A stretch of DNA of 64,000 nucleotides from Methanomassiliicoccales archaeon LGM-DZ1 (lineage in GTDB: Archaea > Thermoplasmatota > Thermoplasmata > Methanomassiliicoccales > Methanomethylophilaceae): positions 62,001 through 126,000 of the forward strand of contig CP115556.1 of the NCBI GenBank assembly GCA_030168595.1, in the 5' to 3' direction. A program made the translations under genes and the position numbers. The first letter of the stretch is position 1. Each line of letters starts with the position of its first letter. Shown here in pieces: positions 1 to 64,000 of the stretch. The notes below the pieces were generated by a model. The model was not told the origin of the DNA, made no database searches, and saw only the letters and a list, made by a program, of their open reading frames with translations.

Positions 1-301
1 CGCTCATCGGGTCGTCAAGCCTGCTGAAGACGCTCTTCGAGTCCTCAAGGAAGTCATGGAGGGCGTCGGTGACCGCGCTGAGCAATATGTCCTCCTTGCT
101 TTTGAAGCGGTTGTAGAGGCTGCCGTTGAGTATACCGGTCTTCAGGACGATGTCGCGGGTGGTGGTGTTCTCATATCCTTTAAGATAGAACAGCTCCACC
201 GCTGCCATCTTGATCTTATCGCGCGCCTCCTCGCGTTTTTCTTCTGCGGATTTCTTGGCAGTCTTGCCTTCCGCCGTCTCCTGCATATCGGAATTCCCCA
301 T
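1..301 (-). CDS. TetR/AcrR-family transcriptional regulator (partial, runs off left edge)
   Basis: The minus strand is open from ATG at 301 to the window edge, giving 100 residues. After a charged lysine/glutamate-rich lead there is a TetR helix-turn-helix: KIKMAAVELFYLKGYENTT, then TRDIVLKTGILNGSLYNRF and KSKEDILL. The ligand-binding domain lies outside the window. It diverges from the MMPL exporter at 522, the usual arrangement of a repressor and the efflux pump it controls. A second in-frame ATG at 286 lies about 27 nt from a TATA-like TTTAAATA (313-320), so it may be the true leaderless start. The family call is from the HTH; the target is inferred. Confidence 0.8.
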   Translation of the reverse strand, partial: MGNSDMQETAEGKTAKKSAEEKREEARDKIKMAAVELFYLKGYENTTTRDIVLKTGILNGSLYNRFKSKEDILLSAVTDALHDFLEDSKSVFSRLDDPMS

Positions 302-319
302 GCTCAGACCCTATTTAAA

Positions 320-335
320 TTTGAGCAGGCTCAAA
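320..335. promoter_or_regulatory. Perfect palindrome, probable TetR operator
   Basis: TTTGAGC-AG-GCTCAAA is a perfect inverted repeat lying just upstream of the TetR gene and overlapping its TATA-like AATTTAAATAG. Its size and place fit an autoregulatory operator. The rest of the intergenic stretch (336-521) holds TATA-like elements near 380-388 and 475-486, the latter suited to the MMPL gene, and a short GGTGA before its ATG. Confidence 0.5.
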
Positions 336-521
336 ACATTTTTATCAAAATTTCCGTTCTAATCCAGTCTCGATATTTCTAGTATATAAATTTACTAACG
401 AAAACGAACCGCAGGCAGGGCAGCGGTGAATTATTATCAATCGTTTATCCAATTTGTTTTTTGACTATGTTCAAAATATATTTATAGCGTTAAAAAATAA
501 CCTCGCCCCATTGGTGAAACC

Positions 522-3461
522 ATGTTCTCCAAACTTGCGGACACAGTCATGAAACACTCCAAGGCGATAATCGCGCTTTGGGTCGTGGTTCTCTGCTGTG
601 CCCTGCCCTTCGGGCTCAAGAGCAACGACGTTCTCGTTTACGACATGAACGAGCTGCCGGGCTCAAGCAATGAGGCGTCCGAAGGCCAGGACATTATCAA
701 TGAATACTTCACGAACACAATCGATCTCTCAGAGATCCTTGTCATCTCATACGATAACGCCGAGGAGGCAGCGCTTACCAGCGCCGTCTATTCTGAGTTT
801 GCCTCCCGCATGAGCGCCGAGCTCGGGGACAAGGGCTTCACTGTCTCCGATTACGGATCTTATTCCAAAGGCTCGTCCGGATATCCGGGAATCGAGTTGA
901 TAGCCATCGGCTGCACCGACAAGGATTATGATGTGGTCGATGAGACAGAAAACATCAGGGACATCGTCAAAGATTCTGTCGATGCTGTTTCGGGAGCCGG
1001 CGCTCTCAAGACCTATGTCACCGGGAACGATGCGCTCACTCATGACACCATGACCTCATCCACCGAAGATGTCTCCAAGATCGACCCCATGTCCATCGTG
1101 CTCATCTTCGTGCTGCTGGGTCTCTTCTTCTATGCCATCGTCACGGCCATCATCCCGCCGGCGGTCGTCGGTATGTCCTACGGGATCGTCCTGCTCCTCC
1201 TGTACGTTATCGGGAACATGGTCGGTATCTTCTACATCACCCAGATCCTCATCCTAGTCGTCATGCTCGGAGCGGGCTGCGACTATGCGATTTTCATCAT
1301 GACCCGCTACCGCGACGAGAGGAAGATCGGAAAGGACCATCAGACCGCCCTCAGGGAGGCAGTCATGTGGGGCGGGGAGTCCGTCTTCACGTCCGGTGTC
1401 TCAGTTGTCATCGGTTTCGCCTGCCTGGCTATCTGCGACTACTCTCTCGTCAGGACCATGGGAATCATACTGGCGCTCTCCATCGTCGTGGCACTGTTCG
1501 CCGCTCTGACCTTCATCCCCTCGCTCGTCAACCTGCTCGGGGAGAAGATCTTCTGGCCCAACGCCATCAAGAAGTACCAGGACAACGAGGCCAACGTCAA
1601 GAAGGGCAAAATTAGGGGGCTCCACGCCCACCTCTCCTCCATGTCCAAGAGGTACTTCACCTGGCTGTCCAGGAACACCCACAAGTACGCGGCGCCCATC
1701 GTCGCCGTGCTCCTCGTCGTCGCCGTTCCCAGTGTCTGGTACTTCTTCGAATCCGAGGACTCAGCCGACCTCATCAGCGTTGAGCCTGACTCTGAATCCA
1801 TGGACGGACTGAATGCCATCATGGACGTTGCCGACGGCGGCATGATCATGCCTACCTATGTGGTCCTCGATCTCAATCAGAGCGCTGTCCAGAGCATAAG
1901 CACGTCCTCGGACGATTATGCGTACGCGGTGCTCGATACAGCCGGACATCTTGCGACAGATGCATATGGAAATCCGATCAGGCTTCCGTATCTGGTCTGG
2001 TCCTCCGCCGGGCTCACAGTCGATTCGGCGACCATGTCCGCATCCGGGACCGTCGTTGACATAATGACGATGACCAACCAGATCCAGAGCAAGTACAGCA
2101 GCATAATCGGATCCGCGTCCGGGCTCAACTCCTGGACCGTTCTGTATGCGACTGCCGCATCCCAGATCGCGGCTGCAGGCGAGACTCCTACCCCCGCTCT
2201 TGTTAATGCCACGCTCGTCGGAATGATGCCGTCCGCAGTTCATGATCCCATTGCCAGATTGGTCGGGGCCGGATCGTCCTACAATACGATGGATTCCACG
2301 CAGACTGTCGCGGTCACCATGTCTGGTACGACCGTTACCGGAACGATCACCGTCTCCAATATCATCGACTACATACTGAACTATGCCACCGGCATACTGT
2401 CCGCCGACGGGTCGCACGTCAGCATCATGATCGTCACCAACGAGAAGCCCATGTCAGCCAACACCATGGACTTCGTCAACGATCTGCTGGGCGACATGCA
2501 CAGCGGCGACAGCAGCTACGATTCCGTATACGCCTCCGACTGGAGCGCATCTTATGTATCCGGCACCTCTGCCTCGATGCAGTTCATCATGGATGATGTC
2601 GAGGAGCAGTTTGACTTCATCAGGGTCGTCGTCGCGGTCCTGCTGATCTGCCTGCTGTTCTTCATCCTGGGCAGCTACCTGACCCCTATCAGGGCCATAC
2701 TGACCATCTTGCTGAGCGTCATCATCACCGTCGTCCTGACAAGGATAGTCTTCAGCGACATCCTCGATACGCCGGTCATTTGGTTAGTCCCGATCGTCCT
2801 GTTCGTCGTCCTGCTCGGACTCGGCATGGACTATGAGATCTTCATGACCACCAAGATCAGGGAGAACAAGATCCGCGGAATGTCCAACGATGCGGCCATC
2901 GACAGTGCAATCAGGACCACCGGGCCCGTCATCAGCCTGTGCGCCCTCATCATGGGAGGCACCTTCCTGACCCTGCTGATCGCCAACTCGTCCATGCTCA
3001 GGGAGTTCGGGTTCGCGCTCGGGTTCGGCATCATCATCGACGGCCTGCTCATGGTCGGCTATGTCAGCCCTGCCCTCATGCACCTCATGGGCCGCTGGAG
3101 CTGGAAGGGCCCTGGGTTCCTCACCAGGAAGCACGGCATCAACCCTGACGGGACCAACCTCAACCCCGTCCCCTCCGGGACCGTGGACCCCCAGACCGGC
3201 GACGTCATCACTTCCGATGAGGATGTGAAGAACTTCAAGGAGGAGACCGTCCGCGGAGTCGCCGAGAGGGAGCAGAAGCTCGATGCGCTCAAGGCCGAGA
3301 TCAAGCCCCTCAGGGACGATGCTAGGATCGGAAGACTTGACGAAGAGGGACAGGCCCTCCTCTCCCAGAAGGAGAAGGAGCTCAGCGAGGCGAAGAGGGA
3401 GTTCAAGGCCTACTGGAAGGGACGCCGCGAAGAGCGTTACAAGATGCTCGGCATCCAGTGA
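522..3461 (+). CDS. MMPL/RND-superfamily membrane transporter
   Basis: This 979-residue protein has the duplicated RND layout: an N-terminal membrane helix (about residues 14-32), an extracytoplasmic domain, a bundle of helices (about 190-345), a second large loop rich in Ser/Thr/Ala, and a second bundle (about 700-880). Each bundle carries a conserved acidic/tyrosine motif, GAGCDYAIF and GLGMDYEIF, the proton-relay region of MMPL proteins. The last 90 residues are charged and likely form a cytoplasmic coiled coil. MMPL proteins export lipids or hydrophobic compounds by proton-motive force; the substrate is unknown. It lies beside a divergent TetR regulator and ends at a clear terminator. Confidence 0.9.
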   Translation: MFSKLADTVMKHSKAIIALWVVVLCCALPFGLKSNDVLVYDMNELPGSSNEASEGQDIINEYFTNTIDLSEILVISYDNAEEAALTSAVYSEFASRMSAELGDKGFTVSDYGSYSKGSSGYPGIELIAIGCTDKDYDVVDETENIRDIVKDSVDAVSGAGALKTYVTGNDALTHDTMTSSTEDVSKIDPMSIVLIFVLLGLFFYAIVTAIIPPAVVGMSYGIVLLLLYVIGNMVGIFYITQILILVVMLGAGCDYAIFIMTRYRDERKIGKDHQTALREAVMWGGESVFTSGVSVVIGFACLAICDYSLVRTMGIILALSIVVALFAALTFIPSLVNLLGEKIFWPNAIKKYQDNEANVKKGKIRGLHAHLSSMSKRYFTWLSRNTHKYAAPIVAVLLVVAVPSVWYFFESEDSADLISVEPDSESMDGLNAIMDVADGGMIMPTYVVLDLNQSAVQSISTSSDDYAYAVLDTAGHLATDAYGNPIRLPYLVWSSAGLTVDSATMSASGTVVDIMTMTNQIQSKYSSIIGSASGLNSWTVLYATAASQIAAAGETPTPALVNATLVGMMPSAVHDPIARLVGAGSSYNTMDSTQTVAVTMSGTTVTGTITVSNIIDYILNYATGILSADGSHVSIMIVTNEKPMSANTMDFVNDLLGDMHSGDSSYDSVYASDWSASYVSGTSASMQFIMDDVEEQFDFIRVVVAVLLICLLFFILGSYLTPIRAILTILLSVIITVVLTRIVFSDILDTPVIWLVPIVLFVVLLGLGMDYEIFMTTKIRENKIRGMSNDAAIDSAIRTTGPVISLCALIMGGTFLTLLIANSSMLREFGFALGFGIIIDGLLMVGYVSPALMHLMGRWSWKGPGFLTRKHGINPDGTNLNPVPSGTVDPQTGDVITSDEDVKNFKEETVRGVAEREQKLDALKAEIKPLRDDARIGRLDEEGQALLSQKEKELSEAKREFKAYWKGRREERYKMLGIQ

Positions 3462-3500
3462 GGCTGTTCCGATCTCGGAAACCGTTTCCCAAACACTTTC

Positions 3501-3540
3501 GGCCCCTCCTCCGGGAGGGGCCGGCCCTTTCTTTCTCTGT
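3501..3540 (+). terminator. Hairpin plus pyrimidine tract after the MMPL gene
   Basis: An 8-bp perfect stem, GGCCCCTC (3501-3508) with GAGGGGCC (3515-3522), is followed by CCCTTTCTTTCTCT. This fits transcription termination between the exporter and the reductase gene. Confidence 0.6.
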
Positions 3541-3557
3541 TCTTCTCGGAAAACGGC

Positions 3558-5108
3558 ATGAATCCCATCGGCGATATGAGTGCCATGGATTCCGAGACAT
3601 ACAAGGCGATGCTTCCGAAGCTCTCGGAGGCGTCGCAGGCATTCTATTCGGGCAAGATGTCCGTCAAGGAGTACAAGGGCATCTCCGGCGGGTTCGGCAC
3701 CTATGCGCAGCGCGGAGCGAAAGAGGGCATGGTCCGCCTCAGACTGGCCGGCGGGCGCATAACGAAGGACAAGATGGCGTTCATCGCCGGCTGCATCAGG
3801 GAGTACAGCCCGTCGCTCGTGCACTTAACGACCTGCCAGTCTGTCCAGCTTCACGGCCTGTCGGGGCCGGCGGCGGTGGAGATCATCGGCAGCGCGGCCG
3901 ACCACGGGATACTCACCTACGGCGGCGGAGGCGATTATCCCAGGAATGTGACCGCGACCCCGCTCTCCGGCGTCATAGAGGCACCGTTCGATGTGCAGCC
4001 GTACGCGGAATGCGCTTCGAGATACCTTCTCAACTACGTCGAGGGGAAGAAGCTCCCCAGGAAGCTGAAGGTGGGATTCTCCAACACCCTCGAGAACATC
4101 ACCGACGCCACCGCCAGGGACCTCGGATTCGTGGCCAGGGCCGACGGGATGTTCGACGTCTACAGCGGAGGCGGCCTGGGGGCGAACCCGAAGCTGGGTC
4201 TCCTCGTATCCGAGGGAGCGGACCCGGAGGACCTCTGCGACTACCTGGCCGCCATGGTCCGCATGTTCATGAAATACGGCAACTACCAGGACCGCTCCAA
4301 GGCCAGGGTGCGCTACATGCGCGATACGCTCGGCGATGACGGTTACATCGAGAAATTCAAAGAGTGCCTCGCCGAGGCGGAGAAGGACGAGACCGTTCCC
4401 AAGGTCTTCCCCGACCACATCCTCTGGTTCAAGAGGGGAGACGGCACCGTCCCCAAGGACCCGAGGGCCCGCCCGCAGGCGAGGAACGGGCTCTATTATG
4501 TGGTGTACCACCCGATAGGCGGAAGGATCGCGCCTTCGAAGTTCGTCGAGATCAGCGAAGCTGTCTCTCCCATCGACGAGGCGGAGGTCCGCGTCGGCCC
4601 GAACGAGACGCTGTACGTCATCAACCTCACCGGCGCCGAGGCCGACAGGATCGCCGCTGTCACCTCAGACGGGTCCCGCACCCTCTTCGAGTCGTCCATG
4701 TCCTGCATCGGGAACACGGTGTGCCAGATCGGCCTCCGCGATTCCTACGGGCTCCTGACCAGGCTCATAGAGATGGAGAGGGCCGAGGGCTTCGCCGACG
4801 GCGTTCTCCCGATGGTGAGAATCTCCGGATGCATTTCGTCATGCACAGCGCAGCAGCTCGGCGCGATAGGCCTGAAGGGCTGCGCGCCGGTGGACGGGGA
4901 GCCTGCGTTCGAGGTCTCCGTGAACGGCTCCCATGTCCGCGGGAAGGAGCGCCTCGGGGACGTTCTCGGTGCCGTGAAGGAGTCCCAGATCCCCGATTTC
5001 TTCAGGGACCTCGGCAGGGCGGTGCAGGCATCCGGGAAGTCCTTCCGCGAATGGTACGGCGGGGACGCCTCCAAGCTGAAGGCCGTCGGCGCGCCCTATC
5101 TGCACTGA
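3558..5108 (+). CDS. Siroheme/[4Fe-4S] sulfite or nitrite reductase family protein
   Basis: The 516-residue protein has the two-repeat plan of ferredoxin-dependent assimilatory sulfite/nitrite reductases. The siroheme-[4Fe-4S] ligands are visible as C-x5-C at about residues 383 and 389 (CIGNTVC) and C-x3-C at about 425 and 429 (GCISSC). The siroheme-binding half-domain shows HLTTCQSVQLHG. No extra ferredoxin or F420-binding domain is fused, unlike Fsr, so the electron donor must be separate. It would reduce sulfite to sulfide or nitrite to ammonia in the cytoplasm. The PAPS-reductase-like, cysE and cysS genes 15 kb away make a sulfur role plausible, but substrate cannot be set from sequence. 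Confidence 0.85.
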   Translation: MNPIGDMSAMDSETYKAMLPKLSEASQAFYSGKMSVKEYKGISGGFGTYAQRGAKEGMVRLRLAGGRITKDKMAFIAGCIREYSPSLVHLTTCQSVQLHGLSGPAAVEIIGSAADHGILTYGGGGDYPRNVTATPLSGVIEAPFDVQPYAECASRYLLNYVEGKKLPRKLKVGFSNTLENITDATARDLGFVARADGMFDVYSGGGLGANPKLGLLVSEGADPEDLCDYLAAMVRMFMKYGNYQDRSKARVRYMRDTLGDDGYIEKFKECLAEAEKDETVPKVFPDHILWFKRGDGTVPKDPRARPQARNGLYYVVYHPIGGRIAPSKFVEISEAVSPIDEAEVRVGPNETLYVINLTGAEADRIAAVTSDGSRTLFESSMSCIGNTVCQIGLRDSYGLLTRLIEMERAEGFADGVLPMVRISGCISSCTAQQLGAIGLKGCAPVDGEPAFEVSVNGSHVRGKERLGDVLGAVKESQIPDFFRDLGRAVQASGKSFREWYGGDASKLKAVGAPYLH

Positions 5109-5110
5109 AG

Positions 5111-5151
5111 TCCGCGCCTTCCGGCCCCGGCCTCCAGCCGGGGCCCGCGGA
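5111..5151. other. Long GC hairpin between the reductase and gltX
   Basis: A nested inverted repeat: outer TCCGCG (5111-5116) with CGCGGA (5146-5151), inner GGCCCCGGC (5123-5131) with GCCGGGGCC (5137-5145). There is no T tract after it, so a role as terminator or 3' stabiliser is only possible. A TATA-like TATTAATA (5168-5175) follows, about 27 nt before the gltX start. Confidence 0.4.
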
Positions 5152-5199
5152 CGGTTCCGCGGAACTGTATTAATAGGCGCGCGCGATTCGAAGGCCATC

Positions 5200-6885
5200 A
5201 TGTCAGAGCCCATAGAGGACACCATCAGGAAGCTCGCGCTGCAGAACGCGGTCAATTTCAAGGGCAAGGCCAACCCCAAGGCCATCGCAGGGAAGATCCT
5301 CGGCTCGCACCCCGAGCTGCGCGGGGACGTCGCCGGGCTCAACGAGACCATCGGCGGCATCGTCGCCGATGTCAACGCCATGGCTCCGGAGGCCCAGAGG
5401 AAGGAGCTGGAGGAGACCGCTCCCGAGATGCTCGTGAAGGAGAAGAAGGTCAGGACCTACGAGCTTCCCGACCTGGAGAACGCCGAGAAGGGCAAGACGG
5501 TCATGAGGATCGCCCCCGGGCCCTCCGGCCCGCTGCACATCGGGCACACTAGGGTCTCCGTCCTCAACGACGAGTACACCAAGAGGTACGGCGGCAAGCT
5601 CATCCTCAGGTTCGAGGACACCAACCCCGAGAAGATCGACCCCGAGGCGTACGACACCATCCCGGAGGACCTCGATTGGCTGGGGGTCAGGATAGACCGC
5701 AGCTACATCCAGTCCGACAGGTTCGAGCTCTACTACAAGGTCACTAAGCAACTGATCGAGCAGGGCCACGCCTATGTGTGCACCTGCGATGCGGAGAAAT
5801 GGAGGTCGCTCAAGGAGCAGAAGACGGCCTGCCCCTGCAGGGACCTGCCGGTGAACGAGCAGCTTGAGAGGTACGACAAGCTGATGGAGGGCGCTCCCGG
5901 CTTCGAGGATGCCATCGCCGTCGTGAAGACGGACATCGCCCACCCCAACCCTGCCATCAGGGACTTCGTCGCCCTCAGGGCGGTGGACGCTCCCCACCCC
6001 AGGACCGGGGACAAGTACCGCCTGTACCCCATGATGAACCTCTCCGTGGCCGTGGACGACCACGAGATGGGCATGACCCATGTGATCAGGGGGAAGGACC
6101 ACCTCAACAACACCCTGAGGCAGAAGTACATCTTCGATTACTTCGGCTGGAAGCAGCCCGAGTACATCCACTACGGCCTCGTGCACATACCGGACACGGT
6201 GCTCAAGACCTCTCTCATCAAGGAGAGCATCAGGAAAGGGGAGTACACCGGCTGGGACGATGTCAGGACCGGCACCGTCCGCGCCCTGGCCCGCAGGGGG
6301 ATCAGGCCGGAGGCCATCAGGCGCTACTGGGTCGAGAGCGGCATAAAGTCCGTGGACATCAACTTCTCCTGGGACGGCCTGTACAGCATGAACAGGGACA
6401 TCATCGACCCGATCAGCAGCAGGTACTTCTTCGTCCGCGACCCGGTCCGCTACGACATCGAGGGAGCGCAGGAGATCAAAGGGAAGGCGCCCCTGCTGCC
6501 CGACGACCCCTCCAAGGGCTTCCGCGAGTACGACCTCCAGCCGCCGTTCACCGTCTTCATCACCGAGAAGGACTCGGCGGAGTTCGCGAAGGACAAGAAG
6601 ATCAGGCTGAAGGATCTCTGCAACCTCGATTACTCCACCCCCGCGAGGTTCGCCGGGAACGATGTTTCCGGGGTCCGCGGCGGGAAGATGAAGGCTGTGC
6701 AGTGGGTCTCCAGGAGCTCCGTGCCCTGCGAGGTCCTCATGACCGACGGATCCGTCGCCAAGGGGCTGGTCGAGAACGCCCTCCTCTCCGAGAAGTCCGA
6801 TACCGTCCAGTTCGAGAGGTTCGGCTTCGTCAAGGTGGAGGAGAAGTCCCCCGAGAAGATCGTCTGCGTCTACACCCACGACTGA
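5200..6885 (+). CDS. gltX: Glutamyl-tRNA synthetase, archaeal type
   Basis: This class I aminoacyl-tRNA synthetase of 561 residues charges tRNA with glutamate. An archaeal/eukaryal N-terminal extension of about 100 residues precedes the catalytic fold. The HIGH signature is GPLHIGHTR (about residue 113), followed by LRFEDTNPEK; the KMSKS loop is the diverged LKTSLIKES. The C-terminal anticodon domain is the beta-barrel type shared with GlnRS. Archaeal GluRS often also charges tRNA-Gln for later transamidation, but that is not visible here. Start ATG 5200 is about 27 nt from the TATA box. The gene is followed by a terminator and converges on the DtxR-type gene. Confidence 0.95.
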   Translation: MSEPIEDTIRKLALQNAVNFKGKANPKAIAGKILGSHPELRGDVAGLNETIGGIVADVNAMAPEAQRKELEETAPEMLVKEKKVRTYELPDLENAEKGKTVMRIAPGPSGPLHIGHTRVSVLNDEYTKRYGGKLILRFEDTNPEKIDPEAYDTIPEDLDWLGVRIDRSYIQSDRFELYYKVTKQLIEQGHAYVCTCDAEKWRSLKEQKTACPCRDLPVNEQLERYDKLMEGAPGFEDAIAVVKTDIAHPNPAIRDFVALRAVDAPHPRTGDKYRLYPMMNLSVAVDDHEMGMTHVIRGKDHLNNTLRQKYIFDYFGWKQPEYIHYGLVHIPDTVLKTSLIKESIRKGEYTGWDDVRTGTVRALARRGIRPEAIRRYWVESGIKSVDINFSWDGLYSMNRDIIDPISSRYFFVRDPVRYDIEGAQEIKGKAPLLPDDPSKGFREYDLQPPFTVFITEKDSAEFAKDKKIRLKDLCNLDYSTPARFAGNDVSGVRGGKMKAVQWVSRSSVPCEVLMTDGSVAKGLVENALLSEKSDTVQFERFGFVKVEEKSPEKIVCVYTHD

Positions 6886-6913
6886 TCCATATTCAGGGCC
6901 GGAAGGCCCCTCT

Positions 6914-6956
6914 GCGCCGCCGAGGATGACCGTCCGAAGGCCGGCGGCGCGTTTTT
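6914..6956 (+). terminator. Hairpin with T-run after gltX
   Basis: GCGCCGCC (6914-6921) pairs with GGCGGCGC (6943-6950) and is followed at once by GTTTTT. It lies between the convergent gltX and DtxR-type genes. Confidence 0.55.
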
Positions 6957-7004
6957 CACAATAATTGATTTCCGGGAAGCGGGATGTGCCCGCGTTCCGG
7001 AGTT

Positions 7005-7673
7005 TCAGGCCGTGCAGACGTCGATGTAAACCGAAGACGCCGAATCGCTGTCGATGGCCAGGGTCTGGTCCCCGACGGTGATGACCCAGGTCCCGTCGTT
7101 GGACTCTACCGACAGCTTCCTCCCAGGGACGAGCCCCATGGAGAGGAGCTTCTTGAGCACGGACGCGTCGTTGGACCTGAGGTGCGATATCGTCCCCATG
7201 TCCCCCGGGTGCATGTCCGAGAGGAGCGAAGTGATGTTGACCTGCTGCGCCGAGACGCCTTTGCAGGGGTCCACGCAGCACTGGCAGTCGCAGTCCGGAG
7301 GGTTGCCGAGCATGTTGCACATCCTGACGGCGGACGCGTCCGAGATGGAATGCTCGATGCGGGATGCCTCCTCATGGGCCTGCTGGTGGTCCATCTCGAG
7401 TATATCGGTGAAGAAGCGCTCCACTACATGGTGCCTCTTCCTGGTGAGCCTCGCCTGGGTCAGTCCCTCCTCGGTCAGCTTCACCCCGCGGTACTTCGCG
7501 TATTCCACGAGGCCGTCCTTCGACAGGATCTTCAGCATCTCGCTGACGCTGGCGGGCGAAACGCCCATGAAAGTAGCGAGCTCCGTGGTCTTTGCCACGT
7601 TTCCATCCTCAGTCAGTTTGAGGATCGCCAGGAGGTAATCCTCGCGGTTTCCGGTGGTCATCTTCTTCCCCAA
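7005..7673 (-). CDS. DtxR/MntR-family metal-dependent repressor with FeoA (SH3-like) domain
   Basis: At 222 residues this has the full three-domain plan. An N-terminal winged helix (NREDYLLAILKL, TTELATFMGVSPASVSEML) is followed by the metal-binding/dimer domain with HHVVERFFTDIL and HEEASRIEHSIS. After a Cys-rich stretch (CDCQCCVDPC) comes a C-terminal FeoA/SH3-like domain. Such proteins bind operators when loaded with Fe(II) or Mn(II) and repress metal uptake. No transporter is adjacent. The promoter carries a DtxR-type palindrome at 7694-7709, pointing to autoregulation. The cysteine cluster between the domains may be an additional metal site; that is inference. Confidence 0.9.
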   Translation of the reverse strand: MGKKMTTGNREDYLLAILKLTEDGNVAKTTELATFMGVSPASVSEMLKILSKDGLVEYAKYRGVKLTEEGLTQARLTRKRHHVVERFFTDILEMDHQQAHEEASRIEHSISDASAVRMCNMLGNPPDCDCQCCVDPCKGVSAQQVNITSLLSDMHPGDMGTISHLRSNDASVLKKLLSMGLVPGRKLSVESNDGTWVITVGDQTLAIDSDSASSVYIDVCTA

Positions 7674-7693
7674 CGCTCTATCTGTAATTAAAG

Positions 7694-7709
7694 GTTAGGG
7701 GCACCTAAC
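7694..7709. promoter_or_regulatory. DtxR-type operator in the promoter of the DtxR-family gene
   Basis: GTTAGG-GGCA-CCTAAC is a perfect palindrome around a 4-nt spacer, matching the TTAGG/CCTAA half-sites of DtxR/IdeR/MDR1 operators. It lies 21 nt upstream of the regulator start, directly above a TATA-like TTTAATTA read on the minus strand (7683-7692), where binding would block TBP/TFB. The rest of 7710-7853 is non-coding and contains a TATA-like TTATTAATA (7823-7831) for the next gene. Confidence 0.65.
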
Positions 7710-7853
7710 AGGAATCCAGTGCCCGGATGGCGCAGATCGGATGCCGATCCGCTCTGAATATCGATTCATCCAAGCCGCCGCCGGCTCTGGCACTGGACGG
7801 TATAATGAAAATACTTAGTATGTTATTAATACCAATATCATCTAAGGACACTT

Positions 7854-8696
7854 ATGACCAAGGGAGTTCTGGGTGTCATTGCCTGCCCGATGCTCGAGGA
7901 CGAGCTGCTGTGGGCTCTGAGGAACGATAAGGAAACGAAGACCGTATGCCTCGCCGAGAACGATCACTGCGCATCCGTGCGGGAGAAAATGGATTACTGG
8001 CACATCCCGTACACTATGGTGAAGGAAAGCGACGTATGGAACGGGACCTTCCCGAAGGAAGGATACACGGTCGTCATCGTGATGAACGACCTCGCCCTCC
8101 ATGCCCAGCCCAAGGACCTGCAGGCTAAGACCGAGGACCAGGTCAGGCTCATGAGCGAGCACGTGGATTCGATCGCATGCTATTACGCGCTGTGCGGCAA
8201 CTACGGCTGGGACATCTCCGAGTTCTCCAGGAAGAACGGCCTGAAGCCGACGGCGGTCTTCCGCGACAGCACCGGGAGGGTGTGCGACGACTGCGTCGGC
8301 GTCGCGGTCAACGGAGGCGCCAAGTACCTGGAGCTGGAGAAGACGTACAAGGGCATGTTCTACGTCATACCCGCCATAGCCCACAACTGGAAGGCGTTCA
8401 TGGGGGCGAGCGACGAGGCGCAGAAGGTGCTGAGCATCGACAAGGAGATCCTGAAGGAGCTGGGGATCACCGATGAGGAAAGCTACATGCGCTGGCTCTT
8501 CGAGATCGGGCATTATCAGAACTATCTCATCATGGACACCGGCCTCGAACCCAACGAGGAGCAGTTCCATGCGGACCTCGCCGCCATGGAGAAGTCGATC
8601 AGGCTGAAGCCGATCACCATCGCCGACGGGTGGCTCTCCCTGAAGCCGTCCGAGACCATCTACCGCACCGCCAAGGCCGCCATAGGGGGCGACTGA
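7854..8696 (+). CDS. DUF1638-type protein
   Basis: This 280-residue soluble protein begins GVIACPMLEDELLWAL, which resembles the start of DUF1638 proteins found in methanogens and anaerobes, often near corrinoid methyltransferases. Cys pairs occur at DSIACYYALCGNYG and VCDDCVG and could bind a metal or cofactor. The biochemical role of the family is not established to my knowledge. A TATA box sits about 27 nt upstream of ATG 7854. The gene is followed almost without gap by an HxlR regulator, so the two are probably cotranscribed. The family call rests on pattern memory. Confidence 0.6.
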   Translation: MTKGVLGVIACPMLEDELLWALRNDKETKTVCLAENDHCASVREKMDYWHIPYTMVKESDVWNGTFPKEGYTVVIVMNDLALHAQPKDLQAKTEDQVRLMSEHVDSIACYYALCGNYGWDISEFSRKNGLKPTAVFRDSTGRVCDDCVGVAVNGGAKYLELEKTYKGMFYVIPAIAHNWKAFMGASDEAQKVLSIDKEILKELGITDEESYMRWLFEIGHYQNYLIMDTGLEPNEEQFHADLAAMEKSIRLKPITIADGWLSLKPSETIYRTAKAAIGGD

Positions 8697-8697
8697 A

Positions 8698-9045
8698 ACG
8701 CCGAGGACGCTCAGCGATCTGCCGCCGTGCCCCGTCGAGACCGCCATAGACCTCATCGGGAGCAAATGGAAGGTCCTGATCCTGAGGGACCTCATGACGG
8801 GTACGAAGCGCTTCAGCGAGCTGAAGAGGTCCGTCACCGGAGTGTCCCAGAAGGTCCTGACCCAGAGCCTCAGGTCCCTCGAGGACGATGGCCTCATCAC
8901 CAGGAAGGTCTACGCGGAGGTCCCGCCGAGGGTCGAGTACTCCATGACCGACCTCGGCGCCCTCCTGCACCCGGTGCTCGACGCCCTGGCCGTCTGGGGC
9001 AACGAGTACAAGGCCTCCCTCGGGGCCGCCGGCGGGACCGCCTGA
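8698..9045 (+). CDS. HxlR-family winged-helix regulator with non-canonical start
   Basis: The frame encodes CPVETAIDLIGSKWKVLIL, then GTKRFSELKRSVTGVSQKVL and VPPRVEYSMTDLG, the complete HxlR winged helix. The first ATG in frame (8794) would delete the first helices and the CP motif. The frame is open back to a TAG at 8683-8685, with no ATG, GTG or TTG between. The best candidate is ACG at 8698, one base after the TGA of the upstream gene and 8 nt after an AGGGGG stretch. That start gives 115 residues, normal for the family. The start is inferred; a base error or lost start codon is the alternative. Confidence 0.75.
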   Translation, partial: TPRTLSDLPPCPVETAIDLIGSKWKVLILRDLMTGTKRFSELKRSVTGVSQKVLTQSLRSLEDDGLITRKVYAEVPPRVEYSMTDLGALLHPVLDALAVWGNEYKASLGAAGGTA

Positions 9046-9085
9046 CAACCTCCGGCAGGTTCCCCGGGGGCTCTGTCCCCATAAG

Positions 9086-9171
9086 CAGTAGGTCGATTCC
9101 CGCTCCGCTCTTTTTATCAGCAGCCGTAAATCTACCCAGGCATCCTTTCCGGAGACTGCATCGACCTACTG
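9086..9171 (+). promoter_or_regulatory. 12-bp perfect inverted repeat upstream of the riboflavin operon
   Basis: CAGTAGGTCGAT (9086-9097) is exactly complementary to ATCGACCTACTG (9160-9171), with a 62-nt interior containing a TTTTTAT stretch (9109-9115). A second hairpin, TGCCG-TCTT-CGGCA (9205-9218), lies between it and the ribB start at 9232. This could be two copies of a regulator site or a structured leader. I see no canonical FMN riboswitch. Confidence 0.5.
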
Positions 9172-9231
9172 ATTTATTGGTTGTTACCCATCTGTTATTT
9201 CAAGTGCCGTCTTCGGCAACTCCGATAGGCT

Positions 9232-9953
9232 ATGGTTAGCGAGAATATCGAGAAGGCCCTGGAGGCCGTCCGTCAGGGGAAGATAATCCTGATCTACGAT
9301 TTCGATGACCGCGAGAAGGAGAGCGACATGACCTGCGCCTCGCAGTTCATCACCCACGACATCATCAGGCAGATGAGGCAGGACGCCGGCGGCCTGCTCT
9401 GCTGCATCACCCCGTGGCGCCTGGCCAAGGAGATCGGGCTCCCGTTCCTGTCCGACGTCTTCTGGGACGCCAGGGAGAAGTACCCGGTGCTCGGCTACAT
9501 GGCGCCCACCGACATTCCCTACGACAACACGAAATCGTCGTTCGGGGTCACCATCAACCACAGGGACACCTACACCGGCATACCCGACTGCGACAGGGCC
9601 CTCACCATCAGGGAGTTCGCCAAGACCATCTTCCAGAAGGGGAAGACCGGCGAGGAGCTCGCCCGCGACCTCGGGAAGAACTTCCGCGCCCCCGGCCATG
9701 TGCACCTCCTGAACTCCAGCGAGCACATCCTGACCAACAGGCACGGGCACACCGAGCTCGCCAGCGCCATGATGTACATGGCCGGCGTCGAGCCCTCGGC
9801 GACCATCTGCGAGATGATGGGCGATGACGGCCATTCGGAGAAGAAGGAGGACTGCATCGCCTACGCCAAGGAGCACGGCATCCCGTTCGTCACCGGCAAC
9901 GAGATCATCGAGGCCTGGAACGACTTCAAGAAGCAGCATCCCGAACTGGACGT

Positions 9954-9957
<4 letters not shown>
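9232..9957 (+). CDS. ribB: 3,4-dihydroxy-2-butanone 4-phosphate synthase
   Basis: The enzyme converts ribulose 5-phosphate to dihydroxybutanone phosphate and formate, the four-carbon input of riboflavin synthesis. The 241-residue protein shows the signature loop FDDREKESDMT (about residues 24-34) and the second active-site segment with HVHLL and RHGHTELA. Length fits the single-domain archaeal form, with no fused cyclohydrolase. It is the first gene of a four-gene riboflavin/FAD operon and overlaps ribL by 4 bp. Regulation probably acts through the inverted repeats upstream. Confidence 0.95.
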
Positions 9958-10858
<901 letters not shown>

Positions 10859-10912
10859 ACGCTTTGAGGACCACTAACCACTTACCGTGCATTTGCAAAA
10901 GGAGGACAAGAA

Positions 10913-11341
10913 ATGAAAGAATACAGGATCGGAGCGGTCGTTGCGGAGTTCAACTACGAGGTCACCATGCTGATGATGGAGAGGGCCAAGGCCGAGGCGG
11001 AGTTCCTCGGAGTGAAGATCACCAGGATCATCAAGGTCCCCGGGGTCTTCGACATGCCCCTGGCCATCAAGACCATGCTCGAGCGCGACGACATCGACGC
11101 CGTCATCACCATCGGCGCGGTCATCAAAGGCGAGACCAAGCACGACGAAGTCATCATGGCGCAGGCCGCCCGTAAGATCACCGACCTGTCGCTCGACTAC
11201 GACAAGCCGGTCGCCCTCGGCGTCACCGGCCCCGACATGACCGAGCTGCAGGCCGTCGACAGGATCGAGAAGGGCCGCGACGTCGTCGATGTGGTCGTCA
11301 AGATGCTGCAGCGCGTCGAGAAGCTCAAGACCGAGCAGTGA
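10913..11341 (+). CDS. ribH: 6,7-dimethyl-8-ribityllumazine synthase
   Basis: The 142-residue enzyme condenses the RibB product with 5-amino-6-ribitylaminouracil to form the lumazine that RibC uses. Visible motifs are FNYEVTMLM at the N-terminus, PGVFDMPLAIK, the substrate loop GAVIKGETKHDEVI with the catalytic His, and GVTGPDM. A good ribosome binding site, AAAAGGAGGA, precedes ATG 10913. It closes the riboflavin operon. A GC stem (11352-11373) follows without a T-run. Confidence 0.95.
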   Translation: MKEYRIGAVVAEFNYEVTMLMMERAKAEAEFLGVKITRIIKVPGVFDMPLAIKTMLERDDIDAVITIGAVIKGETKHDEVIMAQAARKITDLSLDYDKPVALGVTGPDMTELQAVDRIEKGRDVVDVVVKMLQRVEKLKTEQ

Positions 11342-11522
11342 AAAATCTCTTCCCGGGGGTATTACCCTCCGGGCTAACATCTTCCGGGCGCATGCCGCCG
11401 CAGGAGCCTCTCCGGCGGCGGATTCCGGAGGTCCGCGGGCCCGTGCGCAATGTCAGCACGCGGTTTACCCCGAACCTAAATCGGTTACATTTATTAGCGC
11501 TCCATTGATGACATTCCAACGT

Positions 11523-11578
11523 AAACCGAAAGGCGCCGGCTGTCCCGTTCATGCATAATAGGAGAAACCGAACGGCGC
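11523..11578. repeat. Direct repeat of a 14-nt element upstream of the FNT gene
   Basis: AAACCGAAAGGCGC (11523-11536) recurs as AAACCGAACGGCGC (11565-11578), one mismatch, 42 nt apart. It lies between a TATA-like TTTATTA (about 11489-11495) and the start at 11598. The remaining intergenic sequence (11342-11522) shows GC hairpins but no gene. Confidence 0.4.
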
Positions 11579-11597
11579 TTTGCGGGGTGCGTGAGAA

Positions 11598-12266
11598 ATG
11601 AACTGCAAGCATTACGGCAAGTGTTTTCTCAGGTCCGTATTGGCGGGCCTGTCAATCGGAATGGGCGGATGCGTCTTCATGGCGATGTCCACCGGCGAAT
11701 ACAAATGGGTCGGGGCGATCCTCTTCTCCATCGGCCTTTTCACGGTCTATACCTTCGGGTTCGACCTCTACACCGGGAAAGTGGGCTACGCGGTGGAGAA
11801 CAAGCCGCCTTTCATCATCGACCTCCTGATCATGATCGTCGGGAACTTCGTGGGGGCGCTCATCATCGGATGGATGATCCCCATGTCCGACGCCGCGGCG
11901 GCGGTCATCGTCGATGCCCGCCTGGACGGCGACATCGATTGGTGGAGGGTGTTCTGCAAGGGCGTCTTCTGCGGTGTCCTGATGTTCATCGCCGCCGACG
12001 TCTACAAGACGCAGAAGAGCTACCTCGGGGCGTTCGTATGCGTCCCCGTCTTCATCCTCTCGGGCTTCGAGCACTCGATCGCCGACATGTTCTACTTCTG
12101 CTCCGCGGGAGAGTTCACCATGGACGCCTTCCTCTTCGTCCTCGTCGTCATCCTCGGCAACGGGGTCGGGGGGATCGTCATCCCCGAGTGCAGGAAATAC
12201 TTCAAGGAGACCCCCGGCGGCGCCGTCGAGGCCGTGAAGAAGGCCCTGGCGGACGACGACAGCTGA
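11598..12266 (+). CDS. Formate/nitrite transporter (FNT) family channel
   Basis: At 222 residues with six hydrophobic helices this is a compact FNT protein. Family motifs are LAGLSIGMGG at the first helix, TGKVGYA after helix 2, and GFEHSIADMFY in helix 5, which carries the conserved pore histidine. FNT pentamers pass formate, nitrite, hydrosulfide or other small anions. A C-terminal charged tail lies in the cytoplasm. Substrate is not determined by sequence; formate or bisulfide/nitrite would fit the reductase at 3558. It stands alone, with its own upstream repeats and TATA box. Confidence 0.85.
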   Translation: MNCKHYGKCFLRSVLAGLSIGMGGCVFMAMSTGEYKWVGAILFSIGLFTVYTFGFDLYTGKVGYAVENKPPFIIDLLIMIVGNFVGALIIGWMIPMSDAAAAVIVDARLDGDIDWWRVFCKGVFCGVLMFIAADVYKTQKSYLGAFVCVPVFILSGFEHSIADMFYFCSAGEFTMDAFLFVLVVILGNGVGGIVIPECRKYFKETPGGAVEAVKKALADDDS

Positions 12267-12402
12267 ATCCTGCCGTCATCTGGATAGGCCTGCGGCCTGC
12301 AGGGGCCGCCGAATCCCGGCCTCCTCCGCGGGGCCGGACAATTCTTTCATCTGGCACATCGGCGCCCGCTGACGACCGTATTTATACGCGGAACGAGAAT
12401 CC

Positions 12403-12978
12403 ATGTCCGTGTCCGAACTGGATATCCTCATATGGATACGCGACAACATGTCCTCTGCGGCCATGGACGCCGCCTCCGAGGCGGCGGACCTGCTGGCCGG
12501 CGGGGCGTTCACCTATGCGCTGTCCCTCCTGCTGCTGATACCCAGGAGGACCCGTCCTCTGGGCGTTCTTATGCTGCTCTCCGAGGCCCTCTGCGACCTG
12601 ATAGGCGGGCCGCTCAAGGCCGTCACGGCCAGGGACCGCCCTTTCGAGGATTATCCTGTGGACCTCATAATCTCCCGGTCGAGCGATTATTCATTCCCTT
12701 CAGGGCATACAGCCAACGCTTTCGCCCTGGCGTTCTCGGTCCTCTGCTTCGACAGGAGGTACGGCGTCGCCGCGATGGCTTTTGCAACATTCGTCGCCTT
12801 CTCCAGGTTGTATCTGTTCGTCCATTGGCCGACTGATGTGATCGCCGGCGCGATCATGGCCGCTGCGTGCGTCTTTGCCGTCAGGTCCCTCATGAAGTCG
12901 CGCCTTGAAGGGAACAGGCGGTGGCAGAAGTTCTTGGATTCCGATGTACGCAGCGCGATCCGTGCGAAGAGAGGATGA
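12403..12978 (+). CDS. PAP2-family membrane phosphatase
   Basis: The 191-residue membrane protein contains the three PAP2 motifs in order: KAVTARDRP (K-x6-RP), SFPSGHTANA (PSGH) and SRLYLFVHWPTDV (SR-x5-H-x3-D). These form the histidine phosphatase active site acting on lipid phosphates such as phosphatidic acid or isoprenyl diphosphate. A palindromic TATA-like GTATTTATAC about 25 nt before ATG 12403 suggests a leaderless transcript. The specific lipid is unknown. Confidence 0.85.
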   Translation: MSVSELDILIWIRDNMSSAAMDAASEAADLLAGGAFTYALSLLLLIPRRTRPLGVLMLLSEALCDLIGGPLKAVTARDRPFEDYPVDLIISRSSDYSFPSGHTANAFALAFSVLCFDRRYGVAAMAFATFVAFSRLYLFVHWPTDVIAGAIMAAACVFAVRSLMKSRLEGNRRWQKFLDSDVRSAIRAKRG

Positions 12979-13060
12979 AGCTCGCAGCCAATACCGCTTT
13001 TTCGCAATATCTGGGTCATCTTGATGCTGTTGTCGGCCCCGTAACGGCCGGAACCTTGGA

Positions 13061-14245
13061 TCATTCCATGAAGAAATCGACCGCATTGATCGCTTCGATC
13101 CCCTCGGGAACATCGGGAAGGTCCCTGTCCATTGTTATCAAAACTCTTCTGCCATCCAGTTTGGCAATGGAACCGACTTCCCTTTTCAGGACATTGGAAT
13201 CCTGTACGCTCCATGCGATCTGATAGTACTCCGGTTCTCCGTCCAGCCATGCCGTGAAGTCGATTTCCCTGTCCCTGTACGAGCCGACGGATACTCTGTA
13301 CCCTCTGCGCAGGAGTTCGATGAAAACTGCATTCTCCAGCATCGCAGCTTCATTATATTCGGAACTGAGCAATATGGCATCCCTGAAGCCCGTGTCCGCC
13401 AGATAATATTTAGCGTTGATTTTCAGATGTTTTCTGCCTATCACATCGTATCTGTCCGCTTTGTAGAAGATGTAGCACCCGCAAAGTTTCCCAAGGTACT
13501 TCTCGATCGTGCGCTGGTCGCCGACATAAGATCTCCCGGCTATGTTTCCGTAGGATGTGAGATTCCCGACATTGGATATCATGAACGAAGTCATGTTGTC
13601 CAAGATGGTCTGATCTATCTCCATGTTGGGCCTGATATCGTTGTTGATTATGGAATCGTACACCCCTCTAAGAATCGTCCTGTTCTTCCTCTGGCTGTCC
13701 TTGAGGTCTATGATTGGCATGCCGCCGAAGCGCAGGTATTGGGTGAATCTCTGGGTATATCCGTTCTCAGAATCGATCGGATAACGGGCTAGGAATTCCT
13801 TGAAGGAGAAAGGGAAGATGTTGATCTCGACGTACCTTCCGGTAAGGTGTGTTCCCAGCGATTCCGACACTGTTTCAGAGTCGGAGCCGGTGATATAGAT
13901 GTTGGCGTTGTATTTCAGGCGGATGGTGTCCACTGCCTTTTCCCATCCTTTTACCAACTGAATATCGTCGATGAGAACAATCGGTTCATCGGAATGAATA
14001 TTGGACGATACGAAGTCATAGAGCATTCTTTCCGAATCGATGACATACCTCATCTTCTCCAGATCGATTAGCATGATGTCCTTTTCAGATGTCCCGCTGT
14101 TCAGAAGATGCTGTCTGAATTGTTCCAGGATGACAGATTTTCCGCATCTGCGGATTCCGGTAAGGACCTTGATGATGTTGCGGTTATCGAAGTATTCCAT
14201 CATCAGTTTGATGTACGAAGGACGTTCCACATACTCTTCGGCCAT
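13061..14245 (-). CDS. AAA-family ATPase with DUF4143 nuclease-like C-terminus
   Basis: The 394-residue protein has Walker A GIRRCGKSVI (about residues 30-40), Walker B IVLIDDIQ and sensor TGSDSETV, followed by a winged-helix region and a C-terminal DUF4143 domain. The segment SYRDREIDF followed by EYYQIAW resembles a decayed PD-(D/E)xK core. Such proteins are scattered, often multi-copy, in archaea and anaerobic bacteria, with no settled function. The gene is visibly less GC-rich than its neighbours, which suggests transfer. A second copy lies at 23902. A 16-bp inverted repeat occupies its upstream region. Confidence 0.85.
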   Translation of the reverse strand: MAEEYVERPSYIKLMMEYFDNRNIIKVLTGIRRCGKSVILEQFRQHLLNSGTSEKDIMLIDLEKMRYVIDSERMLYDFVSSNIHSDEPIVLIDDIQLVKGWEKAVDTIRLKYNANIYITGSDSETVSESLGTHLTGRYVEINIFPFSFKEFLARYPIDSENGYTQRFTQYLRFGGMPIIDLKDSQRKNRTILRGVYDSIINNDIRPNMEIDQTILDNMTSFMISNVGNLTSYGNIAGRSYVGDQRTIEKYLGKLCGCYIFYKADRYDVIGRKHLKINAKYYLADTGFRDAILLSSEYNEAAMLENAVFIELLRRGYRVSVGSYRDREIDFTAWLDGEPEYYQIAWSVQDSNVLKREVGSIAKLDGRRVLITMDRDLPDVPEGIEAINAVDFFME

Positions 14246-14259
14246 GAATGATGAATATG

Positions 14260-14306
14260 ATAACTGTATTTTAATGTGTTAAATTCCTGGATTAAAATAC
14301 AGTTAT
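14260..14306. promoter_or_regulatory. 16-bp perfect inverted repeat upstream of the DUF4143 ATPase
   Basis: ATAACTGTATTTTAAT (14260-14275) and ATTAAAATACAGTTAT (14291-14306) are exact complements separated by 15 nt. The left arm is only 15 nt from the gene start at 14245, so it overlaps the expected promoter. It may be an operator for autoregulation or the scar of a mobile event. Confidence 0.65.
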
Positions 14307-14627
14307 TCCTGTTTTTGAAAAATATTCATTCTATGCAAAGCGAAATTTCTTCGATGGGCAAGCTTCGCAGGCCGCAGGCCGTATCGGAAGGCCATGAACG
14401 ATTGTGTGCTCCGACGGAACAGGCTTGTCAGAGATCCCCGAATATGGGCTCCGCAGCGGAGGCTTATACTCTTCCTCTGCGTGCAGGCTCGCATAGGCTG
14501 GATTTAATTTATGTAAAGAATCTTCAGGGGAATTGCAAACCGCCAAATACGCAGTAATGCATGAGGATTCGCTTTCGGTAGGGTTGTCATGGTAGTCAAG
14601 TCTTGCCGAAAGCAACTTCCGTTATTC
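14307..14627. other. Non-coding stretch without recognised gene
   Basis: No convincing reading frame, tRNA or known RNA is visible. A weak hairpin is formed by CTTTCGG (14572-14578) and CCGAAAG (14606-14612). Confidence 0.4.
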
Positions 14628-14661
14628 CCGGGCCCCGCCGATCCGCTCAGACGGGGCCCGG
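14628..14661 (-). terminator. 10-bp GC hairpin after the exported-protein gene
   Basis: CCGGGCCCCG (14628-14637) pairs with CGGGGCCCGG (14652-14661), 14-nt loop, just beyond the stop of the minus-strand gene at 14681. No strong T-run follows. Confidence 0.5.
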
Positions 14662-14680
14662 TTTCATGTTTGCTTCGGTC

Positions 14681-15670
14681 TCAGGCGTTCTTCACGAATC
14701 CTGCGATCGATGAGCCGTCCGAGAACGTGACCGTCATGTACGTGTACGTTCCGGCGCTCACGGTCTTGTCAGGCTTGGCGCTCGAAGATGCCGGCATCTC
14801 CGAGTAGAATCCCGGGCTGCGGACTTTCACCGAGAACCCTTCGCCGATAACCGCGACGTTCCCGTCGCTGAATGAGGCGGTGCCGAACGAGGTTATCGAT
14901 GAGACGGTGAACGTGTACTCAGTACCGTTCACTGTGAGCACCACATCGGACACGGAGAGGCTGATGCTGCCGGAGTTGGTTATCCCGCTCAGGACGGCCG
15001 TGTACTCGCTCGCCGAGTGGCCCTCCGCAGGGGATATGTCGGTCCCCGCCGCGAACGCCTTGGGGTCGCTGACGATGTTCTCCGGTGCGGAAACGGTGTA
15101 GACGGCGTTCCCGCTCGCGATTGATGCGTTCAGTGTGTTCCATTGGGCGACGTAGTAGCCTGAGGTCTCGTCATAGTCGAAGGTCGTCCCGACGAAGTTC
15201 TTCACGGACACCTTGATCTCCTCGTCGGAGGTCACCGTACCGTCGTCGAGGGCCCCTTTGGCCGCGAACTTCGCATCTCCGAACGCACCGGAGGATATCG
15301 ACGTCACCGATGCCTTCACCGAGAGCGTGTTGATGCTGTACGAATCGGTCCTCAGTTCCAGGGACCGTATCGCCGTGGGTACAGTGGACGACCCTCTGCC
15401 CCTGGAGGCCGTGTCCTGGCCGATCGTGAGCGAGATGTCCGAGGCGTTCAGCTTGGGGTTGGAGGCCAGAGCGTTTTCCAGGTCGTACCCGGTCACTGTG
15501 ACCGTGCGCCCTTCGATCTCCAGCTCCAATCCGTTGGAAACAGTATAGGTCTTCTCGACCGGGGTGTATTTCTCGTCGGCCGCGTATGCTATGCACGCGA
15601 CGATCGCGACCGTGAACACGAGGCAGAGGACCAAGGTGGCCCTCTTGCCGGGCCTGAATTCGAAGCCCAT
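14681..15670 (-). CDS. Exported or membrane-anchored protein of unknown function
   Basis: The 329-residue protein begins with a basic lead (FRPGKRAT) and a hydrophobic segment LVLCLVFTVAIVACIAYAA ending at an AADE site, so it is a signal peptide or anchor. The rest is Ser/Thr/Gly/Val-rich, low in Cys and His, and looks beta-rich, as in archaeal surface or adhesion-like proteins. I recognise no family. It is the last gene of a three-gene minus-strand operon; a GGAGGG site sits just before its ATG, 2 nt after the upstream stop. It may act with the heme-type membrane protein encoded before it, but that is only context. Confidence 0.75.
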   Translation of the reverse strand: MGFEFRPGKRATLVLCLVFTVAIVACIAYAADEKYTPVEKTYTVSNGLELEIEGRTVTVTGYDLENALASNPKLNASDISLTIGQDTASRGRGSSTVPTAIRSLELRTDSYSINTLSVKASVTSISSGAFGDAKFAAKGALDDGTVTSDEEIKVSVKNFVGTTFDYDETSGYYVAQWNTLNASIASGNAVYTVSAPENIVSDPKAFAAGTDISPAEGHSASEYTAVLSGITNSGSISLSVSDVVLTVNGTEYTFTVSSITSFGTASFSDGNVAVIGEGFSVKVRSPGFYSEMPASSSAKPDKTVSAGTYTYMTVTFSDGSSIAGFVKNA

Positions 15671-15672
15671 GC

Positions 15673-16461
15673 TCAGGTCCCTCCTGCATCGCAGTATGCC
15701 GGACCCTTATCGGTGTCCTCATCCTCGATCATCATGTCGCGCTCGACCTTCTTCGCCGGATGCAGCCACTGGATCAGGTATTTCGCTATGCGGAACACGA
15801 AGTAGGAGACCCAGATCCACAGGTAGCACCTGAGGGCGTCGGCGTGCCTCCCGGTGAGGAAGTCCGAGATCCCTCCGTCGAAGTTGCCGTAGAGGCCGAC
15901 GATGTGCAGCAGGAGCCCGAAGTAGAACAGGTAGGAGAAGTACTGCAGCCTCTGCCAGTTCTTCGGCTTCATGTGCCTCCTGACGAAGTACAGCGAGGTC
16001 AGCATCAGGGGGACCATCAGCACGAACAGGAGGATGGTCGCTATGGTGGCGATGTTCCTTCCGGTGGAGAGCTCCCCGTTGAAGAACATGATGAAGTAGT
16101 TGGCGTAGTAGAAGATCTCCCCGAAGGAGATTATGCATCCGAGGACCGAGAGCTCGGCCCTGACGGATTTCAGGCGCTTGGTGAGGTCCTATTTGGACGG
16201 CATGACGCCGACGTAGGCGACGACGGCGAAGAGGGCCTCCGCCATGATGCCCATGCAGAAGAAGGATCTCAGGGCATTGCGGCCTTCGCTCAGCCCGAAG
16301 GCGAGCGAATAATCGAAGTATGTGGGGCCTACGAAGTACGCCTCGACGATGATCATCGCCGAATAGAGGATGATGCGGTACTTCTTCACCGTGTTCGGGA
16401 AGGCGATCAGCACCATCGCGAAGAATATGGCGCATAAGAGCGCTAATTCGATCGTCTGCAT
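15673..16461 (-). CDS. Ferric-reductase-like transmembrane protein with in-frame TAG at codon 91
   Basis: From ATG 16461 the frame gives 90 residues of membrane protein ending VGVMPSK, then TAG (16191-16189), then continues open with DLTKRLKSVRAELSVLG and further helices to TGA at 15673: 262 residues in one frame. Both halves together form a six-helix membrane protein similar to ferric-reductase-like/MsrQ-type domains (RRHMKPKNWQRLQYFSYLFY). No start codon follows the TAG until ATG 16089, 34 codons later, within a hydrophobic segment, so two separate genes are unlikely. The amber codon falls in a charged loop between helices. Readthrough or pyrrolysine insertion is inferred; a nonsense mutation is the alternative. 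Confidence 0.75.
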
Positions 16462-16465
16462 GGTA

Positions 16466-16792
16466 TCACGCCCTCACGCCGTGGAAATTCTTCGAGTCGC
16501 GCCGGCCGATAAGGTAGATGGCGGCGGACGCCAGGAGAATCTCGAGGATCAGTTCGTTGTCGATGCCTGTGCTGAGCACCCAGGCACGGACGATGTAGAG
16601 GACGGCGAAGACCAGCACGAGCATGGAACCGTACCAGTTCCATGCGCCGCTGAACTGCAGCGCGTATCCTGCGGCCATGACGAGGATCCCCACCGGTATC
16701 AGCCAGAGGTCCCCGTCCAGTATCAGAAACGCTCCCAGCAGGAGAGCCAAAGCTCCCGCTGTCCCGAGAGCATCGGGTTTTTGGGTTGTCAT
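16466..16792 (-). CDS. Small membrane protein of unknown function
   Basis: This 108-residue protein has about four hydrophobic segments (ALALLLGAFLILDGDLWLIP, VGILVMAAGYALQ, MLVLVFAVLYIVRAWV, LILEILLASAAIYLIG) and a short charged tail. No family is recognised. It is the first gene of the operon leading to the TAG-containing membrane protein (4-nt gap) and the exported protein, so it probably forms a membrane complex with them. Confidence 0.7.
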   Translation of the reverse strand: MTTQKPDALGTAGALALLLGAFLILDGDLWLIPVGILVMAAGYALQFSGAWNWYGSMLVLVFAVLYIVRAWVLSTGIDNELILEILLASAAIYLIGRRDSKNFHGVRA

Positions 16793-16825
16793 GGTAATGT
16801 GTGCAAATGTTTAGGCTTATTTAAT

Positions 16826-16862
16826 CGTACTTGTAATAATTAGGATTAACTAAATAAGTACG
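16826..16862. promoter_or_regulatory. Inverted repeat upstream of the three-gene membrane operon
   Basis: CGTACTT (16826-16832) pairs with AAGTACG (16856-16862) in an AT-rich stretch that also contains TATA-like elements for the minus-strand operon (start 16792). A regulator site is possible. The rest of 16863-17035 is unremarkable. Confidence 0.35.
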
Positions 16863-17035
16863 GACAGGAACCCGACGCAAGCCAAATCGTGATGCTGGGA
16901 TATGCCGTTCCGCCTTTACGGTGCGGAACCAAGGTGCAGAAACGTACCGCGTCCGAACTGCTGTCCGCCTGTCCGTGGCCTCCCGGATTTTTGATATCGG
17001 CAACCAGGAGGCCGTGATGAATTTAAGCGGCCGGC

Positions 17036-18250
17036 TCAGTCGATCTTCCCGGTCATGAACTTCTCGAGCAGGTCGTAGGCCTCCTCGAGCTTGTTCATAG
17101 GCGGGAGCAGGATGGACCTGAAATGGGATTGGCCGAACTCCTTGCAGAACCCGGACCCGTGGACCAGGACGACGCCGGTCTTGTCGATGAGGTCGTACAC
17201 GAAGTCCCTGTCCGTCTTCCACCTGTCCCCGAGGTCCACGTGCGGGAAGATGTACAGCGCCCCGTGGGGCTTGTTGGTGGATATTCCGGGTATCTCGTTG
17301 AGGCGCTTGTAGCTGTACTCTGCCCTCTCCCTCAGCTTCCTGTTCATCTCGACGATGTAGTCCTGGGGCCCCTGCAGCGATGCCCTCGCCGCCTCCTGGC
17401 AGGGGACGTTGGCGCAAATCCTCGCGCGGAATTGCTTCATCATGCCCTCGCGGATCTCGTCCATTAGCCCGTTGCGGTCCATGAAGTAGCAGTACCCTTC
17501 CCTCCAGCCCGGCATGAGGTTGACCTTCGAGAAGCCGTTCAGGATGACCCTGGGTATGTCGTCAGGCAGGCGGGACATGGAGAAGAACGGGACGCTCTCG
17601 TCGAAGACGATCTTGTCGTAGATCTCATCGGAGATGACCGGGATATCGTATTCCGCGGCGATGTCGCCGATCTCCCTCAGGTCCTTCTCCGAGTACACAG
17701 CGCCGGTCGGGTTGTTGGGGTTGATGACCACTATGGCCTTGGTGCGGTTGGTGATCCTGTCGCGGAGCATGTCCACGTCAGGCCTCCAGTCCTCCGACTC
17801 GATCATCCTGTAGGGGACGGTCTTGCCCTCGTAGAAGTTGATGTACTGGTCGTAGTTGGGGTACCCCGGCCCCGGGACGAGGATCTCGTCCCCCGGCTCC
17901 ACGAGCGCGCCGAACATGACGTTGATGCACTCGCTCACTCCTGCGGTGACATAGACGTCCTTCGCCTGGATGCGGATGCCGTTCTTTTGGTACTCCCTGT
18001 CGACGATGGCCTCCCTCAGGTCGAGGTTGCCCTGGGAATCCCCGTAGCCGTTGTCGGTGTTGTCCACCGCCTGCCTGAGGGTCTCCTTGAAGTACTCCGG
18101 GGTCTCGAAGTCCCACTTGTTGGGGTCGCCGATGTTGAAGTTGTACATCTTCATCCCGCGTGCGGCGGCAGCGGCGGCGGGAACGGTGATCTCTCTGATC
18201 GCATAGTTCATACCCATCGAGCGCCTGGATGCCTTGATCTTCTTCTGCAC
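17036..18250 (-). CDS. PLP-dependent class I/II aminotransferase (alanine/aspartate type)
   Basis: The 404-residue fold-type I aminotransferase shows NPNNPTGAVY, the Asp/Tyr cofactor contacts in VISDEIYDKIVF, the PLP lysine in NGFSKVNLMPGW, and the downstream Arg of the domain. It resembles archaeal alanine or aspartate aminotransferases that move amino groups between glutamate and 2-oxo acids in the cytoplasm; the exact substrate is not fixed. It is monocistronic and diverges from the PAPS-reductase-like gene. Confidence 0.9.
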   Translation of the reverse strand: MQKKIKASRRSMGMNYAIREITVPAAAAAARGMKMYNFNIGDPNKWDFETPEYFKETLRQAVDNTDNGYGDSQGNLDLREAIVDREYQKNGIRIQAKDVYVTAGVSECINVMFGALVEPGDEILVPGPGYPNYDQYINFYEGKTVPYRMIESEDWRPDVDMLRDRITNRTKAIVVINPNNPTGAVYSEKDLREIGDIAAEYDIPVISDEIYDKIVFDESVPFFSMSRLPDDIPRVILNGFSKVNLMPGWREGYCYFMDRNGLMDEIREGMMKQFRARICANVPCQEAARASLQGPQDYIVEMNRKLRERAEYSYKRLNEIPGISTNKPHGALYIFPHVDLGDRWKTDRDFVYDLIDKTGVVLVHGSGFCKEFGQSHFRSILLPPMNKLEEAYDLLEKFMTGKID

Positions 18251-18422
18251 GGCGATACCTTCTTTGTTCCCGGCTATGCCGACCCATCTTTAATACATTT
18301 ACACGTGCGCAGGGGCGGAGGCCAGGATGCGGGCCGCGGGCCCGTTCCGGGCGTTTTCCTCTACAGGGGTCCTCGGCCCTTCTCTCTTAATTTATTTATC
18401 ATGCCCTGGCATAGCGTCAGGC

Positions 18423-20372
18423 ATGGCCATGACTAAGCTCGGGAAGAACTGCCTCCGGTGGTGCCCCGCCTGCAATCTGCCGATCATGGATGTTAAGACC
18501 TGCCCCGTTTGCGGCGGAGCGACCCTCGAGACCGAGCTCACGCCCCCCGCCGACTCCCGGCCGGCCTTCGATTACGACATAGAGAAGACGCGCTCGATGT
18601 GCGATGCCTGCTTCGGAGAGGGCACCGGGAAACTGCTGCTCCCGGAAGGGCATCTGGCTATCATGAACAAGGCCCCGTCCATCGACAGGATGGAGGAGGT
18701 CTTCTCTGACGGGACCGTCGTCGCCACCCTCAGGTACGACCTCGGCCGGGGATGGAGGTTCATAGTCCGCATGCAGGGCGCCATGCGCATCGCGGCCGCC
18801 GCCACGAAAGGCTGGGTCATACTCAATCCGGACGCCGAGGAGTTCATCAGGCAGAACAGGAACCTGATGGTCCCCGGGGTGAAGGACGCCGATCAGGGCA
18901 TAAAGGAGGACGACGAGGTCCTCATGCTGTCCGAGGACCGCACAGTGGTGGGCACCGGGGTCGCCAAGATGTCCGGAGCGGACATGAGGTCGCAGGACCA
19001 TGGCATCGCCGTGAAGACGCGCTGGCACAAGGCGGAGGAGCTCATCTCGTCAGATAAAGCGCACACCTGGGACGATGCAGTGCAGGCGAACGCCGCTCCC
19101 ATGGGGAAGCGCGTCGATGAGGCTGTCGCCTTCATAAAGAAGACCGTCTCCGAGCACCAGGACCTGCCGGCGGCGGTGTCGTTCTCCGGAGGCAAGGACT
19201 CCCTGGCCTGCATGCTCCTGACCATGGACGCCGGCATCGATGCCGTGCCCATGTTCGTCAACACCGGCCTCGAGCTCGATGAGACCGTGGACTACGTCCG
19301 CGATTTCGCCGCCAGGCATAAACTGAAGATCATAGAGCAGAACCCTCCCGAGAACGCTTTCTTCGGGAACCTGGTCTACTTCGGCCCGCCTGCCAAGGAT
19401 TACCGCTGGTGCTGCAAGACCAACAAGCTCGGCCCCACCGTGGCCCTCATCTCCGAGCATTTCCCCAAAGGGGTGCTCTCGTTCATCGGCCAGCGCAGGT
19501 ACGAGTCGGAGGCCAGGAACTCCAAGCCGAGGGTGTGGCAGAACCCCTGGACCCCCGGGCAGATCGGGGCCTCGCCCATCCAGAATTGGATGGCGATGCA
19601 CGTCTGGCTCTATATCTTCTCGAAGAAGGAGCCATATAACTACTGGTACGCCCACGGGCTCGACCGCATCGGATGCTTCATGTGCCCCGCGTCGGACATG
19701 GCCGACCTGGACACCGTCTCCAAAGCGTCGAGGTACCCGCAGTGGAACGATTATCTCGAGAAGTACACCGCAGAGAACGGCCTCCCGAGGGAATACAAGG
19801 ACTACGGCCTCTGGAGGTGGAAGTCAGTCCCCCAGTCGGTGAAGGACGAGATCAAGAGGCTTACCGGGAAGGACCTCCCGCCGATGGCGAAGGCCGCGAA
19901 GAAGGAAGGCGCCGCGGACGGGCCGGTGGCCGTCAGGGTGCAGGACGGCTTCTCTCCGTGCACCATGGGCTACAGCATCGAGGCGGCGCTCTCCCGCCCG
20001 ATAGACCTGATGAAGCTCGAGCCCTTCACGCATTCGCTCGGCTGGGTCATCGAGGTGGACGAGGAGAACAACACCCTGCAGGCCAATTACGTCACCTTCT
20101 ACGGCGATGGGTCGATCGTCAGCAAGGCGTTCGTCAAGAACGATGCCCAGACCAACATGGACCGTGCCATCCAGCTGATCGCCCGCGCTTTCAACTGCGT
20201 CGGCTGCGGGCTGTGCGCGGCGAGGTGCGAGTCCAAGGCCCTGTACATGGAGAACGGAAAGGTCCGCATCCACGAGGACGACTGCATCTTCTGCTGCAAG
20301 TGCTACGGGCCCTGCCCCGCGGTCAACTTCGCCCCCGAGGGCGAGAAAGGGGACAAGGGGTTCGAGGACTGA
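18423..20372 (+). CDS. Zinc-ribbon / PUA / PAPS-reductase-like / ferredoxin fusion protein
   Basis: The 649-residue protein has an N-terminal zinc ribbon (CLRWCPACNLP, CPVCGG), a further Cys pair (CDACFGEG), a PUA-like domain around residues 135-200 (WVILNPDAEEFIRQ, DDEVLML), a PP-loop SFSGGKDSLA, CFMCPASD, and a C-terminal double [4Fe-4S] ferredoxin (CVGCGLCAARC and CIFCCKCYGPC). Homologs in methanogens are called PAPS reductase family proteins. The PUA domain suggests RNA contact, so a thiolation-type reaction is an alternative to sulfate assimilation. Start 18423 is about 27 nt after TTTATTTA; ATG 18429 is also possible. It heads the cysE-cysS cluster. Confidence 0.85.
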   Translation: MAMTKLGKNCLRWCPACNLPIMDVKTCPVCGGATLETELTPPADSRPAFDYDIEKTRSMCDACFGEGTGKLLLPEGHLAIMNKAPSIDRMEEVFSDGTVVATLRYDLGRGWRFIVRMQGAMRIAAAATKGWVILNPDAEEFIRQNRNLMVPGVKDADQGIKEDDEVLMLSEDRTVVGTGVAKMSGADMRSQDHGIAVKTRWHKAEELISSDKAHTWDDAVQANAAPMGKRVDEAVAFIKKTVSEHQDLPAAVSFSGGKDSLACMLLTMDAGIDAVPMFVNTGLELDETVDYVRDFAARHKLKIIEQNPPENAFFGNLVYFGPPAKDYRWCCKTNKLGPTVALISEHFPKGVLSFIGQRRYESEARNSKPRVWQNPWTPGQIGASPIQNWMAMHVWLYIFSKKEPYNYWYAHGLDRIGCFMCPASDMADLDTVSKASRYPQWNDYLEKYTAENGLPREYKDYGLWRWKSVPQSVKDEIKRLTGKDLPPMAKAAKKEGAADGPVAVRVQDGFSPCTMGYSIEAALSRPIDLMKLEPFTHSLGWVIEVDEENNTLQANYVTFYGDGSIVSKAFVKNDAQTNMDRAIQLIARAFNCVGCGLCAARCESKALYMENGKVRIHEDDCIFCCKCYGPCPAVNFAPEGEKGDKGFED

Positions 20373-20480
20373 TCAGCCCAGGAATATCTGGGACGGCGCC
20401 GGCAGGCCTGTCCCGCCGTCGCCGGGCGGCCCTCTATAGAAACAATAAATTAGCGCGCGCGGATTGGGTACCTGATTCAG

Positions 20481-21131
20481 ATGGACTACTATCCGGGAGA
20501 CCTCAAGGCGGTCATGGACCGCGACCCCGCCATCGTCGACGAGAACGATGCCAAGAAGTACCACACCGGCTTCCGCGCGGTCTGCATGTACCGCGAGAGC
20601 CACAAGCTCTGGCTCGAGGGAAAGAAAGAGGAAGCGAGGGCCATAAACTTCAGGGCCCACCAGGAGACCGGCTGTGACATCCATCCCGGTGCTACCATCG
20701 GGCAGAGGTTCTTCATCGACCATGCCACCGGCGTCGTCATCGGGGAGACCGCCGTCGTCGGGGACGACGTGTCCCTGTACCAGGGCGTCACCCTCGGCGG
20801 CGTCTCGTTCAAGAAGGGCAAGAGGCACCCTACCCTCGGCAGCAGGATAGTCGTCGGGGCAGGCGCCATCGTCCTGGGGAACATCACCATAGGGGACGAC
20901 GTCCGCATCGGCGCCGGTTCGGTGGTCGTCAAGGACGTCCCCCCGAACAGCACCGTCGTGGGGGTTCCGGGGCACGTCGTCAGGCACGACGGGGTCCGCG
21001 TCGACCTCGCTGACGCCCTCGACCACAACAAGATCCCCGATGTTATGGAGGACAGGATGGACCGCATGGAGGTCGAGATGGAGCAGCTGCGCTGCGAGCT
21101 CGAGGCATGCAGGAAGGAGGCATCGCAATGA
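20481..21131 (+). CDS. cysE: Serine O-acetyltransferase
   Basis: This 216-residue left-handed beta-helix acetyltransferase makes O-acetylserine, the cysteine precursor. The hexapeptide core shows HPGATIGQRFFIDHATGVVI with the catalytic His, then GVTLGGVSFKKGKRHPTLG and VGAGAIVLGNITIG. The short N-terminus and the final coiled tail (MDRMEVEMEQLRCELEACRK) fit the short SAT form. A TATA-like AATAAATTA lies about 30 nt upstream. Its stop overlaps the cysS start (ATGA), so acetylserine production and cysteinyl-tRNA formation are coupled. Confidence 0.95.
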   Translation: MDYYPGDLKAVMDRDPAIVDENDAKKYHTGFRAVCMYRESHKLWLEGKKEEARAINFRAHQETGCDIHPGATIGQRFFIDHATGVVIGETAVVGDDVSLYQGVTLGGVSFKKGKRHPTLGSRIVVGAGAIVLGNITIGDDVRIGAGSVVVKDVPPNSTVVGVPGHVVRHDGVRVDLADALDHNKIPDVMEDRMDRMEVEMEQLRCELEACRKEASQ

Positions 21132-22549
21132 CGCTAAGGATAATGAACACCCTGACCAACAGGAAGGAGGAGTTCGTCCCTCTGGAGCCCGGCAAAGTGA
21201 AGATGTACGTCTGCGGGGTCACCGTGTACGACGATATCCACATGGGCCATGCCCGCAGCATCATCGTGTTCGACACGGTGAACAGGTACCTGAGGTACCT
21301 GGGCTACGACGTCACCTACGTCACCAACTTCACCGATGTCGATGACAAGATCATCAACCGCGCCGCCGAGAGGGGCGTGAAGGCGCTGGACCTCAGCGCC
21401 GAGTACATCGCGAAGTATTTCCGCGACATCGCCTCGCTCGGGGTCAGGAAGGCGGACATCTACCCGAAGGCCTCCGAGTCCATGCCGTACATAATCGAGA
21501 TGGTGAAGGACATCGTCGATAAAGGCTACGGGTACCCGACCAAGGACGGCAGCGTCTACTTCAGGGTGAGGAAGGTCCCCGATTACGGGCTGCTGTCCAA
21601 CCGCACCATCGAGGAGATGCGCTCGTCCGGCAGGATCGACCCCAACGCGGACAAGGAGGACCCCCTTGATTTCGCAGTATGGAAAGGGGCCAAGCCCGGG
21701 GAGGTCTCCTGGGACTCCCCCTGGGGCAAGGGAAGGCCCGGCTGGCACATCGAGTGCTCGGCCATGATCCGCCACTATCTCGGCGACGAGATCGACATCC
21801 ACGGCGGAGGCAACGACCTCGTGTTCCCTCACCACGAGAACGAGATCCTGCAGACCGAGGCCTGCACCGGGACCCATCTCGCTCGCTATTGGATGCACAA
21901 CGGCATGCTGGAGACCAAAGGCGCCGACGGCCAGACGGTCAAGATGTCCAAGTCCCTGAAGAACTTCTTCAAGGTCGAGGACGTCGCCAAGAAGTTCGAT
22001 CCCCAGACCATCCGCTTCTACTATCTGAGCACGCATTACCGCAGCCCCCTCACCTACGGGGAGGAGAACATGGCCGAGGCCAAGGCCGCCCTGGGGAGGC
22101 TGTGGAACAACTACCGCGCCCTGCAGTCGGTATCGAAGGAAGGGCCCTCCGGGGACCTGGGAAGCGCCGGCAAGCTGGTCTCGGACGCCCGCGAGGCGTT
22201 CACCGCCGCCATGGACGACGATTTCAACACCCGCGCGGCCATCGAGGGGCTGTTCGACCTCGCCAAGAGCACCAACAGGATGATCGCCGACCGCACCCTC
22301 ACCAAAGAGGGAGCGGACCTCGTCCTCGGGCTGCTGTCGGAGATCGACGGCGTCCTGGGCATCTTCCCGTCCGCCGAGGCGTCGGCGGGAGGGGACTTCG
22401 ATGCCGTGATGCGCATCCTGGTCGACCTCAGGAAGGAGCTCAGGGCGAAGAAGCAGTACGACCTCGCCGACATGATCCGCGACCGCCTGAAGGATGCCGG
22501 GTACTCTCTCGAAGACTCTGCCGAAGGTGCGGTATGGAAGAAGATCTGA
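21128..22549 (+). CDS. cysS: Cysteinyl-tRNA synthetase
   Basis: The 473-residue class I synthetase charges tRNA-Cys. It shows the zinc ligand and N-terminal motif YVCGVTVYDD, HIGH as HMGHARS, the zinc-ligand region WHIECSAM and HHENEI, and KMSKS as VKMSKSLKNFF. The C-terminal DALR-type helical domain ends KKQYDLADMIRDRLKDAG. It overlaps cysE by 4 bp and the next radical SAM gene by 16 bp, so the three form one unit. Presence of CysS means this organism need not use only the SepRS/SepCysS route. Confidence 0.97.
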   Translation: MTLRIMNTLTNRKEEFVPLEPGKVKMYVCGVTVYDDIHMGHARSIIVFDTVNRYLRYLGYDVTYVTNFTDVDDKIINRAAERGVKALDLSAEYIAKYFRDIASLGVRKADIYPKASESMPYIIEMVKDIVDKGYGYPTKDGSVYFRVRKVPDYGLLSNRTIEEMRSSGRIDPNADKEDPLDFAVWKGAKPGEVSWDSPWGKGRPGWHIECSAMIRHYLGDEIDIHGGGNDLVFPHHENEILQTEACTGTHLARYWMHNGMLETKGADGQTVKMSKSLKNFFKVEDVAKKFDPQTIRFYYLSTHYRSPLTYGEENMAEAKAALGRLWNNYRALQSVSKEGPSGDLGSAGKLVSDAREAFTAAMDDDFNTRAAIEGLFDLAKSTNRMIADRTLTKEGADLVLGLLSEIDGVLGIFPSAEASAGGDFDAVMRILVDLRKELRAKKQYDLADMIRDRLKDAGYSLEDSAEGAVWKKI

Positions 22550-23568
22550 TCTTCAGGAAAGCGACGCTGGCACTCGGCGGGAAGGTCAGGCTCCCCGAGG
22601 GGTTCGAGGTCCCGGTCAGGGTGTCGCATTCCACTTCCGGCCCCGGCGCCGGCTCCGATTCGGTGGCGTTCCGCTTCGGGAACATGAGGGTGAAGAAGGC
22701 GATCTCCTACACCGAAGGGGAGTTTGAGCTCCATGCCCGGGAGGACGGGTCGCTTTACCTCACGCACCGCGGCGAGCCGTTCATAGATAATATCGAGTTC
22801 GACCCGGTGGCCTTCCATTGCCCAGGGCAGGCGTTCTTCACCCTGGACCCCAGGTGCTCGTACCGCTGCGCCTTCTGCGCCTCGCCCAGGCTGCCGGCCT
22901 CCGATAACAAGGGCCTCACCGATGAGGAGATCGCGGAGAAGGCCCTCGAAGCATACCGCGAGGGGCGCATCACCGCAGTCTCTCTCACAAGCGGCGTCAT
23001 CGGCGGGGATGTCGGCCTCACGGCAGACAGGTTCATCTCCTGCATCAGGGCCGTCAGGAAAGTGCTGCCGGACATGCCGATTGGCATCGAGCCCTACGCC
23101 GATTCCCAGGAGCAGGTCCGTGCCTTCAGGGAGGCAGGCGCCGACGAGATCAAGCTCAACATCCAGGCGGCCACGCCGGAGATCTTCGCCAGGGTCTGCC
23201 CGGACCTGGACCGCGAGACCATACTCAGATGCCTGAAGGAGGCGGCAGGGGTCTTCGGGAAGGGGAAGGTCTCGTCGAACATCATCATCGGCCTCGGGGA
23301 GACTCGGGAGGAGCTCGAGGAATGCATGTGCCAGCTGTGCGGAATGGGTGTCGTCCCCACGGTGCGCCCTCTTCTCAGGAACGCTTTCAATGCAGAATCG
23401 CTGAAAGCGGCCGGAGTCACCCAGCCGCTTCTTTCCCCTGAAGAGATGGTGTCCGCCGCGGAACTGCATAAGGATGTACTCCGGCGCTACGGGATGGATA
23501 CCCGCACCTTCAGGACCATGTGCCTCGAATGCACCTGCTGCGACCTGGTGCCTTTCAGGGACTTCTGA
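22534..23568 (+). CDS. Radical SAM protein, biotin-synthase-like
   Basis: The 344-residue protein has the radical SAM cluster motif CSYRCAFC (C-x3-C-x2-C) at about residue 106, then GGDVGL, EPYADSQEQV and NIIIGLGETREELEEC, the barrel pattern of BioB/HmdB-like enzymes. A C-terminal Cys cluster CLECTCCDL could hold an extra iron-sulfur cluster. It begins inside the end of cysS (ATG 22534), so it is translationally coupled to it. Substrate is unknown; methanogen cofactor or sulfur chemistry is possible. A terminator follows. Confidence 0.8.
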   Translation: MEEDLIFRKATLALGGKVRLPEGFEVPVRVSHSTSGPGAGSDSVAFRFGNMRVKKAISYTEGEFELHAREDGSLYLTHRGEPFIDNIEFDPVAFHCPGQAFFTLDPRCSYRCAFCASPRLPASDNKGLTDEEIAEKALEAYREGRITAVSLTSGVIGGDVGLTADRFISCIRAVRKVLPDMPIGIEPYADSQEQVRAFREAGADEIKLNIQAATPEIFARVCPDLDRETILRCLKEAAGVFGKGKVSSNIIIGLGETREELEECMCQLCGMGVVPTVRPLLRNAFNAESLKAAGVTQPLLSPEEMVSAAELHKDVLRRYGMDTRTFRTMCLECTCCDLVPFRDF

Positions 23569-23585
23569 GGACGGCTCAGGATAAT

Positions 23586-23648
23586 AAGGCCGAGTCGTGG
23601 AGGGATCCCGATCGAGGGTGTTGCCTGCCGCCTCGGCCTTTCTTTTAC
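23586..23648 (+). terminator. Inverted repeat and T-rich tract ending the cysteine cluster
   Basis: AAGGCCGAG (23586-23594) pairs with CTCGGCCTT (23632-23640), followed by TCTTTTACC. The loop is long (37 nt). Confidence 0.5.
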
Positions 23649-23815
23649 CTTATCGTACGCCGACCTTCGATCGTTGCAGACTTATTGCTTTCATCTATGC
23701 AGCGAAATACGACAGGAATACGGCATAATGCGCTGGAAATAAATTGCTGAGGTTCCGTCCCGTCCGGTGCTCTCTGATTTTCCTGCTGGGCCATCATTAT
23801 TTTCGGTTTATGTAA

Positions 23816-23841
23816 AAAAATATGTTGCAACAAATATTTTT
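23816..23841. promoter_or_regulatory. AT-rich inverted repeat upstream of the second DUF4143 ATPase
   Basis: AAAAATAT-GTTG pairs with CAAC-(AA)-ATATTTTT around a palindromic GTTGCAAC. Further AT palindromes (TTTATAAATTTATAAA) lie between it and ATG 23902. The stretch 23649-23815 shows no gene. Confidence 0.45.
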
Positions 23842-23901
23842 ATAAATTTATAAAAAAAATCTGTCGCAGTAGATTTATAATCAAAATCTATCTGCATTTT
23901 C

Positions 23902-25260
23902 ATGGAAAAAACAGTGAGAAGAGCAGGCTATCTGGAAAGGCTGCATGAATCCCAAGGGGCCACAGGGGTGGTTAAAGTCATCACAGGGATGCGCAGGTGC
24001 GGGAAATCTACCCTTATGGAGCAGTTCATCGAGGACCTGAGATCGGAAGGGGTGGATGACAGCCACATATTCCATGTGAACTTCGAGACGTTTGAAGGTT
24101 ATGACCTCATATCATCCGATGTATTGCGCAGAAAACTGAGGGAACTGCCTAAGGACGGCATCGTCTACATCTTATTGGATGAGATTCAGGATGTGAAAGG
24201 CTGGGAGCTGATAGTATCATCGCTGGAAGAAGTGAAGAACTACGACGTGTACATAACCGGCTCGAATTCCGATATGCTTTCGACCGATCTCTCCACGCAC
24301 CTGTCGGGGAGGTACCTGGAGATCGGGATGCTGCCCCTTTCCTTCAAAGAGTATCTGGAACTTCATCCCGGGAACATCGAGGAGAGATTCGGCCAGTACC
24401 TCAGATACGGCGGTCTTCCCGATGCCGATCCGGATAGGGGCGAGAGGCATTGCATGGGGTACCTGGAAGGCGTGTTCAGCACCGTTCTGATCAAGGATGT
24501 TCTTTCCAGGCTCAAAACCGATGATGTGAACAAGATAAGGTCGATAGCGAGATTCCTGTACTCCAACATCGGGAACATCACTAATATCGCCGGCATAGCC
24601 AAGGGAACGGGGCTGAACGCCGCGACAGTGAGCAGATACATTGCCGGAATGGAATCCGCAATGCTGTTCTATCACGCGGAGAAGTACGACATCGCCGGGA
24701 AGAAACTGCTGTCGACCAACGGCAAGTTCTACGCTTCAGACCTAGGCATGAGATACATGGCCCTGAAAGGTTCCGGTACCGATGATATGAGCAGAGCGCT
24801 GGAGAATGCCGTGTTTCTGGAACTGTTACGCAGAGACTATACTGTCAGGGTCGGTTCTTATCGCGACAGGGAGATAGATTTCACTGCGATCAAAGGCAGC
24901 GAGGTGGAATATTATCAGGTGGCATTGACTATGCTGTCCGACGGTACAAGGGAAAGGGAGTTCCGTTCGCTGGAATCAGTAAGGGACAACTTCCCCAAGA
25001 CGGTCCTGACAGCGGATAGATTCAACCTCGGAACATACAACGGGATAAAGGTCGTGAACGTCACAGACTGGATGCTGGAAGAGTCCAAGCGAAGGAGTCG
25101 GAGCAGAGGACCGTCGGTTCTTCCCGAGCCTTTTCCTCAGCAGCTCCTCGAACTCGCATGCTTTGCAGCGGGATCCGTTGCAGGGTTCCCCGCAGGCGCA
25201 GGTCCCCATCCCGGAACGGGGGTACTTCTCCGTGAGCATCGGGCGCAGCTTGTCATATGA
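23902..25260 (+). CDS. AAA-family ATPase with DUF4143 domain, run-on C-terminus
   Basis: A paralogue of the 13061-14245 protein: Walker A GMRRCGKSTLM (about residue 32), Walker B YILLDEIQDVKGW, sensor TGSNSDML, and the nuclease-like SYRDREIDF with VEYYQVAL. Family-like sequence ends at VTDWMLEE (nt about 25083); the remaining 59 codons, rich in Arg, Pro and Ala, read through antisense of the neighbouring thiolation gene and are probably not native. The gene is AT-richer than its surroundings. Both facts suggest insertion of a transferred gene that lost its own stop codon. Confidence 0.85.
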   Translation: MEKTVRRAGYLERLHESQGATGVVKVITGMRRCGKSTLMEQFIEDLRSEGVDDSHIFHVNFETFEGYDLISSDVLRRKLRELPKDGIVYILLDEIQDVKGWELIVSSLEEVKNYDVYITGSNSDMLSTDLSTHLSGRYLEIGMLPLSFKEYLELHPGNIEERFGQYLRYGGLPDADPDRGERHCMGYLEGVFSTVLIKDVLSRLKTDDVNKIRSIARFLYSNIGNITNIAGIAKGTGLNAATVSRYIAGMESAMLFYHAEKYDIAGKKLLSTNGKFYASDLGMRYMALKGSGTDDMSRALENAVFLELLRRDYTVRVGSYRDREIDFTAIKGSEVEYYQVALTMLSDGTREREFRSLESVRDNFPKTVLTADRFNLGTYNGIKVVNVTDWMLEESKRRSRSRGPSVLPEPFPQQLLELACFAAGSVAGFPAGAGPHPGTGVLLREHRAQLVI

Positions 25261-26034
25261 CGAGAGGATGCTGAACTTCGCCCCCGGAGTGCGGTCTTCG
25301 AGGCCGTCGACGATGTCCCGGTACTCGTTCCGGAGCGCCGCCTGCCAATAGGGGCATTCGCCGTCCCAGTGCGGGACCCCCTTCACTACCGAGTATAGCA
25401 ATGATTCTTTCTCGGTGACCATCCTGAGAGGATATATGCGCGGGACCATGCCCTCCGGCGGGTCCTTATGCGGCCCCAGGCGCGCCAGGCGTTCGATGTC
25501 CCCGCGGGCGAAGTTCATCATGATCGACTGCGCCATGTCATCTAGGTTGTGGCCGGTGGCCAGGCAGGTGCATCCGCATTTCCGCGCCTCGTCGTTCATG
25601 AGCTTCCTCCTGAACACCCCGCAGTAGGTGCAGGGGCTGGCGTTCTCCGAGATCGGGGCCACCTCGTCCATGCTCAGGCCCATCTCGGAGAAGGACCTCT
25701 GACGGTATTCTATGCCTTTCTGCGCGCAGAAGTCCTTCACGATCCCCAGGCTGGGCGGGCGGTATCCCTCGATGCCCTCGTCCAGGGAGATGCACACGAG
25801 GCGGATCCCGTTCCTCTCTCCGAACAGCTCCGAGAGGATGCTGAGCGTGACCATGCTGTCCTTCCCGCCGGACACGGCGACGCCCACGGTGTCCCCGCGC
25901 TCCAGCGAGGCCTCCCGGCGCACTTCCCGCCGGACCCTCCGCTCCACGTACGTGCAGAAATGCTCGGCGCACAGATGGGCGCCGTTGTAGCGCACGAACG
26001 TGACCGCCGGCTTCCCGCAGAGGTCGCATCTCAT
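24976..26034 (-). CDS. Ncs6/TtuA-type tRNA 2-thiolation protein, altered C-terminus
   Basis: This PP-loop ATPase adenylates a tRNA pyrimidine for replacement of oxygen by sulfur. An N-terminal zinc site (CDLCGKPA with CAEHF) precedes AVSGGKDSMV, the catalytic CxxC in SPCTYCGVFRRK, ATGHNLDDMAQS, and a C-terminal zinc site (CACGEPCNGSRCKAC). Native sequence should end just after the second zinc site (nt about 25117); the last 45 or so residues are antisense of the DUF4143 gene. It overlaps the cdc6 stop by 4 bp (ATGA) and belongs to the nif3-cdc6 operon. Confidence 0.85.
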   Translation of the reverse strand: MRCDLCGKPAVTFVRYNGAHLCAEHFCTYVERRVRREVRREASLERGDTVGVAVSGGKDSMVTLSILSELFGERNGIRLVCISLDEGIEGYRPPSLGIVKDFCAQKGIEYRQRSFSEMGLSMDEVAPISENASPCTYCGVFRRKLMNDEARKCGCTCLATGHNLDDMAQSIMMNFARGDIERLARLGPHKDPPEGMVPRIYPLRMVTEKESLLYSVVKGVPHWDGECPYWQAALRNEYRDIVDGLEDRTPGAKFSILSSYDKLRPMLTEKYPRSGMGTCACGEPCNGSRCKACEFEELLRKRLGKNRRSSAPTPSLGLFQHPVCDVHDLYPVVCSEVESIRCQDRLGEVVPY

Positions 26035-27221
26035 TCGGAGCGGCCCCTCTCATCGTTCAGCTGGTCGGTCTCGATGAGGTACTCTATCTTCTTGGCGAGC
26101 TCCTTCGGGGGGATGCTGTCGATCGAGATGTACATCGCGCGGCCTCCCTCCTCCTCGCGCCTGATCTCGGTGCGGACGAGCCCTTCCTTGGCCAGGTCGG
26201 AGATGTAGGATGCGAACTGGGTATGTTTGCGGGCCGGCACCTCGTACTCCTCGCAGACGATTTTGTATGTCTTCTCGGCGGCCGTGGCGCTGACGCTCGG
26301 CAGGCCCTTCATGCACCGCGATATGGCCAGCAGGGTGATCTTATGATTCATGTCGAGGGTCTCGAGCTTGTTCTCGGAGACCTCGCTGTGCACGCCCGCT
26401 CCCGCCGTCCTCACGCAGTCCGGGGTGACCGTGCCCTCCCCTTCCTCCTCGGCGATCACCGAGGACCTCTCGAGCAGCTCTATCGCGAACCTGGCATCCC
26501 CATACTCGGACGCCAGCGAGGCTATCATCGCGGCGCACTCGTCCGGCAGCGCCCCCGGCACGAGGGCCTCCTCCGCCCTCGCGCGGACGATCTCCAGCAG
26601 CTCGTCCTCCGAGTAGCGGTTGAAGGAGATCACGTTGGCCCTGCCGAACGCGGACATGGTGGCCCTGTCCAGGCTCTCGGAAATCGACGACTGGGATATC
26701 AGCATGAGAGAGATCGGGACGCGCCCGCGCATCTCCTCGGAGTACCGGGAGAGCTGGTAGATCAGGTTCGACCCGCCGTTCTTCAGCAGGACGTCCGCCT
26801 CGTCCAGGACGAAGAGGGTGGGGCAGCCGTCCTTCTCGATGTGCTTCCTCACCGAGGTGAGCATCTGGTCGACCGAGAACCCCCTGTCCGGGAAGTTGCG
26901 GTCGTATGATTTCACGATCTCCAGCACCGCCGAGTACTCGCTGTTCCTGATCCGGCAGTTCACATAGACCCAGTTCAGCCTGCCGCCCTTGGACGCCATG
27001 TAGGCGGCCGTGTCCATGCAGAACCTCTTCGCGGTCGCCGTCTTGCCGGCGCCGACCGCCCCGTGCAGGAAGGCCGTCGCCGGGATGCGGCTGTTGACCA
27101 TCTTGGCGAAGCAGGTTTCGAGGCCCTTCATCTGGGCCTCCCTGCGGACCAATGCCCCGGGGACGTAGTCGAAAGCGAGTTTCGACCCGTCCTTTATGAC
27201 GGACGAGCGGCGCTCGAACAT
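26031..27221 (-). CDS. cdc6: Orc1/Cdc6 replication initiator
   Basis: The 396-residue AAA+ protein has Walker A HGAVGAGKTATAKRF (about residues 53-67), Walker B TLFVLDEADVLL, a sensor region SLMLISQSS, and a C-terminal winged helix (ITLLAISRCMKGLPSVSATA to FASYISDLAKEGLVRT). It should bind origin DNA and load MCM. It lies within an operon between nif3 and the thiolation gene, with 1- and 4-bp junctions. No origin-recognition repeats are visible nearby, so the window does not show the origin itself. Confidence 0.93.
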   Translation of the reverse strand: MFERRSSVIKDGSKLAFDYVPGALVRREAQMKGLETCFAKMVNSRIPATAFLHGAVGAGKTATAKRFCMDTAAYMASKGGRLNWVYVNCRIRNSEYSAVLEIVKSYDRNFPDRGFSVDQMLTSVRKHIEKDGCPTLFVLDEADVLLKNGGSNLIYQLSRYSEEMRGRVPISLMLISQSSISESLDRATMSAFGRANVISFNRYSEDELLEIVRARAEEALVPGALPDECAAMIASLASEYGDARFAIELLERSSVIAEEEGEGTVTPDCVRTAGAGVHSEVSENKLETLDMNHKITLLAISRCMKGLPSVSATAAEKTYKIVCEEYEVPARKHTQFASYISDLAKEGLVRTEIRREEEGGRAMYISIDSIPPKELAKKIEYLIETDQLNDERGRSE

Positions 27222-27222
27222 C

Positions 27223-28185
27223 TCACAGCCTGCTGGTGCGGAAGAACCCGGAGATCCCCTGCACCTCGATGCCGTGCTTCTGCCACACGTCGCAGATCAG
27301 GTTGATCCCCAGGGAATCCGAGGCCATGTGCCCTGATATGATCATGTTCATGTGGCACTTCCTGCATGCCTCGACGGCCGCCGTCGGGAAGTGCATCCCC
27401 ACGATGGTGCCGACGCCTGCCTTGGCCAGTTCCTCGTAGATGCCGTTGGGCCCGGAGGTGCCGCCGGTCATCTTCGCGATTATGCCGCCGCAGCGGGAGT
27501 TCCTGTCGCCTAGGACGATCTTCGGCGGGTCGTTGAGCTTGGCGAAATGCCTGAACTCCGGCTCGGTCAGCAGGAGGTCGATGATGTCGCCCAGCCTCTC
27601 GGGGCCGGCGTCATGGATCTTCTTCTCCAGGTACTCCTGCACCATGTTGTCCGCCGCCGAATGGACGTTGAACAGCGGGAAGTCCAGAAGTTCCGCCGTG
27701 TCGGCGGAGCGGTTGAAGTTGTCCCCTCCGACGTTGTAGAGGACCTCGTCCATGCGGGGCTTCATCAGGCCCTCGGCGACGTTGATGGGGACGCCGCAGT
27801 CGTGGTAGATGTCGGTCTGCATCCACATGACCTTCGGGAAGGGGTTCCTGGACCTGCCCAGGGGGTGGTGGGCGACGACGGCGTCGATCCTCTGCCCCTT
27901 CTCCCTAAGCCTGTCAGCCAGGAGGATCTCCGAGGGCGTGATGTCGATCCCCCAGAGGAAGCGCTCGGCGTCCTTCTCCTTGGCCTCGTCCTCCAGGCAG
28001 CCGAAGCGGCAGTCGTAGTAGGGGTTCCAGAGGCTCTCGGTGTCGAAGAGCTCCTTCTTATCGCCTTCGAGGGAGTCGAACTCCTTCTTCGCATCAGACA
28101 GGACCCTGTCCACCTCCGATCTGGGGCGGGGGTCGTGCTGCATGCCGGTCTCGATGGCAAGGCGGTATGCGTCGTAGATCTTCAT
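27223..28185 (-). CDS. NIF3-like protein (NGG1p-interacting factor 3 family)
   Basis: The 320-residue protein carries the metal-site histidines of this family in VVAHHPLGRS and IISGHMAS. Segments PINVAEGLM and NFNRSADTAELLDFPLFNVH fit NIF3 proteins of archaea. These form hexameric rings with a dinuclear metal site and are thought to be hydrolases or GTP cyclohydrolase-like proteins; the reaction here is unknown. A TATA-like TTATAAG about 29 nt upstream suggests a leaderless operon transcript continuing into cdc6 and the thiolation gene. Confidence 0.75.
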   Translation of the reverse strand: MKIYDAYRLAIETGMQHDPRPRSEVDRVLSDAKKEFDSLEGDKKELFDTESLWNPYYDCRFGCLEDEAKEKDAERFLWGIDITPSEILLADRLREKGQRIDAVVAHHPLGRSRNPFPKVMWMQTDIYHDCGVPINVAEGLMKPRMDEVLYNVGGDNFNRSADTAELLDFPLFNVHSAADNMVQEYLEKKIHDAGPERLGDIIDLLLTEPEFRHFAKLNDPPKIVLGDRNSRCGGIIAKMTGGTSGPNGIYEELAKAGVGTIVGMHFPTAAVEACRKCHMNMIISGHMASDSLGINLICDVWQKHGIEVQGISGFFRTSRL

Positions 28186-28233
28186 ATGAAGGGGGCGAGA
28201 GCGGGCGCGCTTATAACTGATTCGAACGCACGT

Positions 28234-28887
28234 TCAGTGCGTCCCGTTCGCAGGGTACTTCTTCCGGATGTAGTCGGCGAGGGGGTCCTTGGGCTTCTCG
28301 GGATGCGTCTTGGAGAGGTTCAGCTCCAGCTCCCCGAAGTCGTAGTTCCGGCAGAGCTCCATGAACATCGGCGTGTGCTTCGGGTCCGATGATATCAGGG
28401 CATCCTTCATCAGGAAGGCCGAGAGGCGGTGATCGGAGGCCCCCCAGTAGGTGGCCATGACGCAGAACTCGGTGATCATCCCGCACAGGAGGACGGTATC
28501 GCAGCCCATCGAACGGACGGCGTCCTCCAGGCAGGTGTTGAGGAAGGAGTTCATGTGGTATTTGTGGACGTATACGTCGTCCGGGCGGGCATCGATGCCG
28601 CTGACTATCGCATCGCCCTCGGCGGTGTTTCCGTCCATGTAGTGGGTGACCCCGTCGTAGAGGACGAAGATGACCTGCCTGCCGGCGGCATGGAACATAT
28701 CGACCGCCTTCGCGATGCCCTGAAGGTGCCTTCTACGTTCCTCCGTGAGGGCGGCGTCCGCTCCGGCGAAGAATTTGTTCTGCATGTCAACGACCACCAG
28801 GGCGAGGTCCCGCTCATCTTTCTCTGGCACAGCCCAATCAGACATGCGGATGGATGTTTCTGCCAATTGATAAGGATTGATGCGCAC
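28234..28887 (-). CDS. Isochorismatase-like cysteine hydrolase
   Basis: The catalytic triad of the family is visible: Asp in LVVVDMQNKF, Lys in VHKYHMNSF and Cys in MITEFCVMAT, with the preceding cis-peptide region. These enzymes hydrolyse amides or vinyl ethers, for example nicotinamide or isochorismate; substrate is not determinable. Length is 217 residues; an internal ATG at 28845 (MSDWAVPEK) is an equally good start. It diverges from rfcS. A short stem ACGCAC/GTGCGT (28226-28242) spans its stop codon. Confidence 0.85.
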   Translation of the reverse strand: MRINPYQLAETSIRMSDWAVPEKDERDLALVVVDMQNKFFAGADAALTEERRRHLQGIAKAVDMFHAAGRQVIFVLYDGVTHYMDGNTAEGDAIVSGIDARPDDVYVHKYHMNSFLNTCLEDAVRSMGCDTVLLCGMITEFCVMATYWGASDHRLSAFLMKDALISSDPKHTPMFMELCRNYDFGELELNLSKTHPEKPKDPLADYIRKKYPANGTH

Positions 28888-28950
28888 AACGCCGCATCAA
28901 CGCATCGCAATCGGGTCATCCTTTAATCTGAGAATCCCATAGGCCCCGGC

Positions 28951-29907
28951 ATGAACGAGATGTGGACAGAGAAGTACCGTCCGAAGACCCTGGACGAGGT
29001 CGTCGGCCAGAAGGACGTCACGACCAGGCTGAAAGGGTACGTGCAGTCGGGGAACATGTCGCATCTCATGTTCGCGGGCACTCCGGGCACCGGGAAGACC
29101 ACCTGCGCCCTGGCCCTCGCCAGGGAGCTCTTCGGCGACAACTGGAAAGGCAACTTCCTCGAGCTGAACGCCTCCGACGACCGCGGCATCGAGGTCGTCC
29201 GCGGCAAGATAAAGGATTTCGCGAGGGTGGCCCCCCTCGAGGGCGCCTCGTTCAAGATCATCTTCCTCGACGAATCCGATTCTCTCACCACCGATGCCCA
29301 GGGGGCCCTCAGGCGCACCATGGAGAAGTACTCCCGCACCTGCCGCTTCATCCTCTCCTGCAACTACGCTTCCAAGATCATCGCCCCCATACAGTCGAGG
29401 TGCGCGCTCTTCGTGTTCCGCCCCCTGCAGGACGCCGACGTCAGGGAGTTCCTGGAGAAGATCGTGAAGGAGGAGGGGCTGGAGGTCGACAGCGACGCCA
29501 TGGACACCCTCGTCTACATCTCGCGCGGCGATATGCGCCGGGCGGTCAACACCCTGCAGACCGCCGCCTCCATGGGTAGCAGGATCGATGCCGAGATCAT
29601 CTCGAAGGTGTCCGGCTCCGCTAATGAGGCCGATATCACCGAGATCGTCACCTCCGCGCTCGACGGGAAGTTCGTCGATGCGAGGAACAAGATGGACACG
29701 GTGATGATCGAGTACGGCCTCTCCGGGCAGGAGATCATCAAGCAGATCCACGGCTCCGTCCTCAAGCTGCCGCTCGAGATGAGGGACAAGGTCCGCTTGA
29801 TCGACAGGATCGGGGAGATAGAGTTCAGGCTCATCGAGGGGTCCAACGAGCGCATACAGCTCGAGGCCCTCCTGGCCTACCTAGTCATGGCCGGCGGGAA
29901 GGCATGA
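28951..29907 (+). CDS. rfcS: Replication factor C small subunit
   Basis: The 318-residue AAA+ clamp-loader subunit opens with WTEKYRPKTLDEVVGQ, followed by Walker A GTPGTGKTTCALAL, DExx box FLDESDSLT, the SRC motif QSRCALFVFRP, and the C-terminal collar domain. With RFC-L it loads PCNA onto primed DNA. A TATA-like CTTTAATC lies about 28 nt upstream, so the message is likely leaderless. It is followed after 48 nt by a DnaQ-like exonuclease gene on the same strand. Confidence 0.96.
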   Translation: MNEMWTEKYRPKTLDEVVGQKDVTTRLKGYVQSGNMSHLMFAGTPGTGKTTCALALARELFGDNWKGNFLELNASDDRGIEVVRGKIKDFARVAPLEGASFKIIFLDESDSLTTDAQGALRRTMEKYSRTCRFILSCNYASKIIAPIQSRCALFVFRPLQDADVREFLEKIVKEEGLEVDSDAMDTLVYISRGDMRRAVNTLQTAASMGSRIDAEIISKVSGSANEADITEIVTSALDGKFVDARNKMDTVMIEYGLSGQEIIKQIHGSVLKLPLEMRDKVRLIDRIGEIEFRLIEGSNERIQLEALLAYLVMAGGKA

Positions 29908-29955
29908 GGCGTCCCTGCGAGCATCCATCTACAGCATTCCTCTTGCCTGGCACAT

Positions 29956-30642
29956 ATGTCTGAGTTCAATCTTGACGGATTCGGCCCTGACGGCCCCGAC
30001 AGGATCCTGGTGCTTGATACCGAGACCACCGGCCTGGACGGAGGCCCCGACGGCCCCGGCGATTCCGCCCACCGCGACCTGGTGGTAGATATCGGGATCT
30101 GCGAGGCATGCCTGTCGACGGGAGAGGTCAGGGAGGTCTACTCATCGATCGTCGGTTACGACACCGACGAATGGCCTGACTCCCTGAGGAACTCATGGAT
30201 CTTCCAGAACACCGACCTCACCGTGGAGGCCGTCCGCGATGCGGAGCCGTTCGGAGCGGTCAGGAAGCAGGTGGCCGCCAAAATCCGCGGGAGGTGGCTG
30301 ACTACCTACAATGTCCGCTTCGACCTCGACAAGTTCCTCTACAGGGACCCATGGGACTTCAGGGGGATGTTCAACGAGTGCAGGGACATCATGTTCTCGG
30401 CGGCGGACGCTTTCAAGATCCCCTTGCCCGATGCCCGGCTCGAGACGGAGTTCCAGAAGTACGCATATCCGAAACTGGACTATTCGTATGCGAAGCTGTT
30501 CCCGGATTCCGACCCTGCCGGCATCATGGGGGTCCAGGACCACCGCGCCCTGTCGGATGCCAAGGTGGCGTCGTACGTGATGCTCAAGCTGCATTCCGAG
30601 GGGCTCTACAGCCCTATGGACATGCGCGGACGCTACTGCTGA
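29956..30642 (+). CDS. DnaQ-like (DEDD) 3'-5' exonuclease
   Basis: The 228-residue protein has all three exonuclease motifs: Exo I LVLDTETTGLDG (DxE), Exo II TYNVRFDLDKFL, and Exo III VQDHRALSDAKVA (H-x3-SD). It therefore should be active on DNA or RNA 3' ends. Its place right after rfcS suggests a link to replication or repair, but no polymerase is present. A homologous protein lacking the catalytic residues is encoded at 42754. It converges with the P-type ATPase gene. Confidence 0.85.
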   Translation: MSEFNLDGFGPDGPDRILVLDTETTGLDGGPDGPGDSAHRDLVVDIGICEACLSTGEVREVYSSIVGYDTDEWPDSLRNSWIFQNTDLTVEAVRDAEPFGAVRKQVAAKIRGRWLTTYNVRFDLDKFLYRDPWDFRGMFNECRDIMFSAADAFKIPLPDARLETEFQKYAYPKLDYSYAKLFPDSDPAGIMGVQDHRALSDAKVASYVMLKLHSEGLYSPMDMRGRYC

Positions 30643-30650
30643 TCCGAGCC

Positions 30651-33242
30651 TCACTCGTCCTCGACATCCTCGGAGGAGAGCTTCTCGGCCTCCTTCCTGA
30701 AGTTCCGGTCAAGGATGACCCTTATCCACCCGTCGAACGCATCGGTTATCCTGTCCAGTTTCTTCCCCCTGAGGATCAGGAACGTCACGATGAACCATGC
30801 TATCGCGGCGGCGATGATTATCAGCCACTGCTCGAGCGGGAACATGAAGAGCGAGGTCACCCTGATGCAGATCATCGGCACGAAGCAGAGCGCGGCGAGC
30901 AGGAAGAGCATGAGGACGGCCAGGACCTGGGGCTTCCTGTCGGTCGTGGGCTCCCCGTCGACGGAGAGCTTCCTGCACACGGGGAAGAGGAGGAACGTCT
31001 GCATTATGCCGGCGACTATGAGGAAATAGACCATGGCGCTGGAGGACACCGCGTGCTCCCAGCTGCTGTCGTCCTGCTTTATCTCCAGCTTGTCCAGCAG
31101 GGCGTCCCTGGTGAGGTCCACCGAGTCCATCATGTCCGCGACGGCGCTCTCGAACCCGGAGCTGCCGACGAACCCGCACCATCCGAAGTAGCAGTAGATG
31201 AACAGCGCGAAGACCGTCGTCGTCACGGCCGTCGGCAGGACATAGCGTATGACCTTTGGCAGGACCAGGTCCCGGTTGTCGGACGGCTTGGCCCAGATGG
31301 TCATGAAGAAGGCCATGATTGAGACGGTCAGCAGGGCGTAGAGGGTGTTCTGTATCGGCAGCATCGGCGTCCTGTTGAGGCAGATCAGCAGCACCAGGAC
31401 GATGAAGGCCAGCGTGAAGTTCCTCATCAGGTAGAGCCTGAGGATGTCCCTCATGCCGGTGACCACCCTCTTCCCCTCGACGATTGCCTGGGGAAGGGCC
31501 CTGAAGTTGTCGTTCATCAGCACCATGTCGGCGACGCTGCGGGCCGCCCCGCTCCCGCTCTGGACGGCGACCCCGACCTGGGCCTTCTTGATGGAGCGGA
31601 CGTCGTTGATCCCGTCCCCGACCATGGCCACGTACCTGCCCTGGCGCCTCAGGGAGTCCACCACCTGCTCCTTCTGTTCGGGGCGCATGCGCCCGAAGAT
31701 GTTGGTCTCGAGAGCAGTTTTATCGAAATCCTCGGGGGACATGGCGGCGAGCTTCTCGCCGGAGATTATCTTCCTCTCGCCGGGGATCTCCGCGATCTTG
31801 AAGATGGCGTCCACGGTCTCCGGGTCGTCGCCCGAGATGACCTTGATGTCGATGCCGGCCTCGGTGAACGATTGTATGATCTCCTTGCAGTCCGGGCGGA
31901 CCTCGTCGGAGATGGAGACCACGGCGATGACCTCGAGGGAATCCGGCAGCGATATGTCGTCGCCCTCATGCAGCTTCCCGCCGTGCCCGGAGAAGAACAC
32001 CACGGACCTGAGCCCCCTGCCGGCGAGCGCGGACAGCCTCTCCTCGATGCCCTCGGGGTTGGAGGCGCGGTCCCTGAGGAACGGCCAGGCACCGACGACG
32101 ACGGTGTCGTAAGAATCCCCGTTCCTCACCCTCACGGCGCTGAACTTCCTGTCCGAGGAGAACTGGACCTCATCGTCGAGCTGGCATTCCGTCTTCCCGA
32201 ACTTCTCCTCCACGGCGATGACCGTTTTGTTCCTGCTCCCGGTGGAGGATACGAACTCCCGGATGAGGCGGTCGGTGCCCTCGCGGTCGGGCGATATGTA
32301 CTCTATGCCGTCGAAAACGAGGCGGTTGGTGGTTATGGTCCCGGTCTTGTCCATGCAGACGGTGTCCACATGGCTCATGCTCTCGACGGAACTGGAGTTC
32401 TGAAGCAGGACGCCGGTGTCCGCCATCCGCACGGACGCGATCATGTAGTTCAGCGTGATGAGCAGGAAAAGGGCTATGGGCACGATGTCCAGGATGATGA
32501 CGGCCGACCTGAGGGAGTCGACCACGTCGTTGTCCCTGAAGAAGGACAGGATGAGCTCCACGAAGAGCAGGATGAACGCCAGCGCCATGAGGAACTCGGT
32601 GACGGTGTTGGTCTCGATCTGCAGCGGGGTCTTCTTCTTCTCGAACTTCTTGGCCGCGCGGGTCATCTTGGACGAGAAGGTCCCGGCGCCTACCTTGGTG
32701 ACCTCGTACCAGCATTCGCCGGTGACGCAGTATGAACCAGAGAGCACCTCGTCGCCGACATGCTTCCTGCGGGTGCTGGACTCCCCGGTGAGCAGGGACT
32801 CGTCCATCTCCATCATGCGCTCTTCTGCGACGGTCCCGTCGACCTGCGCCTGGTCCCCGGGCCCCATGTGGACGATGTCGCCGATGACGATCTCGGAACG
32901 GTCGACGGTCTTCTCGGCGCCGTCCCTGAGGACGGTGACCGTCGGGCGCATCAGGACCGCGATCTTGTCCAGGCGGTGCTTGGCGCGCATCTCCTGGACG
33001 GTGGAGACCAGGACGTTGAAGGCGATGATGCCGACGGCCGCCACGGAATTGATGTAGTCGGGCTTCTCCGGCAGGACGATCAGGAGGGCGCCCAGGACGA
33101 ACAGGATGATGTTGAAGGGGGTGATGAGGTTCTGGAGGAAGATGGAGAGGTAGCTCCTGCTCCCTTTCTCCTTCTCGTTGTTGCCCTGTCCCGCCTTCCT
33201 TCTTCTGGCTGCCTCCTCAGAGGTCAGACCGTTCGGCCGCAT
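30651..33242 (-). CDS. P-type cation-transporting ATPase
   Basis: At 863 residues this has the ordered P-type motifs: actuator TGES in DESLLTGESST, phosphorylation site CMDKTGTITTN, nucleotide site KFSAVRV, and hinge MVGDGINDVRSIKKA. Ten membrane segments are visible, four before and six after the large loop. The motif in helix 4 reads DIVPIALFLLI, without the acidic residue of classical Ca2+ pumps (PEGL). Overall it resembles the CtpE/CtpF-like group of prokaryotic pumps. The ion is unknown. It is monocistronic with a TATA-like TATTATATG upstream. Confidence 0.9.
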   Translation of the reverse strand: MRPNGLTSEEAARRRKAGQGNNEKEKGSRSYLSIFLQNLITPFNIILFVLGALLIVLPEKPDYINSVAAVGIIAFNVLVSTVQEMRAKHRLDKIAVLMRPTVTVLRDGAEKTVDRSEIVIGDIVHMGPGDQAQVDGTVAEERMMEMDESLLTGESSTRRKHVGDEVLSGSYCVTGECWYEVTKVGAGTFSSKMTRAAKKFEKKKTPLQIETNTVTEFLMALAFILLFVELILSFFRDNDVVDSLRSAVIILDIVPIALFLLITLNYMIASVRMADTGVLLQNSSSVESMSHVDTVCMDKTGTITTNRLVFDGIEYISPDREGTDRLIREFVSSTGSRNKTVIAVEEKFGKTECQLDDEVQFSSDRKFSAVRVRNGDSYDTVVVGAWPFLRDRASNPEGIEERLSALAGRGLRSVVFFSGHGGKLHEGDDISLPDSLEVIAVVSISDEVRPDCKEIIQSFTEAGIDIKVISGDDPETVDAIFKIAEIPGERKIISGEKLAAMSPEDFDKTALETNIFGRMRPEQKEQVVDSLRRQGRYVAMVGDGINDVRSIKKAQVGVAVQSGSGAARSVADMVLMNDNFRALPQAIVEGKRVVTGMRDILRLYLMRNFTLAFIVLVLLICLNRTPMLPIQNTLYALLTVSIMAFFMTIWAKPSDNRDLVLPKVIRYVLPTAVTTTVFALFIYCYFGWCGFVGSSGFESAVADMMDSVDLTRDALLDKLEIKQDDSSWEHAVSSSAMVYFLIVAGIMQTFLLFPVCRKLSVDGEPTTDRKPQVLAVLMLFLLAALCFVPMICIRVTSLFMFPLEQWLIIIAAAIAWFIVTFLILRGKKLDRITDAFDGWIRVILDRNFRKEAEKLSSEDVEDE

Positions 33243-33320
33243 GCGTCGATGAAGTCACGAAAGGTTCTTAATATGTTCGCATGCGGGCGCATATAATAGA
33301 GGGAGGAGGCGGGGCCCCCC

Positions 33321-36284
33321 TCAGCGGAGCATCTCGCGCGCCCGCTCCGCGATCGCCTCCATCGGGAGCGGGTCGAACTCCTCGGTCCTCCCCTGTGCCA
33401 GCCACTGTATGAAGCACTTCACGCGGTGGCCGGGGTACACGCTCTCGGCGACATGCGCGTAGACGCTCACCTGCATCCTGTACTCCCCGGCGCTGCCTGC
33501 GCCTGCGTCGCTCTTCCAGTCGTGGACCTCCACCGTTTGCCCGTCGAAGGCTATGAGGTCCATGGTGCCCATGAGGGTCGCCCGCATCCCCTGGGAGTCC
33601 AGGGGGAGGGAGCAGTCGATCTCCGCCTGGATCTCCATGCCCCTGCTCTTTATGCCGTCGATTATCTTCCTGGCGGCCGCCGTCTCCGGGTACTTCTCGA
33701 AGACGTCCTGCCCGACCTCCAGCCCATCGGCCATCATCTCGATGTACTTGTGGACGGCCGTCCCGTAGGCCATCCCGCCTCCGGACCTCTTCGCGCCGTC
33801 CGCTCCGTCGGATACCGGGACGTCCGTCCCGGCGACGGTCCTGAGTATGTCGTGCACGGGGACGATGAGGCGCCTCTGCCTCATCTCCGGGACGGCCGGC
33901 ATCTCCGCCGGGACGGGAGGCCCGCGCACGGGGGCCGGGGCGGAGCCTTCCTCCAGGGACCTGGCCGCCGTGGCGGTCCCGGACCCGATCATGCCTTCCA
34001 GGAACTTCGAGTTGGAGCCTATGACCGTGACGTACTGCATCGCGCGGGAGACCGCGACGAAGAACAGCCTGCGCTCCTCGCCGTAATCTTTGGTCTGGCA
34101 CTTCTTCATCAGGAAGGTCTTCCATGAGTCCTCGATGAGCATCGAGCCGTTGGATTCCTCGATGCATCTGCCGCACCTGATGCCGAGCAGCGGGCTGTAC
34201 GTGAACATCGAATCGTCCCCGCGGGTGCTGGGGAAGGTGCCCCTGTTCACGTACGGGATGATCACGATGGGATATTCCAGGCCCTTGGACTTGTGCATGG
34301 TCTGGATCGTCACCGCGTCCTCGCCCTGGACCCCGTCGACAGGATACGTGGTCCCGTTCTTGATGCCGTCCTCGATGAGCCCGATGACGTCGGAGATGGT
34401 CATGAGCGAGCCCTCGTGGCTTCTGGATATGACGGTGGTCAGCGCCTGGGTCATATCGTTGTTCAGGCCGTAGAAGGAGAAGACCGCTGAGATGAGGTCG
34501 GTTATGCGCCTCCTCTTCCCGAGGAGCATCCTCCTCTTGTCGCGGTATCCCGCCATGGCCTCCGCGGCCTCGGGGCTCCTCGTCTCGCCTTCCCCGAGGC
34601 GCCCGATCATGGAGGTTATGTCGCGGGCGGAGTAGCCGTCGAAGGCGAGCACCGCCCCGATGCCCCATCTGTCCTCCGGATCGTTGATGTACCTGAGCCA
34701 GGCGAGGAGGATCTTCCCCTCTTCCGTGGACATGATCTCCATCTCCCCCTGCAGGAACGCCGGGATCCCGCGCTCCCTGCACATCCTGTAGACTTCGCGG
34801 CATCCGGAGGATGTCCTGCAGAGGACGGCGATGTCCCGGTAGCTCGCGGGGCGCAGGATGCGAGTCTTCCCCTGCCTGACGCGGACCATGGTGCTCCCGT
34901 TCGTGTACCCGATGATGCGTTCGACGGTCTCCTTCCCGCTGTCGCCGCTCACGGCGTATTCAACGCGGGAATATTTCCTGGATTCATCATCATCCCAATC
35001 CGGCCTTATCTTCGTGATCCCCTCCGTATCGGGCCGGTCTTCTTTGCTGGCGGCCAGGCTCAGGGTCGCGAACGCCGCGTCTATGACCGCGGCCGAGCTG
35101 CGGTAGCTGACCAGCAGAGGGCGGGTCCTGACCTCCCCTATATCGAAGGCCACCCTCCCGTGCTTCCCGTCGTCGAGGAACTCCCTGTATTTCCTCAGGC
35201 GCTCCCCGAACTTCCTTATGTTCTCGATGCTGACGTACCTGAACCCGTAGATCCCCTGCTTCCAGTCGCCGACGGCGCAGAGGTTAGGCTCTTTCAGGGA
35301 CATCATGGAGATCATAAGCTGGTTCCCGTTGGTGTCCTGGAACTCGTCCACGATGAGGTACCTGCAGCGCATCCTCTCCCGGGTCTCGGAGTCGCTGTAC
35401 AGGACGGCGAAGGCGAAGACGGAGGCGAGCCCGAAGGTCAGGCGGTCCTCCGCGCACGACCTGCGGATGAACTCGTAGTAAACGTCGTGCACGGCGCGGA
35501 TGAGCTCGGACCTGTCGTCGGCGGCCGCCAGCGGGATGAGCGTTGCGATATCGAAGCCGCTCCCTCCGGGGGCGGCGGACGGCATGCGCCCGAAGCGCTC
35601 CCTGTCCTTGGATTCTATGCTGCCGGGGTCCAGTTTCGATGCCTTCTCCACGTCGCCGATCAGGTCCCTGTCCCCGTCCGCGCTGAACCACCTGCCGATG
35701 CCGTCCGGTTCGGCCCGGGCGGGGGAGAGCGGCATCGTGCCGCGCGCCATCAGCTTGCAGATGAGCCTGTACACCCCTTCGGGATCGGCGGCCATCAGCG
35801 GCGCGGTGCGCGGATAGGAGGCGCCGTTCTCGTCCAGGAACCTGTCCAGGATGCGGCCGAAGAACCTGGCGTTCAGGGCATCGTTCTCGGTTATCGAAGC
35901 GTTGGACGTCAGGCGCTCCCCGCAGCGGAAGAACTTTCCGACGGCGGAAGGGGCGGCCTTGACCACGGCCAGGCAGTAGGAGTCGAAGGTCTGTATGCGC
36001 ATGCCGTTGGCCAGCGTCTTCAGCCGGGTGTGTTCCGCGGCGCCGATCTCCTTCCCGGCGAACATGGAATCTATCTCCGAGGAGAGCCTCTCGCGCATCT
36101 CGGCGGCGGCGTTGCGGGTGAAGGTGAGCATCATCACGTCCGACGGGCCGATGTCCTTCCTCCTGAGTATGTTCAGGCATCTCGCGATGACGGTGTGGGT
36201 CTTGCCCGTTCCCGGTCCCGCGTCGACGACCGTCAGGCCGTCGGTCTCGTTCGCGATCTTCTCCTGGGACTCATCGAGCTTCAT
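33321..36284 (-). CDS. UvrD-family helicase-nuclease (AddA-like)
   Basis: The conserved protein starts at ATG 36284 (MKLDESQEKIAN) and has 987 residues. Superfamily 1 helicase motifs appear in order: Walker A GPGTGKTHTVIARC, DEFQDTN, GDWKQGIYGFR, TMHKSKGLEYP and FVAVSRA. A C-terminal PD-(D/E)xK nuclease shows GTAVHKYIEMM, LMGTMDLIAFDG and VEVHDWKSD. This is the AddA plan: 3'-5' helicase plus nuclease for processing double-strand ends. It overlaps the upstream nuclease gene by 4 bp (ATGA), giving an AddB-AddA unit. Such a pair is uncommon in archaea, which mostly use HerA-NurA with Mre11-Rad50. Confidence 0.88.
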   Translation of the reverse strand: MKLDESQEKIANETDGLTVVDAGPGTGKTHTVIARCLNILRRKDIGPSDVMMLTFTRNAAAEMRERLSSEIDSMFAGKEIGAAEHTRLKTLANGMRIQTFDSYCLAVVKAAPSAVGKFFRCGERLTSNASITENDALNARFFGRILDRFLDENGASYPRTAPLMAADPEGVYRLICKLMARGTMPLSPARAEPDGIGRWFSADGDRDLIGDVEKASKLDPGSIESKDRERFGRMPSAAPGGSGFDIATLIPLAAADDRSELIRAVHDVYYEFIRRSCAEDRLTFGLASVFAFAVLYSDSETRERMRCRYLIVDEFQDTNGNQLMISMMSLKEPNLCAVGDWKQGIYGFRYVSIENIRKFGERLRKYREFLDDGKHGRVAFDIGEVRTRPLLVSYRSSAAVIDAAFATLSLAASKEDRPDTEGITKIRPDWDDDESRKYSRVEYAVSGDSGKETVERIIGYTNGSTMVRVRQGKTRILRPASYRDIAVLCRTSSGCREVYRMCRERGIPAFLQGEMEIMSTEEGKILLAWLRYINDPEDRWGIGAVLAFDGYSARDITSMIGRLGEGETRSPEAAEAMAGYRDKRRMLLGKRRRITDLISAVFSFYGLNNDMTQALTTVISRSHEGSLMTISDVIGLIEDGIKNGTTYPVDGVQGEDAVTIQTMHKSKGLEYPIVIIPYVNRGTFPSTRGDDSMFTYSPLLGIRCGRCIEESNGSMLIEDSWKTFLMKKCQTKDYGEERRLFFVAVSRAMQYVTVIGSNSKFLEGMIGSGTATAARSLEEGSAPAPVRGPPVPAEMPAVPEMRQRRLIVPVHDILRTVAGTDVPVSDGADGAKRSGGGMAYGTAVHKYIEMMADGLEVGQDVFEKYPETAAARKIIDGIKSRGMEIQAEIDCSLPLDSQGMRATLMGTMDLIAFDGQTVEVHDWKSDAGAGSAGEYRMQVSVYAHVAESVYPGHRVKCFIQWLAQGRTEEFDPLPMEAIAERAREMLR

Positions 36285-44339: not shown

Positions 44340-45734
44340 ATGGCCGAGAGACTGACCGTTACGCAGCTCAACGAACGTGTGCACAGCATGCTGAGCTCCT
44401 CCAAGGACCTCAACGGAGTGTGGCTGCTCGGCGAGATCTCCGGTCTGAAGAGGTCCCCGCAGGGGCATTATTATTTCACGGTCAAGGACCAGGGCAGCAA
44501 CATCCCGGCCGCCCTCTTCAGGGGATCGAGGAGCAGGATAGATTTCGAGCCTGCCGACTCCATGAAGGTGGAGGCGTTCGGCCATGTGGACCTCTACGTC
44601 CCCTACGGTAGGTACCAGTTCATCGTCGAGATGATGAAGCGCTCGGGGATCGGGGAACTGTACCAGAAGTACGAGGAGCTGAGGAAGAAGCTGGATTCCG
44701 AGGGGCTCTTTTCCAGGCCTAAGCGCCCGCTCCCCAGATACCCCAAGGTCATAGGCGTCGTCACCTCGCCGACCGGGGCGGTCATACACGATATCATCGT
44801 CACCACTGGGAGGAGGTATCCGGCGGACATCCTGCTCGCCCCCGTCCAGGTCCAGGGCGAGGGCGCGGCCGAGGACATCGTCCGGGGGATCGAGCTGATC
44901 AACAGGGTGGGCGCCGATGTCCTGATAGTCGGGAGGGGAGGAGGGTCCATCGAGGACCTCTGGGCGTTCAATGAGGAGCCCGTCGTCAGGGCGATAGCCG
45001 CCTCCCGCATCCCCGTCATCTCGTCCGTCGGCCATGAGACCGACACCACGCTCGCGGATTTCGCGGCCGATGTCCGCGCCGCCACCCCGACAGCGGCAGC
45101 CGAGCTCGCTGTCCGCGACAAATCGGAGATCCTGCGCGAGCTGGAGGACGACGCCGCCCGCCTCAGCAAGGCCATCCAGATGAAGCTGGGGCACATGGAG
45201 TCGGACCTGGGCCTGCTGAACGCGAAACTGGACCCCGGGCGCATGGAGGAGCGCACGGCCATGCTGGGCCTGAAGATCGACGAGCTGGCATCGAGATGCG
45301 CCCGCGCACTGTCCCAGAAGGTCGCGGACATGCGCAGGAGGCTCTCCGATGCGGATGCCGCCCTCCGCCCCGCCCTGGCGGCCGAGACGGCGGCCAAGAG
45401 GAAGATGCTGACCGACCTCTGCGGAGGCATCGACAGGGACATGTCGTCCGCGCTGGCGGGCGCCAGGCTCAGGCTGGAGTCGCTGTCCGCCCGGGCGGCC
45501 CCCGCCGGGAGGAAGGCCCTGGACGCCGCTTCCGCCCTCCTGTCGGGAACATCGGCGAAACTGGACGCGCTGAACCCGTACTCGGTGCTCGACAGGGGCT
45601 ACAGCATAGTGACGTCCGCTAACGGCAGGGCGGTGTCCTCCGTAAGGGACATAGAAACCGGGTCTTCCGTCACCATCCGCATGAGGGACGGCAGGGCGGA
45701 GGCCGAGATCACAAGGAAAGAGGAATCGATATGA
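44340..45734 (+). CDS. xseA: Exodeoxyribonuclease VII large subunit
   Basis: At 464 residues it has an N-terminal OB fold (GVWLLGEISGLKRS, GHYYFTVKD), the catalytic domain with GVVTSPTGAVIHDI, GRGGGSIEDLWAFNEE and SVGHETDTTLADFAAD, and a long coiled-coil tail with the final DRGYSIV motif. ExoVII degrades single-stranded DNA from both ends. Start ATG 44340 lies about 28 nt after a TATA-like TTTTAATA; longer upstream frames are not native. It overlaps xseB by 4 bp. This is a bacterial-type enzyme, present in only some archaea. Confidence 0.95.
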   Translation: MAERLTVTQLNERVHSMLSSSKDLNGVWLLGEISGLKRSPQGHYYFTVKDQGSNIPAALFRGSRSRIDFEPADSMKVEAFGHVDLYVPYGRYQFIVEMMKRSGIGELYQKYEELRKKLDSEGLFSRPKRPLPRYPKVIGVVTSPTGAVIHDIIVTTGRRYPADILLAPVQVQGEGAAEDIVRGIELINRVGADVLIVGRGGGSIEDLWAFNEEPVVRAIAASRIPVISSVGHETDTTLADFAADVRAATPTAAAELAVRDKSEILRELEDDAARLSKAIQMKLGHMESDLGLLNAKLDPGRMEERTAMLGLKIDELASRCARALSQKVADMRRRLSDADAALRPALAAETAAKRKMLTDLCGGIDRDMSSALAGARLRLESLSARAAPAGRKALDAASALLSGTSAKLDALNPYSVLDRGYSIVTSANGRAVSSVRDIETGSSVTIRMRDGRAEAEITRKEESI

Positions 45735-46000
45735 GCGGAGAAGAGAAAGTTCAGGAGCAGGGCGCGGAGATCGGTCAGATGTCCTTCGAGGACAGCATGA
45801 AGGAGCTGGAGGACCTCGTCAAGCAGCTGGAGAGCGGGCAGCTCGATCTCGACAAGAGTCTCGAGGTCTACGAAAGGGCCACCGCGCTCAGGGACCACTG
45901 CAGGAAGATCCTCGATGAGTCGGAGCGCAAGGTCCAGAAGATCATGCAGAACGGCAGGAAAGAGGACTTCGAGGACGAGCAGCGACGGCTCGATCAATAA
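45731..46000 (+). CDS. xseB: Exodeoxyribonuclease VII small subunit
   Basis: The 89-residue protein has the XseB signature FEDSMKELEDLVKQLESGQL followed by DLDKSLEVYERATALRDHCR, two helices that wrap the large subunit. ATG 45731 overlaps the xseA stop (ATGA). It ends 11 nt before the convergent DUF4435 gene. Confidence 0.95.
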   Translation: MSGEEKVQEQGAEIGQMSFEDSMKELEDLVKQLESGQLDLDKSLEVYERATALRDHCRKILDESERKVQKIMQNGRKEDFEDEQRRLDQ

Positions 46001-46011
46001 GGGTTCCGGGA

Positions 46012-46878
46012 TCAGATGTGCCAGAGATCGATCTTGTGATCCTCGCACCATTTTCCGGACTCGCGGTAGAGCCTGCTCTCCTTGAAGTACGATGGCCCGT
46101 ACGCCAGGCGGATGGCCCCGCCGAGCTCCCCCTCCCTGATGTGCGACGCATTGTAGGAGCCGAAGCTCTCCCTGAGGGCCATGGCGAGGACGGCGACGGC
46201 GTCATGCCCGCGGACGGCCTGCCAGAGGTCGTTCTCCATGGACTTCTGCATCGCCCTGACCTGATCGGCTATGGCGTTCTTGGGATACATCTGCCCCATG
46301 GACTGCGAGTAGACCTCCGATACCATCCTGGGTATGTCGTTCTCAAGCGTCTTGGGGTTGATGAACCTCGAATGGTCGAGGTCCTTGAAGTTCAGGTTCA
46401 TGCCCTTCTTGTAGGAGATGTACATGAGGATGCAGACGGGGCCGGCGGCCTTGGCGAGGGCGTCGGATATCTTCCCGTGCCTGTTCTCGAACGCCTTGAT
46501 CTTCTCCTGGTCCCCGTATTCCGCCAGCACGTCCTGGAGCGCCCCGGAGCACAGGGCGGTGGATTCCATGTCGTTGCGGTCGGTCAGGAAGACCTGGGGG
46601 ACGCAGCGCCTGTTGAGCAGGCGGTCCAGGTCGGCATCGGCAATCCCGATGACGCGGCCGTCGCGCCTCTTCGTCTGGCACTCCACCACCGAATGGCGCA
46701 CGTTGTCCTTCGAATGGGCGATGATTATCCTCACATGCACAGGGTCGGCGAACTTGGAGTACAGGCGGCTGTCGGTGACGCCCTCCACCACGAGGAACGT
46801 GCCCCCGAACACCGAGCGCATCATCGAGATCTCATTGGCGATGTCGCTCGCTGTGACATCGTCGCGCAAATCCCTCAT
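46012..46878 (-). CDS. DUF4435 (TOPRIM-like) protein, AriB-like
   Basis: The 288-residue protein has TOPRIM acidic motifs: FLVVEGVTDSRLYSKF with the conserved Glu, and GRVIGIADADLDRLL with the DxD. DUF4435 is the nuclease partner in PARIS (AriB) and in OLD-type two-gene systems, where it is held by an ABC ATPase and cuts nucleic acid, for example host tRNA, on triggering. Here its start overlaps the stop of the ATPase gene (ATGA). The family is inferred from motifs and pairing. A defence role is likely but untested. Confidence 0.75.
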   Translation of the reverse strand: MRDLRDDVTASDIANEISMMRSVFGGTFLVVEGVTDSRLYSKFADPVHVRIIIAHSKDNVRHSVVECQTKRRDGRVIGIADADLDRLLNRRCVPQVFLTDRNDMESTALCSGALQDVLAEYGDQEKIKAFENRHGKISDALAKAAGPVCILMYISYKKGMNLNFKDLDHSRFINPKTLENDIPRMVSEVYSQSMGQMYPKNAIADQVRAMQKSMENDLWQAVRGHDAVAVLAMALRESFGSYNASHIREGELGGAIRLAYGPSYFKESRLYRESGKWCEDHKIDLWHI

Positions 46879-47909
46879 TCCTTAGCCCTCAGCTCGACGG
46901 CCAGGTCCCAGTCGTCGTGTATGACCGAAGGGGCATGCGTGGCGACTATCATCTGCAGGTTCCTGACGCGGGTGATGTCGGCGAAGATCTTCCCCAGCTG
47001 CTGCTGCCAGGACACGTGCAGGGAGACCTCGGGCTCGTCGATGATCGCGAGGTAGCCCGGCCCTGCCCTGAAGAGCAGCAGGTAGAACATGATCAGTATC
47101 TGCTTCTCGCCCGAGGAGAACTTCGACAGGGGGACGATGGTGCCGGTGCGGTCCATCCTGGCCTCGAAGAAGCCCTTCTCGTTGATGGTCACGGTCTTGT
47201 TGACGTAGATGTTGTTGACTATGTCGCGGTAGACGATGAGGCTCTCGGCGAAGCCGTAGTACTTGTCGACGTACTGCTTCAGGGAGAGGGCGAGCTTCCT
47301 GTAGTCCGCGCGGTACTGCGATATCTCGTACCTGCTCGGAGGGAACCTGTACCCTGCGGGGATCTGGGGCCCGAACCCGGCGCCCTTGATGAAATCGATT
47401 TTCGCTTCCAGGTCGCGGAAGAGGCTGTCGAGCTCGGCATCGGAGATCTCCGCGCCGCTGTCCTGCGCCGGCGAGAGCGCGGAATCGGCGATCGCCTTCT
47501 GGATGTTCTCGGAGAGCTCTCTCATGTAGACCATCAGGCTGGGGATCACATGCCCCTCGCCGTCCTCGGAGTACGCGCGGTCGGGCCCGATGTAGAGGCA
47601 TTTCATGATTCCGCGCAGGTCCGCGAGCCCGATCTCCTCCTCGACCTCGCTCCTCTGGGCCAGGATGTTGAGCTCCTGGTTGTTGTTCTCGACGATGATG
47701 TTGGTCCCGCCGTCGAACATGAGGTCCATCCTCTCGAAGGGGACGGTCCTCACCTCCTCGAGGTTCCCGTTCAGGACGTTACTGACCATCCTCATGACGG
47801 TGGATTTCCCTATCCCGTTCTGGGAGTGGATGTACGTCAGCCTGCCCTTGAGCTCGATCTCGTAATCGAACTCGTTGAACAACTTGTAGATGATTATCTT
47901 CGAGAGCAA
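46875..47909 (-). CDS. ABC-type AAA ATPase (AAA_15/AAA_21), AriA-like, TTG start
   Basis: The 344-residue protein has Walker A HSQNGIGKSTVM (about residues 29-40), an ABC-like signature KFSSGEKQILIM, Walker B YLAIIDEPEVSLH and H-loop VATHAPSVIH, with a helical insertion between. This is the SMC/OLD-like ATPase of defence systems. The start is TTG 47909, preceded by GGAGGAGGG, so translation initiation is SD-led; a TATA-like TTATAAT lies about 45 nt upstream. It is the first gene of the pair with DUF4435. At 344 residues it is shorter than my recollection of known AriA proteins. Confidence 0.78.
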   Translation of the reverse strand: MLSKIIIYKLFNEFDYEIELKGRLTYIHSQNGIGKSTVMRMVSNVLNGNLEEVRTVPFERMDLMFDGGTNIIVENNNQELNILAQRSEVEEEIGLADLRGIMKCLYIGPDRAYSEDGEGHVIPSLMVYMRELSENIQKAIADSALSPAQDSGAEISDAELDSLFRDLEAKIDFIKGAGFGPQIPAGYRFPPSRYEISQYRADYRKLALSLKQYVDKYYGFAESLIVYRDIVNNIYVNKTVTINEKGFFEARMDRTGTIVPLSKFSSGEKQILIMFYLLLFRAGPGYLAIIDEPEVSLHVSWQQQLGKIFADITRVRNLQMIVATHAPSVIHDDWDLAVELRAKE

Positions 47910-47966
47910 CTCCGTCCCTCCTCCTTCGTCTTCCCAATCGTTTCTTCCGTATTATAACTTGAGTGA

Positions 47967-49346
47967 TTACTTCCGGGTCTGGTCAGGACCGGCATCCCCG
48001 TTCCCGTCCGCAGGTCCGCTCCCCGTATCCTTCGGGCCGTACCCCTCCTCGCTGAGGCTCCGGAAGAGGCCCATCGAGCGCATCTCATCCCTCACGGCAT
48101 CGGCGCGGGCGCGGTCCCTGTCCTGGAGGTAGACGAGGTATGTGGTGCCGACCATCATGAAAATGTCCCTGGCGGCCCTCTCGCAGAAGGCATTGTCCCT
48201 GAGGATGGTGTAGGCGTGCTCGAGGTCATCCGGGTCGAGCTCCCCGTCGCCTTTGCGGAGGGAATGGTAGAAGTAGGCCAGGGCTACGCGTTCGTCGGGG
48301 AGGTCGCTCTCCTCCTTCTTCGGAAGGAAATCGATGAGCTCTTCCATGCGCTTCCTGCTCTCGGGGATGAGGTCGGGGTCGGAATCGGCGGCTATCCTCG
48401 CGAACATGAGGATCCCGTCGCCGTATTGCTTCGGGTCCGTGCCCCTGAGCGATTCCGAGGTGCGCAGCAGCTTCTTGGCGTATTCCCTCCCCTTGCCCGG
48501 GTTGCCGGCGGAGTAGGCGGTCTGGGAGCAGACATGCAGGCAGTGCAGGAGATCGGCGGTGCGCTCTTCGGAAGGGGAGGCGGCCATGGCCGCTTCCGCG
48601 CATCCGGCCGCCTTCCTGGCCGCCGCGAAGGCCTGCTTCATCTTCCCTTTCATGGCATAGAACGATGTCATGGCATCGTAGACGTTCACGGCCGCCGGGA
48701 TCGATCCGCGGTAGGCCCTGCCGCCGCTCTTCTCGATCTCGTCGGCCATCGCGCGGATCGCGGCGTCCCCGTCAGGTTTCCCGACCGACGTGTCGAACGC
48801 GTACTCCACCCTCAGCGCCGCCGCGTCCTCGGAGTCGGACTGCTCGGCATGCTCGAGGGCCCCGCCGTAGATCTTCGCGGCGGCGTCGCTGTCCCCGTTC
48901 CAATCCATGATCCTGCCTGCAGTGAACGCGGCCGATATCCCGATGTCGCGGACCTCCGGCGTCAGCGGATCCGTATTGAAGGCCTCCTCCTCGATCGTCA
49001 GGCATTCCGACACCGCTTCCCTTTCGCGCTCGTCGTCCCTGAGGGCCTCGGCGACCTTCAGGCGGGCCCGCAGTCCCTCGCTTCCGGTCAGGCCGCGCGC
49101 CGCTTCCCTGAGCGAGTAGACCTTCATCGAGGGCTCGTACACGGACCCGTCGGATAGGGTCAGCCGGCGGTCGCCGGTCGGGAGGATCCTGTACACGACC
49201 GGGGTCGTGCCGCACTCGGGGCAGTGCGCGGCGGCGGAGACGGCCTCCCCCGTCAGGGAGTGCACCACCCTGAGCTTGCAGGCCTTCCCGCACACGGGGC
49301 ATCTGGCTTCGACGGTGGTCTCGACGGAGCGTTCGGCTTCGGTCAT
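47967..49346 (-). CDS. Zinc-ribbon protein with TPR-like helical repeats
   Basis: The 459-residue protein begins with a four-Cys zinc ribbon (ARCPVCGKACK and AHCPECGTTP) and a short basic/hydrophobic linker. The rest is alpha-helical and Ala-rich, with repeat-like helix pairs such as AAAKIYGGALEHAEQS and VYDAMTSFYAMKGKMKQAF typical of TPR scaffolds. No catalytic motif or membrane segment is seen. It diverges from another TPR-like protein at 49422. Function is unknown. Confidence 0.7.
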   Translation of the reverse strand: MTEAERSVETTVEARCPVCGKACKLRVVHSLTGEAVSAAAHCPECGTTPVVYRILPTGDRRLTLSDGSVYEPSMKVYSLREAARGLTGSEGLRARLKVAEALRDDEREREAVSECLTIEEEAFNTDPLTPEVRDIGISAAFTAGRIMDWNGDSDAAAKIYGGALEHAEQSDSEDAAALRVEYAFDTSVGKPDGDAAIRAMADEIEKSGGRAYRGSIPAAVNVYDAMTSFYAMKGKMKQAFAAARKAAGCAEAAMAASPSEERTADLLHCLHVCSQTAYSAGNPGKGREYAKKLLRTSESLRGTDPKQYGDGILMFARIAADSDPDLIPESRKRMEELIDFLPKKEESDLPDERVALAYFYHSLRKGDGELDPDDLEHAYTILRDNAFCERAARDIFMMVGTTYLVYLQDRDRARADAVRDEMRSMGLFRSLSEEGYGPKDTGSGPADGNGDAGPDQTRK

Positions 49347-49421
49347 GCCCGATGATATGAGGGGTGCGTTTAACCTCTTTTCGGGCGGATTAATATAATC
49401 CCGGCTGTGTCGGGGGAGACG

Positions 49422-50261
49422 ATGGACAACTCAGAGGCCCTGAAGGCGATAGGACAGAACATAAAGGACGAGAAGAACGATGAAGCGGCCCTGCAGATCA
49501 TGGACCTGGCCTCGAGGAACCAGGACGATCCCATGCTGCTGCTCACCTGCTGCTCCATGCTCAGGACCGTCGGCGACGAGAAGGATTACCCGTCCGTCCT
49601 CTCGGTCCTCATGTCCCATCTCCCCGACGACCCCGAGAAGCGCTACCAGGTGGCCGCCGGCCTGATCTCCCTGGGCAGCCTGAGGGACGCAGAGGAGGCC
49701 CTCGCCCCGCTCGAGCCGTCCGACAAGGTCCTCAGGGCCCGCGCCGCCGTCCAGCACGGCCTCGGAAGGCACGAGGAGGCGCTCTCCACCCTGGCCGGCA
49801 TGGGCAGGCTCGGGGAGGTCGACCGCGTCCTCAAGGTCCAGGCCCTGGGGTCCCTCGGCAGGCATGACGAGGCGATCGCCGAGGCGGAGGACCTCCTGAA
49901 GATGAACGACTACATGTCCGGGAGGGCGTACATCTCGGCCCTCGTCCTCGCAGACCGGAGCAAGGATGCCGCCAAATACGCCCGCAGCAGGATGAAGCAG
50001 AAGGACGCCGACGGCTACGCGCTCATGGCGTTCTACTCCTGGCTCAACGGCAACTCCACCGCATGCGGGGCGTTCTCGTCCAAGGCCCTCCAGCTGAGCG
50101 AGCGCCACATCGGCGCGCTCGAGACGTTCGGTTACGGCGCAGTGGACAAGGGTGCCATCTGGGAGGCCAAGGTGGCCGCCGGCGCCATCAACGAGGCCGA
50201 GCCCGGGAACCCCGCCGTCTTCCGCATCCTCGCGATGTGCAGGGAGAAGGAGAAGGAGTGA
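49422..50261 (+). CDS. TPR-type helical repeat protein
   Basis: From ATG 49422 (MDNSEALKAIG) the protein has 279 residues arranged in helix pairs, with SLRDAEEALAPLEP, GRHEEALSTLAGMG and GRHDEAIAEAEDLL showing the TPR-like G-x2-x-EA pattern. GGGGGAGA lies 4 nt before this ATG; GTG 49407 would add five residues. A TATA-like TTAATATAAT lies upstream. No family-specific function is recognised; it converges with trkH. Confidence 0.7.
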   Translation: MDNSEALKAIGQNIKDEKNDEAALQIMDLASRNQDDPMLLLTCCSMLRTVGDEKDYPSVLSVLMSHLPDDPEKRYQVAAGLISLGSLRDAEEALAPLEPSDKVLRARAAVQHGLGRHEEALSTLAGMGRLGEVDRVLKVQALGSLGRHDEAIAEAEDLLKMNDYMSGRAYISALVLADRSKDAAKYARSRMKQKDADGYALMAFYSWLNGNSTACGAFSSKALQLSERHIGALETFGYGAVDKGAIWEAKVAAGAINEAEPGNPAVFRILAMCREKEKE

Positions 50262-50276
50262 CCGGCTCCTCGGGCC

Positions 50277-51872
50277 TCATTTCCTGTCGTACCTGTCCGA
50301 CAGCCCCTGTATCTTGCGGATGTACTTGCGCCCGCTGACCTGGAAGTCGGCGGACAGCCTGACATCCGACCAGAAGGACCTGGTCAGCATTATGATGGCC
50401 ATGACCATCTCCATCCTTCCGAGCCACATGAGGGCGCACATCAGCGCTTTGGCGGCGGCCCCCAGCTCCTCGTAGCTGGTGAACGGGTTGAAGTGGCCGC
50501 TGCCGACGCCGGTGTTGGTGATGGCCGCCAGCACGGTCCCGAACGCGGTGTGGACGTCGTAACCCGGCTCGATGAGCATGAACACCGCCAGCCCGATCAG
50601 CATGACGATCAAGAAGAGGAAGATGGTGGATATGGCCGAGGTGATGGCCGAATTGTCCACATCGTTCCCGTCGACGCGGAGGGTGGAGACCATGCCGGGG
50701 TGTATGATCCTGCCCATGCCGGCCAGGACGTAGGACTTCATCGCCATCAGCCTGTGGATCTTGATACCTCCCGAGGTGGACCCGGACATGCCGCCGATGA
50801 ACTCGATGATGAGGAGCAGCATCATGGCCATCGCGGGCCACTGGGTATAATCGGTGATGGCGAACCCGGAGGTGGTCCCGGCGGCGACGACCGTGTAGGC
50901 CGCATGCCAGAGGGACTCCCCGATCTTCCCTAGGGTGTCGAAGGAGTACTCGGTCTCGCTCGATACGACGATGACGGACGTGATGATCACGGCGCAGGAT
51001 ACGAACCAGTAGACCATCGTCCTGAACTCGTTGCTGCTCCAGATGGAGCGGCGGTTCTTCTTGACCAGCGAGCGGAACAGGAGGTAGTAGTTGGTGGCCC
51101 CGAGGAACATGAACACCATGGTCGTGAACTGCACGGGGAAATCGTAGCTGGCCATGCTGTCCGCCCTCGGGAGGAGGCCTCCGGTCGGGATGTCGGAGAG
51201 GGAGATGCAGACCGATTCGAACGGGGAGACGCCCATGATCACCAGGAGGAAGATCTCGATCACCGTCAGCCAGGAGTACACGCGGATGAAGTTCCTGGCG
51301 CTCTTCCCGATCTTGGTGGTGTATCCTCCGGTGTCGGAGCCGGCGAACTCATTGGTGGAGAACCCCGCGCCCCCGACGCCCAGCATGGGCAGCAGGATGA
51401 CGTAGATGATGACGACCGTGATGCCTCCGGCCCATTCGACGACCGCCCTCCAGAGCAGGATGGAGCCGTCGACCGACTCCGGGTCGTCCAGGATCGTAGC
51501 GCCGGTGGTGGTGAACGCCGACACGGACTCGAACACTGAGTCCGCGATGCTCATGTCCGACAGCAGGAACGGCACGGAGATGATGGCGAACGACATGACC
51601 CAGATCTCCGTGATCAGCAGGATCCCCAGGGACGGGGACATCGACTTCTCGTTGGAGAAGAAGAGGTACATGAACAGCCCTCCTGCCAGGACGAACGGGC
51701 AGGGCATCAGGAACACGGTGGAGTCGTCCCCGATGAGCCAGGCGTACAGTCCGACGGTCAGGAGCGCGAACGCGAGGGCGGATGCGATCATCCCGAGGAC
51801 CTTGACGGTCCCGGACTCCCATCTCTGCAGGGATTTGATCCTGCGCCTCGCATTGTTCATGCTGATGTACAT
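50277..51872 (-). CDS. trkH: TrkH-type potassium transporter membrane subunit
   Basis: At 531 residues with 10 or more membrane segments, it shows the repeated M1-P-M2 plan of the Trk/Ktr superfamily. Pore-loop segments include TTTGATILDD, SDIPTGGLLPR, AAGTTSGFAITD and NTGVGSGHFNP, each with a selectivity-filter glycine, and the conserved loop GGMSGSTSGGIKIHR. It takes up K+ driven by membrane potential. It is 1 nt downstream of trkA, the regulatory subunit. Confidence 0.93.
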   Translation of the reverse strand: MYISMNNARRRIKSLQRWESGTVKVLGMIASALAFALLTVGLYAWLIGDDSTVFLMPCPFVLAGGLFMYLFFSNEKSMSPSLGILLITEIWVMSFAIISVPFLLSDMSIADSVFESVSAFTTTGATILDDPESVDGSILLWRAVVEWAGGITVVIIYVILLPMLGVGGAGFSTNEFAGSDTGGYTTKIGKSARNFIRVYSWLTVIEIFLLVIMGVSPFESVCISLSDIPTGGLLPRADSMASYDFPVQFTTMVFMFLGATNYYLLFRSLVKKNRRSIWSSNEFRTMVYWFVSCAVIITSVIVVSSETEYSFDTLGKIGESLWHAAYTVVAAGTTSGFAITDYTQWPAMAMMLLLIIEFIGGMSGSTSGGIKIHRLMAMKSYVLAGMGRIIHPGMVSTLRVDGNDVDNSAITSAISTIFLFLIVMLIGLAVFMLIEPGYDVHTAFGTVLAAITNTGVGSGHFNPFTSYEELGAAAKALMCALMWLGRMEMVMAIIMLTRSFWSDVRLSADFQVSGRKYIRKIQGLSDRYDRK

Positions 51873-51873
51873 T

Positions 51874-53223
51874 TCACGGCTCCGTGATCTTGTTGCCGAA
51901 CAGGTGCGACAGCCTGAGGGCGTTGGGCTTGTTGACGAATAACACGGCAGTGTCGCCCTCCTTGAAGACGTCCGACAGCCTCGGGAGGATCATCTTCCCC
52001 TCGCGGATGATGGCGGCGAGCCTGACCCCCTCGGGATAGGTCACGTCGCCCACGTACTTGCCGCGGACGGGCATGTCGCGGGCGATCTCAGTCCTGAGGA
52101 GGTAGTCGCCGGGGATCTCCATCTTGGTGTAGCCGGTGTCCTTCCCCTCGATCTCCATCAGGATGGTGCGGTAGATCTCGTTGGCGATCACGCTCCTGTA
52201 CCCGACGACGGACTCGATGCCGGCGTACCTGAAGATGCCGTCGTAGTCCTCGAGGGTGTAGATGGAGATGATCTTCCTGATGCCGAACCTCAGGGCGGTC
52301 ATGCTGGCCAGCAGGTTCCTCTCGTCCATGTCCGACACGGTGATGATGACATCGGCGCGGTCGACGTTCTCGGACTTCAGGAACACCGGGTCGACGGGGT
52401 TGCCGTTGACCACGATGGCCTCCCTGAGCCTCTTGGCGGCGTTCCTGCACGCCTCGAGGTCGGAATCGATGATCTTGACGAAGAACCTCTCTTGCATGGC
52501 CAGGAGCGCTTTCGCGACGCGTATCGCCAGGTTCCCGGCGCTGAGGATGACGACCTCGCGGGCCTCCTTCCTGACGCCGATCTTCTCGTTGACCTCGTCC
52601 ATCGCCCCCTGCATGCCCAGGACGCATACCCTGTCGCCCGCGCGGAGGTCGGCGGTGTCGACGTCGGTGATGACCGTGCTCCCCCGGTGGATGGCCATGA
52701 CGGTGCATCCTTCGGGCAGGTCGGCGGACATCACGGTCTTCCCCACGGCGTTCTGCCCGTCGGAGATGCGGAACGTCGCCAGGCAGAGCCCGCCCGAGAG
52801 ATGGTCGTAGGCGATCGCGTTCTCCATGTAGGTCAGGCGGATGATCTTGTCCGCTATTATGTCGGAAGGGGAGAGGATGAGGTCCGCGACATCGTTCCCG
52901 ATCACATAGTCGGAATCGCGGACGCAGGCGATGGTCCGTATCGAGGGCTTGATCCTCTTCGCCTCCATGCAGATGAAAAGGCAGACGGCGTCGTCGGAGA
53001 CGGCGGCGATGATGAGGTCGGCGGACACTCTCTCGATGGCCCCCTTCAGGACGTTGGGGTTGCTGCCGTCCTCTCTGAGGACGGATACCTGCAGGGAGTT
53101 CTTGGCGTTCTCAGTCCTGGCCGGGTCCTTGTCGATGATGAGGACATCGTTGTCCTTCTTGGCGGCCTGCGCCGATGCGAGCCCGACTTCGCCCGCACCG
53201 ACTATGATGACTTTCACATGCAT
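51874..53223 (-). CDS. trkA: TrkA potassium uptake regulatory protein, two RCK modules
   Basis: From ATG 53223 (MHVKVIIVGAGEVGL) the protein has 449 residues and two tandem TrkA_N/TrkA_C modules. The first nucleotide site is VGAGEVGLASAQAAKKD; the second starts VILSAGNLAIRVAKAL. The C-domains include LAAIIREGKMILP. It gates the TrkH pore in response to NAD(H) or ATP. A TATA-like CTATATAG element lies upstream near 53310. It diverges from hisD. Confidence 0.93.
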   Translation of the reverse strand: MHVKVIIVGAGEVGLASAQAAKKDNDVLIIDKDPARTENAKNSLQVSVLREDGSNPNVLKGAIERVSADLIIAAVSDDAVCLFICMEAKRIKPSIRTIACVRDSDYVIGNDVADLILSPSDIIADKIIRLTYMENAIAYDHLSGGLCLATFRISDGQNAVGKTVMSADLPEGCTVMAIHRGSTVITDVDTADLRAGDRVCVLGMQGAMDEVNEKIGVRKEAREVVILSAGNLAIRVAKALLAMQERFFVKIIDSDLEACRNAAKRLREAIVVNGNPVDPVFLKSENVDRADVIITVSDMDERNLLASMTALRFGIRKIISIYTLEDYDGIFRYAGIESVVGYRSVIANEIYRTILMEIEGKDTGYTKMEIPGDYLLRTEIARDMPVRGKYVGDVTYPEGVRLAAIIREGKMILPRLSDVFKEGDTAVLFVNKPNALRLSHLFGNKITEP

Positions 53224-53403
53224 TCGATGCGGTAATCCGATATTATCTTTGCCAGGGACGGAAAGCGCCCGCGGAGCCCGCCCGAGGCCCCTTCCGATGC
53301 GCTCGCCTATATAGCCGACGGAGCCCGATATAATGTACGTATCCGGATGCTGGCACATCCGGTTCCCGGTTCCGCCGGGACAGCAGACGGGGCCTCAGGG
53401 CCC

Positions 53404-53419
53404 GCGTACGCGCGTACGC
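53404..53419. promoter_or_regulatory. Tandem palindrome GCGTACGC x2 above the hisD promoter
   Basis: Two adjacent copies of GCGTACGC, each self-complementary, lie about 12 nt above a TATA-like TTATATTA (53431-53438) and about 40 nt before the hisD start. It looks like an operator. Confidence 0.4.
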
Positions 53420-53460
53420 TGCTGGGTAATTATATTAAATAGCGGGCCATAGGCGTCAGC

Positions 53461-54747
53461 ATGGCAAACGAGGACGGGGGCTCCTGGAAGCAGCCCGAGA
53501 AATGGAAGCCGATCACCGAGGAGTACTGGATCGCCAACCGCATGTCCAAGACCGACGAGGTCAAGGACACCGTCGAGGAGATCATCAGGAACGTCCGCGA
53601 GAACGGCGACAAGGCGCTCCGCGAGTACACCCTGAAGTTCGATAAGCAGGACATCAAGGATTTCGCGGTCTCCCGCGAGGAGATCGAGGCCGCCTACGAC
53701 AAGGTCGACCAGAAGACCGTCGACGAGCTCGAGAACGCCGCCTTCAACATCGAGAGGTTCCACAAGCTCCAGGTCCCTCCCGACTACTGGCAGACCGAGG
53801 TCGAGCCCGGGATCACCCTGGGCATCAAGAGCACCCCCCTGGAGAGGGTGGGATGCTACATCCCCGGAGGGCTCGCCAGCTATCCCAGCACCGCCCTCAT
53901 GACCGTGGTCGCCGCCAAGACCGCGGGCGTCGACGAGGTCGTCTGCTGCACCCCAGCCCCGGTCAAGCCCGCCGTCCTCGTCGCCCTGGACATCGCGGGA
54001 TGCGACGAGATCTACACCGTCGGCGGCGCCCAGGCCATCGCGGCCATGGCCGTCGGAACCGAGAGCATCGAGAAGGTCCAGAAGATCGTCGGACCCGGGA
54101 ACAGGTTCGTCACCGAGGCCAAGATACTCCTGCAGGCCGAGGTGGGCATCGACTTCCCGGCCGGCCCCAGCGAGGCTGCCGTCCTGGCCGACTCCTCCGC
54201 CGTGCCCGAGTACGTGGCCGCCGACCTGGTGGCCCAGGGCGAGCACGGCCCGTCCTCCGCCTTCGTCCTCGTGACCGACGACCCGGAACTGCCCGATAAG
54301 GTCTGGAAGTGCATGGTCAGGCAGCTCGAGAAGGAGCCGCGCAGGGACATCATCGCCAAGGCGATGGAGAACTCCGGCTACATCGTCTGCAAGGACATGG
54401 ACCTCGCCGTCGAGACCATGAACGGCGTGGCCCCCGAGCACCTGTGCATCGAGGTCCGCGACCCCATGGACGTCCTCTCCAAGGTCAGGAACGCCGGCTC
54501 CATCTTCGTCGGGCCCTACACCCCCATCGCCGCCGGCGACTACGCGTCCGGTACCAACCACGTGCTCCCGACCAGCGGGTACGCCTCGGTATGCTCCGGG
54601 CTGACCGTGCAGATGTTCAGGAAGACATCCACCGTGCAGATGCTCACCAAGGAAGGCCTGGCCTCCCTGGCGCCCACCATCATGACGCTCTCCGCCGAGG
54701 AGGGCCTGCACGCCCACGGGCAGTCGGTCAGGGCCAGGAAGGTCTGA
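53461..54747 (+). CDS. hisD: Histidinol dehydrogenase
   Basis: The 428-residue enzyme oxidises L-histidinol to histidine with two NAD. It shows the glycine-rich motif VGCYIPGGLASYPS, the NAD-site segment GPGNRFVTEAK, the zinc ligands in VAQGEHGPSS, and the catalytic Glu-His in GVAPEHLCIE. It is the only histidine gene here and is followed after 2 nt by ppk on the same strand, an unusual partner. Confidence 0.96.
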   Translation: MANEDGGSWKQPEKWKPITEEYWIANRMSKTDEVKDTVEEIIRNVRENGDKALREYTLKFDKQDIKDFAVSREEIEAAYDKVDQKTVDELENAAFNIERFHKLQVPPDYWQTEVEPGITLGIKSTPLERVGCYIPGGLASYPSTALMTVVAAKTAGVDEVVCCTPAPVKPAVLVALDIAGCDEIYTVGGAQAIAAMAVGTESIEKVQKIVGPGNRFVTEAKILLQAEVGIDFPAGPSEAAVLADSSAVPEYVAADLVAQGEHGPSSAFVLVTDDPELPDKVWKCMVRQLEKEPRRDIIAKAMENSGYIVCKDMDLAVETMNGVAPEHLCIEVRDPMDVLSKVRNAGSIFVGPYTPIAAGDYASGTNHVLPTSGYASVCSGLTVQMFRKTSTVQMLTKEGLASLAPTIMTLSAEEGLHAHGQSVRARKV

Positions 54748-54749
54748 GG

Positions 54750-56846
54750 ATGCCGAAGACGGCCGCCTCCAAGCCCGCCAAGGAGATAGACCTCTACGAC
54801 AGGTCGCTCTACATCAACAGGGAGATCTCCTGGCTCGAGTTCAACAGGAGATGCCTGCAGGAGGCCATGGACCCGGGCGTCCCCCTGCTGGAGCGCGTCA
54901 AGTTCCTGGCGATATGCTACGGGAACATGGACGAGTTCTTCATGATCCGCATGCCGGGGCTGCTGGGGGCGGAGGTCGACCGCCTCATCAACATCGGCCC
55001 CGACGCCTACGACGATGAGGGCGCGCTCATCCGCGACATCAACTCCCGGGCGGCTGAGCTCATCGACGGATATGAGAACGCCTGGGCCAAGCTCGAGGCC
55101 CCGCTGGCGAAGGAGGGCATCAGCATCCTCTCCATCTCCGCCGTCGACGCGAAGCAGAAGATGTGGATCGACGACTACTACTCGGAGAGGGTTCATCCCC
55201 TCCTGACCCCCCTCGCCCTCGACATCTCCCATCCGTTCCCGTTCATATCCAACAACTCGCTGAACATCGCCGTCAAGCTCCGCAAGGAGGACGGCGAGGT
55301 GCTCTACGCCAGGGTCAAGGTGCCGGTGGGCATCCTCCCCAGGTTCGTCAAGGTGCCCTCCGGCGGGTCGACCAAGCAGTTCGTCCTCCTCGAGAACATC
55401 ATCAAGGACAACATCGGGGCCCTCTTCCCGGGCCTCGAGGTCCTCGGGGCGTACAAGTTCCGCATCACCAGGAACGCGGACGTCAAGGTCACCGTCGACG
55501 AGGCGGTGGACCTGATGAGCGCCGTCGAGAACGCCCTCGATTCCAGGGACATCGGGTTCCCGGTGAGGATGGTCGTCGAGGAGTCCATGCCCACCGACCT
55601 CGTGTCCGTGTTCGCCAAGAACCTGAAGCTCAGGGACAGCCAGGTGACCAGGGCATCCGACAAGGGGATGCTGTTCACCGACCTCTGGGACATCGCCGGC
55701 CTGAACCTCCCGGGGCTGAAGTACAAGCCGTTCACCGGCTCGGTCCCCCAGGAGATCGCGGAATCCGCCAGCATGTTCGACGTCATCAGGCAGAAGGACT
55801 GGATCATCTTCCATCCCTACGAGACGTTCGAGACCGTCATCAGGTTCCTCAGGGAATCCGCCGACGACCCCAACGTGCAGTCGATCAAGATCTGCCTGTA
55901 CCGCCTGGGGAAGAACTCCGAGATCATCAGGCAGCTGATGCGCGCCAAGGAGAAGGGCAAGGCCGTCTCCGTCCTCATGGAGCTGCGCGCCAAGTTCGAC
56001 GAGGTCAACAACATCGCCCTGGCCAGGGAGCTCGAGAAGATCGGCGTCCACGTGGTCTACGGGCCGGTCAACCTCAAGGTGCATTCCAAGCTCCTGCAGG
56101 TGGTCAGGCTCGAGAAGGACCACCTGGTCCGCTACACCCACATGAGCTCGGGGAACTACAACGCCAACACCGCGAAGCAGTACGCCGACATCTCGTTCTT
56201 CACGGCCAACCAGGAGATAGGCGAGGACGTCGGGGAGCTCTTCAACGCCCTGACCGGGTACTTCGGGCCCAGGAAGTACAGGCATCTCCTGGTCGCCCCC
56301 CTCACCCTCAAATCGACCCTCATCGAGATGATCAGGAACGAGGCGGAGAACATGAGGGCCGGCGGGAAGGCGTACATCGCCATGAAGGCCAACGGGCTGA
56401 TCGACAGCGACATCATCGCCGAGCTCTACCGGGCCTCGATGGCCGGCGTGAAGATCGACCTAAACATCCGCGGCCTGTGCTGCCTCCGCCCGGGCGTGAA
56501 GGGAGTATCCGACAACATAACGGTGACCAGCATCGTGGACAGGTTCCTGGAGCACGAGAGGATCTACTACTTCCTCAACGGCGGGGACCCCAAGATGTAC
56601 ATGGGCTCCTCCGACATGATGCCCAGGAACCTCATAGCCAGGGTGGAGGTCCTGTTCCCGGTCCTGGACAAGGAGATGATGATCCTCATCCGCGACCGCA
56701 TCCTGAAGCCGACGCTGGAGGACAACGTCAAGTCCCGCGTCCTCAGGCAGGACGGGACGTACGTCCTGCGCAGGCCGAAGCCCGGGCAGGAGAGGATGAG
56801 GTGCCAGGAATGGTTCCTCGAGAACAAGGGGGTCTGGCACGGATAA
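54750..56846 (+). CDS. ppk: Polyphosphate kinase
   Basis: The 698-residue Ppk1 reversibly builds polyphosphate from ATP. It starts with the N-domain motif YINREISWLEFNRRCL, and has the phosphorylated His in NLKVHSKLLQV (about residue 443), followed by YTHMSSGNYNANTAKQYADI, and the second catalytic His in FLEHERIYYF. Length is normal. It is 2 nt downstream of hisD and immediately followed by ppx, which degrades polyphosphate. Confidence 0.96.
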   Translation: MPKTAASKPAKEIDLYDRSLYINREISWLEFNRRCLQEAMDPGVPLLERVKFLAICYGNMDEFFMIRMPGLLGAEVDRLINIGPDAYDDEGALIRDINSRAAELIDGYENAWAKLEAPLAKEGISILSISAVDAKQKMWIDDYYSERVHPLLTPLALDISHPFPFISNNSLNIAVKLRKEDGEVLYARVKVPVGILPRFVKVPSGGSTKQFVLLENIIKDNIGALFPGLEVLGAYKFRITRNADVKVTVDEAVDLMSAVENALDSRDIGFPVRMVVEESMPTDLVSVFAKNLKLRDSQVTRASDKGMLFTDLWDIAGLNLPGLKYKPFTGSVPQEIAESASMFDVIRQKDWIIFHPYETFETVIRFLRESADDPNVQSIKICLYRLGKNSEIIRQLMRAKEKGKAVSVLMELRAKFDEVNNIALARELEKIGVHVVYGPVNLKVHSKLLQVVRLEKDHLVRYTHMSSGNYNANTAKQYADISFFTANQEIGEDVGELFNALTGYFGPRKYRHLLVAPLTLKSTLIEMIRNEAENMRAGGKAYIAMKANGLIDSDIIAELYRASMAGVKIDLNIRGLCCLRPGVKGVSDNITVTSIVDRFLEHERIYYFLNGGDPKMYMGSSDMMPRNLIARVEVLFPVLDKEMMILIRDRILKPTLEDNVKSRVLRQDGTYVLRRPKPGQERMRCQEWFLENKGVWHG

Positions 56847-56847
56847 G

Positions 56848-58422
56848 ACGGTCGGCTTCATCGACGTGGGCACCAACTCGGTGCACATGCTGGTGGTCCG
56901 CTTCTACGACGGCTCCCTGGGGACGACCGTCTACCAGGACAAGGAGACCGTGCGCATGGGCCAGAGCCTGTACGCGCAGGGCGCCATCGACGCCGAGACC
57001 CTGGAGAAGACCAGGATCGTCATCAGGAACTTCGTCGGGGTCGCCAGGGAGTACGGGGCGTCCGAGATCGTCGCCATGGCCACCTGCGCGGCCAGGGAGG
57101 CGTCCAACCGGCAGGAGCTGGTGCACGCCATCAAGAGCGAGGGCGTGGACCTGCATGTGATCCCCGGCCTGGAGGAGGCGAGGCTCATCCGCCTGGGCGT
57201 CCTCGGGCCGGACTCGGACTGCCGGACGCTCTGCATCGATGTGGGCGGCGGGAGCACGGAGATCTCCCTGGGCGACGGGAAAGGGGGCGTGTACCTCGAT
57301 TCCCTGAGCCTCGGAGCGGTCAGGCTGGCCTACGGCTCCGGCATAGACCAGAGCGGCAAGGTCACCTCCAGGCAGTACGACGCTCTCAGGAGGATCGTGG
57401 ACACCGCGTCCTATCGCAGCGTCGGGAGGGTCAGGGACATGGGCTTCGACCGGGCCGTCGGCTCTTCCGGGACCATCATGGCCATCGGAGAGATGTGCGG
57501 TTCCCTCAGGGGGGACAGGGACGGATCGTACTTCACCTACACCGAGCTGTCGTCCCTGATGAAGGACGTCTGCTCCCGCGACGTCGGGGAGAGGCTGAAG
57601 CTCCCCAAGATGACGGCGAACCGCGCCGACATCATCGTGGGCGGCGGGGCCGTCGTCGAGGAGCTGATGTTCCTCTTCGGCATACAGAAGATGGAGGTCT
57701 CCAAGAACGGCCTCAGGGAGGGCATGCGCACGGAGTACCTGCTCGAGCACGGGCAGTCGGACTTCGACCTGCGCGGCTCGTCGGTGAACGGCCTCGTCTC
57801 CCGCTGCGGATGCGACAGGCGCCATGCCGATGCGGTCAGGAGGTATTCCCTCGCCATCTACGACCAGATGGCGGAGAAGGGGATCATCGCGGGCGATTCC
57901 CGCTTCCGCGAGCTCCTGGGATATGCGGCGGAGCTCCATGACGTGGGGGAGTTCATCAGCTACGAGAGGCACGCGGCGCACTCCTTCACGATAATAAAGA
58001 ACTCCTTCCTGCCGGGGTTCGACGAGCACGAGCTCCTGCTCATGGCGCTCATGGCCAGGTTCCACCACAGCTCCGTCCCGGGCCCCTCGTCGAAGTACTT
58101 CGCCGGCCTCGAGCCCGATGAGGCCGGTCCCCTGAGGGAATGCGCCCTGGTCCTGCGCATGGCGGACATCCTGGACAGGAGCAGGGACCGTTCCGTGGAG
58201 TCGATCGAGGTCTCCCCGGTGGGAGCGAGCGTCGTGATGCGCCTGATGTGCACCCGCGACATCAGCATGCAGCTGTGGAAGCTCAAGACCATCAGGGACG
58301 AGTTCTCCAACGTCTTCGACAGGAAGCTGCGGGTCGTGGACATAAGGGAGCCTGCGCACCGACCTTCCCCGCCGGCGGACGGCCGTTCCGGCGCCCGGGC
58401 GCCGCTTTCGGACAGGAGTTAA
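56848..58422 (+). CDS. ppx: Exopolyphosphatase (Ppx/GppA) with HD domain, apparent ACG start
   Basis: The first strand and phosphate-binding Asp, TVGFIDVGTNSVHMLV, lie upstream of the first GTG (56866), and the frame back to there contains no ATG, GTG or TTG. The best candidate is ACG 56848, one base after the ppk TAA, giving 524 residues. DVGGGSTEISLGDG is the second phosphate site and SLGAVRLAYG follows. The C-terminal HD domain shows YAAELHDVGEFISY and RHAAHSF. The enzyme removes terminal phosphate from polyphosphate and may act on pppGpp. The start is inferred. Confidence 0.93.
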   Translation, partial: TVGFIDVGTNSVHMLVVRFYDGSLGTTVYQDKETVRMGQSLYAQGAIDAETLEKTRIVIRNFVGVAREYGASEIVAMATCAAREASNRQELVHAIKSEGVDLHVIPGLEEARLIRLGVLGPDSDCRTLCIDVGGGSTEISLGDGKGGVYLDSLSLGAVRLAYGSGIDQSGKVTSRQYDALRRIVDTASYRSVGRVRDMGFDRAVGSSGTIMAIGEMCGSLRGDRDGSYFTYTELSSLMKDVCSRDVGERLKLPKMTANRADIIVGGGAVVEELMFLFGIQKMEVSKNGLREGMRTEYLLEHGQSDFDLRGSSVNGLVSRCGCDRRHADAVRRYSLAIYDQMAEKGIIAGDSRFRELLGYAAELHDVGEFISYERHAAHSFTIIKNSFLPGFDEHELLLMALMARFHHSSVPGPSSKYFAGLEPDEAGPLRECALVLRMADILDRSRDRSVESIEVSPVGASVVMRLMCTRDISMQLWKLKTIRDEFSNVFDRKLRVVDIREPAHRPSPPADGRSGARAPLSDRS

Positions 58423-58455
58423 AATATCAGAAAGGCCATCTCGGAACCATAAGTT

Positions 58456-58513
58456 CGGGACAGCCCCCTTGCACTTGGCGAAAGCCAGGTTGTCCCGGGC
58501 TTTGCTTTTTCTC
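58456..58513 (+). terminator. Strong structured hairpin with GAAA loop and T-rich tail after ppx
   Basis: CGGGACAGCC (58456-58465) pairs with GGTTGTCCCG (58488-58497, one G-U), enclosing TGGC-GAAA-GCCA (58476-58487) with a 10-nt bulge, then GGCTTTGCTTTTTCTC. It ends the hisD-ppk-ppx operon; a stable 3' RNA is possible. The rest of the 58423-58733 gap holds only a TATA-like CTTTTATC (58702-58709) for the next gene. Confidence 0.6.
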
Positions 58514-58733
58514 TGCTCCGTTCCGCGGCCATGCTCTCTTTCCGGCATGCGCTGCGTTCCGGATGTTCCCGGGCATGATGCAGGTCGGCCGTCGGAAGAA
58601 CGATCATCAGTTCGGCTCGATGAAATCCGAACAGCCGTCGGCCCGGCGATCTTCCCCAGCATGCAGGCATCATGATGCACGATCATCCGCTGGGATGGCA
58701 TCTTTTATCATCCGCATTGCAGTATGCGAGGGC

Positions 58734-60098
58734 ATGGGCGGTTTCTTCGACGAGATGGTGAAGGAGGAGGGCGCAGGCTCCGTGAAGTCCGGCCTCTGCG
58801 TCATATGCAAGGGCGCCCACATGCTCTGCGGCAAGGAACGCTGCCCCCTGATGATCAAGTTCTACTCCCGCCAGAGATCGCGCCCCATCACCTCGTCCAA
58901 GGACCTGGCCGGGAGCAGCCCCCCGGGCGTCTTCATCGGCCGCTACGGTTATCCGAAGGTGGCCATCGGCCCCCTCCTCCCCGGGGAGTTCGGCGACACC
59001 AAGGTCATGGACACCCCTGAGATGTGGATGGGGAAGTCCATCGACGATGTGGTGAGCATGAGGGACGGGCTCGTCAGGGGCAAGTTCACCATCGACGCGA
59101 AGGATCAGAGCAAATGGGGGAAGGACGTCCTGACCGTCCAGGAGCTGTCGCTGACCAAGGACCCGGTCTCCGTGGAGGCCAAGTTCTCCGAGCGCCCCCA
59201 CGGGAGGATCGTCCTCGATGACGAGATCCAGCCCTTCGGCCCGTCGGCGAAGATGGAGAGCTTCAGCAAATCCAACGGGAAATGGGAGCGGAACCTGGAG
59301 AAGGGCTACTACGACACCGACGAGAACGCCAAGTCGGCGGTGCTGGAGGCCTATTACAACGGCACCCTCATCTCCGAGATCCAGAAGGCGTTTTCGGCGG
59401 GGACGCTGGGGGTCCAGAAGAACCGCCGCTTCGTTCCCACCAGATGGAGCATCACGGCCGTGGACGACATCATCGGGAAGGACTACCTGTCGCGCACGCG
59501 CTGGTACCCGACCATCGACGACTACCGGGTCTACCATTTCGAGCAGCTGGATAACAGGTGGTGCATCATCATGCTCCCGACCACCTGGCGCTTCGAGCTG
59601 ATCGAGGCATGGTACCCGGACACCGCCTGGAACCCGGCCAGGTCGAGCATCCCCTCGGGCATCGGGGACAACGATATGTTCGGCAGGGGCGTCGAGATAA
59701 TACACGATTCCGAGTTCTTCGACAGCAGGTGGGAGTACGCGCACATCGGCGGATGCTACTACGCTTCGAGGATGGCGGTGAACGAGCTGCTGGAGAGGGA
59801 GCACCGCACTGCAGGCGCGGTCATCTGCAGGGAGGCCCATCCCGGTTACGTGATGCCCGTGGGCGTGTGGAACGTGAGGGAGAACGTACGCATGGCCCTG
59901 AAGCAGGAGCCGCACCGCTTCGACAGCCTCGACGGCGCCCTGGGATACCTCTGCTCGGTCATGGACATACCCAGGAGGGTGTGGATCAGGAACTCGGATG
60001 TGCTCACGGACTTCCTGAGGCAGAGGAGGATCGAGGACTACTACGGGAAGAGCAAGACCGACCTGGGACCTGATCGACGGGCGGTCACTTCCGGGTAA
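58734..60098 (+). CDS. nreA: NreA-type archaeal DNA repair protein
   Basis: The 454-residue protein has the N-terminal zinc motif of NreA (LCVICKGAHMLCGKERCP), the central conserved block ARSSIPSGIGDNDMFGRGVE, and YYASRMAVNELL. NreA proteins bind PCNA and protect against DNA-crosslinking agents. The C-terminus QRRIEDYYGK matches a PIP box (Q-x2-I-x2-YY), but 16 residues still follow it. Start ATG 58734 lies about 27 nt after the TATA-like element; ATG 58696 is an alternative. Confidence 0.85.
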   Translation: MGGFFDEMVKEEGAGSVKSGLCVICKGAHMLCGKERCPLMIKFYSRQRSRPITSSKDLAGSSPPGVFIGRYGYPKVAIGPLLPGEFGDTKVMDTPEMWMGKSIDDVVSMRDGLVRGKFTIDAKDQSKWGKDVLTVQELSLTKDPVSVEAKFSERPHGRIVLDDEIQPFGPSAKMESFSKSNGKWERNLEKGYYDTDENAKSAVLEAYYNGTLISEIQKAFSAGTLGVQKNRRFVPTRWSITAVDDIIGKDYLSRTRWYPTIDDYRVYHFEQLDNRWCIIMLPTTWRFELIEAWYPDTAWNPARSSIPSGIGDNDMFGRGVEIIHDSEFFDSRWEYAHIGGCYYASRMAVNELLEREHRTAGAVICREAHPGYVMPVGVWNVRENVRMALKQEPHRFDSLDGALGYLCSVMDIPRRVWIRNSDVLTDFLRQRRIEDYYGKSKTDLGPDRRAVTSG

Positions 60099-60164
60099 GT
60101 ATGTTGCGGGGCGGTTACTTCTCCGGATATAAACCCCGAAGAGCATCATGATGCCCGACGAAGA

Positions 60165-60947
60165 ATGGACCAGGCTCAGAGGAGAATATATCTTATCAAG
60201 AGGCTGCTCGCCGAAGCAGGAGAGGGCGGTGCCGCTGTCCCAGAAGGCGAAGATGAGCAGAAGCGCCTGCTCAGGTCGCTGATGAACATCCGCCCCCCGG
60301 GGGCCGCGGACGGGGACTTCCTGGAAGTCCAGGACGAGTACCTGCGCAATGAGATAGAGGAAGCCGGCATCACGGACATCGCGGACCTCCGCCCGGTCTG
60401 CGGGGACCTTTACCTTTGGCAGGGGGACATCACCCGCCTGTGCTGCGGAGCCATAGTGAACGCCGCCAACAGCGGGATGACCGGCTGCTATGTGCCCTGC
60501 CACGCCTGCATCGACAACTGCATCCACACCTATGCCGGCGTGCAGCTGAGGCTGGAGTGCGCCCGGCTGATGTCCGGGAAGCCTGCCGGCGAGCCTGTCG
60601 GGCAGGCCGAGATCACAAGGGCGTACAATCTGCCGTGCAGGTACGTCATCCATACGGTCGGGCCTATGATCCGGGGATCGGTCTCCCCCGAGGACGAGCG
60701 CCTCCTGGCATCGTGCTACCGCTCATGCCTGGAGCTTGCTGACGCTCATTCGGCCGGGAGCATAGCGTTCTGCTGCATCTCGACCGGCGTGTTCCGCTTC
60801 CCCAACAGGAGGGCGGCCGAGATCGCCGTGGACACCGTCAGGGCATACAAGGAAGATACAGGGAGCGGGATCGAGGTGATCTTCTGCGTCTTCAAGGGCA
60901 CGGACCTGGAGATCTACCGCGGCCTTCTGGGGGCAGGGAAGCGATGA
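60165..60947 (+). CDS. Zinc-dependent macrodomain protein (ADP-ribosyl hydrolase)
   Basis: The 260-residue macrodomain shows the core WQGDITRLCCGAIVNAANSG, the zinc-site segment PCHACIDNCIHTYAG with Cys/His ligands, the Cys of LRLECARL, and the diphosphate loop CISTGVFRFP. These match Zn-Macro proteins that remove ADP-ribose. They are encoded beside class M sirtuins that add it, and the next gene, overlapping by 4 bp, is exactly that. A TATA-like GGATATAAAC lies upstream. The substrate in known bacteria is a lipoylated GcvH-like carrier; none is in this window. Confidence 0.85.
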   Translation: MDQAQRRIYLIKRLLAEAGEGGAAVPEGEDEQKRLLRSLMNIRPPGAADGDFLEVQDEYLRNEIEEAGITDIADLRPVCGDLYLWQGDITRLCCGAIVNAANSGMTGCYVPCHACIDNCIHTYAGVQLRLECARLMSGKPAGEPVGQAEITRAYNLPCRYVIHTVGPMIRGSVSPEDERLLASCYRSCLELADAHSAGSIAFCCISTGVFRFPNRRAAEIAVDTVRAYKEDTGSGIEVIFCVFKGTDLEIYRGLLGAGKR

Positions 60948-62563
60948 TGCTGACCGAGCTCGAGGAGAAGGACAGCCCCGAGGGGTACAGGAGGAAGATA
61001 GAGAGGCTCCGCAGCGCCCTGGAAAACTCGGACGCCGTCGTCATCGGCGGAGGTGCCGGCCTCTCGGCTTCCGCCGGGTTCGACTACGGAGGGAAACGCT
61101 TCGAAGATAACTTCTCGGATTTCAGGGCCAAGTACGGCATCCGCGACATGTACAGCGGCGGGTTCTACCCGTTCCCGACGCAGGAGGAGTACTGGGCCTG
61201 GTGGAGCCGCTTCATTTGCATCAACCGTTACGACACCGCTCCCGGGAAGCCGTACACCGACCTCCTGGAACTGGTGAAAGGCAGGGACTACTTCGTCCTG
61301 ACCACCAATGTGGACCACCAGTTCCAGCTGGCCGGTTTCGATAAGAAGAGGCTGTTCTACACCCAGGGCGACTATGGGCTCTTCCAGTGCAGCGTCCCCT
61401 GCACGCAGGAGACGTACGATGACGAGGCCGCCGTGCGCAGGATGGCCGCCGAGCAGAAGGACATGCGCATACCCTCGGAGCTCATCCCCCGCTGTCCCAG
61501 ATGCGGGAGGCGGATGGTCCCCAATCTCCGCGTCGACGGCAGGTTCGTGCAGGACAGAGGGTGGTACGAGGCATCCGGCAGATATCGTGAATTCCTAGAC
61601 AGGACCGACGGCAGGCGCGTCCTCTTCATGGAACTGGGCGTCGGCGGGAACACGCCCGGGATAATCAAGATCCCGTTCCTGAAGATGGCCGCGGACAACA
61701 GCAATGCGGTATACTCCTGCGTGAACCTCGGGGAGGCGTACACCGGGAAGGGGATCGAGGAGAGGTCCATCATCCTGAACGCCGACATCGGTGCGGTCCT
61801 CCGCGACGTCCTCGCATCGGAGCGACGGAAATACCATTTACCGTGCCTCCCATGGGAGAGGCGTGAAGGATTGGTTCGGGACGGAGGACGGAGGCGGCAC
61901 CCGCCTGCCGGAGTTCCAGAACAGGGACAGGTGGGACGGCGTCTACGAGACGGTGACCTGCAGGCGCGCCCTCTCGCCCTCCGGGCTCCCCGGGATAGAC
62001 TACGCGCTCAACCCCTACGGGGGCTGCGAGCACGGCTGCGTCTACTGCTACGCCCCCGAGGTCACCCATTCGCCCTGGGACACCTGGAGGGTGGTCAGGG
62101 TGAGGGTCAACATAGCGGACCGCCTGGCCGCCGAGCTCCCGGGGCTCAGCGGAACGGTGGGGATCGGCACGGTCACCGATCCGTACCAGGGGGCGGAGGC
62201 GAGGTTCATGCTGACGAGGAGATGCCTCGAGGTCCTGAGCGCCAGGAGGTTCCCTGTCCATGTGCACACCAAATCCGACCTGGTCCTCAGGGACACCGAC
62301 CTGCTCTCCGGGATGAAGTGCATCGTCGGGGTGACGGTCACCGGACTGGACGAGAGGGGCTCGAAGATCCTCGAACCGGGGGCTCCTATGCCGGAGGCCC
62401 GCCTGAGGGCGATAAAAAGGCTCTCCGACGCCGGCATCCGCGTCTATGCGCTCATAGGCCCCGTCCTGGACCGCCTGGAGGGTCAGGAGGAGGAGTTCTG
62501 CGATGCAGTGGCCGCCGCCGGGGCGAAGGAGGCGGTGCTGGACCGCCTCAATCCCAGGACTGA
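60944..62563 (+). CDS. Class M sirtuin (SirTM) protein ADP-ribosyltransferase, run-on frame
   Basis: The sirtuin spans about residues 1-298 (to nt about 61838): NAD site VVIGGGAGLSASAGFDYGG, TTNVDHQF, TQGDYGLFQC where Gln replaces the catalytic His as in SirTM, the zinc ribbon IPRCPRCG, MELGVGGNTPGIIK, and NADIGAVLRDVL. SirTM transfers ADP-ribose from NAD to lipoylated carriers. The frame then continues to 62563 across the next gene in a different frame; that tail is Arg/Gly/Pro-rich and not native. A one-base shift would end it at the TGA at 61864-61866, overlapping the next GTG start. Overlaps the macrodomain gene by 4 bp. Confidence 0.8.
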   Translation: MMLTELEEKDSPEGYRRKIERLRSALENSDAVVIGGGAGLSASAGFDYGGKRFEDNFSDFRAKYGIRDMYSGGFYPFPTQEEYWAWWSRFICINRYDTAPGKPYTDLLELVKGRDYFVLTTNVDHQFQLAGFDKKRLFYTQGDYGLFQCSVPCTQETYDDEAAVRRMAAEQKDMRIPSELIPRCPRCGRRMVPNLRVDGRFVQDRGWYEASGRYREFLDRTDGRRVLFMELGVGGNTPGIIKIPFLKMAADNSNAVYSCVNLGEAYTGKGIEERSIILNADIGAVLRDVLASERRKYHLPCLPWERREGLVRDGGRRRHPPAGVPEQGQVGRRLRDGDLQARPLALRAPRDRLRAQPLRGLRARLRLLLRPRGHPFALGHLEGGQGEGQHSGPPGRRAPGAQRNGGDRHGHRSVPGGGGEVHADEEMPRGPERQEVPCPCAHQIRPGPQGHRPALRDEVHRRGDGHRTGREGLEDPRTGGSYAGGPPEGDKKALRRRHPRLCAHRPRPGPPGGSGGGVLRCSGRRRGEGGGAGPPQSQD

Positions 62564-62714
62564 GCTCTCCGCCCGCCTGGCCAGGATGGGCGTGTCCGGC
62601 TCCCCTGCGGCCCTCGGGAAGATAAGGGACGGGCTGGAGGCCCGCGGCATCTCCGTCAGCGACGCCTTCCAGCGCTCCCGCCGATCCCCGTGTTATCAAC
62701 CGGGGGTTACATAG
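61863..62714 (+). CDS. SPL-type radical SAM protein
   Basis: The native start is likely GTG 61863 (MKDWFGTEDGGG), preceded by GGGAGAGG; the longer frame from 61791 is antecedent noise. The 283-residue protein has the radical SAM motif CEHGCVYCYA and GIGTVTDPYQGAE and TKSDLVLRDTDLL, the pattern of SPL-family and Rv2578c-like proteins. No photolyase context exists; role unknown. It follows the sirtuin gene and may be cotranscribed with the macrodomain-SirTM pair. Confidence 0.82.
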   Translation: MKDWFGTEDGGGTRLPEFQNRDRWDGVYETVTCRRALSPSGLPGIDYALNPYGGCEHGCVYCYAPEVTHSPWDTWRVVRVRVNIADRLAAELPGLSGTVGIGTVTDPYQGAEARFMLTRRCLEVLSARRFPVHVHTKSDLVLRDTDLLSGMKCIVGVTVTGLDERGSKILEPGAPMPEARLRAIKRLSDAGIRVYALIGPVLDRLEGQEEEFCDAVAAAGAKEAVLDRLNPRTELSARLARMGVSGSPAALGKIRDGLEARGISVSDAFQRSRRSPCYQPGVT

Positions 62715-62768
62715 ATGTATTTTTATAGAAGAATAAAATAACCGATATCCAGCAAACGGAGAGTTCAC

Positions 62769-64000
62769 ATGTACGGAAACAGCAACCAGCCTATCATCGT
62801 ACTGAAAGAAGGAACCCAGAGAAGGAAAGACAAGGAGGCGCAGTTCAACAACATCGACGCCGCCAAAGCAGTGGCCGATTCTGTAAGGTCCACCCTCGGA
62901 CCCAAGGGAATGGACAAGATGCTCGTCAACACCATCGGGGACGTCGTCATCACCAACGACGGAGTCACCATCCTGAAAGAGCTCGATGTTCAGCACCCCG
63001 CTGCCAAGATGCTCGTCGAGGTCGCAAAGACCCAGGACACCGAGTGCGGCGACGGCACCACCACCTCCGTCGTCCTCGCCGGAGAGCTTCTCAAGCAGTC
63101 CGAGGAGCTCATCAACGCCAACGTCCACCCCACCGTCATCACCAACGGATACAACATGGCGGCCGCCGAGGCCATCAAGATCCTCAACGAGATCGCCATC
63201 GACGCCAAGAATGACAAGATGCTCAAGACCGTCGCGGACACCTCCCTCACCGGGAAGGACGTCGGAGACGACTCCGACAAGGACCACCTCGCGAACCTCG
63301 TCGTGAAAGCGTCCAAGTTCGTCGCCGATGAGAACGGCCGCGTCGACACCAAGAACATCCGCATCACCAAGAAGGTCGGAGGAGTCATCGCCGACACCTA
63401 CCTGGTCCAGGGAGTCGTCATCGACAAGGAGCTCGTCCACTCCAGGATGCCCAAGATCATGAAGAACGCCAAGATCGCGCTCTTCAACTGCGGCCTCGAG
63501 GTCAAGAAGACCGAGATCGATGCGCAGATCCAGATCACCGACCCCAACAAGATGAACGACTTCCTCGCCGAGGAAGAGGCCGGCATGAAGGCCATGGCTG
63601 ACCACCTCAAAGAGGTCGGAGCCAACGTCGTCTACACCTCCAAGGCCATGGACGAGCTCGTGCAGCACTACCTCGCGAAATACGGCATCATGGGCTACAG
63701 GAGGCTCAAGGAGTCCGACATCGAGGCCATCGCCAAGGCCACCGGCGCCAACATCTGCGGCGCTGTCGACGAGCTCACCGCCAAGGACCTCGGTACCGCC
63801 GAGCAGGTCGAGGAGAAGAAGATCGGCGAGGACGGCATGTCGTTCATCACCGGATGCAAGGACCCCAAGGCCGTCACCATCATGGTGAAGGGCGGGACCG
63901 AGCATGTGATCGAAGAGGTCGAGCGCGCCCTGCAGGACGCCATCAGGACCGTCGGCATCACCCTTGAGGACGGAAAGGTCGTCGCCGGAGCCGGCGCGCC
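62769..64000 (+). CDS. Thermosome (group II chaperonin) subunit, partial
   Basis: The frame from ATG 62769 runs off the right edge with 410 residues seen. It shows [19 protein letters not shown] and the ATP site [16 protein letters not shown], then NANVHPTVI and the apical domain including [13 protein letters not shown]. Group II chaperonins form double rings that fold proteins with a built-in lid. A TATA-like TATTTTTATAG (about 62718-62728) and a GGAGAG site precede it. Confidence 0.96.

What the first reader, a model, noticed from the sequence alone, without database searches (positions are those of the whole stretch)
16189..16191. In-frame amber codon inside an intact ferric-reductase-like membrane gene
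Codon 91 of a 262-codon frame (16461-15673, minus) is TAG, with clean coding sequence on both sides and no start for 34 codons after it. Methanomassiliicoccales-type methanogens have the pyrrolysine system, where TAG can be read. The codon lies in a charged loop (PSK-TAG-DLTKR) outside methylamine methyltransferases, so a novel Pyl-containing or readthrough membrane protein is possible.
Basis: partly seen in the sequence, partly recalled or inferred. Interest (0 to 1): 0.72.

Follow-up and report, generated by a model that had tools for sequence, protein, structure and literature searches.

The report
Amber codon read as pyrrolysine, probably
In a gut methane-making archaeon, one strain has a tryptophan codon turned into the 'stop' codon TAG inside a membrane-protein gene; because this species appears to read TAG as the 22nd amino acid (pyrrolysine) in many genes, the protein is probably still made full length, one more case of a known phenomenon.

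Summary
Window 16191-16189 (minus) is an in-frame TAG at codon 91 of an otherwise intact 262-codon membrane-protein frame (16461-15673), with strong coding signal on both sides. The genome (complete, 1.77 Mb; same species as Ca. Methanomethylophilus sp. 1R26) carries pylT, pylS, pylC, pylD and pylB. 1R26 has TGG (Trp) at this codon in a 98%-identical protein; more distant relatives have Trp or His, none TAG. So this is a strain-specific Trp-to-TAG change at a variable loop residue. Half of the genome was sampled: it holds 12 in-frame TAGs in 11 genes besides the methylamine methyltransferases, including single-copy FBP aldolase/phosphatase and TiaS. Four of them (TiaS, GT2, PCC, TetR) are shared with 1R26. 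TAG rarely ends a gene. Best explanation: TAG works as a sense codon (pyrrolysine) and this protein carries Pyl91 by near-neutral drift. No special role of the residue is supported; the ferric-reductase label is below Pfam's cut-off. The phenomenon was reported for M. alvus (2014, 16 genes) and ISO4-H5 (2016, 46 genes): a new member of a known kind. Decoding itself was not observed; a base error at this site cannot be excluded.

The parts
16189..16191 (-). In-frame TAG, codon 91; TGG (Trp) in strain 1R26
15673..16461 (-). Membrane-protein gene of 262 codons containing the TAG, ending in TGA; uncharacterised, weak Ferric_reduct similarity
16087..16089 (-). First possible start (ATG) after the TAG, 34 codons downstream; re-initiation here would give only 138 residues
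16466..16792 (-). Upstream 108-aa membrane gene, same strand, likely same transcription unit
   Evidence: same order in 1R26
14681..15670 (-). Downstream 329-aa secreted-like gene, starts 2 bases after the TGA
   Evidence: same order in 1R26

Best explanation
A single G-to-A change turned Trp codon 91 (TGG) into TAG in this strain of a Methanomethylophilus species. tRNA-Pyl (anticodon CUA), charged by PylS with pyrrolysine made by PylBCD, reads TAG as a sense codon in this species. The ribosome therefore inserts pyrrolysine at position 91 and makes the full-length membrane protein. The residue lies in a loop between two predicted helices where relatives have Trp or His, so the replacement is probably close to neutral rather than selected. 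Shown: the TAG, the TGG in the sister strain, the pyl genes, and many other in-frame TAGs, four of them shared by two strains. Inferred: actual decoding as Pyl, its efficiency, and function of the product.
For: Complete pyl set: tRNA-like gene with CTCTAAA loop beside pylS, pylC, pylD, pylB at 663 kb. mttB with internal TAG matches TIGR02369 over its whole length. Twelve other-than-methyltransferase in-frame TAGs in 883 kb, some inside one continuous Pfam domain. Single-copy FBPase and TiaS carry TAG. TAGs in TiaS, GT2, PCC and TetR are at the same codon in 1R26, GT2 and PCC across 95 and 55 substitutions without gap or other stop. TAG seldom terminates genes. Here: no frameshift, no second stop, 98% identity to an intact gene, few nonsynonymous changes.
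Against: This particular TAG is seen in one assembly only. No proteomic or ribosome data. The gene is patchy (12 of 102 family genomes), so its loss might be tolerated. TAG is about 64% of expected nonsense outcomes from this codon usage, so counts alone do not prove recoding. One canonical aRF1 is present, so termination may compete.
Confidence: 0.75

Rival explanations
1. It is a fresh nonsense mutation. Termination at TAG dominates, a 90-residue fragment is made, and the gene is on the way to becoming a pseudogene.
For: Strain specific; gene patchy in the family; TAG is the commonest nonsense product in this codon usage; a canonical aRF1 is present.
Against: Complete pyl system; TAGs in single-copy core genes and TAGs kept over long divergence; no other lesion in the gene.
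Confidence: 0.12
2. It is a base-calling or assembly error; the real codon is TGG as in 1R26.
For: Single-base difference, seen in one assembly only; reads could not be inspected.
Against: No excess of frameshifts or of in-frame TGA/TAA in compared genes; other TAGs of this assembly recur in the independent 1R26 assembly; the FBPase TAG differs from ATG by two bases, which is unlikely as an error.
Confidence: 0.1
3. Pyl91 has been selected for a specific function in this membrane protein (for example in binding or redox chemistry).
For: None beyond the presence of the codon.
Against: The nearest strain has Trp, and the other relatives have Trp or His; no relative has TAG. The residue is in a loop of a low-confidence model, between helices 61-84 and 92-128.
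Confidence: 0.03

Closest known systems
Predicted Pyl-containing proteins of 'Ca. Methanomethylophilus alvus' (Borrel et al. 2014, PMC4153887)
   Same: In-frame TAG in ordinary genes of a Methanomassiliicoccales methanogen with pylTSBCD, absent from homologues in other species; very low use of TAG as a stop
   Different: This membrane protein is not evidently in their list of 16 (one 'transporter family protein' there is 289 aa; not compared); here the ancestral codon is known from a sister strain
46 amber-containing genes of methanogenic archaeon ISO4-H5 (PMC5011839)
   Same: Same order, same recoding, many hypothetical proteins and one adhesin-like protein with TAG
   Different: Other species; gene lists not compared
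Pyl in tRNA-His guanylyltransferase of Methanosarcina by neutral evolution (Heinemann et al. 2009, cited in PMC4153887)
   Same: Pyl at a non-catalytic, non-conserved position thought to have arisen neutrally
   Different: Different gene and order; not read here beyond the citation
MtmB/MtbB/MttB methylamine methyltransferases
   Same: TAG decoded as Pyl by the same machinery
   Different: There TAG is conserved across species and catalytic (established knowledge); here it is absent from all relatives

Membership tests
Incidental Pyl-containing proteins of Pyl-decoding archaea | Genome encodes pylT, pylS and pylBCD | tested here: met
   (pylT by loop sequence and position only)
Incidental Pyl-containing proteins of Pyl-decoding archaea | In-frame TAG with homology continuing across it | tested here: met
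Incidental Pyl-containing proteins of Pyl-decoding archaea | Pyl present in the protein | not testable with these tools
   needs mass spectrometry
Methylamine methyltransferases with catalytic Pyl | TAG conserved among homologues; MtmB/MtbB/MttB fold | tested here: not met
   no homologue has TAG; no such family match
Ferric_reduct (PF01794) | Score above the curated cut-off | tested here: not met
   17.2 bits against 28
Ferric_reduct (PF01794) | Matching fold with haem-binding helices | tested here: inconclusive
   model pLDDT 41, too poor for a fold search

The most novel reading that the evidence does not exclude
TAG is effectively reassigned to pyrrolysine throughout this species, so core enzymes (FBP aldolase/phosphatase, TiaS) depend on Pyl and the amino acid is indispensable whatever the substrate; in sister strain 1R26 even PylC, which makes Pyl, contains a TAG, giving a self-dependent loop.
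Probability: 0.5. Interest if true: 0.55.

Novelty: new member of a known kind. Interest (0 to 1): 0.32.

Why it matters
It adds a clear case, with the sister strain's codon known, of how a recoded stop codon spreads by drift in a gut methanogen. It also warns that gene callers split or lose such genes. The wider pattern, TAG in single-copy core genes and shared between strains, suggests that pyrrolysine is needed for general growth in this species and not only for methylamine use.

Tried and rejected
ARAGORN found no tRNA in the window or the pyl region, so pylT was found by its CTCTAAA anticodon loop and position. A first scan without frame competition gave many antisense shadows rich in TAG and was discarded. 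My post-hoc criterion (next start more than 4 codons away) failed in the second sample: it let in three TGA gene junctions and missed real TAGs, so genes were judged by frame inspection plus family or orthologue matches. A TAG/TGA/TAA count as proof of recoding was rejected as weak, because TAG is about 64% of expected nonsense outcomes. AlphaFold with two sequences gave pLDDT 41, so no fold search was run. One Sel1-repeat-like TAA junction at genome 174208 stayed unresolved. Searches for a paper on an all-TAG 'Pyl code' in archaea gave none in the held library.

Full report
Observation. Window 16461-15673 (minus) translates to 262 residues interrupted once, at codon 91, by TAG (16191-16189), and ends in TGA. 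The next ATG/GTG/TTG is 34 codons downstream, so re-initiation would give at most 138 residues and would lose the segment DLTKRLKSVRAELSVLGC, well conserved among the nearer relatives. Codon-usage scoring gives strong coding signal on both sides and poor scores in all competing frames. The gene sits between a 108-aa and a 329-aa gene on the same strand with almost no spacing, in the same order in strain 1R26.

Codon in relatives. Ca. Methanomethylophilus sp. 1R26 (L004/L007; aligned stretches of the two genomes are about 97% identical) has the same protein at 98% identity, with TGG at codon 91. Seven more distant relatives covering the site have TGG or CAC (Trp or His), and none has TAG. The position is variable and lies in a loop between predicted helices 61-84 and 92-128 of a low-confidence model. 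The TAG state therefore most likely arose by one G-to-A change on the lineage of this strain. Beyond the start codon and codon 91, the strains differ by 9 synonymous and 3 nonsynonymous changes; after the TAG the counts are 5 and 2. There is no sign of decay, but most of that divergence may predate the TAG.

Decoding machinery. The genome (one contig, 1,768,094 bases, 99.7% complete) has a CUA-anticodon tRNA-like gene at about 1,703,697-1,703,767, followed within about 30 bases by pylS and then pylC and pylD. pylB lies at 663 kb. PylS here is the short 275-residue form; a shortened synthetase is reported for the order (PMC3941956). An mttB with internal TAG lies in the same region and matches TIGR02369 over its whole length; two further methyltransferase-like genes there also carry TAG (identity as mtmB and mtbB by inspection only).

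Is TAG a sense codon genome-wide? I sampled 883 kb in two blocks (plus the window and the pyl region). Besides the methyltransferases, 12 TAGs in 11 genes lie inside continuing coding frames. Genome positions: 48782 (FBP aldolase/phosphatase, codon 28), 78191 (this gene), 156717 and 157146 (3,984-codon adhesin-like gene), 419681 (transposase), 437254 (PHP-domain protein), 453528 (AAA helicase-like), 812985 (TetR-like), 825093 (PCC domain), 936172 (754-codon protein), 1047770 (GT2 glycosyltransferase) and 1115930 (TiaS, codon 69). One Pfam domain spans the TAG in FBPase, TiaS, PCC, GT2 and the helicase. FBPase and TiaS are single copy; that TiaS is needed for AUA decoding in archaea is established knowledge, not tested here. 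In-frame TGA and TAA in these samples look like junctions with the start of the next gene or have weak downstream signal, with one unresolved TAA (174208).

Strain comparison. Four of these TAGs (TiaS, GT2, PCC, TetR) are present at the same codon in the separately assembled 1R26. GT2 and PCC have 95 and 55 substitutions between strains, with no gap and no other stop. Other species have Lys or Gln at the TiaS codon. Others are not shared: FBPase TAG against ATG in 1R26, the 754-codon protein TAG against CGG, this gene TAG against TGG, and in the other direction 1R26 TAGs in pylC and in the orthologue of genome 28550-30493. FBPase has no internal stop in any of the other 90 genomes of the family that hold it. 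The pattern is a slow, continuing gain of TAG codons in ordinary genes. TAG rarely terminates: 1 of 42 genes called in the window (that gene has a backup TAA 8 codons later) and about 1-3 of some 340 in the first sample once in-frame cases are set aside.

Caveat on counting. From this codon usage about 64% of single-base nonsense changes give TAG, so 12 TAG against none or one TGA/TAA is suggestive, not decisive. The stronger arguments are the single-copy core genes and the TAGs shared across diverged strains.

Mechanism. Most likely tRNA-Pyl inserts pyrrolysine at codon 91 and the full membrane protein is made. Competition with the release factor may leave some truncated product; one aRF1 with an intact NIKS motif is present. 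Nothing suggests that Pyl91 was selected for a function. The rivals are a nonsense mutation in a dispensable, patchily distributed gene (12 of 102 genomes) and a base error in this assembly; neither can be fully excluded for this single site.

Known context. Borrel et al. 2014 (PMC4153887) listed 16 non-methyltransferase genes with TAG in Ca. M. alvus, noted that TAG ends only 1.6% of its genes, and proposed that an in-frame amber would be a stable mutation under suppression. ISO4-H5 has 46 amber-containing genes (PMC5011839). From memory only, a recent report proposes that some archaea read all TAGs as Pyl; it was not found in the held library. The finding is therefore a new member of a known kind.

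Family label. PF01794 matches residues 96-183 at E 0.0055 and 17.2 bits, below the 28-bit cut-off. The protein is best called an uncharacterised multi-helix membrane protein.

Noticed in passing
L053:11315 (1R26 contig; G012:C11:11000-12109): pylC of strain 1R26, the enzyme that helps make pyrrolysine, itself has an in-frame TAG (GAG in this genome); of the pylC genes listed in the family it is the only one with an internal stop. If real, making Pyl needs Pyl.
   Followed up: partly
L126:15726-17066 and L132: Single-copy tiaS carries TAG at codon 69 in both this genome and 1R26; other species have Lys or Gln.
   Followed up: yes
L025:7724-8863 (-): Single-copy FBP aldolase/phosphatase carries TAG at codon 28; 1R26 has ATG, two bases away, and no other family genome has a stop in this gene.
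   Followed up: yes
L027:2152-14106 (+): A 3,984-codon adhesin-like gene with two in-frame TAGs (codons 2856 and 2999) and no other stop.
   Followed up: partly
L050:13397-13949 (1R26): The 1R26 orthologue of genome 28550-30493 (about 90% identical, no gaps) holds three TAG codons and no other stop in the alignment.
   Followed up: partly
G000:C1:663176-664183 against L018:8698-11703: pylB lies about 1 Mb away from pylT-pylS-pylC-pylD, although a paper on the order describes a conserved pyl operon that includes pylB.
   Followed up: no
L018:4447-5736: An identical 156-aa ORF appears twice, 819 bases apart (4447-4917 and 5266-5736), pointing to a recent tandem duplication at the end of a transporter-like gene.
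   Followed up: no
L018:8020-8690; L053:8441-9115: A broken methyltransferase remnant lies between a methyltransferase gene and pylT in this strain, where 1R26 seems to keep a second TAG-containing copy.
   Followed up: no
window 61791-62714 (+): The one convincing TAG terminator in the window (radical-SAM-like gene by inspection); it has a backup TAA 8 codons later, just before a thermosome-like gene.
   Followed up: no
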